Origin: Candidatus Cacconaster scatequi
GTDB taxonomy: Bacteria > Bacteroidota > Bacteroidia > Bacteroidales > UBA932
Length of the DNA stretch: 59,835 bases
NCBI GenBank assembly: GCA_018065305.1
Contig: JAGHTO010000053.1
Location: 1 to 59,835, forward strand
Reading direction: 5' to 3'
The stretch's first letter is position 1; the number at the start of each line of letters is the position of its first letter. Positions 1 to 59,835 of the stretch are shown piece by piece. The position numbers and the translations under genes are program-made. Under the pieces are notes generated by a model. It did not search any database and had not been told where the DNA came from. It worked only from the letters and a program-made list of their open reading frames with translations.

Positions 1-236
1 CGGAAAGAGACATCAGGAACCAGATTGTATATGCCCGGGATATGGGTAGGGAGGAAGGACTTGCTGAAGGAGAAGCAAGAGGAGAAGCGAAAGGCAGGGC
101 AGAAGGAAAAGCAGAAGGAAAAGCAGAAACAGCCTTGGCTATGCTCGCCAACGGCCTCGACATCGCTCTTGTTTCCAAATGCACCGGCCTGTCCGAGCAG
201 CAAATTAAGGAGCTGGAACATCCTGATACACATTAA
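1..236 (+). CDS. Rpn-family nuclease/putative transposase, C-terminal part (5' end outside window)
   Basis: The frame is already open at base 3 and runs to a TAA at 234-236, so the gene begins upstream of the window. The visible 77 residues start with ERDIRNQIVYARDMGREEG, then a repetitive Glu/Gly/Ala/Lys segment (EAEG-, KAEG-like units), and end with a short helical tail (LDIALVSKCTGLSEQQIKEL). This layout is characteristic of the C-terminus of Rpn (PD-(D/E)XK) recombination-promoting nuclease / putative transposase proteins of Bacteroidales. The catalytic core lies outside the window, so activity cannot be judged. An internal ATG at 42 is probably not the real start because conserved-looking sequence precedes it. 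It sits next to a tyrosine recombinase, consistent with an accessory region. Confidence 0.7.
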   Translation, partial: ERDIRNQIVYARDMGREEGLAEGEARGEAKGRAEGKAEGKAETALAMLANGLDIALVSKCTGLSEQQIKELEHPDTH

Positions 237-252
237 TAATTAAGCATATAAA

Positions 253-286
253 AATCTCCACGGCAGTCTGTTCTGCGGTGGAGATT
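253..286 (-). terminator. Intrinsic terminator, possibly bidirectional
   Basis: A 14-bp stem with one mismatch (AATCTCCACGGCAG / CTGCGGTGGAGATT) and a 6-nt loop sits between the converging Rpn tail and recombinase genes. Read on the minus strand the stem is followed by a T5 tract, so it best serves the recombinase, whose stop is at 293. Confidence 0.7.
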
Positions 287-292
287 GAGTTC

Positions 293-1330
293 TTATTCGA
301 AAAGGTTATGCAGAATGTCGTCGGAACGCTGGCGGTCAAATTCTCCCATATATATTTCAGTTGTTTTCAGATTTGAGTGAGCCAGCAATTCTTTGATTTC
401 AGCGCTCATCACCCCCTTTTCCCTGGCGAGATTGGCAAAACTGTGCCGGCTGACGTGCATTGTAACGTGTTTGTCGATCCCCGCCATATTGCAAATCTTT
501 CCCAAAGCCCTGTTGATCCGTTTTGTGGCGTTCGAAATATCGTTGGTAAGTTCCAGTTTCTGGCAAGGGGTCAATACCCTTTCCGGATAAAGAGAATATG
601 CGGCCACTGGATTGAGGTACGGAAAAATGAAACCTTCTTTCTTCCGCTTGTATGCCGAAAGTATGTCGAGAGCCGGCCTTACAAGGAGCAAATCCCTGTA
701 TTTGAGGTTTTTGCTCATAACATAAACCAGTCTGTCATCTGAAGTGACATTGCTCCATTTCAATTTGAGAATATCACCGACACGTATCCCGGCGCAATAA
801 TAGGAGAACAGAAAGAGATTACGGGCGTTCCATAGTTCAGGATGTGTCTTTAACGGCAAGGAACTGATGCTCTCCATTTCCTCCGGTCTCAGGATGTCCT
901 TGTGGCTTTTCAGATGCCTGAAGGCATAACCGTGGAATGGTGTTGTTTTGCCGGGGATGGCGTCATCAACAAAGAAAGCCCGGTTGATTATGGTCTGCAA
1001 AACTGACATATTGACACAGACTGAATTCGGATGAAGAGACGAAGAGCGGAGATACGTGTCGAAATCCATAATGAAGGTGCGGTCCACTTTCCTCAGAGGA
1101 ATGTCGTGAGTGCGGTTTCCTGCATAATCTGACAGAAACTGTTCCAATTTGCCATACATCATCCTGTATTTTTTCCAACTCCTGATTCTGCCCTCTGCAT
1201 AGAGGCTTTCAGTGATTGCCCTGCAATAGTCCAGCAGGGAAATATTACGATATTGCCAGTTGTGACGGATACTCTGAATGAATGATTTGTCCGCTTTGCC
1301 GGCATTGTGTAGGAATACTCTATTCTGCAT
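293..1330 (-). CDS. Tyrosine recombinase/integrase without an arm-binding domain
   Basis: This is a site-specific recombinase that would cut and rejoin DNA through a 3'-phosphotyrosine. Numbered from the ATG at 1330 (345 aa), residues 15-105 resemble the SAM-like core-binding domain, and the catalytic domain carries Arg183 (in AGIRVGDIL), His292 and Arg295 (HVSRHSF), His318 (LLAHSNLKTT) and nucleophile Tyr327 (TTEIYMG). A Lys in SKNLKYRD fits the beta-hairpin lysine. The catalytic set is therefore complete. A GTG at 1360 would add ten residues; the ATG is preferred. Most Bacteroidetes integrases are near 400 aa with an N-terminal arm-binding domain. That domain is missing here, as in many chromosomal invertases. 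It faces away from the SusC gene. Whether it acts on a mobile element or inverts a local segment cannot be seen. Confidence 0.9.
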   Translation of the reverse strand: MQNRVFLHNAGKADKSFIQSIRHNWQYRNISLLDYCRAITESLYAEGRIRSWKKYRMMYGKLEQFLSDYAGNRTHDIPLRKVDRTFIMDFDTYLRSSSLHPNSVCVNMSVLQTIINRAFFVDDAIPGKTTPFHGYAFRHLKSHKDILRPEEMESISSLPLKTHPELWNARNLFLFSYYCAGIRVGDILKLKWSNVTSDDRLVYVMSKNLKYRDLLLVRPALDILSAYKRKKEGFIFPYLNPVAAYSLYPERVLTPCQKLELTNDISNATKRINRALGKICNMAGIDKHVTMHVSRHSFANLAREKGVMSAEIKELLAHSNLKTTEIYMGEFDRQRSDDILHNLFE

Positions 1331-1358
1331 TGCATTTTTGATTTTAATTGAACATTGC

Positions 1359-1375
1359 ACTTACAAATCGTAAGT
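1359..1375. repeat. Small palindrome at the recombinase start
   Basis: ACTTAC-AAATC-GTAAGT, a 6-bp inverted repeat with a 5-nt centre, lies just upstream of the preferred recombinase ATG (1330). It could be an operator or core recombination site. There is no second copy to support either reading. Confidence 0.3.
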
Positions 1376-1543
1376 ATTCCGAAAAAAGTCAATTGAAAGA
1401 TATTTGATAGGGCGAAAATTGTATGCTTCCTATAGTGGAATTACATATGTTTTTACTCTTTAGGGAAACAAAACAGAAGGGAAGACCCCTCTCTCTTTAT
1501 TTAACAATTATTTTTTAGAATTCAAAATATTTTTGCTTTCAAT

Positions 1544-1574
1544 TTTGTTTTTCCGATAAAAATACATAGATTTG
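1544..1574 (+). promoter_or_regulatory. Bacteroidales-type promoter for susC/susD
   Basis: TTTG (1544-1547), a 19-nt spacer, then TAGATTTG (1567-1574) match the Bacteroides primary sigma consensus exactly. The predicted transcription start near 1581 leaves a leader of about 200 nt before the SusC ATG. The rest of the 1331-1784 gap is AT-rich. It holds an inverted repeat CCGCG (1585-1589) / CGCGG (1609-1613) in the leader and no other gene. Confidence 0.75.
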
Positions 1575-1784
1575 CCGTGTAAAACCGCGTTTTTCAACGA
1601 TTTGCAATCGCGGAAACTATGAAATATTTTGAGTTTTAGAACGAATTTAAAAAAGTTTGATTACAAACGGAAAACAAAAAAGCAATATTGATTACGAATT
1701 TTAATGTGGAGTATCCGGGCCACAGATGCTCCAATTCAGGGAGAAATCATACAACTAACCTAATATTAACTTAAAATTTTTCGT

Positions 1785-4700
1785 ATGAAAAGATTCAAAT
1801 TCATTTTGACAGCTTTTCTGATGGTAGTCTCAGTTGCAGCCTTTGCACAGAAGACCGTCACCGTCAAGGGAACTGTCACAGATGCTTCCACAGGGGAGCC
1901 TCTGTCGGGAGCCGCCATCCTTATCAAAGGCACTCCTCAGGGAACTGTAGCTGATGCCGACGGAAGGTACAGCATAACTGTAGCCCCGAACGCAACACTT
2001 GGTTTCACAACCATCGGGTTCAAAGATGCCGAGATTGAAGTAAGTGGTCGCAGCGTCATCAACGTCGCCCTTGACCCCGACGTTACTGTCCTTGACGATG
2101 TGGTTGTAGTCGCGTATGGTACCGCAAGCAAATCCTCCCTGACAGGCGCAGTGGCCGCAGTTGACTCAAAGACAATTGAGAAGACAATCAGCTCAAGCGT
2201 TACCGCAGCCCTTGAAGGTGCCGCCCCCGGTGTTCAGGTAAACAACACCTACGGCGAGCCCGGTTCGACCCCCAGCATCCGTATCCGCGGTTTCAGCTCT
2301 ATCAATGGTAACAACGCGCCCCTTTATGTTGTTGATGGTGTTCCCTTTGATTACAGCGTTGCAGACCTTAACCCGAACGATATCGAGTCAATGACAGTCC
2401 TTAAGGATGCTGCCTCTGCGGCTCTCTATGGTAACCGTGCCGCAAATGGTGTCGTCATCATTACGACCAAAAAGGCCAAAGGTTCAAGCAAGCCGGTGGT
2501 CACTTTCACGACAAGTCAGGGTACTTATGCCCGTGGTATGAAAGATTATGACCGCCTCGCCCCTGATGAATGGATGGAAGCTCAATGGACAGGACTGAAG
2601 AACTACACAAAGAGCATCTCTTCAATGCAATATACCGAGGAGCAGGCAGCCGCATATGCAACGGCTCATCTTATCGGAGACAAAGTCAGAAGGAATATCT
2701 ATGACAAGGCTGATGACCAGCTTTTCGACGCTTCCGGCAAACTTGTAGCAAAGCAACTTCCCGGTTATACGGATCTCAACTGGGCTGATGAACTTGAAAA
2801 AGTCGGTTATCGCAGCGATTATGGACTATCTTTGGCTTCTGCAGGTGAAAAACACGACGTGTATGCTTCTGCGGGTTATCTCAAAGAGAACGGTTATATC
2901 CTCAATACCAATTTTGAGCGATACACAGCACGTGTAAACTCCAATTTCAAACCGGTGAAATGGTTCAAGGGCGGCATCAATGTGGCAGGTTCATTCCAGA
3001 ATCAGAACTACAACTCAAATGCTTACAGCAGCTATTATGCTAATCCGTTCTACGCTCTGCGTTATCAGGCCCCTGTATATCCTATGTATCTCCACAATGA
3101 TGACGGTTCATTCGTACTTGATTCAGATGGTAACAAGATATACGATACAACTTCCGATTACCTCGGCAATCGCCACATTATATTCGAAAGACTCCGCGAT
3201 TATGAAAAGAATGAACGTCTGACTCTCAACACTCAGGCATACGCGACATTCGTCATTCCTTTCGGATTCGAATTGACAGTGAAGGGATCGAAAGACCTTA
3301 CGGCATTGAACACTTCAGAGTACAACAACCCTGAAATCGGTGACGGTGCAACCAACAACGGCCGTTTTTCAAACTACGACTATCACTATGCCTCAACGAA
3401 TTTCCAGCAGCAGCTGACCTGGAATCACGAGTTCGGCAAGCATCACGTTGACGCCCTTCTGGCTCACGAGAGTTATAAATATACTTCCAGTCTCGCGTAT
3501 GGTATGAATACCAATATGTCCATTGTGGGAGTTTATACCGTAGGAAACTTCACCACCAATTCATACTATCAGGGTTATAAGAATGAGGACGCTCTTGAGT
3601 CATATCTCGCGCGTGCTCGTTACAACTATGCTGAAAAGTACTTCTTCGACGCATCCTTCCGTCGTGACGGGTCTTCACGTTTCTATTCTGAAAACCGTTG
3701 GGGTAACTTCTTCTCATTCGGTGGGGCTTGGAACATCACCAACGAAGACTTTATGAAGGAGGCATCCTGGGTAGATTTTCTCAAGCTCCGAGCCTCATTC
3801 GGACAAGTTGGAAACCACTATAAGGAGTATTATCCGTATATGGCTCTCTATGAGCTCGACAAAAACGGAGGTTCTGCAGCTCTCTACAAGCAGAGCCTTG
3901 CCGCTTTCGACCTTCAGTGGGAAACGACACAGACTATTGACGTAGCTCTCGAAGGCCGTCTCTTTGACCGATTGAACTTCAATGTAGGTTATTTCGACAA
4001 GACTTCGAAGGACTTGATTTTTGCAGTAAAACTCCCTACTTCTGCAGGCGCATACGTATGGGGTAATACCAATATGGAAATGATGAAGAACATCGGTTCC
4101 GTTGCCAACAGGGGATTTGAAATCTCTGCAGACGTTGATATCACAAAAGGTGCGGTCAGATGGAATGTAGGCGCAGATGCAACTTTGCTCAGAAACAAAA
4201 TACTCACACTTCCTGACCACGAAGATATAGCAAATGGCATGCAGCGTTATTCAGAAGGCCATAGCATTTATGAATACTACTACTACCATTTTGAAGGTGT
4301 GGATCAGATGACTGGTAATTCCCTCTACACGATTGATCCCGAAAAGACTGCCGATGCTACAAATGCCGGGAAGCTGGTGAATATCAACGGACAGGACTAC
4401 ACAACCGACGTTACCTATGCAATACGCGATTGGCGCGGTTCAGCGCTGCCTGACGTATACGGTTCCGTTCATACGGATCTTTCCTGGAAAGGTCTCAGCC
4501 TTCACGTTCTTGGCACATACCAACTCGGAGGCAAGGTATATGACTCTGAATATGCCAGCTTGATGTCAAACAGCAGTTCAAGCGCAAATGCACTGCATTC
4601 AGACATCAAGAAATCCTGGAACGGCATTCCCGCGGGCATAAGCGAGACTTCCGCCAACCGTATCGACCCTAACGGCATTCCTGTGAACGACAGCAACCTT

Positions 4701-4967
4701 GCCACATACAACAATGCCGGTTCAGACCGTTGGCTCACAAGTGCTTCATACTTCGTTTTGAAGAATATAACCCTCTCATACACACTCTCTCAGAAAGCCG
4801 TCAAGGCAATCGGTCTTCAGGGCCTTACCCTCAGTGCCGGCGTAGAGAATGCCTGGACCAAGACAGCCCGTCAGGGTCTCAACCCCCAGTATGGCTTCAG
4901 CGGCGGACAGGATGCGACATATACGACTGCACGCCTCTTCAACTTCGGTCTGAATCTTAAATTCTAA
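1785..4967 (+). CDS. SusC/RagA-family TonB-linked outer membrane transporter
   Basis: This is the outer-membrane channel of a SusC/SusD pair, importing a glycan or peptide ligand with energy from TonB/ExbB/ExbD. It is 1060 aa, the usual length. Residues 1-21 are a signal peptide, about 24-100 a carboxypeptidase-regulatory-like beta-sandwich (VKGTVTDASTGEPLSGA), and 104-112 a TonB-box-like stretch (DDVVVVAYG). The plug follows to about 230 (IRIRGFSSINGNNAPLYVVDG, VLKDAASAALYGNRAANGVV), then a beta-barrel ending in Phe (LFNFGLNLKF). The SusD partner starts 28 nt downstream. No glycoside hydrolase, peptidase, anti-sigma factor or hybrid two-component regulator accompanies the pair, so the substrate cannot be inferred. 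It has its own promoter and a terminator after SusD. Confidence 0.96.
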   Translation: MKRFKFILTAFLMVVSVAAFAQKTVTVKGTVTDASTGEPLSGAAILIKGTPQGTVADADGRYSITVAPNATLGFTTIGFKDAEIEVSGRSVINVALDPDVTVLDDVVVVAYGTASKSSLTGAVAAVDSKTIEKTISSSVTAALEGAAPGVQVNNTYGEPGSTPSIRIRGFSSINGNNAPLYVVDGVPFDYSVADLNPNDIESMTVLKDAASAALYGNRAANGVVIITTKKAKGSSKPVVTFTTSQGTYARGMKDYDRLAPDEWMEAQWTGLKNYTKSISSMQYTEEQAAAYATAHLIGDKVRRNIYDKADDQLFDASGKLVAKQLPGYTDLNWADELEKVGYRSDYGLSLASAGEKHDVYASAGYLKENGYILNTNFERYTARVNSNFKPVKWFKGGINVAGSFQNQNYNSNAYSSYYANPFYALRYQAPVYPMYLHNDDGSFVLDSDGNKIYDTTSDYLGNRHIIFERLRDYEKNERLTLNTQAYATFVIPFGFELTVKGSKDLTALNTSEYNNPEIGDGATNNGRFSNYDYHYASTNFQQQLTWNHEFGKHHVDALLAHESYKYTSSLAYGMNTNMSIVGVYTVGNFTTNSYYQGYKNEDALESYLARARYNYAEKYFFDASFRRDGSSRFYSENRWGNFFSFGGAWNITNEDFMKEASWVDFLKLRASFGQVGNHYKEYYPYMALYELDKNGGSAALYKQSLAAFDLQWETTQTIDVALEGRLFDRLNFNVGYFDKTSKDLIFAVKLPTSAGAYVWGNTNMEMMKNIGSVANRGFEISADVDITKGAVRWNVGADATLLRNKILTLPDHEDIANGMQRYSEGHSIYEYYYYHFEGVDQMTGNSLYTIDPEKTADATNAGKLVNINGQDYTTDVTYAIRDWRGSALPDVYGSVHTDLSWKGLSLHVLGTYQLGGKVYDSEYASLMSNSSSSANALHSDIKKSWNGIPAGISETSANRIDPNGIPVNDSNLATYNNAGSDRWLTSASYFVLKNITLSYTLSQKAVKAIGLQGLTLSAGVENAWTKTARQGLNPQYGFSGGQDATYTTARLFNFGLNLKF

Positions 4968-4995
4968 GTGAGTTGAACAAATAAAAGAAATCAAT

Positions 4996-6600
4996 ATGAA
5001 AAAGATATTCAGTAAAATTTCGGTAGCATCAGTTGTACTTGTTGCACTGACTACTTCTTGTGCAAAGGATTTTCTCGATACAGCTCCTACCGCCTCTGTT
5101 GCCACTGCTGACGTTTTTGCAAATACGGACAACGTCAAGATGGCGGTCAATGGTCTTGCATACCTTATGACCGTCCAGCACTCAGCATACTCTCAGGGTT
5201 GCAACGGTGAAAACCGAATCAAGTCAATCTACCAGGAGTATGGCTCCCAGGAGTTCCGTTACAACCAGATGGCACCGGGCTGGGCTTCCATTATGAATAA
5301 CGAATATTACGCAAGGCCTACGACTACGTATGCATCTTATCCTTGGGTATATTATTATGAAATCATAGCTGATGCCAACACAATCATCTGCAATGTTGAC
5401 AATGCCGACGGCTCAGATGACGAAAAGGCCTTCTACAAAGCTCAGGCTCTGACATTCCGCGCATACGCATTCACTATGCTGATGGAGATTTACTCAGTCC
5501 GTTGGAAAGATTCAAACAACGGTGCCGCTGACGGCATTGTCCTTCGCCTTGACGAATCAACGGAGGGTATGCCTGTCTCTTCTGCCGCACAGTGCTACAC
5601 GCAGATTTATGCCGATTGCGACGAGGCCGTGAGGCTCTTCCAAGAATCAGGAATTGACCGTGGGGCCAATGAAGTCTGGCTTACCAACATCAACGTTGCG
5701 TATGCCGTAAAGGCACGCGCTGCATTGAACCGGGAAGACTATCAGACAGCTTTGACGAATGCCAAACTTGCGCGTGCAGGATATCCTCTTATGACCAATG
5801 CCGAGTACAAGGCAGGTTTCTGTGAACCCACGAGCGAATGGATTTTCGGCAGCTATGCCTCTGCGGAAGAAAATATGTGGTATTGGACATTCGGTACTCA
5901 ATTCTCTTGCAACGGTTACTATGCAACCGCTTCCAAGTATGGTGCAGGAGACATCGAGAAGGAACTTACGGATCGTATGCCTGCTGAAGATGTCCGTATG
6001 AGTTGCTTCCTTACTATCGACAAACTTGGTCTGACGAATGACAACTATCTGAACTATATCGATAATACCTACGGCTATGTAAAAGACGACGACATTTGGG
6101 ATGTTGCTGCCGGATACATTGCCGCTCAGACACCTTCAGGACTTGAAGAAGCTTATCAGTCCGGCTATTTTTACATCGGTGCACAGCTTAAATTCTGGGT
6201 GTTCGACACACCGGGTGTCAGTTATCTCTGCCATATCCGTTCAAGCGAAATGGTTCTCATCGAAGCTGAAGCCAACTACTTCCTTAACAACGAGAAAGCC
6301 GCTCAGGATGCTTTGGTTGAACTCAACAGTACTTCCGGACGTAATCCGGGCTATACCTGCAACAAAACTGGCAACGCGCTTTTCGAGGAAATCGTCGACT
6401 ACCGTGAACTTGAGCTTTGGGGCGAAGGCTTCAACTGGAATGATATCAAACGCTGGAAACGTGATATTTCAAGGAAGTCATTTGCACAGGGTGGCAACTG
6501 CCACACTTCAACTGCAACCACAATCACGGCCAGCAGCAGTAACTGGACTTGGGCAATTCCCGAGTGCGAAACTCTCTACAACACTGAAATTAAGAAATAA
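4996..6600 (+). CDS. SusD/RagB-family substrate-binding lipoprotein
   Basis: This is a surface lipoprotein that would form the lid of the adjacent SusC channel and bind the ligand. It is 534 aa. The N-terminus is a lipoprotein signal with lipobox TTSC, giving lipidated Cys22, followed by the typical KDFLDTAPT start of mature SusD proteins. The middle shows the helical TPR-like region (AQALTFRAYAFTMLMEIY; AYAVKARAALNREDYQTAL). The C-terminal SusD_RagB segment carries RSSEMVLIEAEANYFLN and RELELWGEGFNWNDIKRWKR. The start follows susC by 28 nt, so the genes are co-transcribed. No residue change pointing to a particular substrate was recognised. Confidence 0.95.
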   Translation: MKKIFSKISVASVVLVALTTSCAKDFLDTAPTASVATADVFANTDNVKMAVNGLAYLMTVQHSAYSQGCNGENRIKSIYQEYGSQEFRYNQMAPGWASIMNNEYYARPTTTYASYPWVYYYEIIADANTIICNVDNADGSDDEKAFYKAQALTFRAYAFTMLMEIYSVRWKDSNNGAADGIVLRLDESTEGMPVSSAAQCYTQIYADCDEAVRLFQESGIDRGANEVWLTNINVAYAVKARAALNREDYQTALTNAKLARAGYPLMTNAEYKAGFCEPTSEWIFGSYASAEENMWYWTFGTQFSCNGYYATASKYGAGDIEKELTDRMPAEDVRMSCFLTIDKLGLTNDNYLNYIDNTYGYVKDDDIWDVAAGYIAAQTPSGLEEAYQSGYFYIGAQLKFWVFDTPGVSYLCHIRSSEMVLIEAEANYFLNNEKAAQDALVELNSTSGRNPGYTCNKTGNALFEEIVDYRELELWGEGFNWNDIKRWKRDISRKSFAQGGNCHTSTATTITASSSNWTWAIPECETLYNTEIKK

Positions 6601-6669
6601 ACAGAAAGTGTATGTATAACTGAGATGCAAGCCTACGATAAAGTACGGCTTGACAGAATGAAAAGAAGT

Positions 6670-6707
6670 AGGCCGACCAAAGTTTTTTTGGCCGGCCTCT
6701 TTTTTTT
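6670..6707 (+). terminator. Rho-independent terminator of the susC/susD operon
   Basis: A 12-bp stem with one mismatch (AGGCCGACCAAA at 6670-6681 pairing with TTTGGCCGGCCT ending at 6698) and a short T-rich loop is followed by a run of eight T. It lies 70 nt after the SusD stop. Confidence 0.88.
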
Positions 6708-6784
6708 AAATTCCTAAATAAAATCATATTAAATAAAGTTGTATTAAATAAAAACATTTAATAATTTTACCGAAAATTTTATTT

Positions 6785-7921
6785 ATGGAAATACCTTTCA
6801 ATTACGGACGAATCGTCACAGGTGAAAACTATACGGACAGGGTAGAAGACGTAAAGCATCTGAACAGCAATTTCAAGGCTCTGACAAACACCACCATCAT
6901 TTCTCCAAGAAGATGGGGCAAATCATCTATGGTAAACAAAGCCATTGAGACTCTAAAGGAAACAAGTGATGAGTATATCTTCGTCTTTCTCGATGTCTTC
7001 AACCTCAAGACACAGGAAGCATTTCTTGAAGGTTATGCCAAAAGTGTTGCCCGTGCTTTTGACAACCATTCCGAACTGAAGCAGTTCATTTCCGAGGTAT
7101 TGCCATCCAATATCCGAACTGAAATTCTTCTCGGAAATAAAAACATTTTTCCGGTTGAATTGAGAATATCCCTCGAACACGGCAATTCGAAAGAGTACTG
7201 TCCGAATATCCTTGATATGCCTCAGGAATTGGCTGAAAGAAAAGGGAAAAAGGTTATTGTCTGCATAGACGAATTTCAGGTAATAACTGAATACGAAGAT
7301 TCCCTTGCATTTCAGAGAATGCTGAGGGCCGCCTGGCAAAGGCATACCAAAGTGGCCTATTGCCTGTTCGGTTCCAAATTCAATATGATGACCGAACTGG
7401 TAGGCAAGCCCAGGATGCCTCTGTACAAATTCGGTGATATGTTCTATCTCAAGAAGATAAGTACGGGAAACTGGGTTGAATTCATCACTGAAAGGTTCCG
7501 TTCAACGGGAAAATCAATATCCCAGGATACAGCCGAATATCTGGCAAATCTTGTTGAGAACCATTCATATTACGTGCAGCAGTTGGCCCAGCTCACCTGG
7601 TTCAGGACTGACGATATTTGCACGAAAGAAATAGTGGATGCGGCTTTTTCCGGACTCGTGGACCAGTTGAGTATGATATTTATACAGACGGTTGAATCTC
7701 TCACGTCCACCCAAAGCGAATTCCTGCGGGCTCTCTGTAACGGCGTAACGAGATTCTCTTCGACAGAACTGGTGAACAATTACAGGGTCGGTACCGCAGC
7801 CAATGTCAAAAATATAAGAAAAACTCTGGAAAAGAAAGAGATAACGACTTCATTCCCCAATCAGACTGAAATTCAGGATCCTCTTTTCAAATACTGGCTG
7901 AAAAACCATTATTTCATATAA
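6785..7921 (+). CDS. STAND/archaeal-type AAA ATPase of unknown role
   Basis: The protein is 378 aa and belongs to the ATP-binding family common in Bacteroidetes and archaea (Arch_ATPase-like). The P-loop is SPRRWGKSS (residues 40-48), with PRR in place of the classical GxxxxGK start as usual for this family. Walker B is VIVCIDEFQ (157-165). A sensor-like FGSK follows, then a helical region and a C-terminal winged-helix-like segment (LRALCNGVTRFSSTELVNNY; LEKKEITTS). There is no nuclease domain and no membrane segment. Neighbours are a SusD terminator upstream and an inverted-repeat element whose left end overlaps the stop codon by one base. Relatives often sit in accessory regions and are sometimes discussed as toxin or defence parts. 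Nothing here proves such a role. Confidence 0.85.
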   Translation: MEIPFNYGRIVTGENYTDRVEDVKHLNSNFKALTNTTIISPRRWGKSSMVNKAIETLKETSDEYIFVFLDVFNLKTQEAFLEGYAKSVARAFDNHSELKQFISEVLPSNIRTEILLGNKNIFPVELRISLEHGNSKEYCPNILDMPQELAERKGKKVIVCIDEFQVITEYEDSLAFQRMLRAAWQRHTKVAYCLFGSKFNMMTELVGKPRMPLYKFGDMFYLKKISTGNWVEFITERFRSTGKSISQDTAEYLANLVENHSYYVQQLAQLTWFRTDDICTKEIVDAAFSGLVDQLSMIFIQTVESLTSTQSEFLRALCNGVTRFSSTELVNNYRVGTAANVKNIRKTLEKKEITTSFPNQTEIQDPLFKYWLKNHYFI

Positions 7922-8085
7922 GAAGCTGTTTGAATTTAATTACTCTCATTTCTTATGCATCTTTTTCGCGTCTTTGCACTTTCAATTCGGTCTCATACCA
8001 ACCGGTATGCTCCCTCATTTCAAGCATAAACTCATCAAAAAAATCTGCGATAATAAATTTCGGCAATCAAATTTAAACAGCTTCT
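7921..8085. mobile_element. MITE-like element with 17-bp terminal inverted repeats
   Basis: The ends AGAAGCTGTTTGAATTT (7921-7937) and AAATTTAAACAGCTTCT (8069-8085) are inverted repeats matching at 16 of 17 positions, enclosing 131 bp. A third partial copy, AGAAGCTGT (8087-8095), forms a near-perfect palindrome with the right end (8077-8095). Internally CATACC-AACC-GGTATG is a small hairpin. On the minus strand 8066-7953 is an open frame of 37 codons between stops (reads LPKFIIADFFDEFMLEMREH and on), which looks protein-like and may be a decayed piece of a parent element. The ATPase stop codon overlaps the left end. No clear target-site duplication is seen. Confidence 0.5.
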
Positions 8086-8162
8086 AAGAAGCTGTCCCCA
8101 TTGGCCTTTTTACTTCATCTGTTTGGAACATTCCGAAAAAGATTCCAACTTTGTCTTTCGGA

Positions 8163-9983
8163 ATGAAAACGTTCAGAAGGATAATGTCTTACGGCAGGCC
8201 GTATACGAAGTACTGGCCGCCATACCTGTTCCTGTCGGTCGTGTCGCTGGTATTCGGCATAATCAATTATGCCCTTCTGGGACCGTTGCTGACTGTCCTG
8301 TTCGAGAATGGTGACATCGCGACAGCGAAAGCTCTTCCGGAATTCGAACTGAGCGTGGATTATTTTTCGGCCCTCTTCAGTTGGGTTCTTTCCCAAGTGG
8401 CTGTAAAGCACGGCGTTATCGGGGCGCTTGTCTTTGTGTGCCTCGCTCTTGTGTTTGCCTGCTTCATCTGTGACCTCTGCCGGTATCTCTCCCAGAGGAT
8501 ACTTGTCAATATGAGGACACGGCTCCTGAAAAACCTGAGGAACGACATATTCAGGAAAATCACATCCCTTGACATAGGCTATTTCTCGGACCGGCGGAAG
8601 GGCGATGTCCTGTCTATAGTTTCCAATGACGTGAATGAGGTTCAGAACAGTGTCACCGGCAGTTTCCACATAATCCTGCGGGAGCCTCTGCTTGTCCTGG
8701 GCTTTCTGGCAATGCTCTTCTATATGTCTCCCCGTCTTACCGCGGTGAGTCTCGTTGCACTTCCCGTATGTGCAATTTTCGTGACCAGACTGACAAGGAG
8801 GATGCGCGCCGGAAGCAAGGAGGCCCAGACTCTCCTGGGAGCTATCATAAGCCATTTTGAGGAGGCTGTCAGCGGACTTCGCGTGGTCAGGGCTTTCGGT
8901 GCGGGGGAGTATCTTGCCTCCAGGTTCGAAAAGGTCAACGAGAAGCAGAGGCAGGTCCTGCGGAGCGTCTCGAACAGGCAGGAGATGGCTTCTCCGACTT
9001 CGGAGTTTCTGGGCATCACGATAGCTGCGGTGGTCCTTTTCTATGGAGGCTGGCTGAATATCCACGGCCAGCTCGGGATGGGGTGGCAGCAGTTCATAGT
9101 CTATATAATGTTCTACTGGAAGGTTCTGGAGCCGGCAAAGGCAATTGCCAATTCATACGCCGGAATCCAGAAGGGACTCGCTTCCGGTGAAAGGATTTTC
9201 TCGATTCTCGATGCGGAACCTCAGATAAAAGATGGCGTCATCCGTTTGGATTGTTTTGACAAGGAATTGAAATTGAGCAATGTATCTTTCGCGTATGACA
9301 GTGAGCCCGTGCTGAAGAACGTCAGTTTCACTGTCCCGAAAGGAAAGACGGTTGCGATAGTCGGCCCCTCCGGTGCGGGGAAATCCACGATAGCGGACCT
9401 TATTCCCAGATTCCGGGACGTTTCGTCAGGGTCAGTCACGGTTGACGGAGTGGATGTGCGTGACGTGCGTCTTGCAGATCTGGTCTCACTTATGGGAATA
9501 GTGGGGCAGGAGACGATACTTTTCAATGATACGGTCTATGCCAACATCACATTCGGGATGGAGGGGGTGAGCGAGGAACAGGTCCGCTCTGCCGCAAGGA
9601 CTGCAAATGCGGAAGAATTCATTGAAAAGTTGCCGCTAGGGTATCAGACAAATATCGGAGACCGGGGCTCGAAGTTGTCCGGAGGGCAGCGGCAGCGCAT
9701 CGCCATCGCCAGGGCCGTGCTCAAGAATCCGCCGATTCTCATTCTTGACGAGGCGACCTCTTCGCTTGACACGGAGAGCGAACACCTTGTCCAGGAGGCG
9801 ATTTCCAAGCTGATGGTCAACCGTACCTGCATAGTCGTGGCACACAGGCTTTCAACAATCCGGCACGCCGACAATATCGTCGTTTTGAAGGAAGGCCGTG
9901 TGGTTGAGGAGGGAAATCACGAATTTCTTTTTGCGAATGACGGACTTTATTCACATCTTTGCAAGTTACAGTATTTTGAATGA
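8163..9983 (+). CDS. MsbA-like ABC exporter (fused membrane and ATPase domains)
   Basis: This 606-aa half-transporter of the ABCB/MsbA lipid and multidrug exporter type would dimerise in the inner membrane. The N-terminal half has about six transmembrane helices (first near residues 15-45). The nucleotide-binding domain has Walker A GPSGAGKST (about 400), signature LSGGQRQRIAIARA (about 504), Walker B ILILDEATSSLD (about 524) and the H-loop AHRLST. A TTG at 8151 would add four residues, but the ATG at 8163 is the better start. The stop overlaps the acyl-CoA synthetase start by 4 nt, so the two are translationally coupled, which hints at a lipid-related job. The real substrate (lipid A core or other lipid) is inferred only. 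Confidence 0.9.
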   Translation: MKTFRRIMSYGRPYTKYWPPYLFLSVVSLVFGIINYALLGPLLTVLFENGDIATAKALPEFELSVDYFSALFSWVLSQVAVKHGVIGALVFVCLALVFACFICDLCRYLSQRILVNMRTRLLKNLRNDIFRKITSLDIGYFSDRRKGDVLSIVSNDVNEVQNSVTGSFHIILREPLLVLGFLAMLFYMSPRLTAVSLVALPVCAIFVTRLTRRMRAGSKEAQTLLGAIISHFEEAVSGLRVVRAFGAGEYLASRFEKVNEKQRQVLRSVSNRQEMASPTSEFLGITIAAVVLFYGGWLNIHGQLGMGWQQFIVYIMFYWKVLEPAKAIANSYAGIQKGLASGERIFSILDAEPQIKDGVIRLDCFDKELKLSNVSFAYDSEPVLKNVSFTVPKGKTVAIVGPSGAGKSTIADLIPRFRDVSSGSVTVDGVDVRDVRLADLVSLMGIVGQETILFNDTVYANITFGMEGVSEEQVRSAARTANAEEFIEKLPLGYQTNIGDRGSKLSGGQRQRIAIARAVLKNPPILILDEATSSLDTESEHLVQEAISKLMVNRTCIVVAHRLSTIRHADNIVVLKEGRVVEEGNHEFLFANDGLYSHLCKLQYFE

Positions 9984-11650
9984 GTAATACGGAGCCCAAT
10001 ATCAGATCTGTCAACAAGCTGCTTGAAGAGAGTTTCAGGCGGAACTGGGACTATCCCGCATTGTCTGATTATGGCGGAGAGACACTTTCCTACGGCCAGC
10101 TTGCGACCAGGATAGCCTGGCTGCATCTCTTTTTCAAGGAGGCCGGAATCAGGAAAGGGGACAAGATTGCCCTCTGCTCCCGCAATCAGATATACTGGGC
10201 GGTGACATATCTTGCCGCTATGACATACGGGGCTGTCATAGTTCCGATTCTTCACGAATTCAAGCCTGCCAACATCGCCCATCTGGTCGACCACTCCGAT
10301 TCAAAAATGCTCTTTGTGGGCGGGCGGGTATGGGACAATGTCCTGTATGAGGATTTCTCCTCAATGGATGCCGTGGTCAGGTTCCCCGGCTATGAGGTGG
10401 TTCAGGCGAACAAATCCAACATATTGAAAGTCAGGGAGAGGATTGACAGGAAGTTCGAGGAAAAATATCCCCACGGATATGCTCCCGAGGACATTGACTA
10501 CTATCTCGACAGACCCTCCAATCTCGCTCTTATCAGTTATACTTCAGGCACTTCCGGTTTCTCGAAAGGGGTGATGATTCCCTTCAGGGCCCTTTTCTCG
10601 AATCTGGTGTTCGCAAAGGAGGTCGAGCCGCAGATGGACCATCGGTCAAATATGCTCTCGATTCTCCCCGCGGCCCATATGTTCGGTATGGTGTTCGAAT
10701 TCCTCTTTGAGATGGCAATCGGCGCCCACGTACACTTCCTGACAAGGCTTCCCAGCCCCAGGATTCTTCTCGGGGCCTTCTCCGAAATCAAACCGGACGT
10801 AATCGTGACGGTTCCGATGATTCTGGAGAAACTCTACAAGAATACGATTCTTCCCGCCATCAGCAAGAGGGTCAACAAATTTCTCCTCAATGTGCCCATT
10901 GTGGACCAGTTTGTATTCGGAAAGATAAAAGACCGTCTAAATGCGGCTCTGGGAGGGAATTTCAAGGAGGTGATAATAGGAGGGGCCCCGTTCAACAGGG
11001 ATGTGGAACTTCTGCTGGCAAAGATGAATTTCCCCTATACGGTGGGATACGGAATGACGGAATGTGCCCCGATAATCACTTTCGTGCCCAGCGAATGCAC
11101 CCGCCTGTACTCCTGTGGAAAGCCGACGCCCAGAATGTCGGTCAAGATTGATTCCCGGGATCCTCTTGCCATCCCCGGAGAGATTATGGTAAAGGGAGAC
11201 AATGTCTTTACGGGCTACTACAAGAATGATAAGGCGACAGCTGCGGCGTTTACTCGCGACGGATGGTTCCGTACCGGGGACATCGGCGTATTCGACAATG
11301 ACGGATACCTTTATATAAAAGGGAGGAAGAAGAGTATGATTCTGGGACCTTCCGGGCAGAACATCTATCCGGAGGAGATAGAGAGCGTCATCGACAACAT
11401 TGATGTGGTGATGGAGTCCCTTGTAATCGAGGACAACGGCTCGCTGGTCGCTCTGGTCTACCCCGATATCAGGAAAATGAATGTGGAGCAACTCTCACCG
11501 GGCGAGATTGATGAAAAGTGCAGGGAGTTGATGGCGACGATAAACAATCAGTTGCCGAAGTACAGCCAGATATCGTCCGTGGAACTTGTTCCGGAGGAAT
11601 TTGACAAGACCCCCAAACACAGTATCAAGCGTTATCTGTATCAGAGATAG
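9980..11650 (+). CDS. AMP-forming acyl-CoA synthetase (long-chain fatty-acid ligase type)
   Basis: This cytoplasmic enzyme would activate a fatty acid with ATP to acyl-AMP and then to acyl-CoA or another thioester. It is 556 aa. The AMP-binding P-loop is YTSGTSGFSKG (residues 187-197), followed by the family motif GYGMTECAP, the hinge region GWFRTGDIG and a C-terminal lysine-containing stretch (DKTPKHSIKRY) where the catalytic Lys of the family lies. It overlaps the upstream ABC exporter by 4 nt (ATGA) and is followed 6 nt later by the deaminase, so it is mid-operon. FadD-like activity is the likely role. A role in lipid remodelling linked to the exporter is possible. Confidence 0.9.
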   Translation: MSNTEPNIRSVNKLLEESFRRNWDYPALSDYGGETLSYGQLATRIAWLHLFFKEAGIRKGDKIALCSRNQIYWAVTYLAAMTYGAVIVPILHEFKPANIAHLVDHSDSKMLFVGGRVWDNVLYEDFSSMDAVVRFPGYEVVQANKSNILKVRERIDRKFEEKYPHGYAPEDIDYYLDRPSNLALISYTSGTSGFSKGVMIPFRALFSNLVFAKEVEPQMDHRSNMLSILPAAHMFGMVFEFLFEMAIGAHVHFLTRLPSPRILLGAFSEIKPDVIVTVPMILEKLYKNTILPAISKRVNKFLLNVPIVDQFVFGKIKDRLNAALGGNFKEVIIGGAPFNRDVELLLAKMNFPYTVGYGMTECAPIITFVPSECTRLYSCGKPTPRMSVKIDSRDPLAIPGEIMVKGDNVFTGYYKNDKATAAAFTRDGWFRTGDIGVFDNDGYLYIKGRKKSMILGPSGQNIYPEEIESVIDNIDVVMESLVIEDNGSLVALVYPDIRKMNVEQLSPGEIDEKCRELMATINNQLPKYSQISSVELVPEEFDKTPKHSIKRYLYQR

Positions 11651-11656
11651 GATTTT

Positions 11657-12067
11657 ATGGATACAAAATTTGATAAAAGCTACCTTGAAATGGCCCGGGT
11701 GTGGGCCAGAAACTCCTATTGCACGAGGAGGCAGGTGGGAGCCCTGATAGTCAAGGACAGAATGATAATCTCAGACGGGTATAACGGTACTCCGGCCGGT
11801 TTTGAGAACGTATGTGAGGACGAGAACGGGGTTACGAAACCTTATGTGCTTCACGCGGAGGCCAATGCCATTACAAAAGTCGCAAAGAGCAGCAACAGCA
11901 GCCTCGGCGCCACGATGTATGTCACGGCATCCCCCTGCATAGAATGCGCAAAACTTATCATTCAGGCGGGTATCAGACGCGTTGTATACAGCGAGGACTA
12001 TCGCAGTTCGGAGGGGCTTGACCTGCTCCGCCGTGCCGGGATAGAGGTTGAAAAGAGTGAAGGGTGA
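11657..12067 (+). CDS. dCMP deaminase family protein (ComEB-like)
   Basis: This zinc-dependent deaminase is expected to convert dCMP to dUMP for thymidylate synthesis. It is 136 aa. The zinc and catalytic signature is complete: His66 and Glu68 in HAEAN, and Cys94 and Cys97 in SPCIECAK. The N-terminal SYLEMARVWARNSYCTRRQVG and GYNGTPAGF segments are typical of dCMP deaminases, which distinguishes it from cytidine deaminase and TadA. It lies 6 nt after the acyl-CoA synthetase and 1 nt before the preferred start of the S41 protease. Related proteins are often annotated as the competence protein ComEB, and dprA lies about 2.7 kb downstream, but a competence role is not implied. Confidence 0.92.
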   Translation: MDTKFDKSYLEMARVWARNSYCTRRQVGALIVKDRMIISDGYNGTPAGFENVCEDENGVTKPYVLHAEANAITKVAKSSNSSLGATMYVTASPCIECAKLIIQAGIRRVVYSEDYRSSEGLDLLRRAGIEVEKSEG

Positions 12068-12068
12068 T

Positions 12069-13649
12069 ATGGAGATAAAAAGAGTGAACAGAATTCTCAC
12101 CGCCGTGCTTTGGGCGGTAATACTGGTGCTGGTCATAGTGTCGGTATTCGCTATGAAAAACCGGGCAGCGCGGAAAATCACGATTCCTGACGGGGATTGG
12201 GCGAAGCTCATGCTCGTTCTGGGGAGTGTTGACAAGGATTATGTGGATGAGATTGACCAGGCAAAGGTGACGGAGGATATTCTTCCGAACATAATGTCCG
12301 AACTTGACCCTCATTCCGTATATCTTCCCCCCAGGGAGCTGGAGGTGGCGGAGGAGGATCTGCAGGGCGGATTCGACGGGATAGGAATACAGTTCACGGT
12401 TCCTGAAGATACCGCCGTGGTGTCGCAAGTCATTTCGGGAGGGCCGTCGGAAAAGGCGGGACTTCTCTCCGGAGACCGTATCGTCAAAGTGGATGACAGA
12501 ACTATCGCCGGCGTGAAGATGCCTCAGGATTCGATGGTCAGACTGATGAAGGGCAAGAGGGGTACAAAAGTGCTGATATCAGTCAAAAGGGCCGGGGAGA
12601 ATTCTCTGCTCGAATTTCCCATAATCAGGGACAAGATACCCGTGAATACCGTAGATGCCTCATTTATGGTGGATGACACGACGGGTTACGTGAAACTGTC
12701 GAAATTCGCCAAGACCAGTTATTTCGAATTCATTACTTCTGTCATCAAACTTCGCTCGGAAGGTATGAAGCGTCTGGTCTTTGACCTCAGAGACAATGCC
12801 GGAGGATATCTTGACCAGGCTATCATGCTGTCCAACGAATTTCTGGCAAAAGGTGATCTCGTGGTATATATGGAGGGAAGGAAACGTGCGCGTCAGGATG
12901 TCTTTGCGGATGGCAGGGGCACTTGCCAGGATCTCGAACTGGCCGTGCTGATTGACGAAGGCTCCGCTTCATCCAGCGAAATATTTGCCGGAGCAATGCA
13001 GGACAATGACAGGGCCGTACTCTATGGTCGCCGTTCCTACGGGAAGGGATTGGTTCAGGAGCCGGTCTATTTCAGCGACGGTTCCGGGATAAGGCTGACG
13101 GTGGCAAGATATTACACTCCTGCGGGAAGGTGTATACAGAAGCCGTACGATGAATATGATACCGATTTGTTACAGAGATATCGTCACGGAGAGATGATGA
13201 GTGCCGACAGCATCAAGGTGAATGACACTCTCAAATTTGCCACGAAAGGCGGCCGTACCGTATACGGAGGGGGCGGAATCATTCCGGACGTCTTTGTTCC
13301 GCTGGATACCAGCGGGGTTACGGATTTCCTCGTTTCCTGTAACAGATTGAGCCTTCAGGCGAAATTCTCGAATCAGATTGCCGACCGCTATCGGGAAAAA
13401 CTTCGCTCGATTGAAGATATGAAAAGCCTCGACAGCTTCCTTGACGGTCTTGGCCTGAAGGAAAGGTTCATCAAATACGCGGCCCAGTCCGGCGTCATCG
13501 TCAAAGATGGTGAATGGGAGATTTCCGGTGAGATAATCGAGGTTCAGTTGCGTGCCCTCATAGGAAGGAACACCCCGATGAACGACAATGCCTTTTACCG
13601 CATCTATCTCTCGATTGACAATGTTGTTGAAGCAGTTTTGAAAAAATAA
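12069..13649 (+). CDS. S41-family C-terminal processing protease (CtpA/Tsp-like)
   Basis: This is a periplasmic serine protease anchored by one N-terminal membrane segment (residues 10-29). A PDZ domain lies at about 95-175 (GGFDGIGIQF; GGPSEKAGLLSGDRI). The catalytic domain carries Ser301 in GSASSSEI, Asp312 and Lys326 in SYGKGLVQ, with the same spacing as the Ser/Asp/Lys set of Escherichia coli Tsp. It is 526 aa. The ATG at 12069 is chosen because GAAGGG sits 8-13 bases ahead of it. A start at 12048 would overlap the deaminase by 20 nt and put a charged stretch before the membrane helix. It probably trims or degrades envelope proteins. Confidence 0.93.
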   Translation: MEIKRVNRILTAVLWAVILVLVIVSVFAMKNRAARKITIPDGDWAKLMLVLGSVDKDYVDEIDQAKVTEDILPNIMSELDPHSVYLPPRELEVAEEDLQGGFDGIGIQFTVPEDTAVVSQVISGGPSEKAGLLSGDRIVKVDDRTIAGVKMPQDSMVRLMKGKRGTKVLISVKRAGENSLLEFPIIRDKIPVNTVDASFMVDDTTGYVKLSKFAKTSYFEFITSVIKLRSEGMKRLVFDLRDNAGGYLDQAIMLSNEFLAKGDLVVYMEGRKRARQDVFADGRGTCQDLELAVLIDEGSASSSEIFAGAMQDNDRAVLYGRRSYGKGLVQEPVYFSDGSGIRLTVARYYTPAGRCIQKPYDEYDTDLLQRYRHGEMMSADSIKVNDTLKFATKGGRTVYGGGGIIPDVFVPLDTSGVTDFLVSCNRLSLQAKFSNQIADRYREKLRSIEDMKSLDSFLDGLGLKERFIKYAAQSGVIVKDGEWEISGEIIEVQLRALIGRNTPMNDNAFYRIYLSIDNVVEAVLKK

Positions 13650-13662
13650 ATTCTGACCATAT

Positions 13663-14739
13663 ATGAAACTATCCCAATTCAAATTCGATCTGCCCGCTGA
13701 CAGGGTGGCAAAATATCCTTCGGAAGAGCGTGATGAATGCAAGTTGATGGTGCTTGACAGGAAAACAGGCGCCATTCAGCATCATGTTTTCAAGGAACTT
13801 CTTCAGATTTGTCCTGAAGGCTCCTCCGAGCCCTATATCAAGCCGCACGATCTGTTTGTTTTCAACGACGCGAAAGTGTTCCCGGCAAGGCTTGTCGGTA
13901 ACAAGGAGAAGACCGGGGCCAAAATCGAGGTGTTCCTCCTGAGGGAACTCAACAGCGAACAGAGACTTTGGGACGTTCTTGTCGACCCTGCCCGCAAAAT
14001 CAGAATCGGGAACAAACTCTATTTCGGGGAAAATGATTCTCTCGTTGCGGAAGTTATTGACAACACAACCTCCAGAGGCAGGACATTGCGTTTCCTTTTC
14101 GACGGAACATACGAGGAGTTCAAGGACACTCTGTATCATATGGGGTCGCTTCCGATTCCCAAATGGGTAAGGGCTCAGGCGGAAGAGATAGACACCGAGC
14201 GTTTCCAGACAATATACGCGAAGAATGACGGAGCTGTCTCGTCTCCCGCAGCAGGACTTCACTTCAGCAAGATTCTTTTCAAGAGGATGGAACTTGCCGA
14301 CGTGGATTCGACTTTCATCACCGTCTATATGGGCAATGCCCACTTCCGTGCAGTTGACGTGGAGGATCTTTCCAAGCACAAGATGGACTCCGAGAAGGTG
14401 GTCATACCTGCGGAAAGCGCGGCTGCCGTCAACAGGGCCAAACGTGAAGGACACAAGGTGGTCGCCGTGGGAATAACAGTTGTGAGGGCGCTTGAGACAT
14501 ATGTGACCACAACAAGCGAAATCAGGGAGTTTGACGGATGGACGAACAAGTTCATATTTCCTCCCTATCACTATTCCATCCCTGATGCGATGATAACGAA
14601 TTTCCACCTCCCCCAGAGCACGATGCTGATGAACGTCGCCGCTTTCGGAGGTTTCGACAACGTGATGAATGCCTACCAGGTCGCTTTGAAAGAGGGATAT
14701 CAGTTCGGCACTTACGGTGATGCGATGCTGATTATATAA
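13663..14739 (+). CDS. queA: S-adenosylmethionine:tRNA ribosyltransferase-isomerase
   Basis: QueA transfers and isomerises the ribosyl part of S-adenosylmethionine onto 7-aminomethyl-7-deazaguanine in tRNA, giving epoxyqueuosine at position 34. It is 358 aa, the usual length. Diagnostic stretches are the N-terminal FDLPADRVAKYP, FVFNDAKVFPARL, the SSPAAGLHFS loop and the C-terminal TNFHLPQSTMLMNVAAFGG. It lies 13 nt after the S41 protease and 57 nt before dprA, within a plus-strand run of unrelated housekeeping genes. No other queuosine gene and no preQ1 riboswitch are visible nearby, so precursor supply is encoded elsewhere or salvaged. Confidence 0.97.
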   Translation: MKLSQFKFDLPADRVAKYPSEERDECKLMVLDRKTGAIQHHVFKELLQICPEGSSEPYIKPHDLFVFNDAKVFPARLVGNKEKTGAKIEVFLLRELNSEQRLWDVLVDPARKIRIGNKLYFGENDSLVAEVIDNTTSRGRTLRFLFDGTYEEFKDTLYHMGSLPIPKWVRAQAEEIDTERFQTIYAKNDGAVSSPAAGLHFSKILFKRMELADVDSTFITVYMGNAHFRAVDVEDLSKHKMDSEKVVIPAESAAAVNRAKREGHKVVAVGITVVRALETYVTTTSEIREFDGWTNKFIFPPYHYSIPDAMITNFHLPQSTMLMNVAAFGGFDNVMNAYQVALKEGYQFGTYGDAMLII

Positions 14740-14796
14740 TTTTTACGTTTCAGACATATCGATTCGGGTCGCGTTCCTTACCTTTATAAAAAAAAG

Positions 14797-15897
14797 ATGG
14801 AACGCGACTCTGTTGTTTATTGGTGTGCCCTCAACCGCGTTTTTGCCGAGAAGTCTGATGCGGGAGTGCTCCTTGCAGGAATGTTTCCCCGGATTGGGGA
14901 ATTGTTCTCTCTCGATGCAGGCGAGCTGCTTGAGATAATGCCCCGCGGTGAAAAATATGTCTCCCGGCTGAAGGATCCTCGTCTTCTCGAATGGGCTGAG
15001 AAGGAAGTGGAATGGGCCGGAAGATATGATATCCGTTTGGAAACGTTTATTTCCGAAGGTTATCCGTCCCGGCTCAGGGAATGTCCAGACCCTCCGCTTA
15101 TGCTCTACAGCAAAGGCCCGGCGGATTTGAATCCGGAACGGGTCGTTTCGATAGTCGGGACCAGGAGGGCTTCCTTCTACGGCAGGTCGTCTCTTCAAAA
15201 GATTATGGAAGCAATGGCTCGATATGATGTGAAACCGCTGATAGTCAGCGGTCTGGCGTTTGGAATCGACGGTGCTGCGCATCAGGCTGCACTGGAACTT
15301 GGCCTGCCTACGGTGGCCGTTCTCCCCACAGGCCTTGATGAGATATATCCCCGGAAACATCGGGAACTGGCGGCGGAGATACTCGGCGACGGGGCTCTGG
15401 TCACTGACTTTCCGAGCCGGACCATGCCTGAAAGGCATACGTTTGTACGCCGCAACAGAATAATCGCCGGCATGTCAGACGCTGTAGTTCTGGTGCAGTC
15501 CTATGCCAAGGGGGGCGGCCTTATCACGGCTTCTCTGGCAAGTCAGTATGACAGGGAGGTGTTTGCAGTTCCAGGCAATATGGATGACCCCTCTTTCGCA
15601 GGATGCAACAACCTGATATACAAGAATGGAGCGGTGATTGTAAATTCTCCTGAGGCTATTGCTGACACGATGGGGTGGCATCAGCGTGCACCTGCGGAGC
15701 CGGAACTGTTCGACAATCTCTGCACGGCGACGGGCGGCGCCATACTGGCCCTTCTGAAGGATAACGGGCCTCTCTCTCTTGAAGACATTGTCGCCATTTC
15801 AGGCAAACCTTCCCGGGAGCTTATGCCCGAAATTCTGACGTTGGAAATGAACGGCCGCATACGTAACGACCACCATTTTTACTATCTTTGTAATTGA
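14797..15897 (+). CDS. dprA: DNA-processing protein DprA
   Basis: DprA binds incoming single-stranded DNA and loads RecA during natural transformation. It is conserved in many Bacteroidetes whether or not they are known to be competent. It is 366 aa. An N-terminal helical segment is followed by the Rossmann-like core with GTRRASFYGR, VSGLAFGIDGAAHQAAL, GLDEIYPRKHREL, FVRRNRIIAGMSDAVVLV and AKGGGLITASLA. The C-terminal winged-helix domain starts near residue 305 (ILALLKDNGPLSLEDIV). The stop (15895-15897) overlaps the ATG of the tatD-like gene by 1 nt. Confidence 0.95.
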   Translation: MERDSVVYWCALNRVFAEKSDAGVLLAGMFPRIGELFSLDAGELLEIMPRGEKYVSRLKDPRLLEWAEKEVEWAGRYDIRLETFISEGYPSRLRECPDPPLMLYSKGPADLNPERVVSIVGTRRASFYGRSSLQKIMEAMARYDVKPLIVSGLAFGIDGAAHQAALELGLPTVAVLPTGLDEIYPRKHRELAAEILGDGALVTDFPSRTMPERHTFVRRNRIIAGMSDAVVLVQSYAKGGGLITASLASQYDREVFAVPGNMDDPSFAGCNNLIYKNGAVIVNSPEAIADTMGWHQRAPAEPELFDNLCTATGGAILALLKDNGPLSLEDIVAISGKPSRELMPEILTLEMNGRIRNDHHFYYLCN

Positions 15898-16673
15898 TGG
15901 AATTGATAGACACACATTCTCACATATATGACGAGGCGTTTGACGACGATTTCGAGCAAGCTGTCTCAAGAGCCCGCGAAAACGGAGTGTCAGCCCTTGT
16001 CCTGCCGGGAATAGACATCGCCTCCTATGACAGGATGATAGCCGCCGCAGACCGGTTGGAAGGCTATGCATACCCCTGCATAGGCCTCCATCCGACCTCC
16101 GTGGGGCCGTCGTGGAAGGAGGAACTCCAGTTTGTCAGGGACCATCTCGGTGACCGTAGGTTCTACGCCATAGGTGAGGTGGGGCTCGATTTTCACTGGT
16201 CCGACGAATTCGGCAGTGAGCAGATCAGAGTATTCGAAGAGCAGATAGAAATCGCCGCGGAAAACGACCTTCCCCTGATCATACATCTCCGCGATGCAAC
16301 CGAACAGATGCTCCGCGTCCTCGAAGATATGAAAGGCGTTCCTGTCAGGGGTACGATGCACGCATTTTCGGGCAGTTACGAGACATACAGGCAGTATCTG
16401 AGCTATGGAGACTTCAAGTTCGGCATAGGCGGAGTCTCTACATATAAGAACGCCGGAGTCGCCAGGACGATAGAGAGGATGTCCCTTTCGGACATAATCC
16501 TCGAAACAGATTGCCCGTGGCTCACTCCCGTTCCTCACCGGGGGGAGAGGAACGAAAGCTCTTACGTCAGGTATATAGCGGAGAAAGTGGCGTCAATCAA
16601 AGGCATTACAGTCGGGGAGGTGGCGTCTGTCACAAGCGCAGGCGCGCGTTCCCTGTTCAAATTGGACTCATAA
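15897..16673 (+). CDS. TatD-family metal-dependent hydrolase/DNase
   Basis: This TIM-barrel metalloenzyme is probably a 3'-5' exonuclease or deoxyribonuclease of the TatD/YcfH family. It is 258 aa. Metal ligands are visible in DTHSHIYD (HxH), GEVGLDFHW (Glu), IIHLRDA (His), HAFSGSYE (His) and ETDCPWLTP (Asp). The ATG at 15897 is preferred over the TTG at 15894, and its first base is shared with the dprA stop. The asparaginase gene starts 3 nt after its stop, so these genes form one transcript. The exact substrate of TatD proteins is unsettled. Confidence 0.93.
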   Translation: MELIDTHSHIYDEAFDDDFEQAVSRARENGVSALVLPGIDIASYDRMIAAADRLEGYAYPCIGLHPTSVGPSWKEELQFVRDHLGDRRFYAIGEVGLDFHWSDEFGSEQIRVFEEQIEIAAENDLPLIIHLRDATEQMLRVLEDMKGVPVRGTMHAFSGSYETYRQYLSYGDFKFGIGGVSTYKNAGVARTIERMSLSDIILETDCPWLTPVPHRGERNESSYVRYIAEKVASIKGITVGEVASVTSAGARSLFKLDS

Positions 16674-16676
16674 GCT

Positions 16677-17705
16677 ATGAAACGAATTCTTCTCATTTAC
16701 ACGGGCGGAACCATAGGAATGAAGCGGGACTCCGAAACAGGGGTTCTCAAACCGTTCGATTTCAACCAGATAACGGATGTGGTTCCGGAGCTGCACGACT
16801 TGGGGCACGTCATCGACAATGTGTCATTCGACCCTATCATCGACTCTTCCGATGTCCGTCCGGCTCTCTGGGTTGATCTCTGCCGGCTCATTGAGAGCAG
16901 ATATTCCGAATATGACGGATTTGTGGTGCTCCACGGGACCGACACGATGGCATATTCCGCATCTGCGCTCAGTTTCATGCTGGAGAATTTGGAAAAGCCT
17001 GTGATTTTCACCGGGAGCCAGCTCCCGATAGGTGTGCTGCGCACTGACGGCCGGGACAACCTGCTCTCTTCCATAGAGATAGCGGCCGCACAGGATGCGG
17101 ACGGGCACGCGATTGTCCCCGAAGTGTGCATATATTTTGAGAACTGCCTGTATCGCGGAAACCGCACGACCAAGAACAATGCGGAGGATTTCAACGCTTT
17201 CGTATCGGCCAACTGTCCTCCTCTGGCCCAGGTGGGCATACACATCAAGTACAACCGTCAGCAGATAATCTATCCGAGACAGTGGGGCAAGCCGTTGGCA
17301 ATCAATACCGATTTGGATACGCGGGTTGCAATAATGAAGATATTCCCCGGAATGTCCTCCGAATATGTGGAGGCCATCCTCGGAATGGGAAATCTCAAGG
17401 CTGTCGTTTTGGAAACTTACGGGTCGGGTAATTCTACGACGGAGCCCGGATTCCTCGATGCGATATCTTCTTTCACCCAAAGCGGGGGAATCGTCCTGAA
17501 CGTGACTCAGTGTCAGGCCGGCAGCGTCGATATGGGAGCGTATGCAAACGGCGCCGCGCTGGGTAAGGCGGGAGCGGTCAGCGGCTATGACATAACCACC
17601 GAGTCTGCGTTGACCAAACTGTTTATTCTCCTTGGCAGATATTCCGATATGAACATAGTCCGCCAGTATCTTTCTGTCAATATGTGTGGAGAAATTTCGA
17701 AATAG
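16677..17705 (+). CDS. ansA: Type I (cytoplasmic) L-asparaginase
   Basis: This hydrolyses L-asparagine to aspartate and ammonia. It is 342 aa with no signal peptide, which supports the cytoplasmic type I group. The first catalytic threonine lies in IYTGGTIGM and the second in VVLHGTDTMAYSASALSFML, followed by FTGSQLPIG. The C-terminal helical domain contains VVLETYGSGN and NVTQCQAGSVDMG. It starts 3 nt after tatD and closes the plus-strand run. The spacer to exbB (17706-17830) is AT-rich with a T7/A9 stretch but no GC-rich terminator. Confidence 0.95.
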   Translation: MKRILLIYTGGTIGMKRDSETGVLKPFDFNQITDVVPELHDLGHVIDNVSFDPIIDSSDVRPALWVDLCRLIESRYSEYDGFVVLHGTDTMAYSASALSFMLENLEKPVIFTGSQLPIGVLRTDGRDNLLSSIEIAAAQDADGHAIVPEVCIYFENCLYRGNRTTKNNAEDFNAFVSANCPPLAQVGIHIKYNRQQIIYPRQWGKPLAINTDLDTRVAIMKIFPGMSSEYVEAILGMGNLKAVVLETYGSGNSTTEPGFLDAISSFTQSGGIVLNVTQCQAGSVDMGAYANGAALGKAGAVSGYDITTESALTKLFILLGRYSDMNIVRQYLSVNMCGEISK

Positions 17706-17830
17706 AGTGCTTTTTTTAAAAAAAAATCATTAAATTGCACTTTGATTTGTGGGCAGACTGTGCCTGCGAGTCATTGGTTTTTGAAGAAATATTTAACCAA
17801 AACATTGTTTAATAATTAATTACAAAACTT

Positions 17831-18607
17831 ATGAAAAAAATTTTCATGTTTTTGGCAGTTATCGGTATCCTTGCTGTTTCTGCCGAGTTCCAACAAGCCA
17901 ACGCCAAGGCTGCCGCTCCGGTCGTTCCTGACACAGAGGAGGTGAATCCTTTCGACGCACCCCAGGAGACCCAGCCCATGCACCAGGCAATCAAGAAGAT
18001 TTTCATTGAAGGTGGTGCCACTTTCATGTCTTTGATTCTTGTCTGCCTTGTTTTTGGTCTTGCAATTGTCATTGAAAGAATTCTTACCTTGAGCCTTGCA
18101 CAGCAGAACTCCAAGAAGCTTGCGGCAAAAGTTGAAGAGAAACTCAAAGCCGGTGACATCGACGGAGCACTCGACATCTGCCGTGATACCCGCGGCCCCG
18201 TGGCAAGCATCTACTATCAGGGACTTCTCCGCGTGAAGGAAGGTCAGGATATCGAAAACATCGAGAAATCAGTTGTTTCCTACGGTTCCGTACAGATGGG
18301 ACAGCTTGAAAGCGGAATGAGCTGGATCGCTCTCTTCATCGGTATCGCACCTATGTTGGGATTCATGGGAACAGTGCTCGGTCTTATTCAGGCATTCGAC
18401 GCAATCGAAGTTGCCGGTGATATCAGCCCGGCATTGGTTGCAGGTGGTATGAAGGTTGCTTTGATTACTACTGTCGGTGGTCTTGTAGTTGCAATTATCC
18501 TCCAGATTTTCTACAACTACCTCGTATCAAAGATTGACGGTGTAGTCGTTGATATGGAGAATGCTTCCATTGACCTCGTTGACCTTCTTGTCAAATACAG
18601 AAAATAA
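17831..18607 (+). CDS. exbB: ExbB/MotA/TolQ proton-channel protein
   Basis: This is an inner-membrane component of the proton-driven complex that energises TonB-dependent transport. It is 258 aa. Residues 1-26 resemble a signal peptide (MKKIFMFLAVIGILAVSAEF). A membrane helix near 60-82 (FMSLILVCLVFGLAIVIERI) follows, then a cytoplasmic helical region and two C-terminal helices containing IALFIGIAPMLGFMGTVLGL and VALITTVGGLVVAIILQI. These hold the MotA/ExbB motifs, including the GTVxG segment. It heads a four-gene operon with a small membrane protein and two ExbD proteins. A weak promoter-like TAAATTGC (17731-17738) lies upstream without a convincing -33 box. Confidence 0.93.
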   Translation: MKKIFMFLAVIGILAVSAEFQQANAKAAAPVVPDTEEVNPFDAPQETQPMHQAIKKIFIEGGATFMSLILVCLVFGLAIVIERILTLSLAQQNSKKLAAKVEEKLKAGDIDGALDICRDTRGPVASIYYQGLLRVKEGQDIENIEKSVVSYGSVQMGQLESGMSWIALFIGIAPMLGFMGTVLGLIQAFDAIEVAGDISPALVAGGMKVALITTVGGLVVAIILQIFYNYLVSKIDGVVVDMENASIDLVDLLVKYRK

Positions 18608-18626
18608 CCAACATCCCTGACTTATT

Positions 18627-19037
18627 ATGAAAGTTTTCAAATATATCGAGTATGCGCTTCTGGCCATTTCTCTGGTATTGTTCGTCATAGCGATGCCGTC
18701 CATTGTGACGGTGGACTCACCTATGCTGAACGTAACCTTGGGCTGGGCGTATGTCTTGGTGGCGGTTTCCTTGATTTTCACCCTCGGCTTCCCCTTGGTG
18801 CGCGCTTTCATGGACAAGAAGAGCCTTGTCAAGCTGATAGCGCTCGTGGTGGTTGTCGTGGTGATTGTCGGTGGCGCCTACCTGATTGCTCCGGGTAATC
18901 CCGTCAATGTCAACACCAACGTAACTGAAGCTACTTTCAAGTTCACTGATGCCGCACTTTTCATCTGCTACCTTTTCGTGGCTGCGGCTTTGGGCGTTCT
19001 TGTATGGAGCGGTGTCCGTAAAGTAATAAACAAATAG
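18627..19037 (+). CDS. Small four-helix membrane protein of the Exb operon, unknown function
   Basis: This is a 136-aa protein of unknown function. It is almost entirely hydrophobic with four predicted membrane helices, at about 7-27 (YALLAISLVLFVIAM), 36-57 (LGWAYVLVAVSLIFTLGF), 68-90 (LIALVVVVVVIVGGAYLI) and 108-130 (AALFICYLFVAAALGVLVWS). No catalytic or metal motif is seen. It lies 19 nt after exbB and 3 nt before the first exbD, and this position is recurrent in Bacteroidales Exb operons as I know them (not checked here). It is therefore probably a structural or assembly partner of the ExbB-ExbD complex (inference). Confidence 0.75.
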   Translation: MKVFKYIEYALLAISLVLFVIAMPSIVTVDSPMLNVTLGWAYVLVAVSLIFTLGFPLVRAFMDKKSLVKLIALVVVVVVIVGGAYLIAPGNPVNVNTNVTEATFKFTDAALFICYLFVAAALGVLVWSGVRKVINK

Positions 19038-19040
19038 AGT

Positions 19041-19622
19041 ATGGCTTCCAAAAAGACTCCCGAAATTAACGGCTCATCTATGGCGGACATATCTTTCATT
19101 GCATTGATATTCTTCCTGATGGTGACGACTATGGACAAGGAGGAGGGTATTTCACGCCGTCTTCCCGCACTCCCTACTGAAGAACAGAAGGCAGAGGACC
19201 AGAAAGTCAACCGTCGTAATATCATTGAGGTGAAGATAAACTCCAACGATAGATTGTTTGCCGGTAACCAACCGATGGATGTCCGCCTGCTTAAAGATAA
19301 AATCAAAGAGTTCCTGACCAACCCCAATGATGACCCCAATCTTCCCGAAAAGAAAGTTGAGGAAATCGAAGGTCTTGGCCCCGTCACCATGTCAAAGGGT
19401 GTCATTTCTCTCCAGAACGACCGTGGTACGACTTACAGCAAGTATATTGAAGTCCAGAACGAGATTATACGTGCTGTGAACGAGCTTCGTGACGACTTCT
19501 CAATGAAGACATACGGAAAGAAATATGCCAAACTTGACAGCGACAAGCAGGATCTTGTCCGTAAAGCAGTTCCTCAGAGCGTTTCTGAAGCAGAACCGAA
19601 GGATGTAAAAAAGAAGAAATAG
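19041..19622 (+). CDS. exbD: ExbD/TolR-family protein, first copy
   Basis: This is the periplasmic stalk subunit of the proton channel, 193 aa. The N-terminus has the family pattern: a short cytoplasmic part, then a membrane helix with the critical aspartate (SSMADISFIALIFFLMVTTM). The periplasmic domain is longer than in the second copy and ends in a lysine-rich tail (KDVKKKK). Two different ExbD proteins in tandem are usual in Bacteroidetes and may form a mixed dimer. It is spaced 3 nt from the membrane protein upstream and 12 nt from the second exbD. Confidence 0.92.
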   Translation: MASKKTPEINGSSMADISFIALIFFLMVTTMDKEEGISRRLPALPTEEQKAEDQKVNRRNIIEVKINSNDRLFAGNQPMDVRLLKDKIKEFLTNPNDDPNLPEKKVEEIEGLGPVTMSKGVISLQNDRGTTYSKYIEVQNEIIRAVNELRDDFSMKTYGKKYAKLDSDKQDLVRKAVPQSVSEAEPKDVKKKK

Positions 19623-19634
19623 GAGGAATCTCAT

Positions 19635-20099
19635 ATGGCTAAGTTTATCAAAAAGGAAAGCGGCGACATACCTGCCATCGGTACGGCATCACTTCCCGAC
19701 ATCGTTTTCATGATTCTGATGTTCTTTATGGTTTCAACCTCAATGCGTCAGACTGAAAGAAAGGTGAAAGTTGTGTTGCCTCAGGCTACCGAAATTGCGA
19801 AACTCGAAAGAAAGGACCTTTCATCATACATATATGTAGGTACTCCTACCAACCAGTATGTGGCACAGTATGGTACAGAGTCCCGTATCCAGCTCAACGA
19901 TTCCTTCAGGAACACTGATGACATCCGTGACTTCATCGCCGCCGAGCGTGAAAACCTCAGCGAGGTGGACCGTCCGTTCATGACAGTCAGCATCAAGGCT
20001 GACCAGGATACCAGAATGGGTATCATTACGGATATCAAGCAGGAACTTCGTCGTTGCTCTGCATTGAAGATTATGTACGGTGCCAGAAAGGGCAAGTAA
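19635..20099 (+). CDS. exbD: ExbD/TolR-family protein, second copy
   Basis: The second periplasmic stalk subunit is 154 aa. The membrane helix with its aspartate is ASLPDIVFMILMFFMVSTSM, and the rest is a compact periplasmic domain with the RMGIITDIKQELRRC motif region typical of TolR/ExbD. An unusually strong ribosome binding site for this phylum, AGGAGGA, lies at 19621-19627, overlapping the stop of the first copy. A hairpin terminator follows at 20120-20150. Confidence 0.93.
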   Translation: MAKFIKKESGDIPAIGTASLPDIVFMILMFFMVSTSMRQTERKVKVVLPQATEIAKLERKDLSSYIYVGTPTNQYVAQYGTESRIQLNDSFRNTDDIRDFIAAERENLSEVDRPFMTVSIKADQDTRMGIITDIKQELRRCSALKIMYGARKGK

Positions 20100-20119
20100 T
20101 TTTATAGAACGTTTGAACG

Positions 20120-20150
20120 AAGGGTGGTCAAAAGTGCCACCCTTTGTTTT
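20120..20150 (+). terminator. Terminator of the exb operon
   Basis: AAGGGTGG (20120-20127) pairs with CCACCCTT (20137-20144) across a 9-nt loop and is followed by TGTTTT. The T tract is interrupted, so strength is moderate. Confidence 0.65.
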
Positions 20151-20176
20151 ATGTAAATGATTTTTTTGTTGAAGAA

Positions 20177-21385
20177 ATGAAGACTTTAAAAAATATATTC
20201 ACCATTCTGCTTCTCGTTGCCGTCGTCTCCTCTTGCGGAGAAAAGAAAGCCAAGTATGTTTTCTATTTCATTGGCGATGGAATGGGCTTTACCCACGTGG
20301 CTGCTGCTGAAGCATATCTTTCTCAGGAGCGTGGGGTCATTGGCATGGACACATTGAGCTTTACCCGTTTCCCTGTTCTGGGTATAGCTACGACATATTC
20401 CTCAAGTAATCCGATAACTTGTTCTTCTGCTGCCGGAACAGCGCTTTCAACAGGATCGAAGACCAATAACGGAATGCTCGGCGTCACTCCCGACGGGCAA
20501 CCCCTGACCAGCATAGCGTACAAGATTCACGATGCCGGTTTTGCAGTAGGCGTGACTTCCACCGTCGGAATCAACCACGCGACACCTGCAGCCTTCTATG
20601 GACATTCCAAGAGCCGCGATGACTATTACGATATCATCCAGGAACTGCCTCAGACAGGATTCGAGTTCTTTGCCGGCGGCGGTATTCTCTCTCCCAGAGG
20701 CAAGGATAAGGACCAGAAGTCAGCTTATGACATCATAGGTGAATCCGGGTACAAGATTGCTTACGGTATCAAGGATTTCAATACGAAGAAGGATTCCGAC
20801 AGATTCCTCCTTGTACAGAAAGAGGATTCGGAAGATGCTGTTCCGTACGCTTTCGGACGTCCTGCAGGTGCCTTGACCCAGGCTCAGATTGTGGAGGCTG
20901 CAATCGAAATTTTGGAGCGTAATGAGAAGGGATTCTTCCTTATGTCGGAAGGCGGACAGATTGACTGGGCCGCTCACAGCCAGGATCTTGCCAGCACCGT
21001 ATTCGAGGTGATTGACTTCTCCACCGCAATCCAGGTGGCGGTCGAGTTCTACAAGAAGCACGCTGATGAGACTCTGATTGTCGTCACTGCCGACCACGAA
21101 ACCGGTGGCATTGCGCTGGGACGCCATCATTATACGTTTGACCTGACGGTCATCGATGAACTTACATCTCCGGATGCCCCTCACACAGTGGCAGACTATA
21201 TGGGCAATGACAAGGCCGTCAACGATTTGAATGAAAGAGCCGGTATCGGTTGGACGACATTCTCGCATTGCGGCGCTCCAGTTCCCGTATGGGCCATAGG
21301 AGTGGGCAGCGAGAAGTTTGCGGCACGTCAGGACAACACTGACATTCCCAAGAAGATATGCTCAATTATGGGGGTTGAATTTTAA
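20177..21385 (+). CDS. Alkaline phosphatase, predicted lipoprotein
   Basis: This metal-dependent phosphomonoesterase of the PhoA family would release phosphate from organic phosphates at the cell envelope. It is 402 aa. The N-terminus is a lipoprotein signal (MKTLKNIFTILLLVAVVSSC) with Cys20 as the lipid site. Metal and active-site motifs are FIGDGMGFTHVAAAE, the nucleophile region ITCSSAAGTALSTG, SEGGQIDWAAHSQD and VVTADHETGGIALG. An upstream in-frame start at 20144 lies inside the exb terminator, so the ATG at 20177, which gives a perfect signal peptide, is chosen. No phosphate-regulon (Pho) box could be identified. Confidence 0.93.
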   Translation: MKTLKNIFTILLLVAVVSSCGEKKAKYVFYFIGDGMGFTHVAAAEAYLSQERGVIGMDTLSFTRFPVLGIATTYSSSNPITCSSAAGTALSTGSKTNNGMLGVTPDGQPLTSIAYKIHDAGFAVGVTSTVGINHATPAAFYGHSKSRDDYYDIIQELPQTGFEFFAGGGILSPRGKDKDQKSAYDIIGESGYKIAYGIKDFNTKKDSDRFLLVQKEDSEDAVPYAFGRPAGALTQAQIVEAAIEILERNEKGFFLMSEGGQIDWAAHSQDLASTVFEVIDFSTAIQVAVEFYKKHADETLIVVTADHETGGIALGRHHYTFDLTVIDELTSPDAPHTVADYMGNDKAVNDLNERAGIGWTTFSHCGAPVPVWAIGVGSEKFAARQDNTDIPKKICSIMGVEF

Positions 21386-21407
21386 TTGAATATTTTGACA
21401 GAGATTG

Positions 21408-22790
21408 ATGATGAGAAGGATAAAGGATTATCTGAACGGTCAGCCCGAGAACGGAATAACAGTCAAAGGCTGGGTCAGGACAAAGAGGGGAAACAAGAAC
21501 GTGGCCTTCATTGCGCTCAACGACGGCTCTACGATAAACAACATACAGGTTGTATGTGACGTCGCTTCTTTTGACGAACAGATTCTGAAGCAGATTACGA
21601 CAGGCGCCTGCATCTGCGTCAAGGGAGATTTGGTTCCGTCGCAGGGGGCAGGTCAGTCAGTTGAGGTACAGGCCCGCGAAATAGAGGTTTATGGAGTCGC
21701 GGATCCGGAGACATATCCGCTCCAGAAAAAGGGGCACAGTATGGAATTTCTCCGCGAGATAGCGCATCTCCGTCCCCGTACCAATACGTTCGGAGCGGTC
21801 CTTCGAATCAGGCACGCAATGGCGTTTGCCATTCATAAATTCTTTAATGACAAGGGATTCTGCTATCTGCATACCCCTCTTATCACGGCTTCGGACTGTG
21901 AAGGAGCGGGGGAGATGTTCCAGGTGACTACTCTTGACCCCGACAATCTGCCAAGGCTGGAGGATGGGACCATAGATTACAGTCAGGATTTCTTCGGAAG
22001 GCACACCTCGCTTACGGTGAGCGGCCAGCTTGAAGGGGAACTCGGGGCGATGGCTCTCGGGAATATCTATACTTTCGGCCCCACGTTCCGTGCGGAAAAC
22101 TCCAATACCCCGCGTCACCTCGCGGAGTTCTGGATGATTGAGCCGGAGATGGCGTTCTATGACGTCAACGACCTTATGGACCTTGAAGAGGAGTTTATCA
22201 AGTATCTCGTTCAGTATGCTCTTGACAACTGTCAGGACGACATTGCATTCCTGACCAAGATGATTGACCCCGAACTGACGGACAGGCTCAATAGCGTAGT
22301 ATCAACGGATTTTGTCCGTCTGACCTACACGGAGGGTATCGACATTCTGCTCAAGAGCGGACAGAAGTTCGAATTCCCCGTATCCTGGGGCGTTGACCTG
22401 CAGAGCGAGCACGAACGATATCTTGTCGAGAAACATTTCGGAAAACCGGTGATTCTGACGGATTATCCCAAGGATATCAAGGCGTTCTATATGAAGCAGA
22501 ACGATGACGGGCGCACGGTCCGCGGCACTGACGTGCTCTTCCCGAAAATCGGCGAGATTATCGGTGGGTCGGAGCGTGAGTCGTCATTGGAGAAGTTGAA
22601 CAACCGCATTGCAGAACTGAAGATGGATACTAAGAATCTCTGGTGGTACATCGATACCCGCAGATTCGGCAGCTGCCCGCACAGCGGATTCGGTCTCGGT
22701 TTCGAAAGACTTCTCCTTTTCGTGACAGGAATGTCGAATATCAGGGACGTCATACCTTTCCCCAGAACCCCCAAGACAGCCGAATTTTAA
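21408..22790 (+). CDS. asnS: Asparaginyl-tRNA synthetase
   Basis: This charges tRNA-Asn with asparagine. It is a class IIb enzyme of 460 aa, as expected. The N-terminal OB-fold anticodon-binding domain is at about 15-100 ([22 protein letters not shown]). The class II core has [21 protein letters not shown] (motif 2) and [31 protein letters not shown] (motif 3). The RHLAEFWM and TGMSNIRD wording separates it from AspRS. The ATG at 21408 is preferred; a TTG at 21405 would add one residue. It lies 22 nt after the phosphatase and 11 nt before udk. Confidence 0.97.
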
Positions 22791-22801
22791 AAATCGAAGT
22801 T

Positions 22802-23428
22802 ATGTTGGTCATCGGTATTGCAGGCGGTTCCGGCTCCGGAAAATCAACGGTAGTCAGGGAGATAATCAAAAGAGTGCCCTCCACCGAACAGGTGGTGGTG
22901 ATTCCTCAGGACTCCTATTACAAGGACCAGAGCCATCTTTCCATGGATGAACGGCAGGCTCTGAACTTCGACCACCCGGATTCCATAGACTTCGACCTGC
23001 TCAACCGGCAACTTGCCGAGCTGAAGTCAGGAAAGGCGGTGGAACAGCCCCAATATTCTTATCTTACCTGTTCGAGGCTTGCGGAGACAGTCAGGGTCGA
23101 GCCCGCGGATATCGTGATAATAGAAGGTATACTCGTATTCTGCAACAAGAAGCTGCGTGACCAGATGGACATCAAGATATATGTCGATGCCGATGATGAC
23201 GACAGGCTGATGCGTATAATAGAGCGGGACATAGCGCAGAGAGGGAAGACTGTTCCGTGGGTGATTGACCGTTACAACAAGACGGTTAAGCCGATGCATC
23301 TGGAATTCATAGCTCCCAGCAAGCGGTACGCCGACATAATAGTGCCTCAGGGCGGTCACAACATCGTGGCGATCAAGGTGCTCTGGGAAGGAATCAGAAG
23401 ATTTGTGGGGCAGGAACAATGTGGCTGA
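22802..23428 (+). CDS. udk: Uridine kinase
   Basis: This phosphorylates uridine and cytidine in pyrimidine salvage. It is 208 aa. The P-loop is GIAGGSGSGKST at residues 5-16. PQDSYYKDQSHLS, NFDHPDSIDFDLL and IIEGILVF are the substrate and Walker B regions, and RRDIAQRG-like RIIERDIAQRGK follows. The ATG at 22802 gives the normal N-terminus, whereas the frame is open further upstream without family similarity. Its last 10 nt overlap the next gene, a TonB-like protein. Confidence 0.95.
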   Translation: MLVIGIAGGSGSGKSTVVREIIKRVPSTEQVVVIPQDSYYKDQSHLSMDERQALNFDHPDSIDFDLLNRQLAELKSGKAVEQPQYSYLTCSRLAETVRVEPADIVIIEGILVFCNKKLRDQMDIKIYVDADDDDRLMRIIERDIAQRGKTVPWVIDRYNKTVKPMHLEFIAPSKRYADIIVPQGGHNIVAIKVLWEGIRRFVGQEQCG

Positions 23429-24156
23429 AGATAAAGCAAATAATAAACGAACATAAGGTCGGGTTCTACTCGACCGCGATTTTTCATCTTCTGGCCCTTA
23501 TCATTCTGCTTTCGTTTTCCATAGGGACCGTGGCGCAGTCGGAGACCTCCTTTGTCCTCGATTTTACCAAGCAGGAGGAACTGGAGAGACAGGAGAGGGA
23601 GATGGAATTCAAGGAGAACGTCAAGGAGCAGCTGGAGGACATTCTGAAATCCACGAGACAGGATATCAGGAACGTGGCCGTGGATGCCGGGAGCAAACTC
23701 AAGGACGACCGTTTCAAGAATCCTTCCGAGGTTTATGACCAGGCGAAGGAACTTCAGCGGAAACTCGACGCGTCGGCCAGAGAGGCCAAGGCGCAGAGGG
23801 ATGCCGACGATGCTGCGGAACTTGCCTCAAAGAATGCCCGCAGCGATGAGGAGGAGAGCAACCAGTCCACTTATCGTGGACCTTCCGTGATATCATACGA
23901 ACTGGAGGGAAGGAAAGCCATTTACCTGCCGGTTCCGGCATACAAGGGCTACGGCTCCGGAGACGTGCTGGTGGAGATTGAAGTCAACCGCAAGGGCAGG
24001 GTGACAGCCGCGAGGGTGCTGACAACAGCCTCAAGCGCGGATGATGCGTTGCACGAGTTTGCAATCGAGGCTGCGAAACGCTCCCGGTTCAGTTCGTCGG
24101 AGACGGCGGACAAGTCCCAGACAGGAACCATATTATACAGATTCATTGCTCAATAG
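23419..24156 (+). CDS. TonB-like periplasm-spanning protein with coiled coil
   Basis: The protein is 245 aa. One N-terminal membrane helix (residues 16-38, FYSTAIFHLLALIILLSFSI) leads into a highly charged helical or coiled-coil stretch (about 48-155, EELERQEREMEFKENVKEQL and after). The C-terminal 80 residues match the TonB_C fold (VLVEIEVNRKGRVTAARVLT; HEFAIEAAKRSRFSSS; GTILYRF). It therefore looks like an energy-transducing TonB family member in which a charged coiled coil replaces the proline-rich linker. It is not next to exbB/exbD. It could instead be a stand-alone envelope protein. The start overlaps udk by 10 nt. Confidence 0.78.
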   Translation: MWLKIKQIINEHKVGFYSTAIFHLLALIILLSFSIGTVAQSETSFVLDFTKQEELERQEREMEFKENVKEQLEDILKSTRQDIRNVAVDAGSKLKDDRFKNPSEVYDQAKELQRKLDASAREAKAQRDADDAAELASKNARSDEEESNQSTYRGPSVISYELEGRKAIYLPVPAYKGYGSGDVLVEIEVNRKGRVTAARVLTTASSADDALHEFAIEAAKRSRFSSSETADKSQTGTILYRFIAQ

Positions 24157-24165
24157 AGATTGCTT

Positions 24166-25119
24166 ATGAATACTAATCCTGACATTTTTACTACGATAGA
24201 CGGCATTAACGTCACGCTTAATGCCGGCGGAATGGAGACGGTCAATATCGTTCTCGCCTTCATAATGTACGGAGTGGCCTTGGGAATCCGGCCCAAGATG
24301 TTCAAGAACGTCTTCCTCAAGCCCAAATCCGTGATAGCGGGAGCAATCTGCCAGTTTATCCTGCTGCCTTTGTTCACGTTCCTTCTCGCCCTTGCATTCG
24401 GAAACAACATTTCCTGGTCGATGGCTCTGGGTATGATATTGGTAGCGGCCTGTCCGGGCGGGAACATCTCCAATTTCATGAGTTCACTTTCGAGGGCCAA
24501 CGTGGAATTGTCCGTCAGTCTGACAGCAATCAGCACCGCGCTGGCCGTAGTGGCCACACCTTTCAACTTCTGGCTGTACGGGAACCTCTACCTGCACTTC
24601 GCCAACATCCACGGAGAGATACCGGCACTGACAATACCTCTGTGGGATGTGTTCAAGACCATTTTCATCCTTCTGGGCATTCCGTTGGTACTAGGGATTC
24701 TGACTTCACACTTCCTTCCCAAGGTGGCGGCTTTCCTCAAGAAGCCTTTGCAGTACATAAGCATCGTCTTCTTCCTGGCGATTGTCGTCCTCTCCTTTAT
24801 GGGCAATATGGATGCATTCCTCAGATGCATCAAATATATATTCTTTGTCGTCCTGCTGCATAATCTCCTGGCCCTTACAATCGGTTTTTCAACGGCATCG
24901 CTGCTGCATCTCCCCAGGAAGGACAGACGGACCCTGACTATTGAGACGGGAATCCAGAATTCCGGTCTCGGACTTGTGCTTCTTCTCGGAACCTCCATAT
25001 TCTCGGCCCTGCCGCCTCACGGAGGAATGCTTGTGATTACCGCCTGGTGGGGTGTATGGCACATCATCAGCGGACTGACCATATCATTCATTTTCAAAAA
25101 ATCCCGAAAACAGCTATGA
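24166..25119 (+). CDS. Bile acid:sodium symporter (SBF/BASS) family transporter
   Basis: This is a polytopic inner-membrane protein of 317 aa with about nine or ten hydrophobic helices, in the SBF-like family of sodium-coupled organic anion transporters. Recognisable family segments are the CPGGNISNFMSSLSRANVELS stretch (sodium-site region) and the C-terminal IETGIQNSGLGLVLLLGTSI. The ATG at 24166 is preferred over a TTG at 24160. The substrate is unknown; bile acids, pantoate or other organic acids are all transported by relatives. The stop overlaps the peptidase start by 4 nt (ATGA). Confidence 0.88.
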   Translation: MNTNPDIFTTIDGINVTLNAGGMETVNIVLAFIMYGVALGIRPKMFKNVFLKPKSVIAGAICQFILLPLFTFLLALAFGNNISWSMALGMILVAACPGGNISNFMSSLSRANVELSVSLTAISTALAVVATPFNFWLYGNLYLHFANIHGEIPALTIPLWDVFKTIFILLGIPLVLGILTSHFLPKVAAFLKKPLQYISIVFFLAIVVLSFMGNMDAFLRCIKYIFFVVLLHNLLALTIGFSTASLLHLPRKDRRTLTIETGIQNSGLGLVLLLGTSIFSALPPHGGMLVITAWWGVWHIISGLTISFIFKKSRKQL

Positions 25120-26486
25120 TTATGGAGATGAAAGAATACATAGAACGAAACAGGGAAAGGTTCTTTGAAGAACTTTTCGGCCTTCTCAGAATTCCTTCCG
25201 TGAGTTCGGACCTCTCCAAAAAAGAGGATATGGTATGCTGCGCGCAATATCTGGCGAATCTTCTGAAAGAGGCAGGCGCGGACAGGGCGGAGTTATGTCC
25301 GACTGAAGGCAATCCTGTCGTTTTTGCCGAAAAGACGGTCAACCCGGATGCTCCGACCGTTCTGGTTTACGGCCACTATGACGTGATGCCCGTGGACCCG
25401 ATAGAGCTGTGGGATTCGGACCCTTTCGAGCCTGAAATCCGTAACGGTGCGATATACGCCCGCGGTGCCAATGACGACAAGGGGCAGACATTCATCCATA
25501 TAAAGGTATTCGAATACCTTGTCCGCGAGGGAAAATTGAAGCATAACGTGAAGTTCATCCTCGAAGGGGAGGAGGAGATGGGTTCGGAAGCGCTGTCGAA
25601 GTGGATTCCGCAGCACAGGGACCTTCTCAGGAGCGATATAATGCTTGTCTCCGACACGACGATGATTTCGGACAAGGTTCCCTCAATCAATTGCGGAATG
25701 AGGGGCATAACCTATATGGAGGTTAAGGTTACGGGCCCCGACAAGGATCTGCATTCCGGACACTATGGCGGTGCCGTGGTAAACCCTCTCAATGCACTCT
25801 GCCGGATGATTGCTTCTTTGATCGATGAAGAGGGCCATATTACAATCAAAGGTTTTTATGATGATGTAATCGACCTTTCCGATGAGGACAGGAAGATGCT
25901 CTCGCGTGCCCCGTATGATGAAGCCGAATACAAGGCCTCCATCGGTGTCGATGACCTCGCCGGAGAGAAGGGATATTCTACTCTCGAGAGAGTGGGGATA
26001 AGGCCCTGTCTTGATGTCAACGGGATATGGGGAGGCTATATCTCCGAGGGGTCCAAGACCGTGATTCCTTCCTGCGCCCACGCCAAGATTTCGATGAGGC
26101 TTGTGCCGAATCAGGAGAGTGGAAAGATTGCGGAACTCTTCTCCGCGCATTTCAAGGCGATTGCCCCCGAAGGGGTGAAAGTCGAAGTTGAGGAGAAGCA
26201 CGGAGGTGACGGTTTCCTGATTCCAATCAGTTCTGCCGCCTACAGGGCTGCATCCAAGGCTATGGAAGAGGTTTACGGGATAGAGCCGGTGCCGAGCCGT
26301 GGCGGGGGCAGCATTGCAATCCTCGCCCAGATGCAGCGGGAGTTGCATTCCGACCCTCTTCTGATGGGGTTCGGACTGGAGAGAGACGTGATACATTCAC
26401 CCAATGAGAGTTTCCTTATCGATCAGTTGTTCAAGGGAATGCGCTCTGTGGCTCTCTTCTATGACTATTTTCAGGATACCCTGTAA
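25116..26486 (+). CDS. M20-family metallo-dipeptidase
   Basis: This is a zinc-dependent cytoplasmic dipeptidase or carboxypeptidase of the M20 (ArgE/DapE/CNDP) family, 456 aa. Metal-ligand motifs are VYGHYDVMPVDP (His and Asp), GANDDKGQ (Asp), EGEEEMGS (catalytic and metal Glu) and the final HSPNE. The dimerisation domain lies at about 180-390 (LHSGHYGGAVVNPLNAL). The start forms an ATGA overlap with the SBF transporter gene, so transporter and peptidase are coupled, which might indicate peptide-like substrates (inference). Confidence 0.93.
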   Translation: MIMEMKEYIERNRERFFEELFGLLRIPSVSSDLSKKEDMVCCAQYLANLLKEAGADRAELCPTEGNPVVFAEKTVNPDAPTVLVYGHYDVMPVDPIELWDSDPFEPEIRNGAIYARGANDDKGQTFIHIKVFEYLVREGKLKHNVKFILEGEEEMGSEALSKWIPQHRDLLRSDIMLVSDTTMISDKVPSINCGMRGITYMEVKVTGPDKDLHSGHYGGAVVNPLNALCRMIASLIDEEGHITIKGFYDDVIDLSDEDRKMLSRAPYDEAEYKASIGVDDLAGEKGYSTLERVGIRPCLDVNGIWGGYISEGSKTVIPSCAHAKISMRLVPNQESGKIAELFSAHFKAIAPEGVKVEVEEKHGGDGFLIPISSAAYRAASKAMEEVYGIEPVPSRGGGSIAILAQMQRELHSDPLLMGFGLERDVIHSPNESFLIDQLFKGMRSVALFYDYFQDTL

Positions 26487-26503
26487 CAAAATATATAATT
26501 GTG

Positions 26504-26995
26504 ATGAAAAGATTTGTGCTGTTGGTTTGTGCCGTGATGCTCTCCTGGGCCGCTGAGGCCGGGGATGCTGCGGCGTTGTTCCGGAGTTATTCCGAAAAGG
26601 AGGGTGTCACAGCGGTCACCCTTACAGGAAGGACATTCAATCTCATGAAACCATTCCTCGGTTTGGACAGGGAGACGAAACGCCTTTTCAATGCTCTGAA
26701 CCTGCAGAGGATGGATATGCTTGAGATTGACTGCAAATCCTCCTCCATCGACAGGGGCAAGGTCCTTGAAGACCTTTCGGGTCTGTGCGCTGATTCGCTC
26801 TATGTGAGCATCCGCACCTTGTCAGACGCTGACATAGAGGAGAATTCCGATTTCCTTTTCAGAATTGAAGGGGAGAGGATTGTGGATGTCGTCATCTATG
26901 CGCTTAAAGGCGACGGGCTCGTGGCGATGATGGTCTCCTGTGACGCTGAACTCTCCCGTATCAAGGCGGCGCTGGGCGAAAAACGCAATGATTGA
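26504..26995 (+). CDS. DUF4252-family secreted protein
   Basis: This is a 163-aa protein of unknown function with an N-terminal signal peptide (MKRFVLLVCAVMLSWAAEAG). The mature part (LFRSYSEKEGVTAVTLTG; LFNALNLQRMDMLEIDC) resembles the DUF4252 family found across Bacteroidetes. There is no lipobox and no catalytic motif. The ATG at 26504 is used; an overlapping GTG at 26501 is less likely. It is followed 2 nt later by the first chromate-transporter half. Confidence 0.75.
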   Translation: MKRFVLLVCAVMLSWAAEAGDAAALFRSYSEKEGVTAVTLTGRTFNLMKPFLGLDRETKRLFNALNLQRMDMLEIDCKSSSIDRGKVLEDLSGLCADSLYVSIRTLSDADIEENSDFLFRIEGERIVDVVIYALKGDGLVAMMVSCDAELSRIKAALGEKRND

Positions 26996-26997
26996 AG

Positions 26998-27525
26998 ATG
27001 AAACTTGTACTGCAACTTTTCTTTTCTTTCTTTAAAATCGGAGCATTCACATTCGGCGCCGGGTATGCAATGATTCCGATGATTGAAAAGGAGGTCGTCG
27101 AGAAAAAGAAATGGTTCGAAAGGGAGGACTTCTATGACAGATTCACTCTGGCGCAGAGTGCTCCCGGACCGTTTTCCCTGAACACTGCGGTTTTTGTCGG
27201 CTACAAGGTAAAAGGTGTTCCGGGTGCTCTGGCGGCGGTTCTGGGGGTAGTGGTGCCATCCTTCCTCATAATCCTGCTCATTGCAGTCTATCTGGGCGGT
27301 TACAAGGATAATCCGACTGTCGCATCGGCCTTCAAGGGGATACGTCCGGCAGTGGTGGCCCTCATCGCTGTTCCGTTCCTGAAGATTCTGTGGCGGCTGG
27401 GATGGTGGGCGCGCATAGTCGCGTTGGCCGTTGCCGCTGCGATATGCTGCCTCGGATTTTCACCGATATATCTTCTCCTTGCCGCCGCGGTCATAGGTAT
27501 CATAGTAACGATGTACGGAAAATGA
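26998..27525 (+). CDS. Chromate transporter, N-type half (CHR domain)
   Basis: This is a 175-aa inner-membrane protein with one CHR domain. The family signature FFKIGAFTFGAGYAMIPMIE and the conserved SAPGPFSLNTAVFVGY loop are present, with about six hydrophobic segments. Long members of the family carry two CHR domains in one chain; here they are two short genes. The stop overlaps the start of the second half by 4 nt (ATGA). Chromate efflux is the family name, but sulfate or another anion may be the natural substrate. Confidence 0.9.
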   Translation: MKLVLQLFFSFFKIGAFTFGAGYAMIPMIEKEVVEKKKWFEREDFYDRFTLAQSAPGPFSLNTAVFVGYKVKGVPGALAAVLGVVVPSFLIILLIAVYLGGYKDNPTVASAFKGIRPAVVALIAVPFLKILWRLGWWARIVALAVAAAICCLGFSPIYLLLAAAVIGIIVTMYGK

Positions 27526-28043
27526 TTTATCTGCAATTGTTTCTTTCATATCTGAAAATCGGGTTTTTCGGTTTCGGTGGCGGGTATGCGATGATTTCGC
27601 TCATCCAGAATGAAATAGTCACCAGACACGCCTGGCTGAGCTCGAGCGAGCTTGCCGATATCGTGGCTGTCAGCCAGATGACTCCGGGCCCGATTGCCGT
27701 CAATTGCGCCACCTATGTGGGGTATTCCGTAACCGGGACGGTCCTTGGCAGCGTCCTTGCGACATTCGCGGTCTGCCTGCCCCCGCTCACAATAATGATG
27801 GCGATTGTGCTGTTTTACAATAAAATGCAGAACAGCCGGGCTATGAAGGGTGCGATCTCGTGGATGAAGCCTGTGATGTGCGGAATGATAGGGGCGGCTG
27901 CCCTGTCATTCGCAAATCCCGAAACTTTCGTGGATTTCAAAAGCTTCGGGATTTTCATAGCCTGTACGGCCGCATTGTTCTGTAAAGTCGATTCGATGCT
28001 GCTGATAGCATTGGCCGCCATAGCCGGCATCCTGCTTTACTGA
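27522..28043 (+). CDS. Chromate transporter, C-type half (CHR domain)
   Basis: This 173-aa partner of the preceding protein carries FLSYLKIGFFGFGGGYAMIS and SQMTPGPIAVNCATYVGYSV. The two halves together equal one long ChrA and probably assemble as a heterodimer with opposite membrane orientation, as in other short-chain CHR pairs. Translation is coupled by a 4-nt overlap. It ends 7 nt before the convergent FadL-type gene, with no obvious shared terminator. Confidence 0.9.
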   Translation: MIYLQLFLSYLKIGFFGFGGGYAMISLIQNEIVTRHAWLSSSELADIVAVSQMTPGPIAVNCATYVGYSVTGTVLGSVLATFAVCLPPLTIMMAIVLFYNKMQNSRAMKGAISWMKPVMCGMIGAAALSFANPETFVDFKSFGIFIACTAALFCKVDSMLLIALAAIAGILLY

Positions 28044-28049
28044 GAACTT

Positions 28050-29585
28050 CTAGAATTTGAAGGTGTAGGAGAGAACGAAGCGGCTGCCGGAATATGCCAC
28101 GGTGCCTGCAGGCGCTTTCAGCTCACAGGGCTCGTCATAATCATAGATTGAGAAGCCGTAATTCTGGGCAAGCCTGTGCTGATAGGTGAAGTCCAGGGAA
28201 CTGAGTTTGCCAAGCTTGCAGCCGATGCCACCGCTTACGAACTGGGTCTTCGTCTCATACTGTGACGTTGCCCCGTAATGTGCGTAACCCGCTCTGAGCG
28301 CAATCTTTTCGGTACACCATACCTCTCCGCCCACGCGGAATATATTGGACGCGCCATAATACTGCCTGATGATGTCGTTCTCCAGTTCCAATGCCGTCTC
28401 GATGGAGTTGTTTCTCGTTTTCAGCCTGGCGGTTGAATAATCCACACGCTCATAATCGAAACTGATAAGGGCCCTGTTGAACACGTATGCTATTCCGAGG
28501 CTGAAACGCAAGGGTGAGGTCATCTTGTAGGTGTAGGTGCCGGTGGGGGAGTTCTGTGTGAATCTCTTGCCGTTGTCGAATTCGGTTGTCATGCTGTTTC
28601 CCCAGTCATCGGTCAGGACATAAGTGGTCGGCGTTGTGAATGTCGCGCCGATTCTGAGCCCCTTCACGGGTGTCAATATGGCTCCGAATTTTGCATCGAA
28701 TCCGGAACCACGTACGGTCATCCACCCTGTGTGATTCATTCTGACGAACCCGTCCTGGAACACTTTGCTGTCAAGAGCCGCCTCGCAGTAATTCTCCTGA
28801 TAGGTGTAGTCAACCGTTGTGAAATTGAGATTGACTCCGAGGTACAGGATGTCGGAGATGTTGGTTCCGAGGTTGACTGCAAACTCGCTCGCCCCTCCGT
28901 AAGTGTTGCGGTTGAAAGTCTGCTTCAGGTCGCCGGGAATATAGAGCTCGTAATCCGGGGTGATGTTCTCGGTTGATGACATATACTCGTCGTCGGTGAA
29001 CGGGTCAATCGTCGCAAGGGCGTATGTGTTCCAGGCGAGGATTGAGGGCCAGGAGAGAGCCGTGTTGCTATATGGGTCATAGCCGTCCTTCTTTTCCAAT
29101 GAACGGTAGTCCGTTCCGTACAGATTATGGGCAATCGCGCTGAGCATCGATGAACCGTCGGTGGTCCCGCCGGCACTCATGAAGGTGTTGTAATTGTTCC
29201 GTCTGTTGAAAGTGACACCGACGTTGAAGTTCAGAAGTCCCGTATACCTTCCGGTGTCGAAATTCCAGATGAAGCCGGCGTTTGCCATCGAGAATCTTGT
29301 GGAATTCTCCTTGGTCGTGATTCCCAGATAGTCTGACTCCCCGCGGGCCACGTTGATTGAAGGTGAAAGCGAGAAGGTGGAACTGCGCATTGTCCCCGAA
29401 CTTGCCGGGTTGATGGCCACGGCACCGAGATCACCACCGAGCGCAGTGAACGCGTTGCCCATCGCCAGAGTTCTCGCTGAACCCTCATATTGTTGTTCTG
29501 AAACTTTTACCGCCATATCCGCGGTCTGTGCAATCAGGTTGCCGGCAATGGCAAGAGAGATTGCCGATAGTATGATTCTTTTCAT
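28050..29585 (-). CDS. OmpP1/FadL-type outer membrane protein
   Basis: This is a predicted beta-barrel for uptake of hydrophobic compounds, 511 aa. It has a signal peptide (MKRIILSAISLAIAGNLIAQ), then the FadL-like opening (EGSARTLAMGNAFTALGGDLGAVAINPASSG). The rest is alternating aromatic strands ending in a terminal Phe (GSRFVLSYTFKF), the outer-membrane insertion signal. It lies 23 nt downstream of the W/P/G-rich lipoprotein gene on the same strand, so the two may share a transcript. A lipid substrate is a family-based guess. Confidence 0.88.
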   Translation of the reverse strand: MKRIILSAISLAIAGNLIAQTADMAVKVSEQQYEGSARTLAMGNAFTALGGDLGAVAINPASSGTMRSSTFSLSPSINVARGESDYLGITTKENSTRFSMANAGFIWNFDTGRYTGLLNFNVGVTFNRRNNYNTFMSAGGTTDGSSMLSAIAHNLYGTDYRSLEKKDGYDPYSNTALSWPSILAWNTYALATIDPFTDDEYMSSTENITPDYELYIPGDLKQTFNRNTYGGASEFAVNLGTNISDILYLGVNLNFTTVDYTYQENYCEAALDSKVFQDGFVRMNHTGWMTVRGSGFDAKFGAILTPVKGLRIGATFTTPTTYVLTDDWGNSMTTEFDNGKRFTQNSPTGTYTYKMTSPLRFSLGIAYVFNRALISFDYERVDYSTARLKTRNNSIETALELENDIIRQYYGASNIFRVGGEVWCTEKIALRAGYAHYGATSQYETKTQFVSGGIGCKLGKLSSLDFTYQHRLAQNYGFSIYDYDEPCELKAPAGTVAYSGSRFVLSYTFKF

Positions 29586-29608
29586 CTTTTTCTGTCAATT
29601 GTTAGTCG

Positions 29609-30628
29609 TTATCTTCTTCCGCCACCGCTGTGTGAACCGCCACCGCCTGCATTTCCGCCGGAGAAGCCTCCACCGCCGGAGTAACCGCCACCGGAATATC
29701 CGCCGCCTGAACGGCTGCCGGAGTATCCGCTTGAGTAACTTCCACTGCTGTGGCTGCTTCGGGGTGCGCTGTTACCGTACGACCTGTTGCTTGAAGAACT
29801 CTTGGTACTGGAGGATGAACCGTATCTGCTGACCCTCGTTGCCTTGCGGCCTGAAGTCGTTCCGGTGGTGTATCTTCCGTCTCCTCCGTAAGTTGAGGAT
29901 GATGTGCGCTTGACGTTAGTCCCGCTTACCGAGAATTGTGTGCCTGTTCTCCTGTTTCCGCCAGTGTATCCGTCACGCCCTGAAGATGCTGTCTGCCGGT
30001 ACATCGACGAGCCGCCCCGGGGGCCTCCGGCAGATTGTCTGTATGTTCCACCACCGCCGGTTGAAGAGCGGGGATGGTTGACTACAGGACCCCGATGGAC
30101 AACTATTGGTGCGGGGCCCCATCCGGGATGGTAAGGACCCCAGGGTCTGAAAGGCCCCCAGCCGGGGCCGTAAGGACCGGGGAAGAAGGGATCCCAAACG
30201 GGATATACCCATGGATCCCACCAGAAACCTACCCGCCAGTTGAACGAGGCCCAGTAGGGACCGTATGGATATACGTGCGTTCCCCACCAGGGGTTGTACC
30301 AGGGATGTCCCCAGGGGCCGAAACTGACGGAGAAGTTGTAGACAGGGCTGTCGAATTTGTGTAGACGCGTCTCGTAGCTTTCTCCGTTGGCATATTCTGT
30401 AATCAGATAGAGATTTCCGTTGTCATCCTGAGCGAGAAATTCCTCTTTTTTTCTGGATTCCTGTTCCGTTACCATTGCGTTGACCATTCTGGCTCTTGAA
30501 TCAGCAGTGGGACGATAATAGATATCATCGCCATAAGTTGCTGACGAATAGTATCTTGTGGATACACAAGAGCTTGTGAGCAGCAAGGCGGCCGCAATTG
30601 CGGCAAGTCCGATAAGTCTCTCTTTCAT
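29609..30628 (-). CDS. W/P/G-rich lipoprotein with Ser/Gly low-complexity tail, unknown function
   Basis: This is a 339-aa protein not assigned to a functional family. It has a lipoprotein signal (LLLTSSC, Cys21). A short folded region (about 25-115) contains NLYLITEYANGESYETRLHK. A striking segment of about 60 residues is rich in Trp, Pro, Gly and Tyr (SFGPWGHPWYNPWWGTHVYP; GWGPFRPWGPYHPGWGP). From about residue 175 to the end there is a Ser/Gly/Tyr/Arg-rich disordered tail (SGGGYSGGGYSGGGGFSGG). Such tails suggest surface exposure or self-association. It is transcribed divergently from proS. Confidence 0.75.
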   Translation of the reverse strand: MKERLIGLAAIAAALLLTSSCVSTRYYSSATYGDDIYYRPTADSRARMVNAMVTEQESRKKEEFLAQDDNGNLYLITEYANGESYETRLHKFDSPVYNFSVSFGPWGHPWYNPWWGTHVYPYGPYWASFNWRVGFWWDPWVYPVWDPFFPGPYGPGWGPFRPWGPYHPGWGPAPIVVHRGPVVNHPRSSTGGGGTYRQSAGGPRGGSSMYRQTASSGRDGYTGGNRRTGTQFSVSGTNVKRTSSSTYGGDGRYTTGTTSGRKATRVSRYGSSSSTKSSSSNRSYGNSAPRSSHSSGSYSSGYSGSRSGGGYSGGGYSGGGGFSGGNAGGGGSHSGGGRR

Positions 30629-30661
30629 TTTTGTTCCTCCTGTGTCAGATTCTCAGTTTTA

Positions 30662-30681
30662 TTTGTACTTTTGCAAATATA
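30662..30681. promoter_or_regulatory. Overlapping divergent promoter core, lipoprotein gene / proS
   Basis: TACTTTTG (30666-30673, plus strand, towards proS) and TATATTTG (30681-30674, minus strand, towards the lipoprotein gene) are both -7-like boxes and abut each other. The -33 boxes are not clear on either side. The same 20-base core, one mismatch, recurs at 42139-42158. Confidence 0.45.
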
Positions 30682-30715
30682 ACAATTATTGAACAACAAT
30701 TATACCATCGACACT

Positions 30716-32206
30716 ATGGCAGAGATATCAAACAAAGAAGTGACAAACAGGGAGGAAGATTATTCCAAGTGGTACAACAATCTTGTGGTCAAGGCTGACC
30801 TGGCAGAACAGTCGGCTGTACGCGGATGTATGGTCATCAAGCCCTACGGATATGCAATCTGGGAGAAGATGCAGCACGAACTCGACAGAATGTTCAAAGA
30901 GACAGGCCATCAGAATGCATATTTTCCTCTTTTCATACCCAAATCGTTCCTCAGCAGGGAAGCGGAGCACGTCGAGGGGTTTGCCAAGGAGTGCGCGGTA
31001 GTCACTCATCACCGTCTGATGAACAGTCCCGACGGCAAGGGAGTGGTGGTCGACCCTGATGCTAAACTGGAAGAGGAACTGGTGGTGCGCCCCACTTCCG
31101 AGACAATAATATGGAATACATACAAGAATTGGATAAAGTCATGGAGGGATCTTCCTATTCTATGCAACCAGTGGGCAAACGTTGTCCGCTGGGAGATGCG
31201 TACCCGCCTGTTCCTCAGGACCGCGGAATTCCTGTGGCAGGAGGGGCATACGGCCCACGCTACTGAAGCGGAGGCAATTGCCGAGGCTCAGAAGATGGTC
31301 GGAGTATATGCCGATTTCGCCCGAAGATATATGGCTATGCCGGTTGTTGTAGGACATAAGTCCGAAACCGAGCGTTTCGCCGGGGCCGTCGACACATACA
31401 GCATCGAAGCGATGATGCAGGACGGCAAGGCTCTGCAGGCCGGTACCTCACATTTCCTAGGTCAGAATTTCGCAAAGGCCTTCGAAGTGCAGTATGCCAA
31501 CAAGGAAGGCAAACTGGATTATGTATGGGCCACTTCCTGGGGTGTTTCCACGCGTCTTATGGGTGCGCTGATAATGTGCCATTCCGACAATAACGGACTG
31601 GTGCTTCCTCCCGCCCTTGCCCCGATTCAGGTGGTTATGGTGCCTATTTTCAAGACGGATGAAGAGAAGGCCGCGATAGTTGCCCGGATGGAGCAGCTCA
31701 AGAAGGAGATGGAAGCCAAGGGCATCAGCGTCAAGCTTGACAACCGCGACCACCTGCGTCCCGGATTCAAGTTCGCCGAGTGGGAGCTCAAGGGTGTTCC
31801 CGTGAGAATAGTCATAGGCCCCCGCGACCTGGAGAACGGAAACGTCGAACTGGCGCGCCGTGACACTTCCACCAAGGAAAGCGTTCCTCAAGAGGGTCTT
31901 GCGGGATATGTCAGCGAGTTGCTTGATACAATTCAGAACAATATGTATGAAAAAGCCCTCGAATTCCGTGACAGTCACGTTGTCAAGGTTGACACGTGGG
32001 AGGAGTTCAAGGAGAAGATAGAGGATGGAGGCTTCCTGCTTTGCCATTGGGACGGCACACCCGAAACGGAGGAGAAGATAAAGGAGGAGACCAAAGCCAC
32101 CATCCGATGCATTCCCATCGATTCCTGCGTATGCGAGGAGGAGGGCAAGTGCATATATAGCGGCAAACCTTCGAAGCGGAGGGTGATTTTTGCCCGTGCA
32201 TATTGA
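30716..32206 (+). CDS. proS: Prolyl-tRNA synthetase, archaeal/eukaryotic-like type
   Basis: This charges tRNA-Pro. It is 496 aa, without the large editing insertion of the Escherichia coli-type enzyme, so it belongs to the shorter ProS type 3. Seen motifs include [13 protein letters not shown]-like [55 protein letters not shown] (motif 2) and WEGHTAH-like [11 protein letters not shown]. The C-terminal zinc-binding-like domain has CVCEEEGKC and ends in ARAY, as is normal for this type. The ATG at 30716 is chosen over a TTG at 30689. Confidence 0.97.
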
Positions 32207-32229
32207 CGTTCCATAAATCCATATATATT

Positions 32230-33135
32230 ATGAGAAGACTGTTTATAACCATATTCCTGGCTTTCGTGACATCGGTCTCCGCTTTCGCCTCCGGAATGAC
32301 GGAAGAGGATTCTCTTGCAATGATAAAGCCCAAGTACTGGAAGGCTGGCGCTGCCGTCAATGTCGGTTTTTCCCAGCTGTCACTCACCAACTGGGCTGCG
32401 GGAGGATACGGTCAGATATCCCTGAGCACCTTTGCCGATATCGTGGCAAACTATTCCAAGAACAAGATTATCTGGAACAACCAGTTGCAGATGGGATACG
32501 GTTTCATTCAGTCATTCGAGACGGGTTTTAAAAAGAATGACGACCGCCTGATACTTGACAGCAAGTTCGGATACAGGGCTGCCGAGAAACTTTATATTTC
32601 GGCCATCTATAACCTCAGGACACAGTTCGCAGCCGGATATACGGATGATGTGGAGGTTTCGAATATCTTCGCTCCCGCATATATGTCTCTCGGTCTCGGT
32701 GTCGATTACACACCGTTCCCTAACGTTTCCGTCAACGTCGCTCCTCTTACCGGAAAGACCGTGATGGTCACTATCCCGGAGTTGCGTACGAAGTACGGTA
32801 ATGCCGAGGATCAGTTCTGCCGTTTCGAGCTTGGTGCCCAGGTCAAGATAGATGCGAAACTCAACGTTCAGAATTTTAACTTCGGAACGACTCTCATTCT
32901 CTTCTCGGATTATCTTAACAAGCCGCAGAACATCAAGGTTACATGGGATGCCAACGTGGAGGCGAAAGTGACGAGATGGTTTTCGGTGACTCTCAGGACC
33001 AACCTCATCTATGATGACAATGTGATGGTAAAGAAGAAGGACAGGAAGACGGGTGAGTTTTACAATGCGGCGGGTGTTCAGTTCAAGGAGTTGTTTTCAA
33101 TCGGACTTACCTACGCGATCGGTTCCAAGAAGTAG
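32230..33135 (+). CDS. DUF3078-family outer-membrane-like protein
   Basis: This is a 301-aa protein of unknown function. It has a signal peptide (MRRLFITIFLAFVTSVSAFA). The conserved start of DUF3078 follows (YWKAGAAVNVGFSQLSLTNW), then amphipathic beta-strands that suggest a small barrel (FSVTLRTNLIYDDN; ELFSIGLTYAIG). The ATG at 32230 gives a clean signal peptide, whereas an upstream in-frame ATG at 32203 overlaps proS. tilS begins 5 nt after its stop. Confidence 0.82.
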   Translation: MRRLFITIFLAFVTSVSAFASGMTEEDSLAMIKPKYWKAGAAVNVGFSQLSLTNWAAGGYGQISLSTFADIVANYSKNKIIWNNQLQMGYGFIQSFETGFKKNDDRLILDSKFGYRAAEKLYISAIYNLRTQFAAGYTDDVEVSNIFAPAYMSLGLGVDYTPFPNVSVNVAPLTGKTVMVTIPELRTKYGNAEDQFCRFELGAQVKIDAKLNVQNFNFGTTLILFSDYLNKPQNIKVTWDANVEAKVTRWFSVTLRTNLIYDDNVMVKKKDRKTGEFYNAAGVQFKELFSIGLTYAIGSKK

Positions 33136-33140
33136 GAGCT

Positions 33141-34442
33141 ATGCTCTCTCAAAAGGCGTTTGACGAAAAACTGCAGCTTCTGCTCCCGTCTGTGGAGGGC
33201 GCACCGAAAGTGCTTCTGGCTGTCAGCGGGGGAGTGGATTCGATGACGATGGCGGCCCTTTTTTCCGCCGGCGGCAGGTGCGACATCGCGGTGGCCCATA
33301 TGAACTTTTCCCTCAGAGGCGAGGAGAGCGATTGTGACGAACGCTTTGTGGCAGATTGGTGCGGGACTTCCGGTGTCAGATTTTTCTGCAAAAGAGTGGA
33401 TACGGCTTCGTATGCCGCGGAGCATGGGATTTCCATTGAGATGGCGGCCCGCAATCTCAGATATGTCTGGTTTGAGGAGCTGGCCGATGAGCAGGGCTTT
33501 GATTGTATTGCCGTGGCGCATAATCTGAATGATTCCGTGGAGACGATGTACCTCAATCTTCTTCGAGGAACGGGATTGCGTGGACTGTGTGGCATCCGGG
33601 CTGTCAATGGCCGGATTATCAGGCCTATGCTTGACTTTTCCAGAAAGGAGATTCTTGAGTATGCCACTGCTGCCGGGGTTGGCTGGAGGACGGATTCGAC
33701 AAACGCGGAGAGTGAATTCTCCCGGAACAGGTTGAGAAACAACGTATTTCCTGAGTTATGCAAAATCAATCCCTCTTTTCTGAATACAGCTGCAATGGAG
33801 GCGGAAAGATTTTCCAGGATTGACGGGTTGCTTTCGGATATTCTTGAGTCGAAGCGGGGAAGCCTGTTCTTCTCCGGGGACGGGGTGCTGAAAATTGACG
33901 TTGGAGTTCTGAAAAAAGAAAAGTATGCCGACTATTGGCTTTTCAGACTGCTGGACCGGTATGGATTCAACGAATCGCAATTGGAAGATATCCTGGAATC
34001 CCTTGACGGTCAGACTGGTCTGCGATTCAGCACATCTTCTCATATTGCCGTGAAGGCCAGGGATTTCATCAAGGTTTATCCCTTGGAGGACAGAGTCTTG
34101 CCTGAAGTTGTGTTCGAGGTTGCGGATGTGCCTGAAGGTTTCAATCCTGCCGCGGCTCCGGCAAATGTCCAGTATCTGGATGCCGACAAGGTGCAGTTCC
34201 CCCTTTCTGTCAGGGAACCGGAAGCCGGTGACAGGTTCCGCCCGCTGGGGATGAAAGGGTCGAAGCTTGTCAACGATTTCCTGTCCGAGCAGAATATAGA
34301 CGTTTACGGCAAGAGTTTTCAGACGGTGGTGTGTGACGCTTCCGGGGCAATCATCTGCGTTGCCCCCTACAGGATAGACGACCGTTTCAAGGTTACAGCA
34401 CAGACAATGAGACTCCTTGAAATAAAAATCGGCCGCGAGTGA
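33141..34442 (+). CDS. tilS: tRNA(Ile)-lysidine synthase
   Basis: TilS puts lysidine at position 34 of the minor tRNA-Ile with anticodon CAU, so that it reads AUA. It is 433 aa. The N-terminal PP-loop ATPase motif is SGGVDSMTM (about residues 29-37). Further core motifs are VAHMNFSLRGEESDCDE, AVAHNLNDSVETM and LRGTGLRGLCGI. C-terminal TilS_C sequence includes REPEAGDRFRPLGMKGSKLVNDFL. AGGAG precedes the ATG by 3 nt. Its final codons lie within a hairpin that terminates the opposite-strand tRNA gene. Confidence 0.95.
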   Translation: MLSQKAFDEKLQLLLPSVEGAPKVLLAVSGGVDSMTMAALFSAGGRCDIAVAHMNFSLRGEESDCDERFVADWCGTSGVRFFCKRVDTASYAAEHGISIEMAARNLRYVWFEELADEQGFDCIAVAHNLNDSVETMYLNLLRGTGLRGLCGIRAVNGRIIRPMLDFSRKEILEYATAAGVGWRTDSTNAESEFSRNRLRNNVFPELCKINPSFLNTAAMEAERFSRIDGLLSDILESKRGSLFFSGDGVLKIDVGVLKKEKYADYWLFRLLDRYGFNESQLEDILESLDGQTGLRFSTSSHIAVKARDFIKVYPLEDRVLPEVVFEVADVPEGFNPAAAPANVQYLDADKVQFPLSVREPEAGDRFRPLGMKGSKLVNDFLSEQNIDVYGKSFQTVVCDASGAIICVAPYRIDDRFKVTAQTMRLLEIKIGRE

Positions 34443-34450
34443 CGGCCGAT
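34421..34450 (-). terminator. Terminator of tRNA-fMet, embedded in the 3' end of tilS
   Basis: ATCGGCCG (34428-34435) and CGGCCGAT (34443-34450) form a perfect 8-bp stem with a 7-nt loop. On the minus strand the stem is followed by T5. It overlaps the last codons and the stop of tilS. Confidence 0.75.
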
Positions 34451-34466
34451 GAAATCAAAACTGACT

Positions 34467-34542
<76 letters not shown>

Positions 34543-34552
34543 ATGTGGACTG

Positions 34553-34584
34553 CAAAGGTAAAAACATTTTTTTAAACTTCCAAA
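34553..34584 (-). promoter_or_regulatory. Promoter of tRNA-fMet
   Basis: On the minus strand TTTG (34584-34581), a 20-nt spacer and TACCTTTG (34560-34553) match the Bacteroidales consensus. The -7 box ends 10 nt before the tRNA 5' end. Confidence 0.8.
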
Positions 34585-34595
34585 TCCGTCTGTGA

Positions 34596-34627
34596 TTTGG
34601 CGGAGTTCCATTATTTTCTTAAATTCG
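34596..34627 (+). promoter_or_regulatory. Promoter of the tig-clpP-clpX cluster
   Basis: TTTG (34596-34599), a 20-nt spacer and TAAATTCG (34620-34627, one mismatch to TAnnTTTG) lie 35 nt before the trigger-factor ATG. It is back to back with the tRNA-fMet promoter, the two -33 boxes being 11 nt apart. Confidence 0.6.
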
Positions 34628-34661
34628 CGGTCTTATTCGAAATTATCAAATACAACAAATA

Positions 34662-35984
34662 ATGAAAGTCACAAAACATCAGATTGATGATCTGAACCTT
34701 ACGGTCGATTTCGCACTTGACAGAAGCGATTGGGAAGAACCCAGAAAAAAGAAACTCAATGAATTCAGACGCACTGCCGATCTGAAGGGATTCCGCCGCG
34801 GCATGGCGCCTATGTCCCTGATAGAGAAGCTTCACGGTGGTCAGGCTCTTGCGGAGTCAATCAACACGCTGGTCAGCGACGGCTTGGATGAATTCATCAA
34901 GAAGAACAAACTGGCCATCCTCGGGGAGCCCCTTCCCAGCGAGAAGGAGGACAAGAATGACTGGGACAACCCCGACAGGTTCAAATTCTCTTTCGACATC
35001 GCCATCGCACCCAAGGTCGAGATTGCTCTCGGAAAGGATGACAAGATTCCATATTATGAAGTGAAGACAGACAGCAAGGCTGTAGAGGATTACAAGAACA
35101 GTCTCCTCAGACAGTACGGACAGCTTGAGACCGGAACCAAAGCCGGCGAGGACGACTTCATCATCGTGGATTTCGAGGCGGACGAGACAAAGGTTGAAGG
35201 TGCATATGTCGCTCTCCGCAGCATCACTGACGCCAAAATCAAGAAATCATTCGTGGGACTCGAGGCAGGTGCCGTAAAGGACGTTGACATCAAGGCCACA
35301 TTCACAAACGAGACCGACAGGGCCGCGATGTTCAAGGTGAAGAAGGAAGAGCTCGAGACTCTGCCCGTAAGCTGGAAGATGACTGTCAAGGAGGTGAAGA
35401 CTTTCGTCAACGCCCCTCTCGAGCAGGCTACTTTCGACACCATCTTCGGAGAAGGCAACTGCAAGGACGAGGCTCAGTTCACCGAAAAGGTTAAGGAACG
35501 CCTTGCTGCCGAATACAAGCAGGAGAGCGAGTACCGCTTCATGGTTGATGCCAAGGAATACCTGATTGAAAAAGCTGCCGTGGCTCTTCCCGATGCATTC
35601 ATGAAACGCTGGATCATTGCCGCGAATGACGGCAAGTTCACCAAGGAGGACGTGGAGAAGGAATATGACCTTTTCGCAAAGGATTTCCGCTGGAACATCA
35701 TCCGTACTCAGATAATGAAGGATCAGAACCTCAAGATTACCAAGGATGACATCACGAAGCAGGCCAGGGAGTTCGCCGCATATCAGTTCGCAATGTACGG
35801 AATGAACAACGTCCCCGAGGAGCATCTTGCAAAGTATGCGGAGCAGATTCTCGGCGACCGTCAGCAGGCCGACAGAATTGTTGACAGAGTTGAGGACAAT
35901 CTCGTCCTGACATATCTCAAGGATGCAGTGACTCTCGAGAACAAGAAAGTCACCCTCGAGAAAATGAGGGAACTCACAAAATAG
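34662..35984 (+). CDS. tig: Trigger factor
   Basis: This is a ribosome-associated chaperone that meets nascent chains at the exit tunnel. It is 440 aa. The N-terminal ribosome-binding domain has the signature as [20 protein letters not shown], where most bacteria have GFRxGxxP. The middle PPIase-like region is divergent, as is usual in Bacteroidetes. The C-terminal helical domain contains [12 protein letters not shown]-like [13 protein letters not shown] and ends in EKMRELTK. It is followed 5 nt later by clpP, giving the classical tig-clpP-clpX order. Confidence 0.93.
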
Positions 35985-35989
35985 TCCGT

Positions 35990-36658
35990 ATGACCGAGTT
36001 TGAGAAATTCGCAATAGGCCATTGTTCGGTCAATCCCGTCTCCCTCTCGAAGGTGAGCCGGGTGACCTCCGGATACATCAACCCTATGATTATCGAGGAG
36101 CGGAAATTGAACGTGGCCCAGATGGACGTCTTCTCGCGTCTGATGATGGATCGCATCATTTTCCTCGGCTGCCCGATTGACGACGACGTTGCAAACATCA
36201 TCCAGGCCCAGTTGCTTTTCCTGGAGAGCAATGACCCGAAGGCGGACATCATGCTCTATATCAACTCTCCCGGAGGAATGGTATATTCCGGACTCGGAAT
36301 ATACGATACGATGCAGACCATCCAGCCCGACGTGGCCACAATCTGCACGGGTATGGCGGCCTCGATGGCATCCATCCTGCTCGCTGCCGGAGCGAAGGGC
36401 AAGCGTTCGGCTCTGCCCCATTCGAGGGTTATGATTCACCAGCCTATGGGCGGCGCCCAGGGGCAGGCTTCCGATATCGAGATTACCGCAAGGGAGATTC
36501 TGAAACTGAAGGACGAACTCTATTCGATTCTTTCGGACCATACTGGAAAAACCCTTTCGAAAATCACCGCCGATGCCGACCGTGACTATTGGATGACCTC
36601 TGCGGAAGCTTTGGAATATGGTATGATTGACAATATCATATCAAAGAAAAATCAATAA
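35990..36658 (+). CDS. clpP: ATP-dependent Clp protease proteolytic subunit
   Basis: This serine peptidase forms the double seven-membered ring of the ClpXP protease. It is 222 aa. The catalytic triad is intact: Ser125 in [11 protein letters not shown], His150 in RVMIHQP and Asp199 in DADRDYW. All three sit at a constant offset from Escherichia coli Ser97/His122/Asp171. It has a longer N-terminus than the Escherichia coli protein. It lies 5 nt after tig and 10 nt before clpX, so the three are co-transcribed. Confidence 0.97.
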
Positions 36659-36668
36659 TCCTGAATTG

Positions 36669-37925
36669 ATGGGAAAGAAAGGAAAGGACGACGGTTCAGT
36701 CGACAGATGCGCTTTCTGCGGCCGCACTCAGGATGAGGTGGAGCTTCTTCTCAACAGTGACGGAGGCGTATCCATCTGCTCCGACTGTGCAAAGACGGCG
36801 TATGAATACTCCCGTCAGGTTCTCGGTGAGGATACCGACCCTGTGCGGAAAGTGGTCAGGCCGGACAGTTCTCTCGACTATCATCTATACAAGCCGTCCG
36901 AAATCAAGCAGTTCCTCGACCAGTATGTGATAGGGCAGCAGGAGGCGAAGAAATGCCTGTCCGTTGCTGTTTACAATCACTACAAGAGGCTTGGAAAGAA
37001 GGATGACCTGATAGAGAAATCCAATATTCTTCTCGTGGGGCCGACCGGGACCGGAAAGACACTGCTGGCCAAGACAATAGCCAAGAAGCTTAACGTCCCT
37101 TTCGCGATAGTCGATGCGACCGTCCTGACCGAAGCCGGTTATGTGGGGGAGGATGTCGAATCCATTCTGACAAGGCTTCTCCAGGCATCCGATTATGACG
37201 TTGAGAAGGCCGAGAGAGGCATTGTGTTCATTGACGAGATTGACAAGATAGCCAGGAAGTCGGACAATCCCTCCATAACCCGCGACGTGTCGGGAGAGGG
37301 TGTCCAGCAGGCCTTGCTGAAGATTATTGAAGGCAATATCGTCAACGTTCCGCCTCAGGGTGGGCGCAAGCATCCGGACCAGAAGATGATTGCGGTCAAT
37401 ACGGAGAATATTCTTTTCATCTGCGGAGGCGCGTTCGAAGGGATAGAGAGGCATATCGCGCAGAGGTTGAACACCCAGGTGATAGGATACGGTTCAAGGG
37501 AACACCGCAGCGGAATAGACTCCGACAATCTGGTGCAGTACGTCGCCCCGCAGGATTTGAGAGCGTATGGTCTGATTCCCGAAATAGTGGGCCGAATGCC
37601 CGTTCTGGCTCATCTGGACCCTCTGGACCGGGACACTCTGCTCTCGATTCTCACCAAACCCAAGAATGCCCTGATCAAACAATACAAGGAACTCTTCAGT
37701 CTTGACGGTGTCAGGCTGACGATTAAGAACGAGGTCCTTGAATATATAGTGGACACGGCGATAGAGTACAAACTCGGAGCCCGCGGGTTGAGGTCAATCT
37801 GCGAGGCGATTCTGATGGACGCGATGTACGAGGCGCCGACACTGGGCAAGGCCGTCTACACGGTCACTCTCGATTATGCAAAGGAGAGGGTGGACAAGTT
37901 CGCCGGTAAACTACAGGCTCTTTAG
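36669..37925 (+). CDS. clpX: ATP-dependent Clp protease ATP-binding subunit ClpX
   Basis: This AAA+ unfoldase feeds substrates to ClpP. It is 418 aa. The N-terminal zinc-binding domain has Cys14, Cys17, Cys37 and Cys40 (CAFC, CSDC). The AAA+ core has Walker [13 protein letters not shown], the pore loop [11 protein letters not shown] and Walker [13 protein letters not shown]. The ClpP-docking loop reads VIGYG, with Tyr in place of the Phe of the IGF tripeptide, a variant expected in this phylum. The ATG at 36669 is chosen because it gives the normal start before the zinc domain. Its 3' end overlaps the convergent pepD by 15 nt. Confidence 0.97.
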
Positions 37926-39341
37926 CACTTCAAGCAGAACGGCATAGAACCGGTCGAGGGATTTTAGGTCAAGTTTCTCGCCGGGGGCGTGAACACCTCT
38001 CAAGGTGGGGCCGAAGGCTATCATATCGATATCCGGGAATTTTTCGGTAAACAGGCCGCATTCGAGGCCTGCGTGGATTGCACGGACCACAGGTTCCCTG
38101 CCGAACAGTTTCTTATAGGCTGCGACACAGACATCCTTCACCTTTGAATTCATGTTCGGCTTCCATCCGGGATATCCGTCAGAACAGCTGACTTTCGCTC
38201 CGGCCATCTCAAAGACGGCGGAGATGCGCTCACCGAGGAATTCCTTTGCACTGTTGACGGAACTGCGGAGCATATTGCCGACAACTATCCTGTTTCCTTC
38301 CTCCATCTTGACCGAAGCCAGGTTGGTCGAGGTCTCAATCAGTCCGGGTATGTCGTTGCTCATAGCAACCACTCCGTGGGGCAGAGCGAGCAGTGTTTTG
38401 ACCAGCTTGTGGGCCGTGCGCCTGTCGATGGCGTTTCCATTCCAGCTGACAGGTTCCGCCTTGAACTGCAGGCCGGGGTCGGAGAGGGCGAATTCCGCCT
38501 TGAGATTTGAGGTGAAGGTGTTGAAGGCTTCAATGACCTTGTCCTCGTTGCGTGCAGGTATTGCGAGCACTATTTCGGCGCTTCGCGCAATGGCGTTTCT
38601 CTTGTTTCCGGCCTGGATGCTGCAAAGGTCGACGTTGTAACGCATAGCGATGTTGACAAACCGTGCGGCCTGCTGGACGGCGTTCATCCTGTTCTTGTCG
38701 ATATCGTCACCGCTGTGGCCTCCGAGTCCTCCGTCGATGGTGAATACTGATACCACGGAGCCTCTGAGCGGCTTCTTGGGGATATATCTGAAAGAGCCGA
38801 CAACGTCCATTCCGCCGGCGCATCCGACGCAGAAGTACCCTTCATCCTCGTCGTCAAGGTTGATGAGTGTCTTCCCGGTCAGAAAACCGGCCTTCAATCC
38901 TCTTGCTCCGTCAAGGCCCGTCTCCTCGGAGGTCGTGAAGAGGCATTCGAGCCGGGGGTGCGGTATCGACTTGTCGTCCATTATGGCAAGGGCGGTCGCT
39001 ATACCTATCCCGTTGTCCGCTCCGAGGGTGGTCTCCCGTGCAATCATCCACCCGTCCTCTATCTCATATCTGATGGGATCCTTCGAGAAATCGAATGAAG
39101 AACCTGCCTTCTTTTCGCATACCATATCGGTGTGCCCCTGAATAATCACTGTCGGCCTCTCTTCAAATCCTTGGGAAGCCGGTGCGGTAATCAGCACATT
39201 GCCGCTGCGGTCCACCTTGCAGTCCAGATTCCTTTTGGCGGCATAATCGCGGAGATAGCCGATGATTTTCTCTTCGTGGCCCGATTCACGGGGAATGCGG
39301 GTAATCTCATCAAAAAATGAGAGTACTTTTTCAGTGTTCAT
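37911..39341 (-). CDS. pepD: Aminoacyl-histidine dipeptidase (beta-Ala-His type)
   Basis: This is a metal-dependent cytosolic dipeptidase of the M20 PepD group, 476 aa, the usual length. Motifs are [13 protein letters not shown] (first metal ligand), [10 protein letters not shown] (bridging Asp), [16 protein letters not shown] (catalytic and metal Glu) and [18 protein letters not shown]. The lid domain follows, then [17 protein letters not shown] at the C-terminus. It converges on clpX with a 15-nt overlap of coding ends and lies 40 nt downstream of dnaA on the same strand. Confidence 0.95.
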
Positions 39342-39368
39342 ATATTTATTATGACGTTATTTCAGGAC

Positions 39369-39382
39369 AGCGTCCGGACGCT
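39369..39382 (-). repeat. Perfect palindrome at the dnaA stop
   Basis: AGCGTCCGGACGCT is a loop-less 14-bp palindrome just after the dnaA stop codon. No T tract follows on the minus strand, so it is at best a weak terminator or processing site between dnaA and pepD. Confidence 0.35.
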
Positions 39383-40821
39383 CACTCGACGGTATTGAGC
39401 ATTTTCTCGATATCGTGGAGATAGGAACGGAAGTTACGGTCGGTATCGATCAGGTCGTTCACCGTATTGCAGGCGTGAAGAACCGTGGCGTGATCCTTTC
39501 CTCCGAGAGCCTCGCCTATGGAAGCAAGGGAGGTCTTGGTCATATTGCGGCTCAGATACATCGCTATCTGGCGGGCCTGGACTATCTCACGCTTGCGTGT
39601 CTTTGACATAAACATATCCTCAGATATTCCGAAATACTGGCAGACCGTATTCTGAATCTTGGGAATCGTTATCTCAATCTTCGGCTCGGTGACAATCTTT
39701 TCTACGATGTCGCGCGCCAGTGCCAGTGAAATGTTCTTCTGGGCGAAAGTGGCGTTCGCTATCAGCGAGAAGAGAATTCCTTCGAGTTCCCGTATATTGT
39801 TCTTGACGTTGTGCGCAATATATGAGAGCACTTCATCGCTCATCTCGACACCTTCGCGTCTGCATTTTGCCTTGAGGATGGCCAGTCTCGTCTCGTATGA
39901 AGGCGGCAGCAGCTCTGCCGACAGCCCCCATTTGAAACGGGAAAGAAGCCTCTGCTCCAGCCCCTGAAGCTCCACCGGCGGTTTGTCGGAAGTCAGGATA
40001 AGCTGTTTGCCGCTCTGGTGCAGATAATTGAATATGTGGAAGAAGGCACCCTGTGTACCCTTCTTGTCTGCAAAATCGTGGACATCGTCGATTATCAGCA
40101 GGTCTATCAACTGATAGAATCGGAGGAAGTCGGCCACCTTGTTGCCGTCGTGTCCCGATTTGGCGCTGCAGGCGGCGTTCATATACTGGTTCTGGAAGGT
40201 GTTGGCAGTCACGTACAGAACCACTTTTTCAGGATGTTTCTCCTTTACTGCAATTCCTATCGCCTGGGCCAGATGGGTTTTTCCGAGGCCGGGACCGCCA
40301 TATATGAACAGAGGGTTGAAAGTGTTCCTGCCCGGCTTGTCAGATATGCTCAAGCCCGCTGCTCTTCCGAGCCTGTTGCAGTCACCTTCGATGAAATCGT
40401 CGAAGCTGTACTGACTGTTCAGGCAGGGGTCGATTTCCAACTGCTTGATTCCGGGAATGGCATACGGGCTGCCGGAATACTTGTCCCCGGCGTTGGGAAT
40501 GGGAATCTCCGCGTTGCGGAATACACTTCTGGCCTTGGATTTTTCCGTGGTGGAGGCTCCGGAGAGTATCTTGACCTTGTAGACAAGCTTGACCTTTGGG
40601 CCTATCTCACGGCGAAGCACCGCGGCAATCAGTTCAAGGTAGTTCTCTTCAAGGTAGTCGCGGAAAAAATCGGAAGGAACTTCAATGGTGAAAGTGTCAC
40701 CTTCAAGCGAGATGGGCTTGATAGGCGAGAACCAGGTTTCGAAGGCTTTTGGAGAGGGGATGTTGTCCCGGAAGACAGACATACACCTTGCCCATACTTC
40801 TATATGGTCTTGTTCTTTCAT
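39382..40821 (-). CDS. dnaA: Chromosomal replication initiator protein DnaA
   Basis: DnaA binds the origin and opens it for replication. It is 479 aa. The N-terminal DnaB/oligomerisation domain spans residues 1-90 and a linker runs to about 135. The AAA+ core has Walker A GGPGLGKTH (175-183) and Walker B LLIIDDVHD (about 240). The C-terminal DNA-binding domain carries GGKDHATVLHACN, the DnaA-box recognition motif. The start is followed upstream by an AT-rich region with a leader hairpin. The genes around it (pepD, an amidase) are not the dnaN-recF set, so this is not the classical dnaA-dnaN neighbourhood, as often seen in Bacteroidales. Confidence 0.97.
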   Translation of the reverse strand: MKEQDHIEVWARCMSVFRDNIPSPKAFETWFSPIKPISLEGDTFTIEVPSDFFRDYLEENYLELIAAVLRREIGPKVKLVYKVKILSGASTTEKSKARSVFRNAEIPIPNAGDKYSGSPYAIPGIKQLEIDPCLNSQYSFDDFIEGDCNRLGRAAGLSISDKPGRNTFNPLFIYGGPGLGKTHLAQAIGIAVKEKHPEKVVLYVTANTFQNQYMNAACSAKSGHDGNKVADFLRFYQLIDLLIIDDVHDFADKKGTQGAFFHIFNYLHQSGKQLILTSDKPPVELQGLEQRLLSRFKWGLSAELLPPSYETRLAILKAKCRREGVEMSDEVLSYIAHNVKNNIRELEGILFSLIANATFAQKNISLALARDIVEKIVTEPKIEITIPKIQNTVCQYFGISEDMFMSKTRKREIVQARQIAMYLSRNMTKTSLASIGEALGGKDHATVLHACNTVNDLIDTDRNFRSYLHDIEKMLNTVE

Positions 40822-40845
40822 CTATAAAGTTCGGTTGATAGGTAG

Positions 40846-40863
40846 TCGGCTCCTTGAAGCCGA
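40846..40863 (-). promoter_or_regulatory. Hairpin in the dnaA leader
   Basis: TCGGCT and AGCCGA form a 6-bp stem with a 6-nt loop, 25 nt before the dnaA ATG on the minus strand. The rest of the gap to the amidase (40864-41064) is very AT-rich with long A and T runs. No clear -33/-7 pair and no DnaA-box cluster could be found in it. Confidence 0.35.
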
Positions 40864-41064
40864 TACAAAATTGATAATAAAATTGTGATAAAAAAATTTT
40901 TTTTCTCTTGTTTTTTTCATAAAAAACGCAAGTGCTTAATTTTCAATATAAAAAATTTTTAAAAATTATAAAACATTGAAAATCAGCAATATATCTTAAT
41001 TGCATCGTGTAACGTGCTGACAACTATGCCATTAAAATTTCAAGACGGAAAATCGGTCGGTGGA

Positions 41065-42114
41065 TTACCTGTATACGATGAAAGCTTCGGGGAATTTTTC
41101 CTTGACGGTCTTGAGTGCGGCGGCGGCTTTCTCCTGGGATGAATAACTGCCGACAGTGTATTTGTACAGACCGTTGATGCGCTGCTTTTCCACGTTCTTC
41201 AGCCCCTTGAACTGTGGACTCCCTTCGCCCAGATTTTTTGAGGATGCCATAATCTGGATGCGGAATACCTTGCCGTCCGGAATGTCGGTCTCCGGCTCTT
41301 CAACGAATGCGATTTCTTCGTCGTATCCGTTCTTGAATGCGCTGAATGCCTTGAAGATATTGTCCGCTATCCTGTTCCTTTCGGATTTGGACGCCAGAAT
41401 TTTTCTGTCAGAGGGATTGGAAAGGAAGCCGACTTCCACCAGAACGGCAGGCATTGTCGTCTTCCACAACACAAGGATGGGTGCCTGCTTTATGCCGCGG
41501 TCAACGGTAATCGGCCCTTTCTTCAACTGCTTCTGGACAAGGGAGGCCATTTCTATGCTCTGCTCGAACGAGGCGTTCTGCATCAGGTTGAAGAATATGT
41601 ATGACTCGGCGTTGGAAGGGTCGAATCCCTGGTAGGTGGTCGAGTAATCCTTTTCCAGCAGAATCACCGAGTTCTCCCTTTTGCACACTTCCATGTTGGA
41701 GGCGCTTTTGTCGGTACCCATCACGAATGTCTCCACTCCGCGGACACCTGTTTTTTTGGGGACGGAATTGACGTGGATTGAGATGAACAGGTCTGCGTTG
41801 TTGCGGTTGGCGATATCTGCTCTTTGGGCGAGAGGGATGAAGACATCTTTCTTCCTGGTGTACAGAACTTTGACATCAGGGAATGCTTCATCGATTTTTT
41901 TTCCCAGCGTGAGGGCTATGTCAAGGTTTATGGTGCTCTCCTTGATTTTTTTGTCGGGCGAGATTGTCCCCGGGTCGTGTCCGCCGTGTCCCGCATCAAT
42001 GACCACGGTGCGGAGTTTTACAGACGAACCATTCCCTGCGTGGGCGTCAGCGCCCGTCAGGAGAAGTGGAACGATTATTGAAAAGGCAAAGCACCGTTTC
42101 AGATGAAATAGCAT
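41065..42114 (-). CDS. N-acetylmuramoyl-L-alanine amidase with C-terminal SPOR domain
   Basis: This periplasmic zinc hydrolase cuts the amide bond between muramic acid and the peptide stem, probably at the division septum. It is 349 aa. The signal peptide covers residues 1-26. The Amidase_3 domain starts at VVIDAGHGGHDPG (His43 as zinc ligand), and continues with SIHVNS, a second His ligand region, and VLVEVGFLSNPSD with the catalytic Glu. The last 70 residues form a SPOR domain (FRIQIMASS; YKYTVGSYSSQEKAAAAL), which binds denuded septal glycan. A TTG at 42153 is in frame but would lie in the promoter region, so the ATG at 42114, which gives a clean signal peptide, is chosen. Confidence 0.94.
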   Translation of the reverse strand: MLFHLKRCFAFSIIVPLLLTGADAHAGNGSSVKLRTVVIDAGHGGHDPGTISPDKKIKESTINLDIALTLGKKIDEAFPDVKVLYTRKKDVFIPLAQRADIANRNNADLFISIHVNSVPKKTGVRGVETFVMGTDKSASNMEVCKRENSVILLEKDYSTTYQGFDPSNAESYIFFNLMQNASFEQSIEMASLVQKQLKKGPITVDRGIKQAPILVLWKTTMPAVLVEVGFLSNPSDRKILASKSERNRIADNIFKAFSAFKNGYDEEIAFVEEPETDIPDGKVFRIQIMASSKNLGEGSPQFKGLKNVEKQRINGLYKYTVGSYSSQEKAAAALKTVKEKFPEAFIVYR

Positions 42115-42158
42115 TGGGATTGGTGTTTTTTTACTAAATTTGCACTTTTGCAAATATA
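42113..42158. promoter_or_regulatory. Divergent promoters for amidase (-) and lptD (+)
   Basis: On the plus strand ATTG (42113-42116), an 18-nt spacer and TAAATTTG (42135-42142) point to lptD. On the minus strand TATATTTG (42158-42151) points to the amidase, with no clear -33 box. The two -7 boxes lie 8 nt apart, so RNA polymerase binding to one should exclude the other. Their shared core TTTGCACTTTTGCAAATATA (42139-42158) recurs at 30662-30681. Confidence 0.6.
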
Positions 42159-42164
42159 CGAATA

Positions 42165-44861
42165 ATGTTGAAAAAACGTTGCCTCATAGTGGCTTTTCTG
42201 GCTCTCATGGTTTCTGTGTCCGTGGGTGCCCAGATACGAGATTCGTCTTATTTGCGCAGCGTGAACCCCATCCTCCAGCCTACGGAAAAGCCGGAACTCA
42301 AGGATACGGTGGTGATGACCCCCATCGATTCCGCGGAATTCGTGGCGGCGGAGGAGCATCCGGCCTCTTCCGGCACTTTGGACAGACCTGCCTTTTCCAC
42401 GGCCAGGGACTCCGTGATAGAGGACCCGGAAAGGAATATCATCTACTATTTCGGTGAGGTTACCGCGAAGTATCAGGATATGGAACTGACTGCGGATTAT
42501 ATGTCATACAACACCGAACTCAACGTGGTTTATGCCAGAGGTACCCTTGATACCATAACGAAAGAAATCGTGGGTCGCCCTGTGATGAGACAGGGCAATC
42601 AGGAATATGAGATGGATGAGGTGTTCTACAATTTCACCTCCAGAAAGGCCAAAATCAAGAATATGGATACGAAGCAGGATCAGGGCAAGATCAAGGGAAA
42701 TAATCTCAAGATGATGCCCGACCAGTCCATAAACATAGAGGGAGGCCGATATACGGTGTGTGATGCTGAACATCCGCATTACTATCTGAAAATGACGACG
42801 GCCAAGGTAGTAACGAAACCCAAGCAGAAAACGATGTTCGGCCCCGCATACCCCGTCATCGCCGATGTGCCCGTTCCTCTTGTGCTTCCGTTCGGATTCG
42901 TCCCCGATATGCCCGACCGGGCCAGCGGCATTCTGATACCGACATACGGGGAGGAGGCGTCCAGAGGTATGTATCTGAGGGACCTCGGCTATTCGTTCGT
43001 GATAGGGGACTTTATGGACCTGGCCCTCACGGCGGATTTCTATACCTACGGCTCCTGGGCGGGAAGGGTCACTTCACGTTACAGGAAGAGGTACAAGTTC
43101 GACGGCAATGTAACGGTGAACTATTCCAATGATGTCATTGGTGAGAAAGGCAGCTGGGATTACAACCAGTCAAAGAATTTCGGTGTGAACTGGAGCCATT
43201 CGCAGGATGCCAAGGCAAGGCCTGGAACATCTTTCCGGGCTTCCGTCAATTTCTCCAGCCCTTCCAATAACAGATACAACTCCACCGGCATTACGGAAAG
43301 CCTTCAGAACCAGATGTCCTCGTCAATCTCCTATTCCAAGACATGGAGCGGGATGAGCCTCTCCGTAAACGCTCTGCACAGCCAGAATTCGCGGGACAGT
43401 TCTTATACCGTTACCTTGCCGAACATCACATTCACCGTGAACAGGTTCTATCCCTTCAAGAAAAAGAACAGGGTGGGGAAGGCCAAGCTGTATGAGGACA
43501 TATCTCTCAGCTACAACACCACTCTCCAGAACAAGGTGAATTTCAAGGCCAGTGAGTTTTCTCTTGACAAGAATCTGCTGAACAGGATGCAGAACGGAAT
43601 GACTCACAACTTCTCCATAGGACTCCCTTCGTTCACCCTTCTCAAGTATCTGAATTTCAGTCCTAACCTCTCATACGGAATGAACTGGTTCTTCAGGAAT
43701 CAGTATATGGAGTACAATCCTGAAACTGACAGGGTGGAGACAAAGCAGACGGACCAGTTCAGCACTTTCGGCATCACCCAGACCTATTCCGGAGGAATTT
43801 CGATGAGCACCAGAATATACGGAACGTTCATCTTCCGCAACAAGAGGAGCAAGGTGCAGGCCATAAGGCATATGATATCGCCCTCCATAAGTTTCAGCGG
43901 ACGCCCCGAACTGGGAACGGCCGCCAATGGATATACCTCCTATTCCTATGTCGATACCTCGGGTGTGGAACATACCGTCGAGTACAACAAATATTCGGGG
44001 GGCGTCTATTCTCCGCCCTCCAGGGGAAAGTCGGCATCCATCTCGTTCTCGATAGGCAACAATATCGAGGCAAAGATCCGCAAGAAACTGGACTCCGACA
44101 GTGAAGAGGCGAAAGATCCCAAGAAGTCCATGGAGAAGGTGAAACTGATAGACCAGTTGAATCTGAGCGGGTCATACAACTTCCTCGCGGATTCCCTGAA
44201 ACTTTCCAACATCTCCGTCAATGCCAGTACGACTGTCTTCGGAAAGCTGGGTATCAGCGGCAACCTCTCCCTGGACCCCTACGCCGTCAATGAGCGAGGA
44301 CAGAAGATAAATACCTTCAACGTCGTCAAGACGGGGCATCTGGCAAGGCTGACCAATGCCAGCGCCTCCCTTTCGTGGTCAATCTCAGGGGACGGGAAGT
44401 TCAAGGGCAATGACGGACAGAAAAGCGAAGACACCTACACGAAGGTATATTATCATCCGATGACCGGGGAATATATTCCGGGCGGCTGGACATACTACAC
44501 GAATCCAAATATTCCATGGTCCCTGAGCCTGAACTACAGTTATTCCTATCAGAAGTCATATCAGTATGCGAATCAGCAATTGCAGGTCGTGAACAGGCAT
44601 ACCCAGACTCTCGGCATCTCCGGCCAGATAAGATTCATCAAGGCATTGAGCGCCAACATCAACACGGGATTTGACATAACTGCCATGAAACTCAGCACGA
44701 CTCAGGTGTCGGCCACCTACGACCTTCACTGTTTCGCCATTTCCATCTCCTGGGTGCCCAACGGACAGTGGGAGAGCTGGAGTTTCAGGATAGCGGCCAA
44801 GGCATCCGGACTTTCAGACCTTCTTCAATTCAAGAAGTCCGCAAGTTTCTGGGACAAATGA
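42165..44861 (+). CDS. lptD: LptD-like outer membrane LPS-assembly protein
   Basis: This large beta-barrel would insert lipopolysaccharide into the outer leaflet. It is 898 aa. After the signal peptide (MLKKRCLIVAFLALMVSVSVGA), residues about 85-230 form the OstA/LptA-like jellyroll (YYFGEVTAKYQDMELTADYM; YNTELNVVYARG; GGRYTVCDAEHPHYYLKM). The barrel starts with VPLVLPFGFVPD and GILIPTYGEE, both typical of the Bacteroidetes LptD form. The cysteine pairs of the Escherichia coli protein are not obvious. The barrel end FAISISWVPNGQWESWSFRI is the last strand region. It is transcribed divergently from the amidase and followed 89 nt later by rho. Confidence 0.88.
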   Translation: MLKKRCLIVAFLALMVSVSVGAQIRDSSYLRSVNPILQPTEKPELKDTVVMTPIDSAEFVAAEEHPASSGTLDRPAFSTARDSVIEDPERNIIYYFGEVTAKYQDMELTADYMSYNTELNVVYARGTLDTITKEIVGRPVMRQGNQEYEMDEVFYNFTSRKAKIKNMDTKQDQGKIKGNNLKMMPDQSINIEGGRYTVCDAEHPHYYLKMTTAKVVTKPKQKTMFGPAYPVIADVPVPLVLPFGFVPDMPDRASGILIPTYGEEASRGMYLRDLGYSFVIGDFMDLALTADFYTYGSWAGRVTSRYRKRYKFDGNVTVNYSNDVIGEKGSWDYNQSKNFGVNWSHSQDAKARPGTSFRASVNFSSPSNNRYNSTGITESLQNQMSSSISYSKTWSGMSLSVNALHSQNSRDSSYTVTLPNITFTVNRFYPFKKKNRVGKAKLYEDISLSYNTTLQNKVNFKASEFSLDKNLLNRMQNGMTHNFSIGLPSFTLLKYLNFSPNLSYGMNWFFRNQYMEYNPETDRVETKQTDQFSTFGITQTYSGGISMSTRIYGTFIFRNKRSKVQAIRHMISPSISFSGRPELGTAANGYTSYSYVDTSGVEHTVEYNKYSGGVYSPPSRGKSASISFSIGNNIEAKIRKKLDSDSEEAKDPKKSMEKVKLIDQLNLSGSYNFLADSLKLSNISVNASTTVFGKLGISGNLSLDPYAVNERGQKINTFNVVKTGHLARLTNASASLSWSISGDGKFKGNDGQKSEDTYTKVYYHPMTGEYIPGGWTYYTNPNIPWSLSLNYSYSYQKSYQYANQQLQVVNRHTQTLGISGQIRFIKALSANINTGFDITAMKLSTTQVSATYDLHCFAISISWVPNGQWESWSFRIAAKASGLSDLLQFKKSASFWDK

Positions 44862-44891
44862 TTTGCATTGTGCAATTTTTTGCTAACTTTG
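44862..44891 (+). promoter_or_regulatory. Promoter of rho
   Basis: TTTG (44862-44865), an 18-nt spacer and TAACTTTG (44884-44891) lie directly after the lptD stop and 59 nt before the rho ATG. Confidence 0.65.
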
Positions 44892-44950
44892 CAGTGATAT
44901 CCTAATAAGATGCCGATCCATCGTGAACGGCGGATTTTCTACCTTTTTAT

Positions 44951-46693
44951 ATGTACGACATTATTGAACTTAGCAGCAAAAGTCAGGAGGACTTGATTGC
45001 TATCGCCAAGGAATTGAAGATTAAGAAGCCCGAATCCATAAAGGCCGAGGATCTAATATATGTGATTCTGGATGAACAGGCCGTTCAGACAAGCGAACGT
45101 CCGGCCAGAAAGGCAAAGACAAAGAAGAAAGTTGTCAAATCGTCGGCAGAGTCCGAGTCCGCGTCTGTTGCGGCACCGGCTCCTGCACCTGCTCCGGAAC
45201 AGGAGAAGGAAGAACCTGCGAAAAAGAAGAGGCAGCCCCGCAAGAAGACGTCTGAAGCGGTGAAGCCCGCCGAAAGCGAACCCGCTGTGGCACAGACCCC
45301 CGCACCGCAGCAACCCGCTGAAAACGCGGAACCGGCAAAAGCCAGAACGCCAAGGAAGCGCATAGGAAAACAGGACAGGCAGCCCGCCACTCCGGCCACG
45401 GAAACGGCTCCTGCACCGGCTCAGACTCCCGCCCCCGCCCCGGCACAGGCTCCGGCTCCGGCACAGGCGGCCGCTCCGGCTCCCAAGGTACAGCAGCGCC
45501 AGAATCAGCAGAATCAGCCGCAGCAGCAGAACCAACCCCCGAAACCCCCGAGAATCGAGTTCGAAGGCATAGTGGAGGCTACAGGAGTACTGGAGACAAT
45601 GCCTGATGGCTACGGATTCCTCCGCTCTTCGGATTACAACTATCTCAACTCTCCGGATGACATATATGTATCTCAGAGTCAGATAAAGATGTATGCCCTC
45701 AAGACGGGCGACACCATTCAGGGAGAGATTCGTCCTCCGCGTGAGGGTGACAAATATTTCCCTTTGGTGAAAATCAACAGAATCAACGGACGGACCCCAG
45801 AATTCATAAGGGACAGGGTTCCTTTCGATTTCCTGACCCCTCTTTTCCCGAATGAGAAATTCGACATCACCGGTCACGGTCACAACAGCAACATCTCCAT
45901 CCGCGTGGTCGATATGTTCACCCCGATAGGAAAGGGTCAGAGGGGACTGATAGTGGCACAGCCCAAGACAGGTAAGACCGTGCTGCTCAAAGACATAGCA
46001 AACGCGATTGCGGACAACCACCCCGAGGTTTATATGATAGTCCTGCTGATAGACGAGCGTCCCGAGGAGGTTACCGACATGCAGCGCAGCGTGAAGGCTG
46101 AGGTGATTGCATCGACTTTCGACGAACCCGCCGACCACCACGTGAAGGTGGCCAATATGGTTCTGGAAAAAGCGAAGAGGCTTGTCGAGTGCGGACACGA
46201 CGTGGTCATTCTGCTCGACTCCATAACGAGGCTTGCAAGAGCCTTCAACACGGTCCAGCCCGCTTCCGGAAAGGTCCTTTCAGGAGGTGTGGATGCCAAT
46301 GCGCTCCACAAGCCCAAGCGCTTCTTCGGCGCGGCGAGAAACATCGAGGGGGGAGGTTCCCTCACGATTCTGGCGACAGCCCTGACTGAGACCGGCTCCA
46401 AGATGGATGACGTCATCTTCGAAGAGTTCAAGGGCACTGGAAACCTCGAGTTGCAGCTTGACCGCAAGCTTGCCAACAGGAGAGTGTTCCCCGCAGTGGA
46501 CGTCACCCTCAGTTCCACCCGTCGCGACGACCTTCTCTACAATCCCGAATACATCAACCGTATATGGGTGCTTCGCAACTATCTGGCTGATATGACGTCG
46601 GTCGAGGCCATGGAGTTCATCAAGACCCGTATGGAGAAGACTCTCAACAACGAGGAGTTCCTCATCTCGATGAACGGCGACAAATTGAGTTAA
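44951..46693 (+). CDS. rho: Transcription termination factor Rho with long disordered insertion
   Basis: This hexameric RNA helicase ends transcription at Rho-dependent sites. It is 580 aa against about 420 in Escherichia coli. Residues 1-40 are the Rho N-terminal helical domain ([16 protein letters not shown]). Residues about 45-200 are a low-complexity Ala/Pro/Lys/Gln insertion (for example [20 protein letters not shown]). The RNA-binding cold-shock-like domain comes next ([13 protein letters not shown]), then the ATPase with Walker [27 protein letters not shown] and [16 protein letters not shown]. Such insertions are known in Bacteroides Rho, where the disordered part is reported to drive phase separation. 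It has its own promoter, and rpe follows 16 nt later. Confidence 0.96.
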
Positions 46694-46709
46694 CAATCTT
46701 GGTTCCCGA

Positions 46710-47363
46710 ATGAACAGGTCAATCGCTCCGTCAATGCTTTCGGCCGATTTCGGCCGCATAGGTGAGGTGTGCGCGATGCTTGACGGAAGCGCAGCCGACC
46801 GTATCCATCTGGATATCCTTGACGGGGTGTTCGCCCCCAACATATCCTTCGGATTCCCGGTATGTGAGGCGATTGCCGCGGCTTCGCACAAGCCGTTGGA
46901 TATTCATCTGATGATTGTCCGCCCGGAGGACTACATAGAAAGGTTCGCGGCTCTCAAGGGGGCAAGGTACATCGCCGTCCATATCGAGGCCTGCGGAGGC
47001 CGTCTCCGCAAGGTGCTGCGTCAGATACGGGCCCTTGGGTTGCAGGCTGGCATAGCAATCAGCCCCGGAACCCCCGTGGAATCACTGATAGAATACTTCG
47101 GAGAGTTCGATTATGTCCTGGTGATGGGGGTGAATCCCGGCTACAGCGGGCAGAAGTATATGCCCGAGACCCTGGAGCGTGTCGGCATCATCTCCGAGAT
47201 GGCTGCCGCCGCAGACGCATCTTTCTTCATAGAGGTTGACGGAGGGGTGGGGAAGGCCAATATCGGTGACCTCCGGAGAGCCGGGGCGACCGTGTTCGTA
47301 TCAGGGTCATCTGTATTCGATGCCCCCGATCCTGTGGCTGCAATAGCGAACTTGGCTTCTTAA
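46710..47363 (+). CDS. rpe: Ribulose-phosphate 3-epimerase
   Basis: This interconverts ribulose 5-phosphate and xylulose 5-phosphate in the pentose phosphate pathway. It is a 217-aa TIM barrel. Motifs are SIAPSMLSADF-like RSIAPSMLSADFG, the metal and catalytic HLDILDG, HLMIVRPEDYI, the loop MGVNPGYSGQKY and the second catalytic Asp in EVDGGVGKANI, then VSGSSVF at the phosphate site. It lies 16 nt after rho. Its stop overlaps the convergent fucose-isomerase-like gene by 4 nt. Confidence 0.96.
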   Translation: MNRSIAPSMLSADFGRIGEVCAMLDGSAADRIHLDILDGVFAPNISFGFPVCEAIAAASHKPLDIHLMIVRPEDYIERFAALKGARYIAVHIEACGGRLRKVLRQIRALGLQAGIAISPGTPVESLIEYFGEFDYVLVMGVNPGYSGQKYMPETLERVGIISEMAAAADASFFIEVDGGVGKANIGDLRRAGATVFVSGSSVFDAPDPVAAIANLAS

Positions 47364-48673
47364 CGGGCTGTCAGGATGATGTGATTCCCCTTGTCAGTCG
47401 ATAGGAACCTGTCGAAACTTTCAGAATCGTCGAATTTGAAGCGCAGTTGAGTCCTGCATCTCTGCGGGATGTTGGTGTTCATTATCACCTCTCCGTCAGT
47501 ACGGTAGAAATTTTCCAACTCCCTCCCGGAAAACTTGATGATTGAAAACCTTCCGCTGGGGACGCTACCGGCGATACCGATTCCCAGGGACGATTCGAAG
47601 TGGGACGGCAGTCTGAACCCGTGCACCATCTGGAGCGGTATCGTGCAGTGCGCCAGATCGAGTGTCAGTTCAGCTCTGTTCATAGAAGAGGGGTTGCACA
47701 TAAAGGAGGGCTGCCCCCAGGCCAGTTTCGCATATATCATCGACCACAGTGCGGGAATATCCCCCTCACAGCCTGCAACTATGCCCTCCTCGTTGAGGAG
47801 TGACAGAGCTAGGCAGGATGTTGTGCGGCAGGCCGCTATCAGGTCGAAGCACTTGACGGTCAGTGCACCGAGGCCATACAGGCTGCATATCCTGCTGAGG
47901 GCTACGTACATCCTTGCTGCTTCGGAGAGATCCTCCCTGCTGCGGTCCGCGGCAAGATATCTCTCCATCCGGTTCGTGACGGCAACCACCTTGGGGTCGT
48001 CGGCACCAGTCAAACTGAAGGTTTCCACGACCTCTTCTACGGATATCTCCTTGAACGAAGTGCCGTATTGTTTTGAAACAGCCTCCTTGTCGATATCCGA
48101 GGCAATCAGCCAGGGGCTTTGGCCCCCTATCAGGCCTATCGACAACTTTGACAGGGAGTGACGGATGGATTTGAAAAATTCCGGGACCTGTGCCGGCTCC
48201 GTTAGTGATGGCGCCTTGCCGGCATCCCGCTGGAAGAGGCTGTCCACCATATTCCTGAAGAACTCCGCGCTGTAATCCAGCGGGGCGTTGAAATGGCGGT
48301 AACTGATTCCCCTGCGTCCGAGATACGAACTGATTTCCAGCGCTGCGGCCAGCGAATTGTGGAATCCGTCGCTCAGCAGCACGGCATTTTCGCTCAGAGT
48401 GTCGGTGTAGTTGCGGAAAATCTCTTCCGTGCCGCCGGTTGCGATGAAGCAGACCGTTGCGCAGTCCTCCTGATTTTCGAGCTTCGCCCCCTTGGACTCC
48501 CCTCCGTCGATATACTTGCTGATGCGGGAGGAGTTGGCCATCAGAGAGCTGGGGTAGTCAATCTGCAGGTCCGTGATTTTGCGCAGTTCTTCGAACATTT
48601 CCGAGCGGGCGTTCAGGACGCTGGCCTGATTGTGGAGCTCGGAGGCGAAAATGATCAGTTTCAAATGTCTCAT
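47360..48673 (-). CDS. Fucose/arabinose-isomerase-fold protein, function unknown
   Basis: This 437-aa protein is probably related to L-fucose/L-arabinose isomerase-like proteins (archaeal-type sugar isomerase family). The C-terminal third has the family pattern: a short conserved AACRTTSCLALSLLNEEG, then AGCEGDIPALWSMIYAKLAWGQPSF with Glu and Asp as candidate metal ligands, and DLAHCTIPL with a candidate His ligand. The N-terminal half is a Rossmann-like domain (VCFIATGGTEEIF; IGLIGGQSPWLIAS) resembling a substrate-binding domain. The ATG at 48673 is preferred; a TTG at 48682 lies inside the -7 box TACATTTG (48687-48680), so the transcript would be nearly leaderless. No partner sugar kinase or aldolase is adjacent, so the substrate is unknown. 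Confidence 0.68.
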   Translation of the reverse strand: MRHLKLIIFASELHNQASVLNARSEMFEELRKITDLQIDYPSSLMANSSRISKYIDGGESKGAKLENQEDCATVCFIATGGTEEIFRNYTDTLSENAVLLSDGFHNSLAAALEISSYLGRRGISYRHFNAPLDYSAEFFRNMVDSLFQRDAGKAPSLTEPAQVPEFFKSIRHSLSKLSIGLIGGQSPWLIASDIDKEAVSKQYGTSFKEISVEEVVETFSLTGADDPKVVAVTNRMERYLAADRSREDLSEAARMYVALSRICSLYGLGALTVKCFDLIAACRTTSCLALSLLNEEGIVAGCEGDIPALWSMIYAKLAWGQPSFMCNPSSMNRAELTLDLAHCTIPLQMVHGFRLPSHFESSLGIGIAGSVPSGRFSIIKFSGRELENFYRTDGEVIMNTNIPQRCRTQLRFKFDDSESFDRFLSTDKGNHIILTAR

Positions 48674-48704
48674 ACGCTGCAAATGTAATATTTTTTGAAA
48701 AATG

Positions 48705-48734
48705 TTGCACTTAATAAATTATTTCGTACATTTG
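48705..48734 (+). promoter_or_regulatory. Promoter of rplS
   Basis: TTG (48705-48707), a 19-nt spacer and TACATTTG (48727-48734) fit the Bacteroidales consensus. The leader to the L19 ATG is about 70 nt. Confidence 0.72.
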
Positions 48735-48811
48735 CAGTCCCAAAAAACAAGCAACCTCTTGCAAAAGTGACGTGATGAATCGGGCAATGTTGCGCTATTT
48801 ATTTGATTGTT

Positions 48812-49192
48812 ATGGATTTAATGAAGATTGCACAGGAAGCATGTGCACAGGAAAAGAAAAATTTCCCCGCTTTCAAGGCAGGTGATACCATCACCGTCAC
48901 CTACAAAATCAAGGAAGAGAACAAGGAACGTCTCCAGAAATTCCGCGGAATAGTAATCCAGAAGCGCGGTGCAGGTGCAGTAAAGACCTTCACAGTACGC
49001 AAGATTTCCAACGGAGTCGGTGTGGAGAGAATATTCCCCTTCTCATCACCTTTCATCGAGGATATCGAAGTCAACAAGTACGGTAAAGTACGTCGCGCCC
49101 GAATATTCTACCTCCGCGGCCTGACCGGTAAGAAGGCTCGTATCAAAGAGAAGAAGTTCACTGCTCAGACTGCAGCTCCCGCTGCCGAGTAA
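48812..49192 (+). CDS. rplS: Large-subunit ribosomal protein L19 (bL19)
   Basis: This is a protein of the 50S subunit at the interface with the 30S subunit. It is 126 aa. The family signature is clear: [56 protein letters not shown] and [20 protein letters not shown]. The ATG at 48812 gives the normal N-terminus (MDLMKIAQE), whereas a TTG at 48803 adds three residues. It is followed 9 nt later by tRNA-Arg and is likely co-transcribed with it. Confidence 0.98.
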
Positions 49193-49201
49193 CGACATAA
49201 A

Positions 49202-49278
49202 GGCTCCTTAGCTCAACTGAATAGAGCATCTGACTACGGATCAGAAGGTTGTGGGTTTGAATCCCGCAGGAGTCACCA
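49202..49278 (+). tRNA. tRNA-Arg (anticodon ACG)
   Basis: This is a 77-nt cloverleaf with the CCA end encoded (49276-49278). The acceptor stem GGCTCCT pairs with AGGAGTC (one G:U). The anticodon loop CTACGGA has ACG at 49236-49238 between TCTGA and TCAGA. The T arm reads TTTGAAT inside a GTGGG/CCCGC stem. A34 is expected to be converted to inosine. Confidence 0.95.
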
Positions 49279-49293
49279 GTGCAGAGCACATCA

Positions 49294-49415
49294 GGCGAAG
49301 ATGCCGCAACATTCGTTGCGGCATCTTCAGTTGTGAGACCTGCCGTCGAAAGCTAGCTTTCGCAAGGCAGGTCTCACAACTGAAGATGGCGGGGCACAGC
49401 CCCGCCATCTTCGCC
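49294..49415. repeat. Cluster of overlapping perfect palindromes after tRNA-Arg
   Basis: There are three hairpins. H1 (49297-49328) has a 14-bp perfect stem GAAGATGCCGCAAC with a 4-nt loop. H2 pairs 49322-49344 with 49366-49388, a perfect 23-bp stem starting CATCTTCAGTTGTGAG, with the 16-bp palindrome CGAAAGCTAGCTTTCG (49347-49362) in its loop. H3 (49382-49412) has a 14-bp perfect stem GAAGATGGCGGGGC with a 3-nt loop. H2 shares 7 nt with each neighbour, so H2 excludes full H1 and H3. An outer 10-bp repeat, GGCGAAGATG / CATCTTCGCC, encloses everything (49294-49303, 49406-49415). It is GC-rich and unlike the AT-rich spacers around it. Confidence 0.85.
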
Positions 49416-49560
49416 CATCCCGCGCTTTGCCGTGACGACGCCAGGGAAGTGCGACGTAGTCGCAAATCCTGCTTTTTGCAGGGAAAAGGCACGGCGTCAG
49501 CCGTGGCTAATCCCGGCAATGCAGGAAAAGTCGCGCGCAGCGAGGTTAATCCTGCTTAAT
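49416..49560. repeat. Second GC-rich block of small hairpins
   Basis: TGCGAC-GTA-GTCGCA (49450-49464), CCTGC-TTTTT-GCAGG (49468-49482) and CACGGC-GTCA-GCCGTG (49490-49505) are three perfect small hairpins. The words ATCCTGCTT (twice) and GCAGG(G)AAAAG (twice) recur in the block. Together with the palindromes before it, this forms a REP/BIME-like noncoding tract of about 270 bp ending at the AT-rich UpxY leader. No convincing protein is encoded on either strand. Confidence 0.7.
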
Positions 49561-49586
49561 TGTTTCTTTTTTTTAAAAAATTGATG

Positions 49587-49749
49587 TAAATTTGGAAAAT
49601 TTTAGCAATCGGCGGTGATTCTGTCACTAGGGTCTAGGGCGGGTCACATCAGAGATTGACAACTGAATGCCGGAACTTTTTCCGTTCCGTGCTGCTTCGT
49701 CAGCATTTGTGGGAACGGGGAGGGGAAGGTCTGTACCTGAGAAAACGAT
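49587..49749 (+). promoter_or_regulatory. Promoter and long leader of the polysaccharide locus
   Basis: TAAATTTG (49587-49594) is a perfect -7 box, but no TTTG lies at the proper upstream distance. The leader of about 150 nt contains CGGAAC / GTTCCG (about 49674-49691) and GCTG / CAGC stem-loops before the UpxY ATG. Such leaders are where UpxY antiterminators are expected to be recruited, but the element itself could not be identified. Confidence 0.5.
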
Positions 49750-50229
49750 ATGTACAACAGTAATGACAATTTGAGGTGGTTTGCGATCAGAATGATTCGC
49801 GACAGGAAGTATATCCTCAGGTACATCGAACTCGAAGGAATCGAAACATCCCGGATCAATGACATTCGGACTCTGCTTTTCCTTCACTGCAAACAGAATG
49901 AGATAGAAACACTGAGAGGCGAACTGTGGGATCGCGCTCTCTTCTATAGAGATGCCGCTCGGAAGCGCGTCCAGCAGATTCCGGACAATGTGATGAAGAC
50001 CTTTCTGATACTGGCTCCGTATCACGATGAGCCGGTTTTCTATCTTCCGGTAGATGACCCCTCCTTTTTCGAAGGTAAACATAAACGCGTGAGATCCGGC
50101 ATTTTCGCCGGCTGCGAAGGCGTTATCAAAAGAATAAAGGGCGAGCGCCGCCTCATCATCAGAATTTCCGACAGGGCTGCGGTCGCCACGCCGTACATCC
50201 CTCAGGACATGCTTGAAGACATTGAATGA
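49750..50229 (+). CDS. UpxY-type NusG-paralog transcription antiterminator
   Basis: This specialised NusG paralog would bind RNA polymerase and prevent premature termination in the downstream polysaccharide operon. It is 159 aa. The N-terminal NGN-like domain begins with LRWFAIRMIRDRKYILRYI (conserved Trp near the start). The C-terminal KOW segment is GIFAGCEGVIKRIKGERRLII. It is the first gene of a polysaccharide cluster, exactly where UpxY proteins sit in Bacteroides capsule loci. No UpxZ-like inhibitor gene is next to it. Its gap to the next gene is 21 nt. Confidence 0.85.
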   Translation: MYNSNDNLRWFAIRMIRDRKYILRYIELEGIETSRINDIRTLLFLHCKQNEIETLRGELWDRALFYRDAARKRVQQIPDNVMKTFLILAPYHDEPVFYLPVDDPSFFEGKHKRVRSGIFAGCEGVIKRIKGERRLIIRISDRAAVATPYIPQDMLEDIE

Positions 50230-50250
50230 CAACAATATATACCTGTGAAA

Positions 50251-52248
50251 ATGGAATATTCAAAAACGTATAGCAAACAATCATTTCTGGAAAGATATTT
50301 CTCCAGAAGGGCTATCCCTTACTGGGGAGTTCTCTTATTCGACAGCGTGATAGTGCTGTTCAGCCTGTTTGTGGCTCACGTGATAAATAGCGGACTGATA
50401 ACCGCATTAAGCAATCCGTCCCATCTCGTGTACACGCTTCTCCTGTATCTTATCTGCTATCTGATTTTCTTCAAGATATTCAGAACCTATTCGGCGGTGG
50501 TGAGATATTCTTCGTCCATCGATTTGCTGAAGGTGGTGTTTGCCGTATGTTTAGGCTCGGTATTGGCCCAGACAGTAAGGCTTTTGATCAATTCTGAAAG
50601 ATTCTATTTCGACATAACCGCTCACGACCTGTTTGTCGGCTCTCTCATTGCTATTACACTGATGTGTTGCAGCCGTATGCTTATCAAGGTGGCGTTCGAC
50701 CACTTCAGCAGCGCCAATCACGCAGTCAACGTAATGATAATCGGCACGAAGAAAGGGGGCATAAGCCTTGCGCACAGCATCCGGAGCCAGTATTCCAGAT
50801 ACGAACTGAAGGGTTTCATCACACGCTCCGTAGATATGGCAGGACATACCCTTATGGGAAGGCCTGTCTTTATGCACGATGACTCCAGCCTGTGGTCATA
50901 TATTTCCTCGCAGTCAGTCCATGTGATTATGATCAGCCCTTATGCTCAGGAAGGTTTCGTCAATGAGGGACAGGATGTCATCGACAGGGTGATTTCGATG
51001 GGAATCAAGATAATGGTGGTTCCCAAGGAACAGGTGTGGGACGGCAGGAGCGATTTGTCATACACCAATTTCAGCGAGGTTGACGTGGAGGACCTGCTCC
51101 CTAGGGATAAGATAGAAGTGAACCTCCAGAAAATAGGGGACTTGCTCGCAGGGAAACGGGTCTTTATAACGGGTGCCGCCGGCTCGATAGGGCAGGAAAT
51201 AGTGAATCAGGTGGCCCAGTTCGCACCGGAAGAGCTTGTCCTCGTCGATCAGGCCGAGACCCCGATGCACGATTTGCGTATGATGATGGCGGAGAAGTAC
51301 CCTGGCATCAGGACTCTGACCGTTGTCGCCTCCATCACGGCCAAGGAGTATATGGAGGTCCTGTTCAGGAGTCACAGACCTCAGTATGTATTTCACGCTG
51401 CGGCATACAAACACGTGCCTATGATGGAGACCAACCCCTCGATTGCGGTGCAGAACAATATTGTCGGGACGCGTATTCTTGCGGACCTGGCGGTAAAATA
51501 CGGGACCTTGAAGTTTGTGATGATTTCGACGGACAAGGCGGTCAACCCGACCAGTGTGATGGGATGCTCGAAGAGAATCTGCGAAATATACTGCCAGTCG
51601 CTCAGTCAGGCCATTTCATCGCCGGACAGTTCTCTGCATCAGGCTGACGGTTCTCCTGCAATCACCCAATTCGTCACGACACGTTTTGGCAACGTGCTGG
51701 GATCCAGCGGCTCCGTGATACCCATCTTCAGGGAGCAGATACGTCGCGGAGGCCCTGTCAAGGTCACCGATCCGAATATCGTCCGCTATTTTATGCTTAT
51801 CCCCGAAGCCTGCAAGCTTGTTCTGGAGGCCGCCACTATCGGCAATGGCGGGGAGATTTTCGTTTTTGATATGGGAGCCCCGGTAAAAATAGCCGATCTG
51901 GCCAAAAGAATGATAGACCTCTCCGGAAAGCACGACGTTAAGATAAAATATGTCGGACTGCGTCCCGGTGAGAAAATGTATGAGGAGGTTCTGGGAGACG
52001 GTGAGAAAGACAAACCGACCTTCCATCGCAAGATTAAAATTGCCGCAGTGCGTGAATATCCGTACGAAGAGGCCTTGCGCCACGAGGAGGAACTGCTGGA
52101 AATCAGCCGTTCCGGCGATGCGGCCGCCATTATCGGGAAAATGGGGGAGATAGTGCCGGAATATACGCCTTCCGAGCAGGCTTCTATGTTATATACTTCT
52201 GACAAACAAGGGTTTACCCCCCCCATCCGCTACACAAGAATAATATAA
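50251..52248 (+). CDS. Membrane-bound nucleotide-sugar 4,6-dehydratase (CapD/WbpM-like)
   Basis: This is an inner-membrane enzyme making a 4-keto-6-deoxy nucleotide sugar, often UDP-GlcNAc derived, for polysaccharide synthesis. It is 665 aa. Four or so membrane helices lie at residues about 25-150, then a Rossmann-like middle domain (VNVMIIGTKKGGISLAHSIR). The SDR-type catalytic domain starts at GKRVFITGAAGSIGQEI. The active-site line MISTDKAVNPTSVMGCSKR carries Met in place of the usual SDR Tyr, as in the WbpM/FlaA1 dehydratase group. TRFGNVLGSSGSVIPIF follows. An ATG at 50251 is preferred over a GTG at 50245. It is 4 nt before the export protein gene. Confidence 0.93.
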   Translation: MEYSKTYSKQSFLERYFSRRAIPYWGVLLFDSVIVLFSLFVAHVINSGLITALSNPSHLVYTLLLYLICYLIFFKIFRTYSAVVRYSSSIDLLKVVFAVCLGSVLAQTVRLLINSERFYFDITAHDLFVGSLIAITLMCCSRMLIKVAFDHFSSANHAVNVMIIGTKKGGISLAHSIRSQYSRYELKGFITRSVDMAGHTLMGRPVFMHDDSSLWSYISSQSVHVIMISPYAQEGFVNEGQDVIDRVISMGIKIMVVPKEQVWDGRSDLSYTNFSEVDVEDLLPRDKIEVNLQKIGDLLAGKRVFITGAAGSIGQEIVNQVAQFAPEELVLVDQAETPMHDLRMMMAEKYPGIRTLTVVASITAKEYMEVLFRSHRPQYVFHAAAYKHVPMMETNPSIAVQNNIVGTRILADLAVKYGTLKFVMISTDKAVNPTSVMGCSKRICEIYCQSLSQAISSPDSSLHQADGSPAITQFVTTRFGNVLGSSGSVIPIFREQIRRGGPVKVTDPNIVRYFMLIPEACKLVLEAATIGNGGEIFVFDMGAPVKIADLAKRMIDLSGKHDVKIKYVGLRPGEKMYEEVLGDGEKDKPTFHRKIKIAAVREYPYEEALRHEEELLEISRSGDAAAIIGKMGEIVPEYTPSEQASMLYTSDKQGFTPPIRYTRII

Positions 52249-52252
52249 ATCA

Positions 52253-54913
52253 ATGAATATGAATAAAAAGAATATCCTTAAATTTCTTCCTGTCGTGTTG
52301 GCGGCATTGTTTTCCGTATGCGCATCGGCACAGAGCGCCTCGGAAATTGCTGCCGCAAAGGCCATGGCCAAGCAGTACGGCTATTCCGAGAACGACGTCA
52401 ACTCAATGATGAACGGACGTAACGGTGAAAATCGGACCGGGAATCAGCAGCCTCAGGTACAATCCTATCCTCAGTTGAATGCCGGAAAAGGGGGAAAACA
52501 GACTAATCCCAGATCCGCATCGCTCCCCGGCATCCTCGATCCTGCCACGGGAGAGATGGCTGAGTTGATGATAGGACCTGACGGACTTCCCATCCTGCCG
52601 GAGATGTCAAAAAAAGTCGATGAGAACGATATTTTCGGACAGGACTATTTCAAGTCCCGCGGATTGGGCGTTATCCCCAGTTACAATGCTCCGGCGCCTG
52701 CCAGCTACATCCTTGGTCCTGGAGACGAGGTTACGATAGATATTTGGGGAAGCACTGTCTCGCATGTTGTTGCGACAATCGGGAATGACGGTAGCATCAA
52801 TATGCCCAACCTGGGGCCGGTGTATCTTGCCGGGATGAGCCTGCAGTCCGCCGAGAGTTCCCTCAAGGCGCAGCTTGCCCACGTTTTTTCCGGGCTGGGA
52901 GAAGACAATGGAGAAACCTATCTCAAGATAACCGTGGGCAAGATCAAGGGAGTTGTAGTGAATGTTTCCGGTGAGGTTGCGACTCCGGGTGCGTACACGA
53001 TACCTTCCCTTTCAACGATTCCGTCCGCGATTTTCATGGCCGGAGGCTTGAGGGAGAATGGCTCTGTGCGAAACATCGTTCTTTTCCGAAAGGGAAAGAA
53101 AGTCGCAAGTTTTGACCTTTACGAATTTATTTTCAAAGGCAAGTTCGACGAGAAACTCCGCCTTCAGGACGGGGATGTCATAAGCGTTCCGGCATACACC
53201 AACGTCGTTTCCGCGAAGGGGGCCGTAATGCGCCCGCAGCGCTACGAGATGAAAGACGGTGAAAACGTCACAGACCTTATCGGGTATGCTCAGGGCTTCT
53301 CTACCGATGCTCAGAGAACTGGAGTCAACGTGATGCGCAGAGGCGTCGACGGAGGCCGTGCCTTTGACATTACCGAGGCGGCTTTCACAACATTCGCACT
53401 TAAGGACGGGGATATTGTCAGCGTCAGGGAATACGTCAATCAGTATAAGAACCGTGTTGAAATAATAGGGCCCGTCAAATATCCCGGATCGTACGCAATA
53501 GGAGATGATATCAATGACCTTGCATCATTGGTCAGGGCTGCAGGAGGTCTTGTGGAGGGAGCATATACCGGGAGGGGTCAGATAAGCCGTCAGGACAGGA
53601 ACCGCCAGCCGGAGTTCCTTGCGTTCGACCTTACCCAAGTGCTTGAGGGCGGCAGGAAAATCGCCCTGCAGAGGGAAGACATAGTGACCATCTACAGCTG
53701 TGAAGATATGAATGCCGACCGTTTCGTTACCATAAGCGGAGCCGTTGAAACCCCGGGTGTATATTCATATCGTGACAGTCTTACCATAGGCCGTCTCATC
53801 AATGATGCCGGCGGTCTTACTAAGGATGCATATATCGCCAGCGGTCAGATATCGCGCGAGGGCTCCGAAGGACGTCCCGTGATTGTCCCGTTCGACGTGC
53901 AGGAAGCTACGAGGGATACTCTCAAGTTCGAGGTCATTCCCGGAGACGCCGTACGAATCTACAGCATCAAGGAACTCAGGAAGAACACCACAATCACCAT
54001 AAACGGAGAAGTCAATGCCCCCGGCGAGTACGTTTACAGGGATGGAATGACATTGGCTGAACTCGTGGAGCTTGCGCACGGTTGCACTCAGGGTGTGGAC
54101 CTCACGAACGTGGAGATTGCAAGCCGCGGAGGGCGCGAGCGCGGCTCCGTGCAGACTGTTAACCTCGAAGAGAATGCTGATTTCTGGAAAGAGGAACTCA
54201 AGCCTTATGATGTGGTATCGCTCAGGCGGCTCACGTACTTCCGCCCGCAGACCGCTGTGACAGTCGAGGGGGAAGTGATGGCACCGGGAACTTATGTCAT
54301 CAATAAGGCTCAGGTTCGTTTGTCCGACGTGATGTCCCGTGTCGGCGGATTCACCGATGACTCCTACCCTCACGGTGCCAAACTTGTGCGTGTGCTCACG
54401 GAAGAGGAGCAGGAGCGGCAGAAACTGGCGCTTGAGATTGCCGCAAGCAAGATGGGCAACAAAATTAAGGTCGATTCTCTTGTACTTGAGGACCGTTACA
54501 ACATCGGTATAGACCTTGAAAAGGCAATGGCCAATCCGGGTTCCGTAGCCGATGTCATCCTCCGTGCGGGAGACATCATCGATGTGCCTCAGATGAACAA
54601 TACGGTGAGGATATCCGGTGGCGTGCTGTACCCCAATACGGTGGCTTTCGACGATAAGGAGGATTGGACATACTACATAAGCCAGGCCGGCGGATATACA
54701 AAGCAGGCCAGGGCGAGAAAGACCTACGCCGTATATATGAACGGACAGGTGGCAAAACGCCGCAATATCAAGGCTGAGCCCGGAATGGAAATCATAGTGC
54801 CGGAGCGCTCGGAGTCGGAGAACACCAAACTTTCTCCCGCAGAGATTGCTTCACTTGCTTCGTCTGCAACGTCCGTCGCAGCACTCGTCACCTCAATCAT
54901 CAAAATGTTCTAG
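52253..54913 (+). CDS. Large polysaccharide export protein with seven SLBB domains
   Basis: This is a Wza-related export component, 886 aa. Residues 1-26 are a signal peptide (VVLAALFSVCASA) without a proper lipobox, whereas classical Wza is a lipoprotein. A polysaccharide export (Poly_export) domain lies at about 150-232 (YILGPGDEVTIDIWGSTVSH). Seven SLBB-type units follow, starting near residues 236, 318, 402, 491, 581, 669 and 785. Each has a G-V-x-x-P-G-x-Y core and ends in AGG-like words, for example VNVSGEVATPGAYTIP and VTISGAVETPGVYSYR. A C-terminal hydrophobic helix (EIASLASSATSVAALVTSII) may anchor it. It lies 4 nt before the wzz-like gene. Confidence 0.92.
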   Translation: MNMNKKNILKFLPVVLAALFSVCASAQSASEIAAAKAMAKQYGYSENDVNSMMNGRNGENRTGNQQPQVQSYPQLNAGKGGKQTNPRSASLPGILDPATGEMAELMIGPDGLPILPEMSKKVDENDIFGQDYFKSRGLGVIPSYNAPAPASYILGPGDEVTIDIWGSTVSHVVATIGNDGSINMPNLGPVYLAGMSLQSAESSLKAQLAHVFSGLGEDNGETYLKITVGKIKGVVVNVSGEVATPGAYTIPSLSTIPSAIFMAGGLRENGSVRNIVLFRKGKKVASFDLYEFIFKGKFDEKLRLQDGDVISVPAYTNVVSAKGAVMRPQRYEMKDGENVTDLIGYAQGFSTDAQRTGVNVMRRGVDGGRAFDITEAAFTTFALKDGDIVSVREYVNQYKNRVEIIGPVKYPGSYAIGDDINDLASLVRAAGGLVEGAYTGRGQISRQDRNRQPEFLAFDLTQVLEGGRKIALQREDIVTIYSCEDMNADRFVTISGAVETPGVYSYRDSLTIGRLINDAGGLTKDAYIASGQISREGSEGRPVIVPFDVQEATRDTLKFEVIPGDAVRIYSIKELRKNTTITINGEVNAPGEYVYRDGMTLAELVELAHGCTQGVDLTNVEIASRGGRERGSVQTVNLEENADFWKEELKPYDVVSLRRLTYFRPQTAVTVEGEVMAPGTYVINKAQVRLSDVMSRVGGFTDDSYPHGAKLVRVLTEEEQERQKLALEIAASKMGNKIKVDSLVLEDRYNIGIDLEKAMANPGSVADVILRAGDIIDVPQMNNTVRISGGVLYPNTVAFDDKEDWTYYISQAGGYTKQARARKTYAVYMNGQVAKRRNIKAEPGMEIIVPERSESENTKLSPAEIASLASSATSVAALVTSIIKMF

Positions 54914-54917
54914 CACT

Positions 54918-56075
54918 ATGGAAGATCAGAACGTAAACAACGGTACACAGTACAATCCGCAGATGGATTACAAGGAACAGGAGATAGATTTCAAGGCCAT
55001 AGGTCTGAGGCTGTGGGACAAGAAGAAGTTCATACTCAAGGTTTTTGTCGTATTCTGCGCGCTTGGTTTGGCGGCGGCATTGCTTCAGCAACCGAAATAT
55101 ACCGCGACCTGCACTTTTGTGCCTCAGTCGGGGTCCAAGAGTTCCGGAGGGTCCCTGTCGTCGCTTGCCGCAATGGCGGGCATCAATCTCGGGGATATGT
55201 CCGCCGGGCAGGACCTTTCGCCGACAATCTATCCTCAGCTGCTGAAGAACGTTGATTTCCGCAAGGAACTGATGCGGGTGCCCCTGCATTTGAAAAAGTA
55301 CGACGAGCCGGTTTCCATGTATGAACTGATGACGGATGAAAGGTACAAAAAAGTGACCTTTTCCGGAGTGCTTGGAGCAGTTAAGAAATACACTATCGGA
55401 CTGCCGTTCACAATTATCGCTGCCATAAAGGGCAAGCCTGAAGATGTCGTGGTCCCGGTGGAAGAAGGCAAGTCATCTCCGATAAGCACTTATACGCAGG
55501 ATGAGTACAAGTGTACCAAGGTTTTGGACAAGATGGTATCCGTAATCGTAGAAAAGAAAGAGGGATATCTGACCATTTCCGCCACTCATGGGGAGGACGT
55601 TGCCAGCGCGGAACTCTGCAAGGCCACGTTTGACCTTATGGACAAATATGTGACCAACTTCAAGTTGATGAATGCCCGCAAGAACGAGAACTACATAAGG
55701 GACAGGTATGAGGAGGCGAAGGCCGATTATGAAGCCAAGCAACTTGCTCTCGCCCGCTTTGTGGATGCCAACCGTGGCGTCCTTACCGCGACGGCTCAGG
55801 TCAGGCACGACCAGCTGATGGCGGAGTACAATATGTCTTCTTCCCTCTACACGGAACTTTCGAAGCAACTTCTGCAGGCCGAAATGAAGGTCAAGGAGGA
55901 TACTCCCGTGCTTTCTCCCGTGCAGGGTGTCAGCGTTCCCATGCAGAAGAGCAACAGCCGCGCCAAGACACTGGCTATATGGGTATTCATGGGAATTATC
56001 GTCAGTTGCGGCCTGGTCTTAGGCTTCGACTGGCTTCGCGCTCAGGGGCTGAACTGGCCGAAGAAATGGGAATAA
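54918..56075 (+). CDS. Wzz-type chain-length determinant / polysaccharide co-polymerase
   Basis: This is an inner-membrane protein controlling polymer length, working with the export protein. It is 385 aa. The N-terminal membrane helix is at about 37-58 (FILKVFVVFCALGLAAALL), followed by the typical TATCTFVPQSG strand. A periplasmic helical region (NARKNENYIRDRYEEAKADY and on) is followed by a Pro-rich segment and a C-terminal membrane helix (LAIWVFMGIIVSCGLVLGF). There is no cytoplasmic tyrosine-kinase domain. The ATG at 54918 lies 4 nt after the stop of the export gene. Confidence 0.9.
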   Translation: MEDQNVNNGTQYNPQMDYKEQEIDFKAIGLRLWDKKKFILKVFVVFCALGLAAALLQQPKYTATCTFVPQSGSKSSGGSLSSLAAMAGINLGDMSAGQDLSPTIYPQLLKNVDFRKELMRVPLHLKKYDEPVSMYELMTDERYKKVTFSGVLGAVKKYTIGLPFTIIAAIKGKPEDVVVPVEEGKSSPISTYTQDEYKCTKVLDKMVSVIVEKKEGYLTISATHGEDVASAELCKATFDLMDKYVTNFKLMNARKNENYIRDRYEEAKADYEAKQLALARFVDANRGVLTATAQVRHDQLMAEYNMSSSLYTELSKQLLQAEMKVKEDTPVLSPVQGVSVPMQKSNSRAKTLAIWVFMGIIVSCGLVLGFDWLRAQGLNWPKKWE

Positions 56076-56077
56076 TC

Positions 56078-56093
56078 TCTTTTCCGGAAAAGA
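56078..56093. repeat. Palindromic spacer, first copy
   Basis: TCTTTTCCGGAAAAGA is a perfect 16-bp palindrome filling the gap between the wzz-like and mutarotase genes. A decayed copy (CTTTTCCGAAAAAA) occupies the next gap at 56431-56444, in the same position relative to the following ATG. Confidence 0.5.
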
Positions 56094-56094
56094 T

Positions 56095-56430
56095 ATGAAA
56101 CGTTACTGTCAGACACTTGAGTTGGTTGACAATCCTGAACTGATTCGGAAATATTGCGAGGTGCACTCCCACGTGTGGCCGGAAATTATCGAGGGGCAGA
56201 GGGCTGTGGGAATACTTGATATGCAGATATATCGTCTGGGGACGCACGCCTTTATGATATGCGACACTGTCGATGACTTCGACTGGGACAAGGATTGGGC
56301 GCGGCTTGCCAAGATGCCCCGTCAGGCGGAATGGGAAGCCTTTGTTGCCAAAGCCCAGGGCGCAGACCCTTCGCTCCCCTCCACAAGCAAATGGCAGCTG
56401 ATGGAGAAGGTTTTTGATATGAATCAATAA
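56095..56430 (+). CDS. L-rhamnose/deoxyhexose mutarotase
   Basis: This interconverts the alpha and beta anomers of L-rhamnose or a related 6-deoxyhexose. It is 111 aa. Family signature: a conserved His-rich start (YCEVHSHVWPEIIEG), then GILDMQIYRLGTHAFM and the C-terminal MEKVFDMN. Such enzymes normally belong to rhamnose or fucose breakdown. Here it sits in a polysaccharide locus between wzz-like and a GHMP-kinase fragment. The dTDP-rhamnose genes rfbD and rfbC lie just beyond, so a deoxyhexose link is consistent, though free rhamnose is not an intermediate of that route. Confidence 0.87.
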   Translation: MKRYCQTLELVDNPELIRKYCEVHSHVWPEIIEGQRAVGILDMQIYRLGTHAFMICDTVDDFDWDKDWARLAKMPRQAEWEAFVAKAQGADPSLPSTSKWQLMEKVFDMNQ

Positions 56431-56445
56431 CTTTTCCGAAAAAAT

Positions 56446-56754
56446 ATGCTTACTAAGAAAGTTTTCGTTACGGGATGTTACGACCTGCCGGCCTTCGCCG
56501 CTGCCTACAAGGCCTCTTTTGAGGCTCAGACAGCGATGTTCCCCGGAATGCTCCGTCCGACCTATATTGGCAACGAATGCGAAAGTTGCGGCTACATCAC
56601 AGAAACGATAGACATCTATTCCGCAATGGACGGCGTCCTTGCCTGGAAAATGGCCGGTGCCGGAGGCGGAGGCTACCTCGCGTTGGTGGTGGAGGATGCC
56701 CCCGAGTGGGTGAAACTTCATCCTGAAGCGATTAGGATAACTGTAAGAAGATAA
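56446..56754 (+). CDS. Orphan GHMP-kinase C-terminal domain, probable sugar-kinase remnant
   Basis: This is a 102-aa protein with no complete enzyme fold. Its last 40 residues, WKMAGAGGGGYLALVVEDAP and then AIRITVRR, match the C-terminal glycine motif and end of GHMP sugar kinases (fucokinase or heptose-kinase type). The ATP-binding and catalytic parts are missing. The N-terminal half (KKVFVTGCYDLPAFAAAYKA) is not recognised. There is no trace of the rest of the kinase in the 15-nt gap upstream, so it is not a simple local frameshift. Either it is a deletion remnant kept in the operon or a small protein with a role of its own. A terminator follows 3 nt later. Confidence 0.55.
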   Translation: MLTKKVFVTGCYDLPAFAAAYKASFEAQTAMFPGMLRPTYIGNECESCGYITETIDIYSAMDGVLAWKMAGAGGGGYLALVVEDAPEWVKLHPEAIRITVRR

Positions 56755-56757
56755 AAT

Positions 56758-56790
56758 AAAGGCCTCGTCATCGGGGCCTTTGTTTGTTTA
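56758..56790 (+). terminator. Intrinsic terminator within the polysaccharide locus
   Basis: AAAGGCCTCG (56758-56767) pairs with CGGGGCCTTT (56772-56781), 10 bp with one G:U and a 4-nt loop TCAT, then TGTTTGTTTA. It splits the locus unless UpxY lets polymerase read through. Confidence 0.78.
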
Positions 56791-56820
56791 TTTGAGTATA
56801 GACCTTCAACCTTCAATTGT

Positions 56821-57705
56821 ATGAATATACTTGTAACAGGTGCCAACGGCCAGCTTGGAAGCGAGATGCAAATCGTATCACGCCGGACGGCGGACACATA
56901 CTTCTTCACCGACGTGTGCGAAGGCTACGAGCATCTCGACATCACCGACCTTGCTGCCGTCAGGGAATATGTCAGAGCGAACCATATTGAAGCTATTGTC
57001 AACTGTGCCGCTTGGACCAATGTCGATGGGGCGGAAGACCCGGAAAAATACGAGCTTGTGGAGACTCTCAACGCCACAGCCCCCGAGAACCTCGCTATTG
57101 CGATGAAAGAAGTCGGCGGTTTGTTGGTGCATATCTCCACGGATTATGTTTTCGGCCGCGAGCCGTACAACGTGCCTTGCCGCGAAGACCAGACAGGAAC
57201 ACCCACCGGAGTATATGGCCTCACCAAACTCCACGGGGAGAAAAAGATACTTGCCACAGGATGTAACTATGTGATAATCCGCACTGCTTGGCTATACTCC
57301 GAATTCGGCAGGAACTTCTGCAAGACAATGCTCAACCTCACCGCCACCAAGCCCGAACTCAAGGTCGTCTTCGACCAGGTGGGAACACCAACCTACGCCC
57401 TTGACCTTGCCAAGGCAATCTGCAAGATTGTAAGTGAGCGTTCATACATTGGCAATAGTGGCATCTACCACTACAGCAACGAAGGCGTCTGCTCCTGGTA
57501 CGACTTCGCAAAAATGATTCAACACTTCAGCGGCCAGACCGCCTGCAACGTCCTACCTTGCCACTCCTCCGAGTTCCCGAGTCCTGTGACGCGGCCGGCT
57601 TATTCTGTGCTCGACAAGACCAAGATAAAAGAAACCTTCGGAGTTGAGGTACCGTACTGGACGGATTCACTCAAGAAGTGCATAAAGAATTTGAAAGAGA
57701 GCTGA
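56821..57705 (+). CDS. rfbD: dTDP-4-dehydrorhamnose reductase
   Basis: This performs the last step of dTDP-L-rhamnose synthesis, an NAD(P)H-dependent reduction. It is 294 aa. The cofactor motif is VTGANGQLGSEM (residues 5-16). The family sequence VNCAAWTNVDGAE, the catalytic HISTDYVFG and the active-site YGLTKLHGEK (Tyr and Lys) are all present, as is IIRTAWLYSEFGRNF. It stands after a terminator, so it may have its own promoter or rely on antitermination. ugd follows after 31 nt. Confidence 0.96.
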   Translation: MNILVTGANGQLGSEMQIVSRRTADTYFFTDVCEGYEHLDITDLAAVREYVRANHIEAIVNCAAWTNVDGAEDPEKYELVETLNATAPENLAIAMKEVGGLLVHISTDYVFGREPYNVPCREDQTGTPTGVYGLTKLHGEKKILATGCNYVIIRTAWLYSEFGRNFCKTMLNLTATKPELKVVFDQVGTPTYALDLAKAICKIVSERSYIGNSGIYHYSNEGVCSWYDFAKMIQHFSGQTACNVLPCHSSEFPSPVTRPAYSVLDKTKIKETFGVEVPYWTDSLKKCIKNLKES

Positions 57706-57736
57706 TATTTACAAATTTACATTTTAACAACATAAA

Positions 57737-59083
57737 ATGCGGGAATTCAAGGACATACAGATAGCTGTGGCAGGAACGGGCTATGTCGGATTGTCGATAG
57801 CCACCCTTCTGAGCCAGCACCACAAGGTGACGGCGGTTGACGTGATACCCGAAAAGGTGGAGAAAATCAACAGGCGCATCTCACCCATACAGGATGAATA
57901 TATAGAGAAGTATTTCGCGCAGAAGCAGTTGAACCTCACCGCTACCCTCGACGGAGCGGCGGCCTACAAGGATGCGGACTTCGTGGTCATAGCCGCGCCG
58001 ACCAACTACGACCCCCAGAAGAACTATTTCGACACCTCCCACGTCGAGGAAGTGATAGACCTGGTTCTGAGCGTCAATCCCGATGCAGTAATGGTCATTA
58101 AAAGTACCATACCCGTGGGCTACACCAGAAGCCTGTATGTCAAGTATGCCCTCAAATTCCTCACAGATCCGTCTTTGAAAGGCAAACATTTCAACCTGCT
58201 TTTCTCGCCCGAGTTCCTTCGCGAAAGCAAGGCACTTGAGGACAACCTCTGGCCTTCACGTATCATTGTAGGCTATCCCAAGATGCTCCCGACCGGTAGC
58301 GACAGGAAATGGGACGAAGAGAATGCAGCCATCGGTGCCATAGGCAATCCTCAGGCGGAAGAATTTGCCCACACCTTCGCCCAGCTCCTTCAGGAAGGCG
58401 CTATCAAGGAGAATATCGACACACTCTTTATGGGGATGAAGGAGGCAGAGGCAGTGAAACTCTTCGCAAACACCTATCTGGCACTGAGGGTAAGCTATTT
58501 CAACGAGCTCGACACATACGCAGAGGTCAAGGGCCTCGACCCGCAAGCCATCATCAACGGCATCGGCCTGGACCCGAGAATCGGCACCCACTACAACAAC
58601 CCAAGCTTCGGCTATGGAGGCTACTGCCTGCCCAAGGACACCAAGCAGCTCCTTGCCAACTATCAGGACGTGCCCCAGAACGTGATGACGGCCATTGTCG
58701 AGTCCAACCGTACCCGCAAGGACTTCATTGCCGACCAGGTGCTGAAGATGGCAGGATACTATAACGAGAATTCACAATATGAATCCGGAAAGGAAAAGGA
58801 AGTTGTCGTAGGGGTTTACCGTCTCACGATGAAAGCGGGTTCCGATAACTTCCGCCAGAGTGCCATCCAGGGTATAATGAAGCGCATCAAGGCCAAGGGC
58901 GCGAGCGTCATCATCTATGAGCCCACCCTGACCGACGGCGACACCTTCTTCGGCAGCAAAGTGGTCAATGACCTCACCGCCTTCAAGGCCCGGAGTCACG
59001 CCATCATCGCAAACCGATACGATCCGTGTCTGGACGACGTGACGGAGAAAGTCTATACAAGAGACCTGTTTAGAAGAGATTGA
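57737..59083 (+). CDS. UDP-glucose/nucleotide-sugar 6-dehydrogenase
   Basis: This is an NAD-dependent enzyme oxidising a UDP-hexose to the uronic acid in two steps. It is 448 aa. The N-terminal NAD motif is [12 protein letters not shown] (residues 10-21). Also present are [22 protein letters not shown], the conserved lysine region [19 protein letters not shown] and the catalytic cysteine in [12 protein letters not shown]. The SPEFLRE wording fits UDP-glucose dehydrogenase, though a UDP-HexNAc enzyme cannot be fully excluded. It lies 1 nt before rfbC. Confidence 0.93.
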
Positions 59084-59084
59084 A

Positions 59085-59642
59085 ATGGAAATAATCAAAA
59101 CCAACATCCAAGGCCTGCTTATCATCGAGCCGAAGGTCTTCGGGGACAGCCGCGGATACTTCTTCGAGAGCTTCAACGCCCGTGAATTCCGGGAAAAGGC
59201 CGGCCTTGACATCAACTTCGTGCAGGACAACGAATCCGTGTCCTCATACGGAGTGATGCGCGGGCTCCACTTCCAGAAGCCGCCCTACACCCAGAGCAAG
59301 CTCGTCAGGTGCGTCAAAGGCAGAGTCCTCGATGTGGCGGTTGACATACGCAAAGGCAGCCCCACCTACGGCCAGCACATAGCGGTCGAACTCACCGAAG
59401 AGAACCACCGCCAGTGCTTCATCCCCAAAGGCTTCGCCCACGGCTTTGCAGTTCTGAGCGAGACAGCAGTCTTCCAGTACAAATGCGACAACTTCTACGC
59501 CCCACAGGCTGACGGAGGCATCAGCATCCTGGACAGCAGCCTCGGCATCGACTGGCGCATCTCTGCCGACAAAGCAGTTCTGAGCGATAAAGATCTGAGG
59601 CATCCGCTCCTCAAGGACTTCGAAACACCGTTCGCATACTAA
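59085..59642 (+). CDS. rfbC: dTDP-4-dehydrorhamnose 3,5-epimerase
   Basis: This is the third enzyme of dTDP-L-rhamnose synthesis. It is a 185-aa cupin. Diagnostic motifs are SRGYFFESFNAREF, the catalytic-His stretch MRGLHFQKPPYTQSKLVRC, GRVLDVAVDIRKGSPTYG, IPKGFAHGF and YKCDNFYAP, the last carrying the catalytic Tyr. It starts 1 nt after the dehydrogenase stop. rfbA and rfbB are not in the window and probably lie downstream. Confidence 0.97.
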   Translation: MEIIKTNIQGLLIIEPKVFGDSRGYFFESFNAREFREKAGLDINFVQDNESVSSYGVMRGLHFQKPPYTQSKLVRCVKGRVLDVAVDIRKGSPTYGQHIAVELTEENHRQCFIPKGFAHGFAVLSETAVFQYKCDNFYAPQADGGISILDSSLGIDWRISADKAVLSDKDLRHPLLKDFETPFAY

Positions 59643-59690
59643 CAGAGATGAGGTTCCGGATTGAAGAAATCTTCGACCCCCAAGCCAGAA

Positions 59691-59835
59691 TTAACAAGTT
59701 AACAAATTAACAACCCGCAGAAAAGGCGTATCTTTGCAAGATATAAACAGATAGAACATTCGTACAACCGCAAACCGACGCCAAACCGAGTGCAATGAAG
59801 CTTGCTTCAATTGCCGAGGTGCGAAGGAGGAAAAG
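59691..59835 (+). promoter_or_regulatory. Intergenic region with tandem repeat, promoter-like box and hairpin
   Basis: TTAACAAG-TTAACAAA-TTAACAAC (59691-59714) are three tandem 8-mers. TATCTTTG (59729-59736) is a perfect -7 box, without a TTTG at the -33 distance. Near the window edge GCAATGAAGC-TT-GCTTCAATTGC folds into a bulged hairpin. An open frame from the ATG at 59795 (MKLASIAEVRRRK) runs off the end and is too short to judge. Confidence 0.4.

Follow-up and report, generated by a model that had tools for sequence, protein, structure and literature searches.

A hairpin tract behind a tRNA-Arg gene of Candidatus Cacconaster scatequi, probably the left half of a small gene-less cassette integrated in the tRNA 3' part

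The ICEs, IMEs and prophages that integrate at tRNA genes use a tyrosine recombinase and target the tRNA 3' end. In integrons, the cassette ends in the attC site, an imperfect hairpin that includes mismatches, outer arms, and a stem and loop that vary; its 3' arm is the recombined core, and the attC core sequences are GTTRRRY/RYYYAAC. MITEs, REPINs and PATEs are short, non-coding and hairpin-rich, and are presumably moved in trans. REP/BIME units are given as more than 100 dispersed copies per genome in the available text of PMC2817692. Palindromic candidate RNAs have been described in Bacteroidetes, one of them near phage integrase domains, and the part of that account available to us makes no link between them and tRNA genes (PMC8040213).

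The window analysed here, a stretch of 59,835 bases of Candidatus Cacconaster scatequi, contains a dense tract of hairpins directly behind a tRNA-Arg gene. We consider it quite likely that this tract forms the left half of a mobile cassette, very small and without genes, that has integrated site-specifically in the 3' part (T-arm) of the tRNA. Its relatives occupy tRNA gene ends mainly in uncultured gut members of the Bacteroidales. This is the best reading because a structural family with the same architecture lies behind tRNA genes, its right-end hairpins (module B) copy tRNA T-arms, and empty and filled sites occur at tRNA-Gly. Like the known tRNA-integrated elements, the cassettes have a duplicated tRNA 3'-end target (17 nt at tRNA-Gly) and would restore the tRNA; however, they are about 0.2 kb long and gene-less, whereas ICEs, IMEs and prophages are kilobases in length and carry an integrase. 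They resemble integron cassettes in being small, inserted at one anchored site, sometimes in tandem, and closed by an imperfect right-end hairpin, but the anchor is a tRNA T-arm and not attI, no gene is carried, and, unlike in integron cassettes, the left end combines a four-way junction with the 3' end of a tRNA. No integron integrase was seen beside the cassettes. Short, non-coding, rich in hairpins and presumably moved in trans, they are also comparable with MITEs, REPINs and PATEs, from which they differ in targeting tRNA genes, in having a tRNA end as core, and in occupying only 1 to 5 places per genome with matches (genus search). MITEs of a DDE transposase have terminal inverted repeats and a short target duplication made by the transposase, whereas the tRNA-Gly duplication is the 17-nt tRNA end. 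The literature searched, with most subscription papers outside it, contained no description of a gene-less hairpin cassette at tRNA genes.

The initial annotation had described three perfect hairpins of 14, 23 and 14 bp, the central one overlapping each neighbour by 7 nt, and the inverted-repeat search bears this out. H1 (49297-49310/49315-49328) and H3 (49382-49395/49399-49412) are perfect inverted repeats of 14 bp. The central pair (49319-49344/49366-49391) matches at 96% over 26 nt and includes the perfect 23 bp of H2 (49322-49344/49366-49388), which encloses the 16-nt palindrome CGAAAGCTAGCTTTCG at 49347-49362 and by its coordinates has 7 nt in common with both H1 and H3; an outer pair (49294-49306/49403-49415) matches at 92% over 13 nt. 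These hairpins are far beyond chance. With loops of up to 25, they are the only perfect hairpins of the window with arms longer than 10 bp, and 10 bp was the maximum in three Markov shuffles of the window. As RNA the tract folds at -105.6 kcal/mol, where shuffles average -49 (z -14.2), and DNA parameters give a z of -13.0. The RNA and DNA folds are alike, with H1, H2, H3 and a short outer stem around one four-way junction, at which only the shared heptamers GAAGATG/CATCTTC can migrate between the arms. Because all three stems coexist in both folds, the hairpins are not mutually exclusive; the idea that the tract folds as H1 plus H3 or as H2 but never both is therefore abandoned, and with it the attenuator built on such a switch. 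The features of the window copy are as follows, module B being the right-end hairpin of the relatives.

49202..49278, + strand: tRNA-Arg(ACG) with encoded CCA, the likely integration target (ARAGORN, Rfam)
49260..49278, + strand: putative tRNA-side copy of the att core, AATCCCGCAGGAGTCACCA, made up of the T-loop AAT, the 3' strand of the T-stem and the acceptor 3' end
49281..49297, + strand: 5' strand of the outer stem, degenerate here, with the inner 4 bp GGCG/CGCC intact (folds)
49297..49328, + strand: H1, perfect 14-bp hairpin in the place of the tRNA terminator of relatives, here without a T-run
49322..49388, + strand: H2, perfect 23-bp central hairpin, whose arms differ from element to element
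49347..49362, + strand: conserved tip of H2, family pattern GAAAGCTNGCTTTC (alignments, pattern search)
49382..49412, + strand: H3, perfect 14-bp hairpin (inverted repeats, folds)
49412..49437, + strand: 3' strand of the outer stem and start of the tail, CGCC..CTTTGCCGTGACG (folds; comparable tails in relatives)
49442..49471, + strand: first module-B-like hairpin, ending in AATCCTG (49465), at a position comparable to module B of relatives
49481..49515, + strand: second module-B-like hairpin, ending in AATCCCG (49509-49515), identical to the T-arm 7-mer of its own tRNA (49260-49266)
49522..49556, + strand: third module-B-like hairpin, with AATCCTG (49548) near its end

The att core of the window copy is placed by comparison, since displaced elements elsewhere start behind the equivalent part of a tRNA, and that part is duplicated in the filled tRNA-Gly sites. 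The outer stem is stronger in most relatives than it is here. Further downstream, the open reading frame at 49750-50229, called a polysaccharide antiterminator, had no Pfam match at 0.001, and it is followed by capsule genes (Polysacc_synt_2, Poly_export, Wzz). The link proposed to this capsule locus found no evidence, and relatives of the tract adjoin other tRNA genes and have other neighbours.

At the level of sequence the tract stands alone. BLAST against its own genome returned only the tract itself and its own inverted arms, hence no dispersed copies there; the same tRNA-Arg was matched in 31 of the 40 genus genomes, and beyond the own genome the match took in only the tRNA itself plus up to about 17 nt. 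Of the relatives at this tRNA-Arg, some have a plain terminator; in others there is a cloverleaf whose arms are very different and whose H2 tip GAAAGCTNGCTTTC is shared. The own genome has the tip pattern at three places: once behind the tRNA-Arg of the window, and once each immediately after two tRNA-Ser genes. Of 21 central hairpins collected, 14 were aligned, the other 7 being left out for their mutually offset arms, and in this alignment the arms of relatives differ widely while their pairing is kept: 139 cells were changed on both sides against 43.3 in shuffles, and slid versions of the alignment gave a covariation of at most 0.25. A tract that proved unique, not conserved and free of covariation had been named as grounds for giving up the original observation; this describes its sequence, as the BLAST result shows, but not its structure, with 93.4% of the H2 cells paired and a covariation of 0.922 (0.205 in shuffles).

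A covariance model built on the central hairpin, with matches counted at E of 0.001 or below, found relatives in 25 of the 40 genomes of the genus, including the three places of the own genome. Under filters stricter than those of the genus search, matches were obtained in 45 of 249 family genomes (8 of the 25 family genera), in 15 of 393 order genomes and in 4 of 395 phylum genomes, the last two counts including the own genome. The sole match beyond the order (L223) lies behind a tRNA-Ala gene. Among the order-level loci examined, 12 of 15 lie behind a tRNA and three do not; these three are probably chance palindromes, and two of them recur among the phylum matches.

The relatives are tied to tRNA genes. 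A complete tRNA on the same strand ends within 140 nt of the hairpin centre at 72 of 81 loci, and the tRNAs concerned are Ser, Arg, Met, Gly, Ala, His and Leu. Eight of the other nine loci start behind the last 15 to 23 nt of a tRNA (scores 13 to 17, against 11 for the best of 200 random windows), which leaves L078 as the one locus without a tRNA end. The suggestion that tRNA-Arg serves as an integration site, and the tract as a place of recombination, is thus strengthened by relatives that are left halves of elements at tRNA 3' ends. At L140, a single long hairpin bearing the shared tip comes immediately after tRNA-Arg(TCT), and H1 and H3 are absent.

The shared architecture is a family of four-way junctions with a strongly covarying central hairpin. 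Of the 76 elements parsed, with L026 counted a second time as L084, 72 have exactly three branches around the junction, inside the outer stem. The junction has no unpaired nucleotide in 9 of these 72, the window copy among them, and 1 to 11 in the others; the length of H2 is narrowly distributed, with a median of 62 nt and quartiles of 60 and 64 (n=75). In many elements a tail and a second hairpin follow. This is module B, which consists of GGGAATGCGCAG, a variable stem and loop, and GAGCACAATCCC. The exact pattern was present in 13 of the 40 genus genomes and was not found in the own genome. It was recovered from 57 genomic stretches of Bacteroidales/Bacteroidia bacteria, Muribaculum sp. An289 and Candidatus Cacconaster, where 54 of 68 matches lie no more than 450 bp behind a tRNA of the same strand, and viral contigs contained none. 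In ten rows of equal length, 99.3% of the cells are paired and both sides have changed in 8 cells (2.3 in shuffles); this covariation is carried by two pairs alone, 12 of the 14 pairs being invariant, and the invariance of the outer arms follows by construction because the search pattern fixed them.

The right end of the cassettes is this imperfect hairpin, and its 3' arm mostly copies the T-arm 7-mer of the host tRNA. Among elements passing a hairpin filter (a perfect 5-nt complement of the arm upstream; at most 75 elements offered), the final 7-mer of module B equals the T-arm 7-mer of the own tRNA in 29 of 35 and differs from it in 6 (R' 7-mer), whereas 5,000 label shuffles gave a mean of 7.1 and a maximum of 15. 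The 7-mers follow the tRNA, with AATCTCG at Gly and Ser-GCT, AATCCGA at Ala, AATCTTG at Leu, and AATCCTG at Met and some Arg. With the filter removed, the own core's score was matched by fewer than 5% of foreign cores in 20 of 73 elements (control 1.9%), while in the other 53 the own core is not distinct from foreign ones; an own-core score of at least 10 was reached by 9 of the 73 (control 0.27%). An initial test that required 18 exact nt had found no direct copies of tRNA 3' ends, because the right-hand cores measure 17 nt or less. From core to core, the cassettes measured extend over 183 to 288 bp, with a median of 213.

Several variants of these parts were observed. At L008 and L014, other sequence replaces the left half of the cassette, and part of H3, the tail and module B remain. 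Inverted copies of tRNA-Ser 3' ends, judged by eye, surround module B at L046, L051, L095, L097 and L104 and make a larger palindrome. Partial cassette repeats start at or near hairpin tips at 4 of the 9 loci with partial repeats (L092, L095, L098, L126), and by eye L180, L205 and L207 show the same kind of start, as if hairpins were cut or copied at the tip.

Direct evidence of insertion comes from tRNA-Gly. At the empty site L260 (genome G206), a plain terminator and direct repeats come straight after the tRNA, and a tyrosine recombinase gene (Arm-DNA-bind_5, Phage_int_SAM_5) begins behind them. At the filled sites L261 (in the same genome as L260), L263, L264 and L265, a single extra block lies between tRNA-Gly and the same flank. 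The right end of this block repeats the 17-nt tRNA end with 0 to 2 changes, and the old flank resumes after this second core. The tRNA-Gly cassettes measure 182 to 184 bp from core to core in all five measured (L261-L265). Two consecutive cassettes, of which the second is truncated, are present in L262, and in Muribaculum sp. An289 (L190:6020-6700) a tandem of 176-bp partial cassettes stands behind tRNA-Ser(GGA), so that cassettes are also found in tandem behind one tRNA. The unit of about 183 bp at tRNA-Gly encodes no integrase, integrases being seen only in adjoining sequence. The comparison concerns one tRNA, in a genus of the family other than that of the window, and for this tRNA-Gly it demonstrates site-specific insertion with duplication of the core.

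For the window copy, the cassette reading rests on this family evidence and is put forward as likely. Since the AATCCCG of the second module-B-like hairpin matches the tRNA-Arg of the window, the cassette probably runs from 49260 to about 49515, with the hairpin at 49481..49515 as its probable right end and 249 bp from core to core; one extra module-B-like hairpin would then lie inside it and one behind. The right-hand core has shrunk to the 7 nt AATCCCG, and two of the three module-B-like hairpins end in AATCCTG, a mismatch to this tRNA-Arg. The copy looks old.

How such a unit might move can be sketched by analogy. The incoming cassette would carry its own tRNA 3' end and H1, so that the tRNA would be restored and a terminator regained. 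Recognition may depend on structure and not on arm sequence, as with integron attC sites, and module B may recombine as a folded strand against the duplex T-arm of the tRNA, through a putative tyrosine recombinase encoded elsewhere and acting in trans. Module B and attC are alike in being imperfect hairpins with outer arms and a variable, covarying stem, but the arms GGGAATGCGCAG and GAGCACAATCCC differ from the attC R'/R'' cores given above. Integron-like recombination of folded strands is a possibility.

The central hairpin adds a further peculiarity. L114 and L118 have identical tRNAs, and their upstream and downstream parts are 97% and 99% identical, yet their H2 cores agree at only 60%, which is the level of random pairs (56%, sd 7). 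The same pattern is seen in L112/L113 and L088/L089, while L069/L074, L110/L111 and L096/L126 show slow change; among the similar pairs listed, the H2 core is less alike than both flanks in 14 of 27. It seems that the H2 arms can be swapped as one block within an otherwise unchanged element. A search of G009, G037 and G032 gave no clear source for the swapped arm of L118, only matches with 3 mismatches besides itself, and these were fewer than in the control. The idea that an H2 arm is a guide or spacer was dropped after the arm gave no other match in the own genome at up to 2 mismatches and no exact match in viral contigs. An origin from phages or plasmids was likewise set aside, as module B is absent from viral contigs and a distant blastn search of L087 against plasmids and phages returned nothing. 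A tree was built from the element sequences without H2 (74 rows, 134 columns), and 42 of its 70 inner forks are open. A supported clade mixes genera and tRNA-Ser isoacceptors, joining L116 with L132, L135 and L136, and copies of the same genome group together in places (L064 with L086).

A wider reading would make all this one tRNA-anchored counterpart of integrons, in which T-arms are the anchors, cassettes of about 0.2 kb are stacked, some right ends may close gene cassettes, a recombinase recognising structure acts in trans, and the exchange of H2 is part of the same process. We regard it as a tentative proposal, possible but less likely than not. Module B stands behind protein genes at six loci (L195, L148, L151 at 7137, L160, L185 and L186), none of which showed an array of module B gene cassettes. 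At L195:175-841, module B follows an open reading frame that by eye is ParD-like, a possible gene cassette.

The strongest competitor to the cassette is a resident host structure, a two-way terminator or insulator of tRNA genes that would be inherited vertically and evolve by compensatory changes, with H1 and H3 stopping opposite transcripts. A T-rich stretch (at least 5 T in 9 nt) follows H1 in 61 of 72 elements, much as in intrinsic tRNA terminators, where a G+C-rich hairpin precedes a T-run, and an A-rich one (at least 5 A in 9 nt) precedes H3 in 59 of 72; several element-less tRNA-Arg genes of the genus have plain terminators at the very same place. An excess of G.U over A.C pairs is a sign of selection in the sense of an RNA, and in the tRNA sense H1 has 29 G.U against 1 A.C over the family. 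The terminator reading nevertheless leaves several observations aside. It does not account for the duplicated tRNA end that sets filled sites apart from empty ones, for tandem copies, or for the T-arm of the own tRNA in module B; H3 (14 G.U, 26 A.C) and the outer stem (10 and 15) show no RNA-sense selection of this kind; and on the tRNA strand of the window no terminator-like site was found within 49100-49800, so that a terminator role of H1 is not evident in the window copy. We consider the resident structure unlikely. Within the cassette reading, H1 differs from a plain intrinsic terminator in being one arm of a larger mobile unit, and it probably replaces the terminator lost on insertion.

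A second alternative is that the tracts are cis-mobilisable remnants, tRNA-integrated islands that lost their middle and kept two ends, with small size as a mark of decay. Full-size tyrosine-recombinase elements do use the same tRNA cores as the cassettes, and module B stands behind protein genes at the six loci named above. In G009 (C12:80264-100262; L199, L200), a 20-kb island with a tyrosine recombinase and PriCT_2/DUF3987 and BT4734-like_N proteins is flanked on one side by a complete tRNA-Ser(CGA) with a cassette and on the other by a tRNA 3' fragment with a second cassette. Beside three displaced copies examined, L201 has a clear tyrosine recombinase, and L202 and L204 have candidates under the Pfam cut-off; four candidate integrases beside displaced copies fall under the cut-off of every NCBIfam model. 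Against decay stand the near-constant length of the tRNA-Gly cassettes and an architecture that recurs in 8 of 25 family genera. Moreover, other tRNA flanks (L007, L010, L020 and L260, the last with a recombinase gene) consist of a plain terminator and direct repeats and lack the cloverleaf, in contrast to the cassettes. We judge the remnant reading improbable. Among tRNA-Arg flanks of this other kind, those of L007, L010, L011, L019, L022 and L025 have direct repeats such as TTTGCACAACATTTGCACAAC behind a plain terminator; flanks of this type are possibly the attachment regions of full-size elements. In G014, a complete tRNA-Arg with a plain terminator (L020) and a displaced tRNA-Arg end with a cloverleaf (L062) would be the two ends of one island, though they lie on different contigs. 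From their comparison the cloverleaf appears to predate the island, which makes it doubtful that a cloverleaf always belongs to the island beside it.

Third, the four-way junction could be the fold of an RNA made as part of the tRNA transcript, such as a trailer cut by RNase III or a small RNA. The excess of G.U pairs in H1 extends to the base and middle of the H2 arms (81 G.U against 14 A.C), and neither would be predicted from a pure DNA role. Folding the reverse complement gave the mirror result for H2 (70 A.C, 20 G.U), which rules out a bias of the folding program. However, no excess exists near the H2 tip (10:16 and 11:12), nor in H3 and the outer stem; the duplicated tRNA end and the T-arm copy in module B would be left unexplained; and Rfam 15 at gathering score gave only tRNA in the window, L063, L087 and L206, and nothing in L190. 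A purely RNA role is thus rejected on the split outcome of the pair test, and the broader RNA reading appears very improbable. We read the data as tRNA transcripts that reach H1 and at times H2, the remainder of the structure being kept at the DNA level. Finally, a REP/BIME repeat or a capsule-operon attenuator, as first suggested for a palindromic, intergenic tract upstream of a capsule locus, has next to no probability, since REP/BIME units come in many dispersed intergenic copies whereas this genome has three places, each behind a tRNA gene, and the hairpins coexist.

The site-specific tRNA cassette, which we hold to be likely, bears on a main route of horizontal transfer. Insertion at tRNA 3' ends is known from elements that are kilobase-long and bring their own integrase, and here a unit of about 0.2 kb without any gene uses the same target. 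It occurs in 25 of the 40 genus genomes and in 8 of the 25 family genera. The cassette would restore the tRNA and apparently supplies it with a new terminator. With it one can ask, in a clean natural system, whether shape is all that a recombinase needs to recognise DNA, and the annotation of tRNA 3' flanks in gut Bacteroidales would change.
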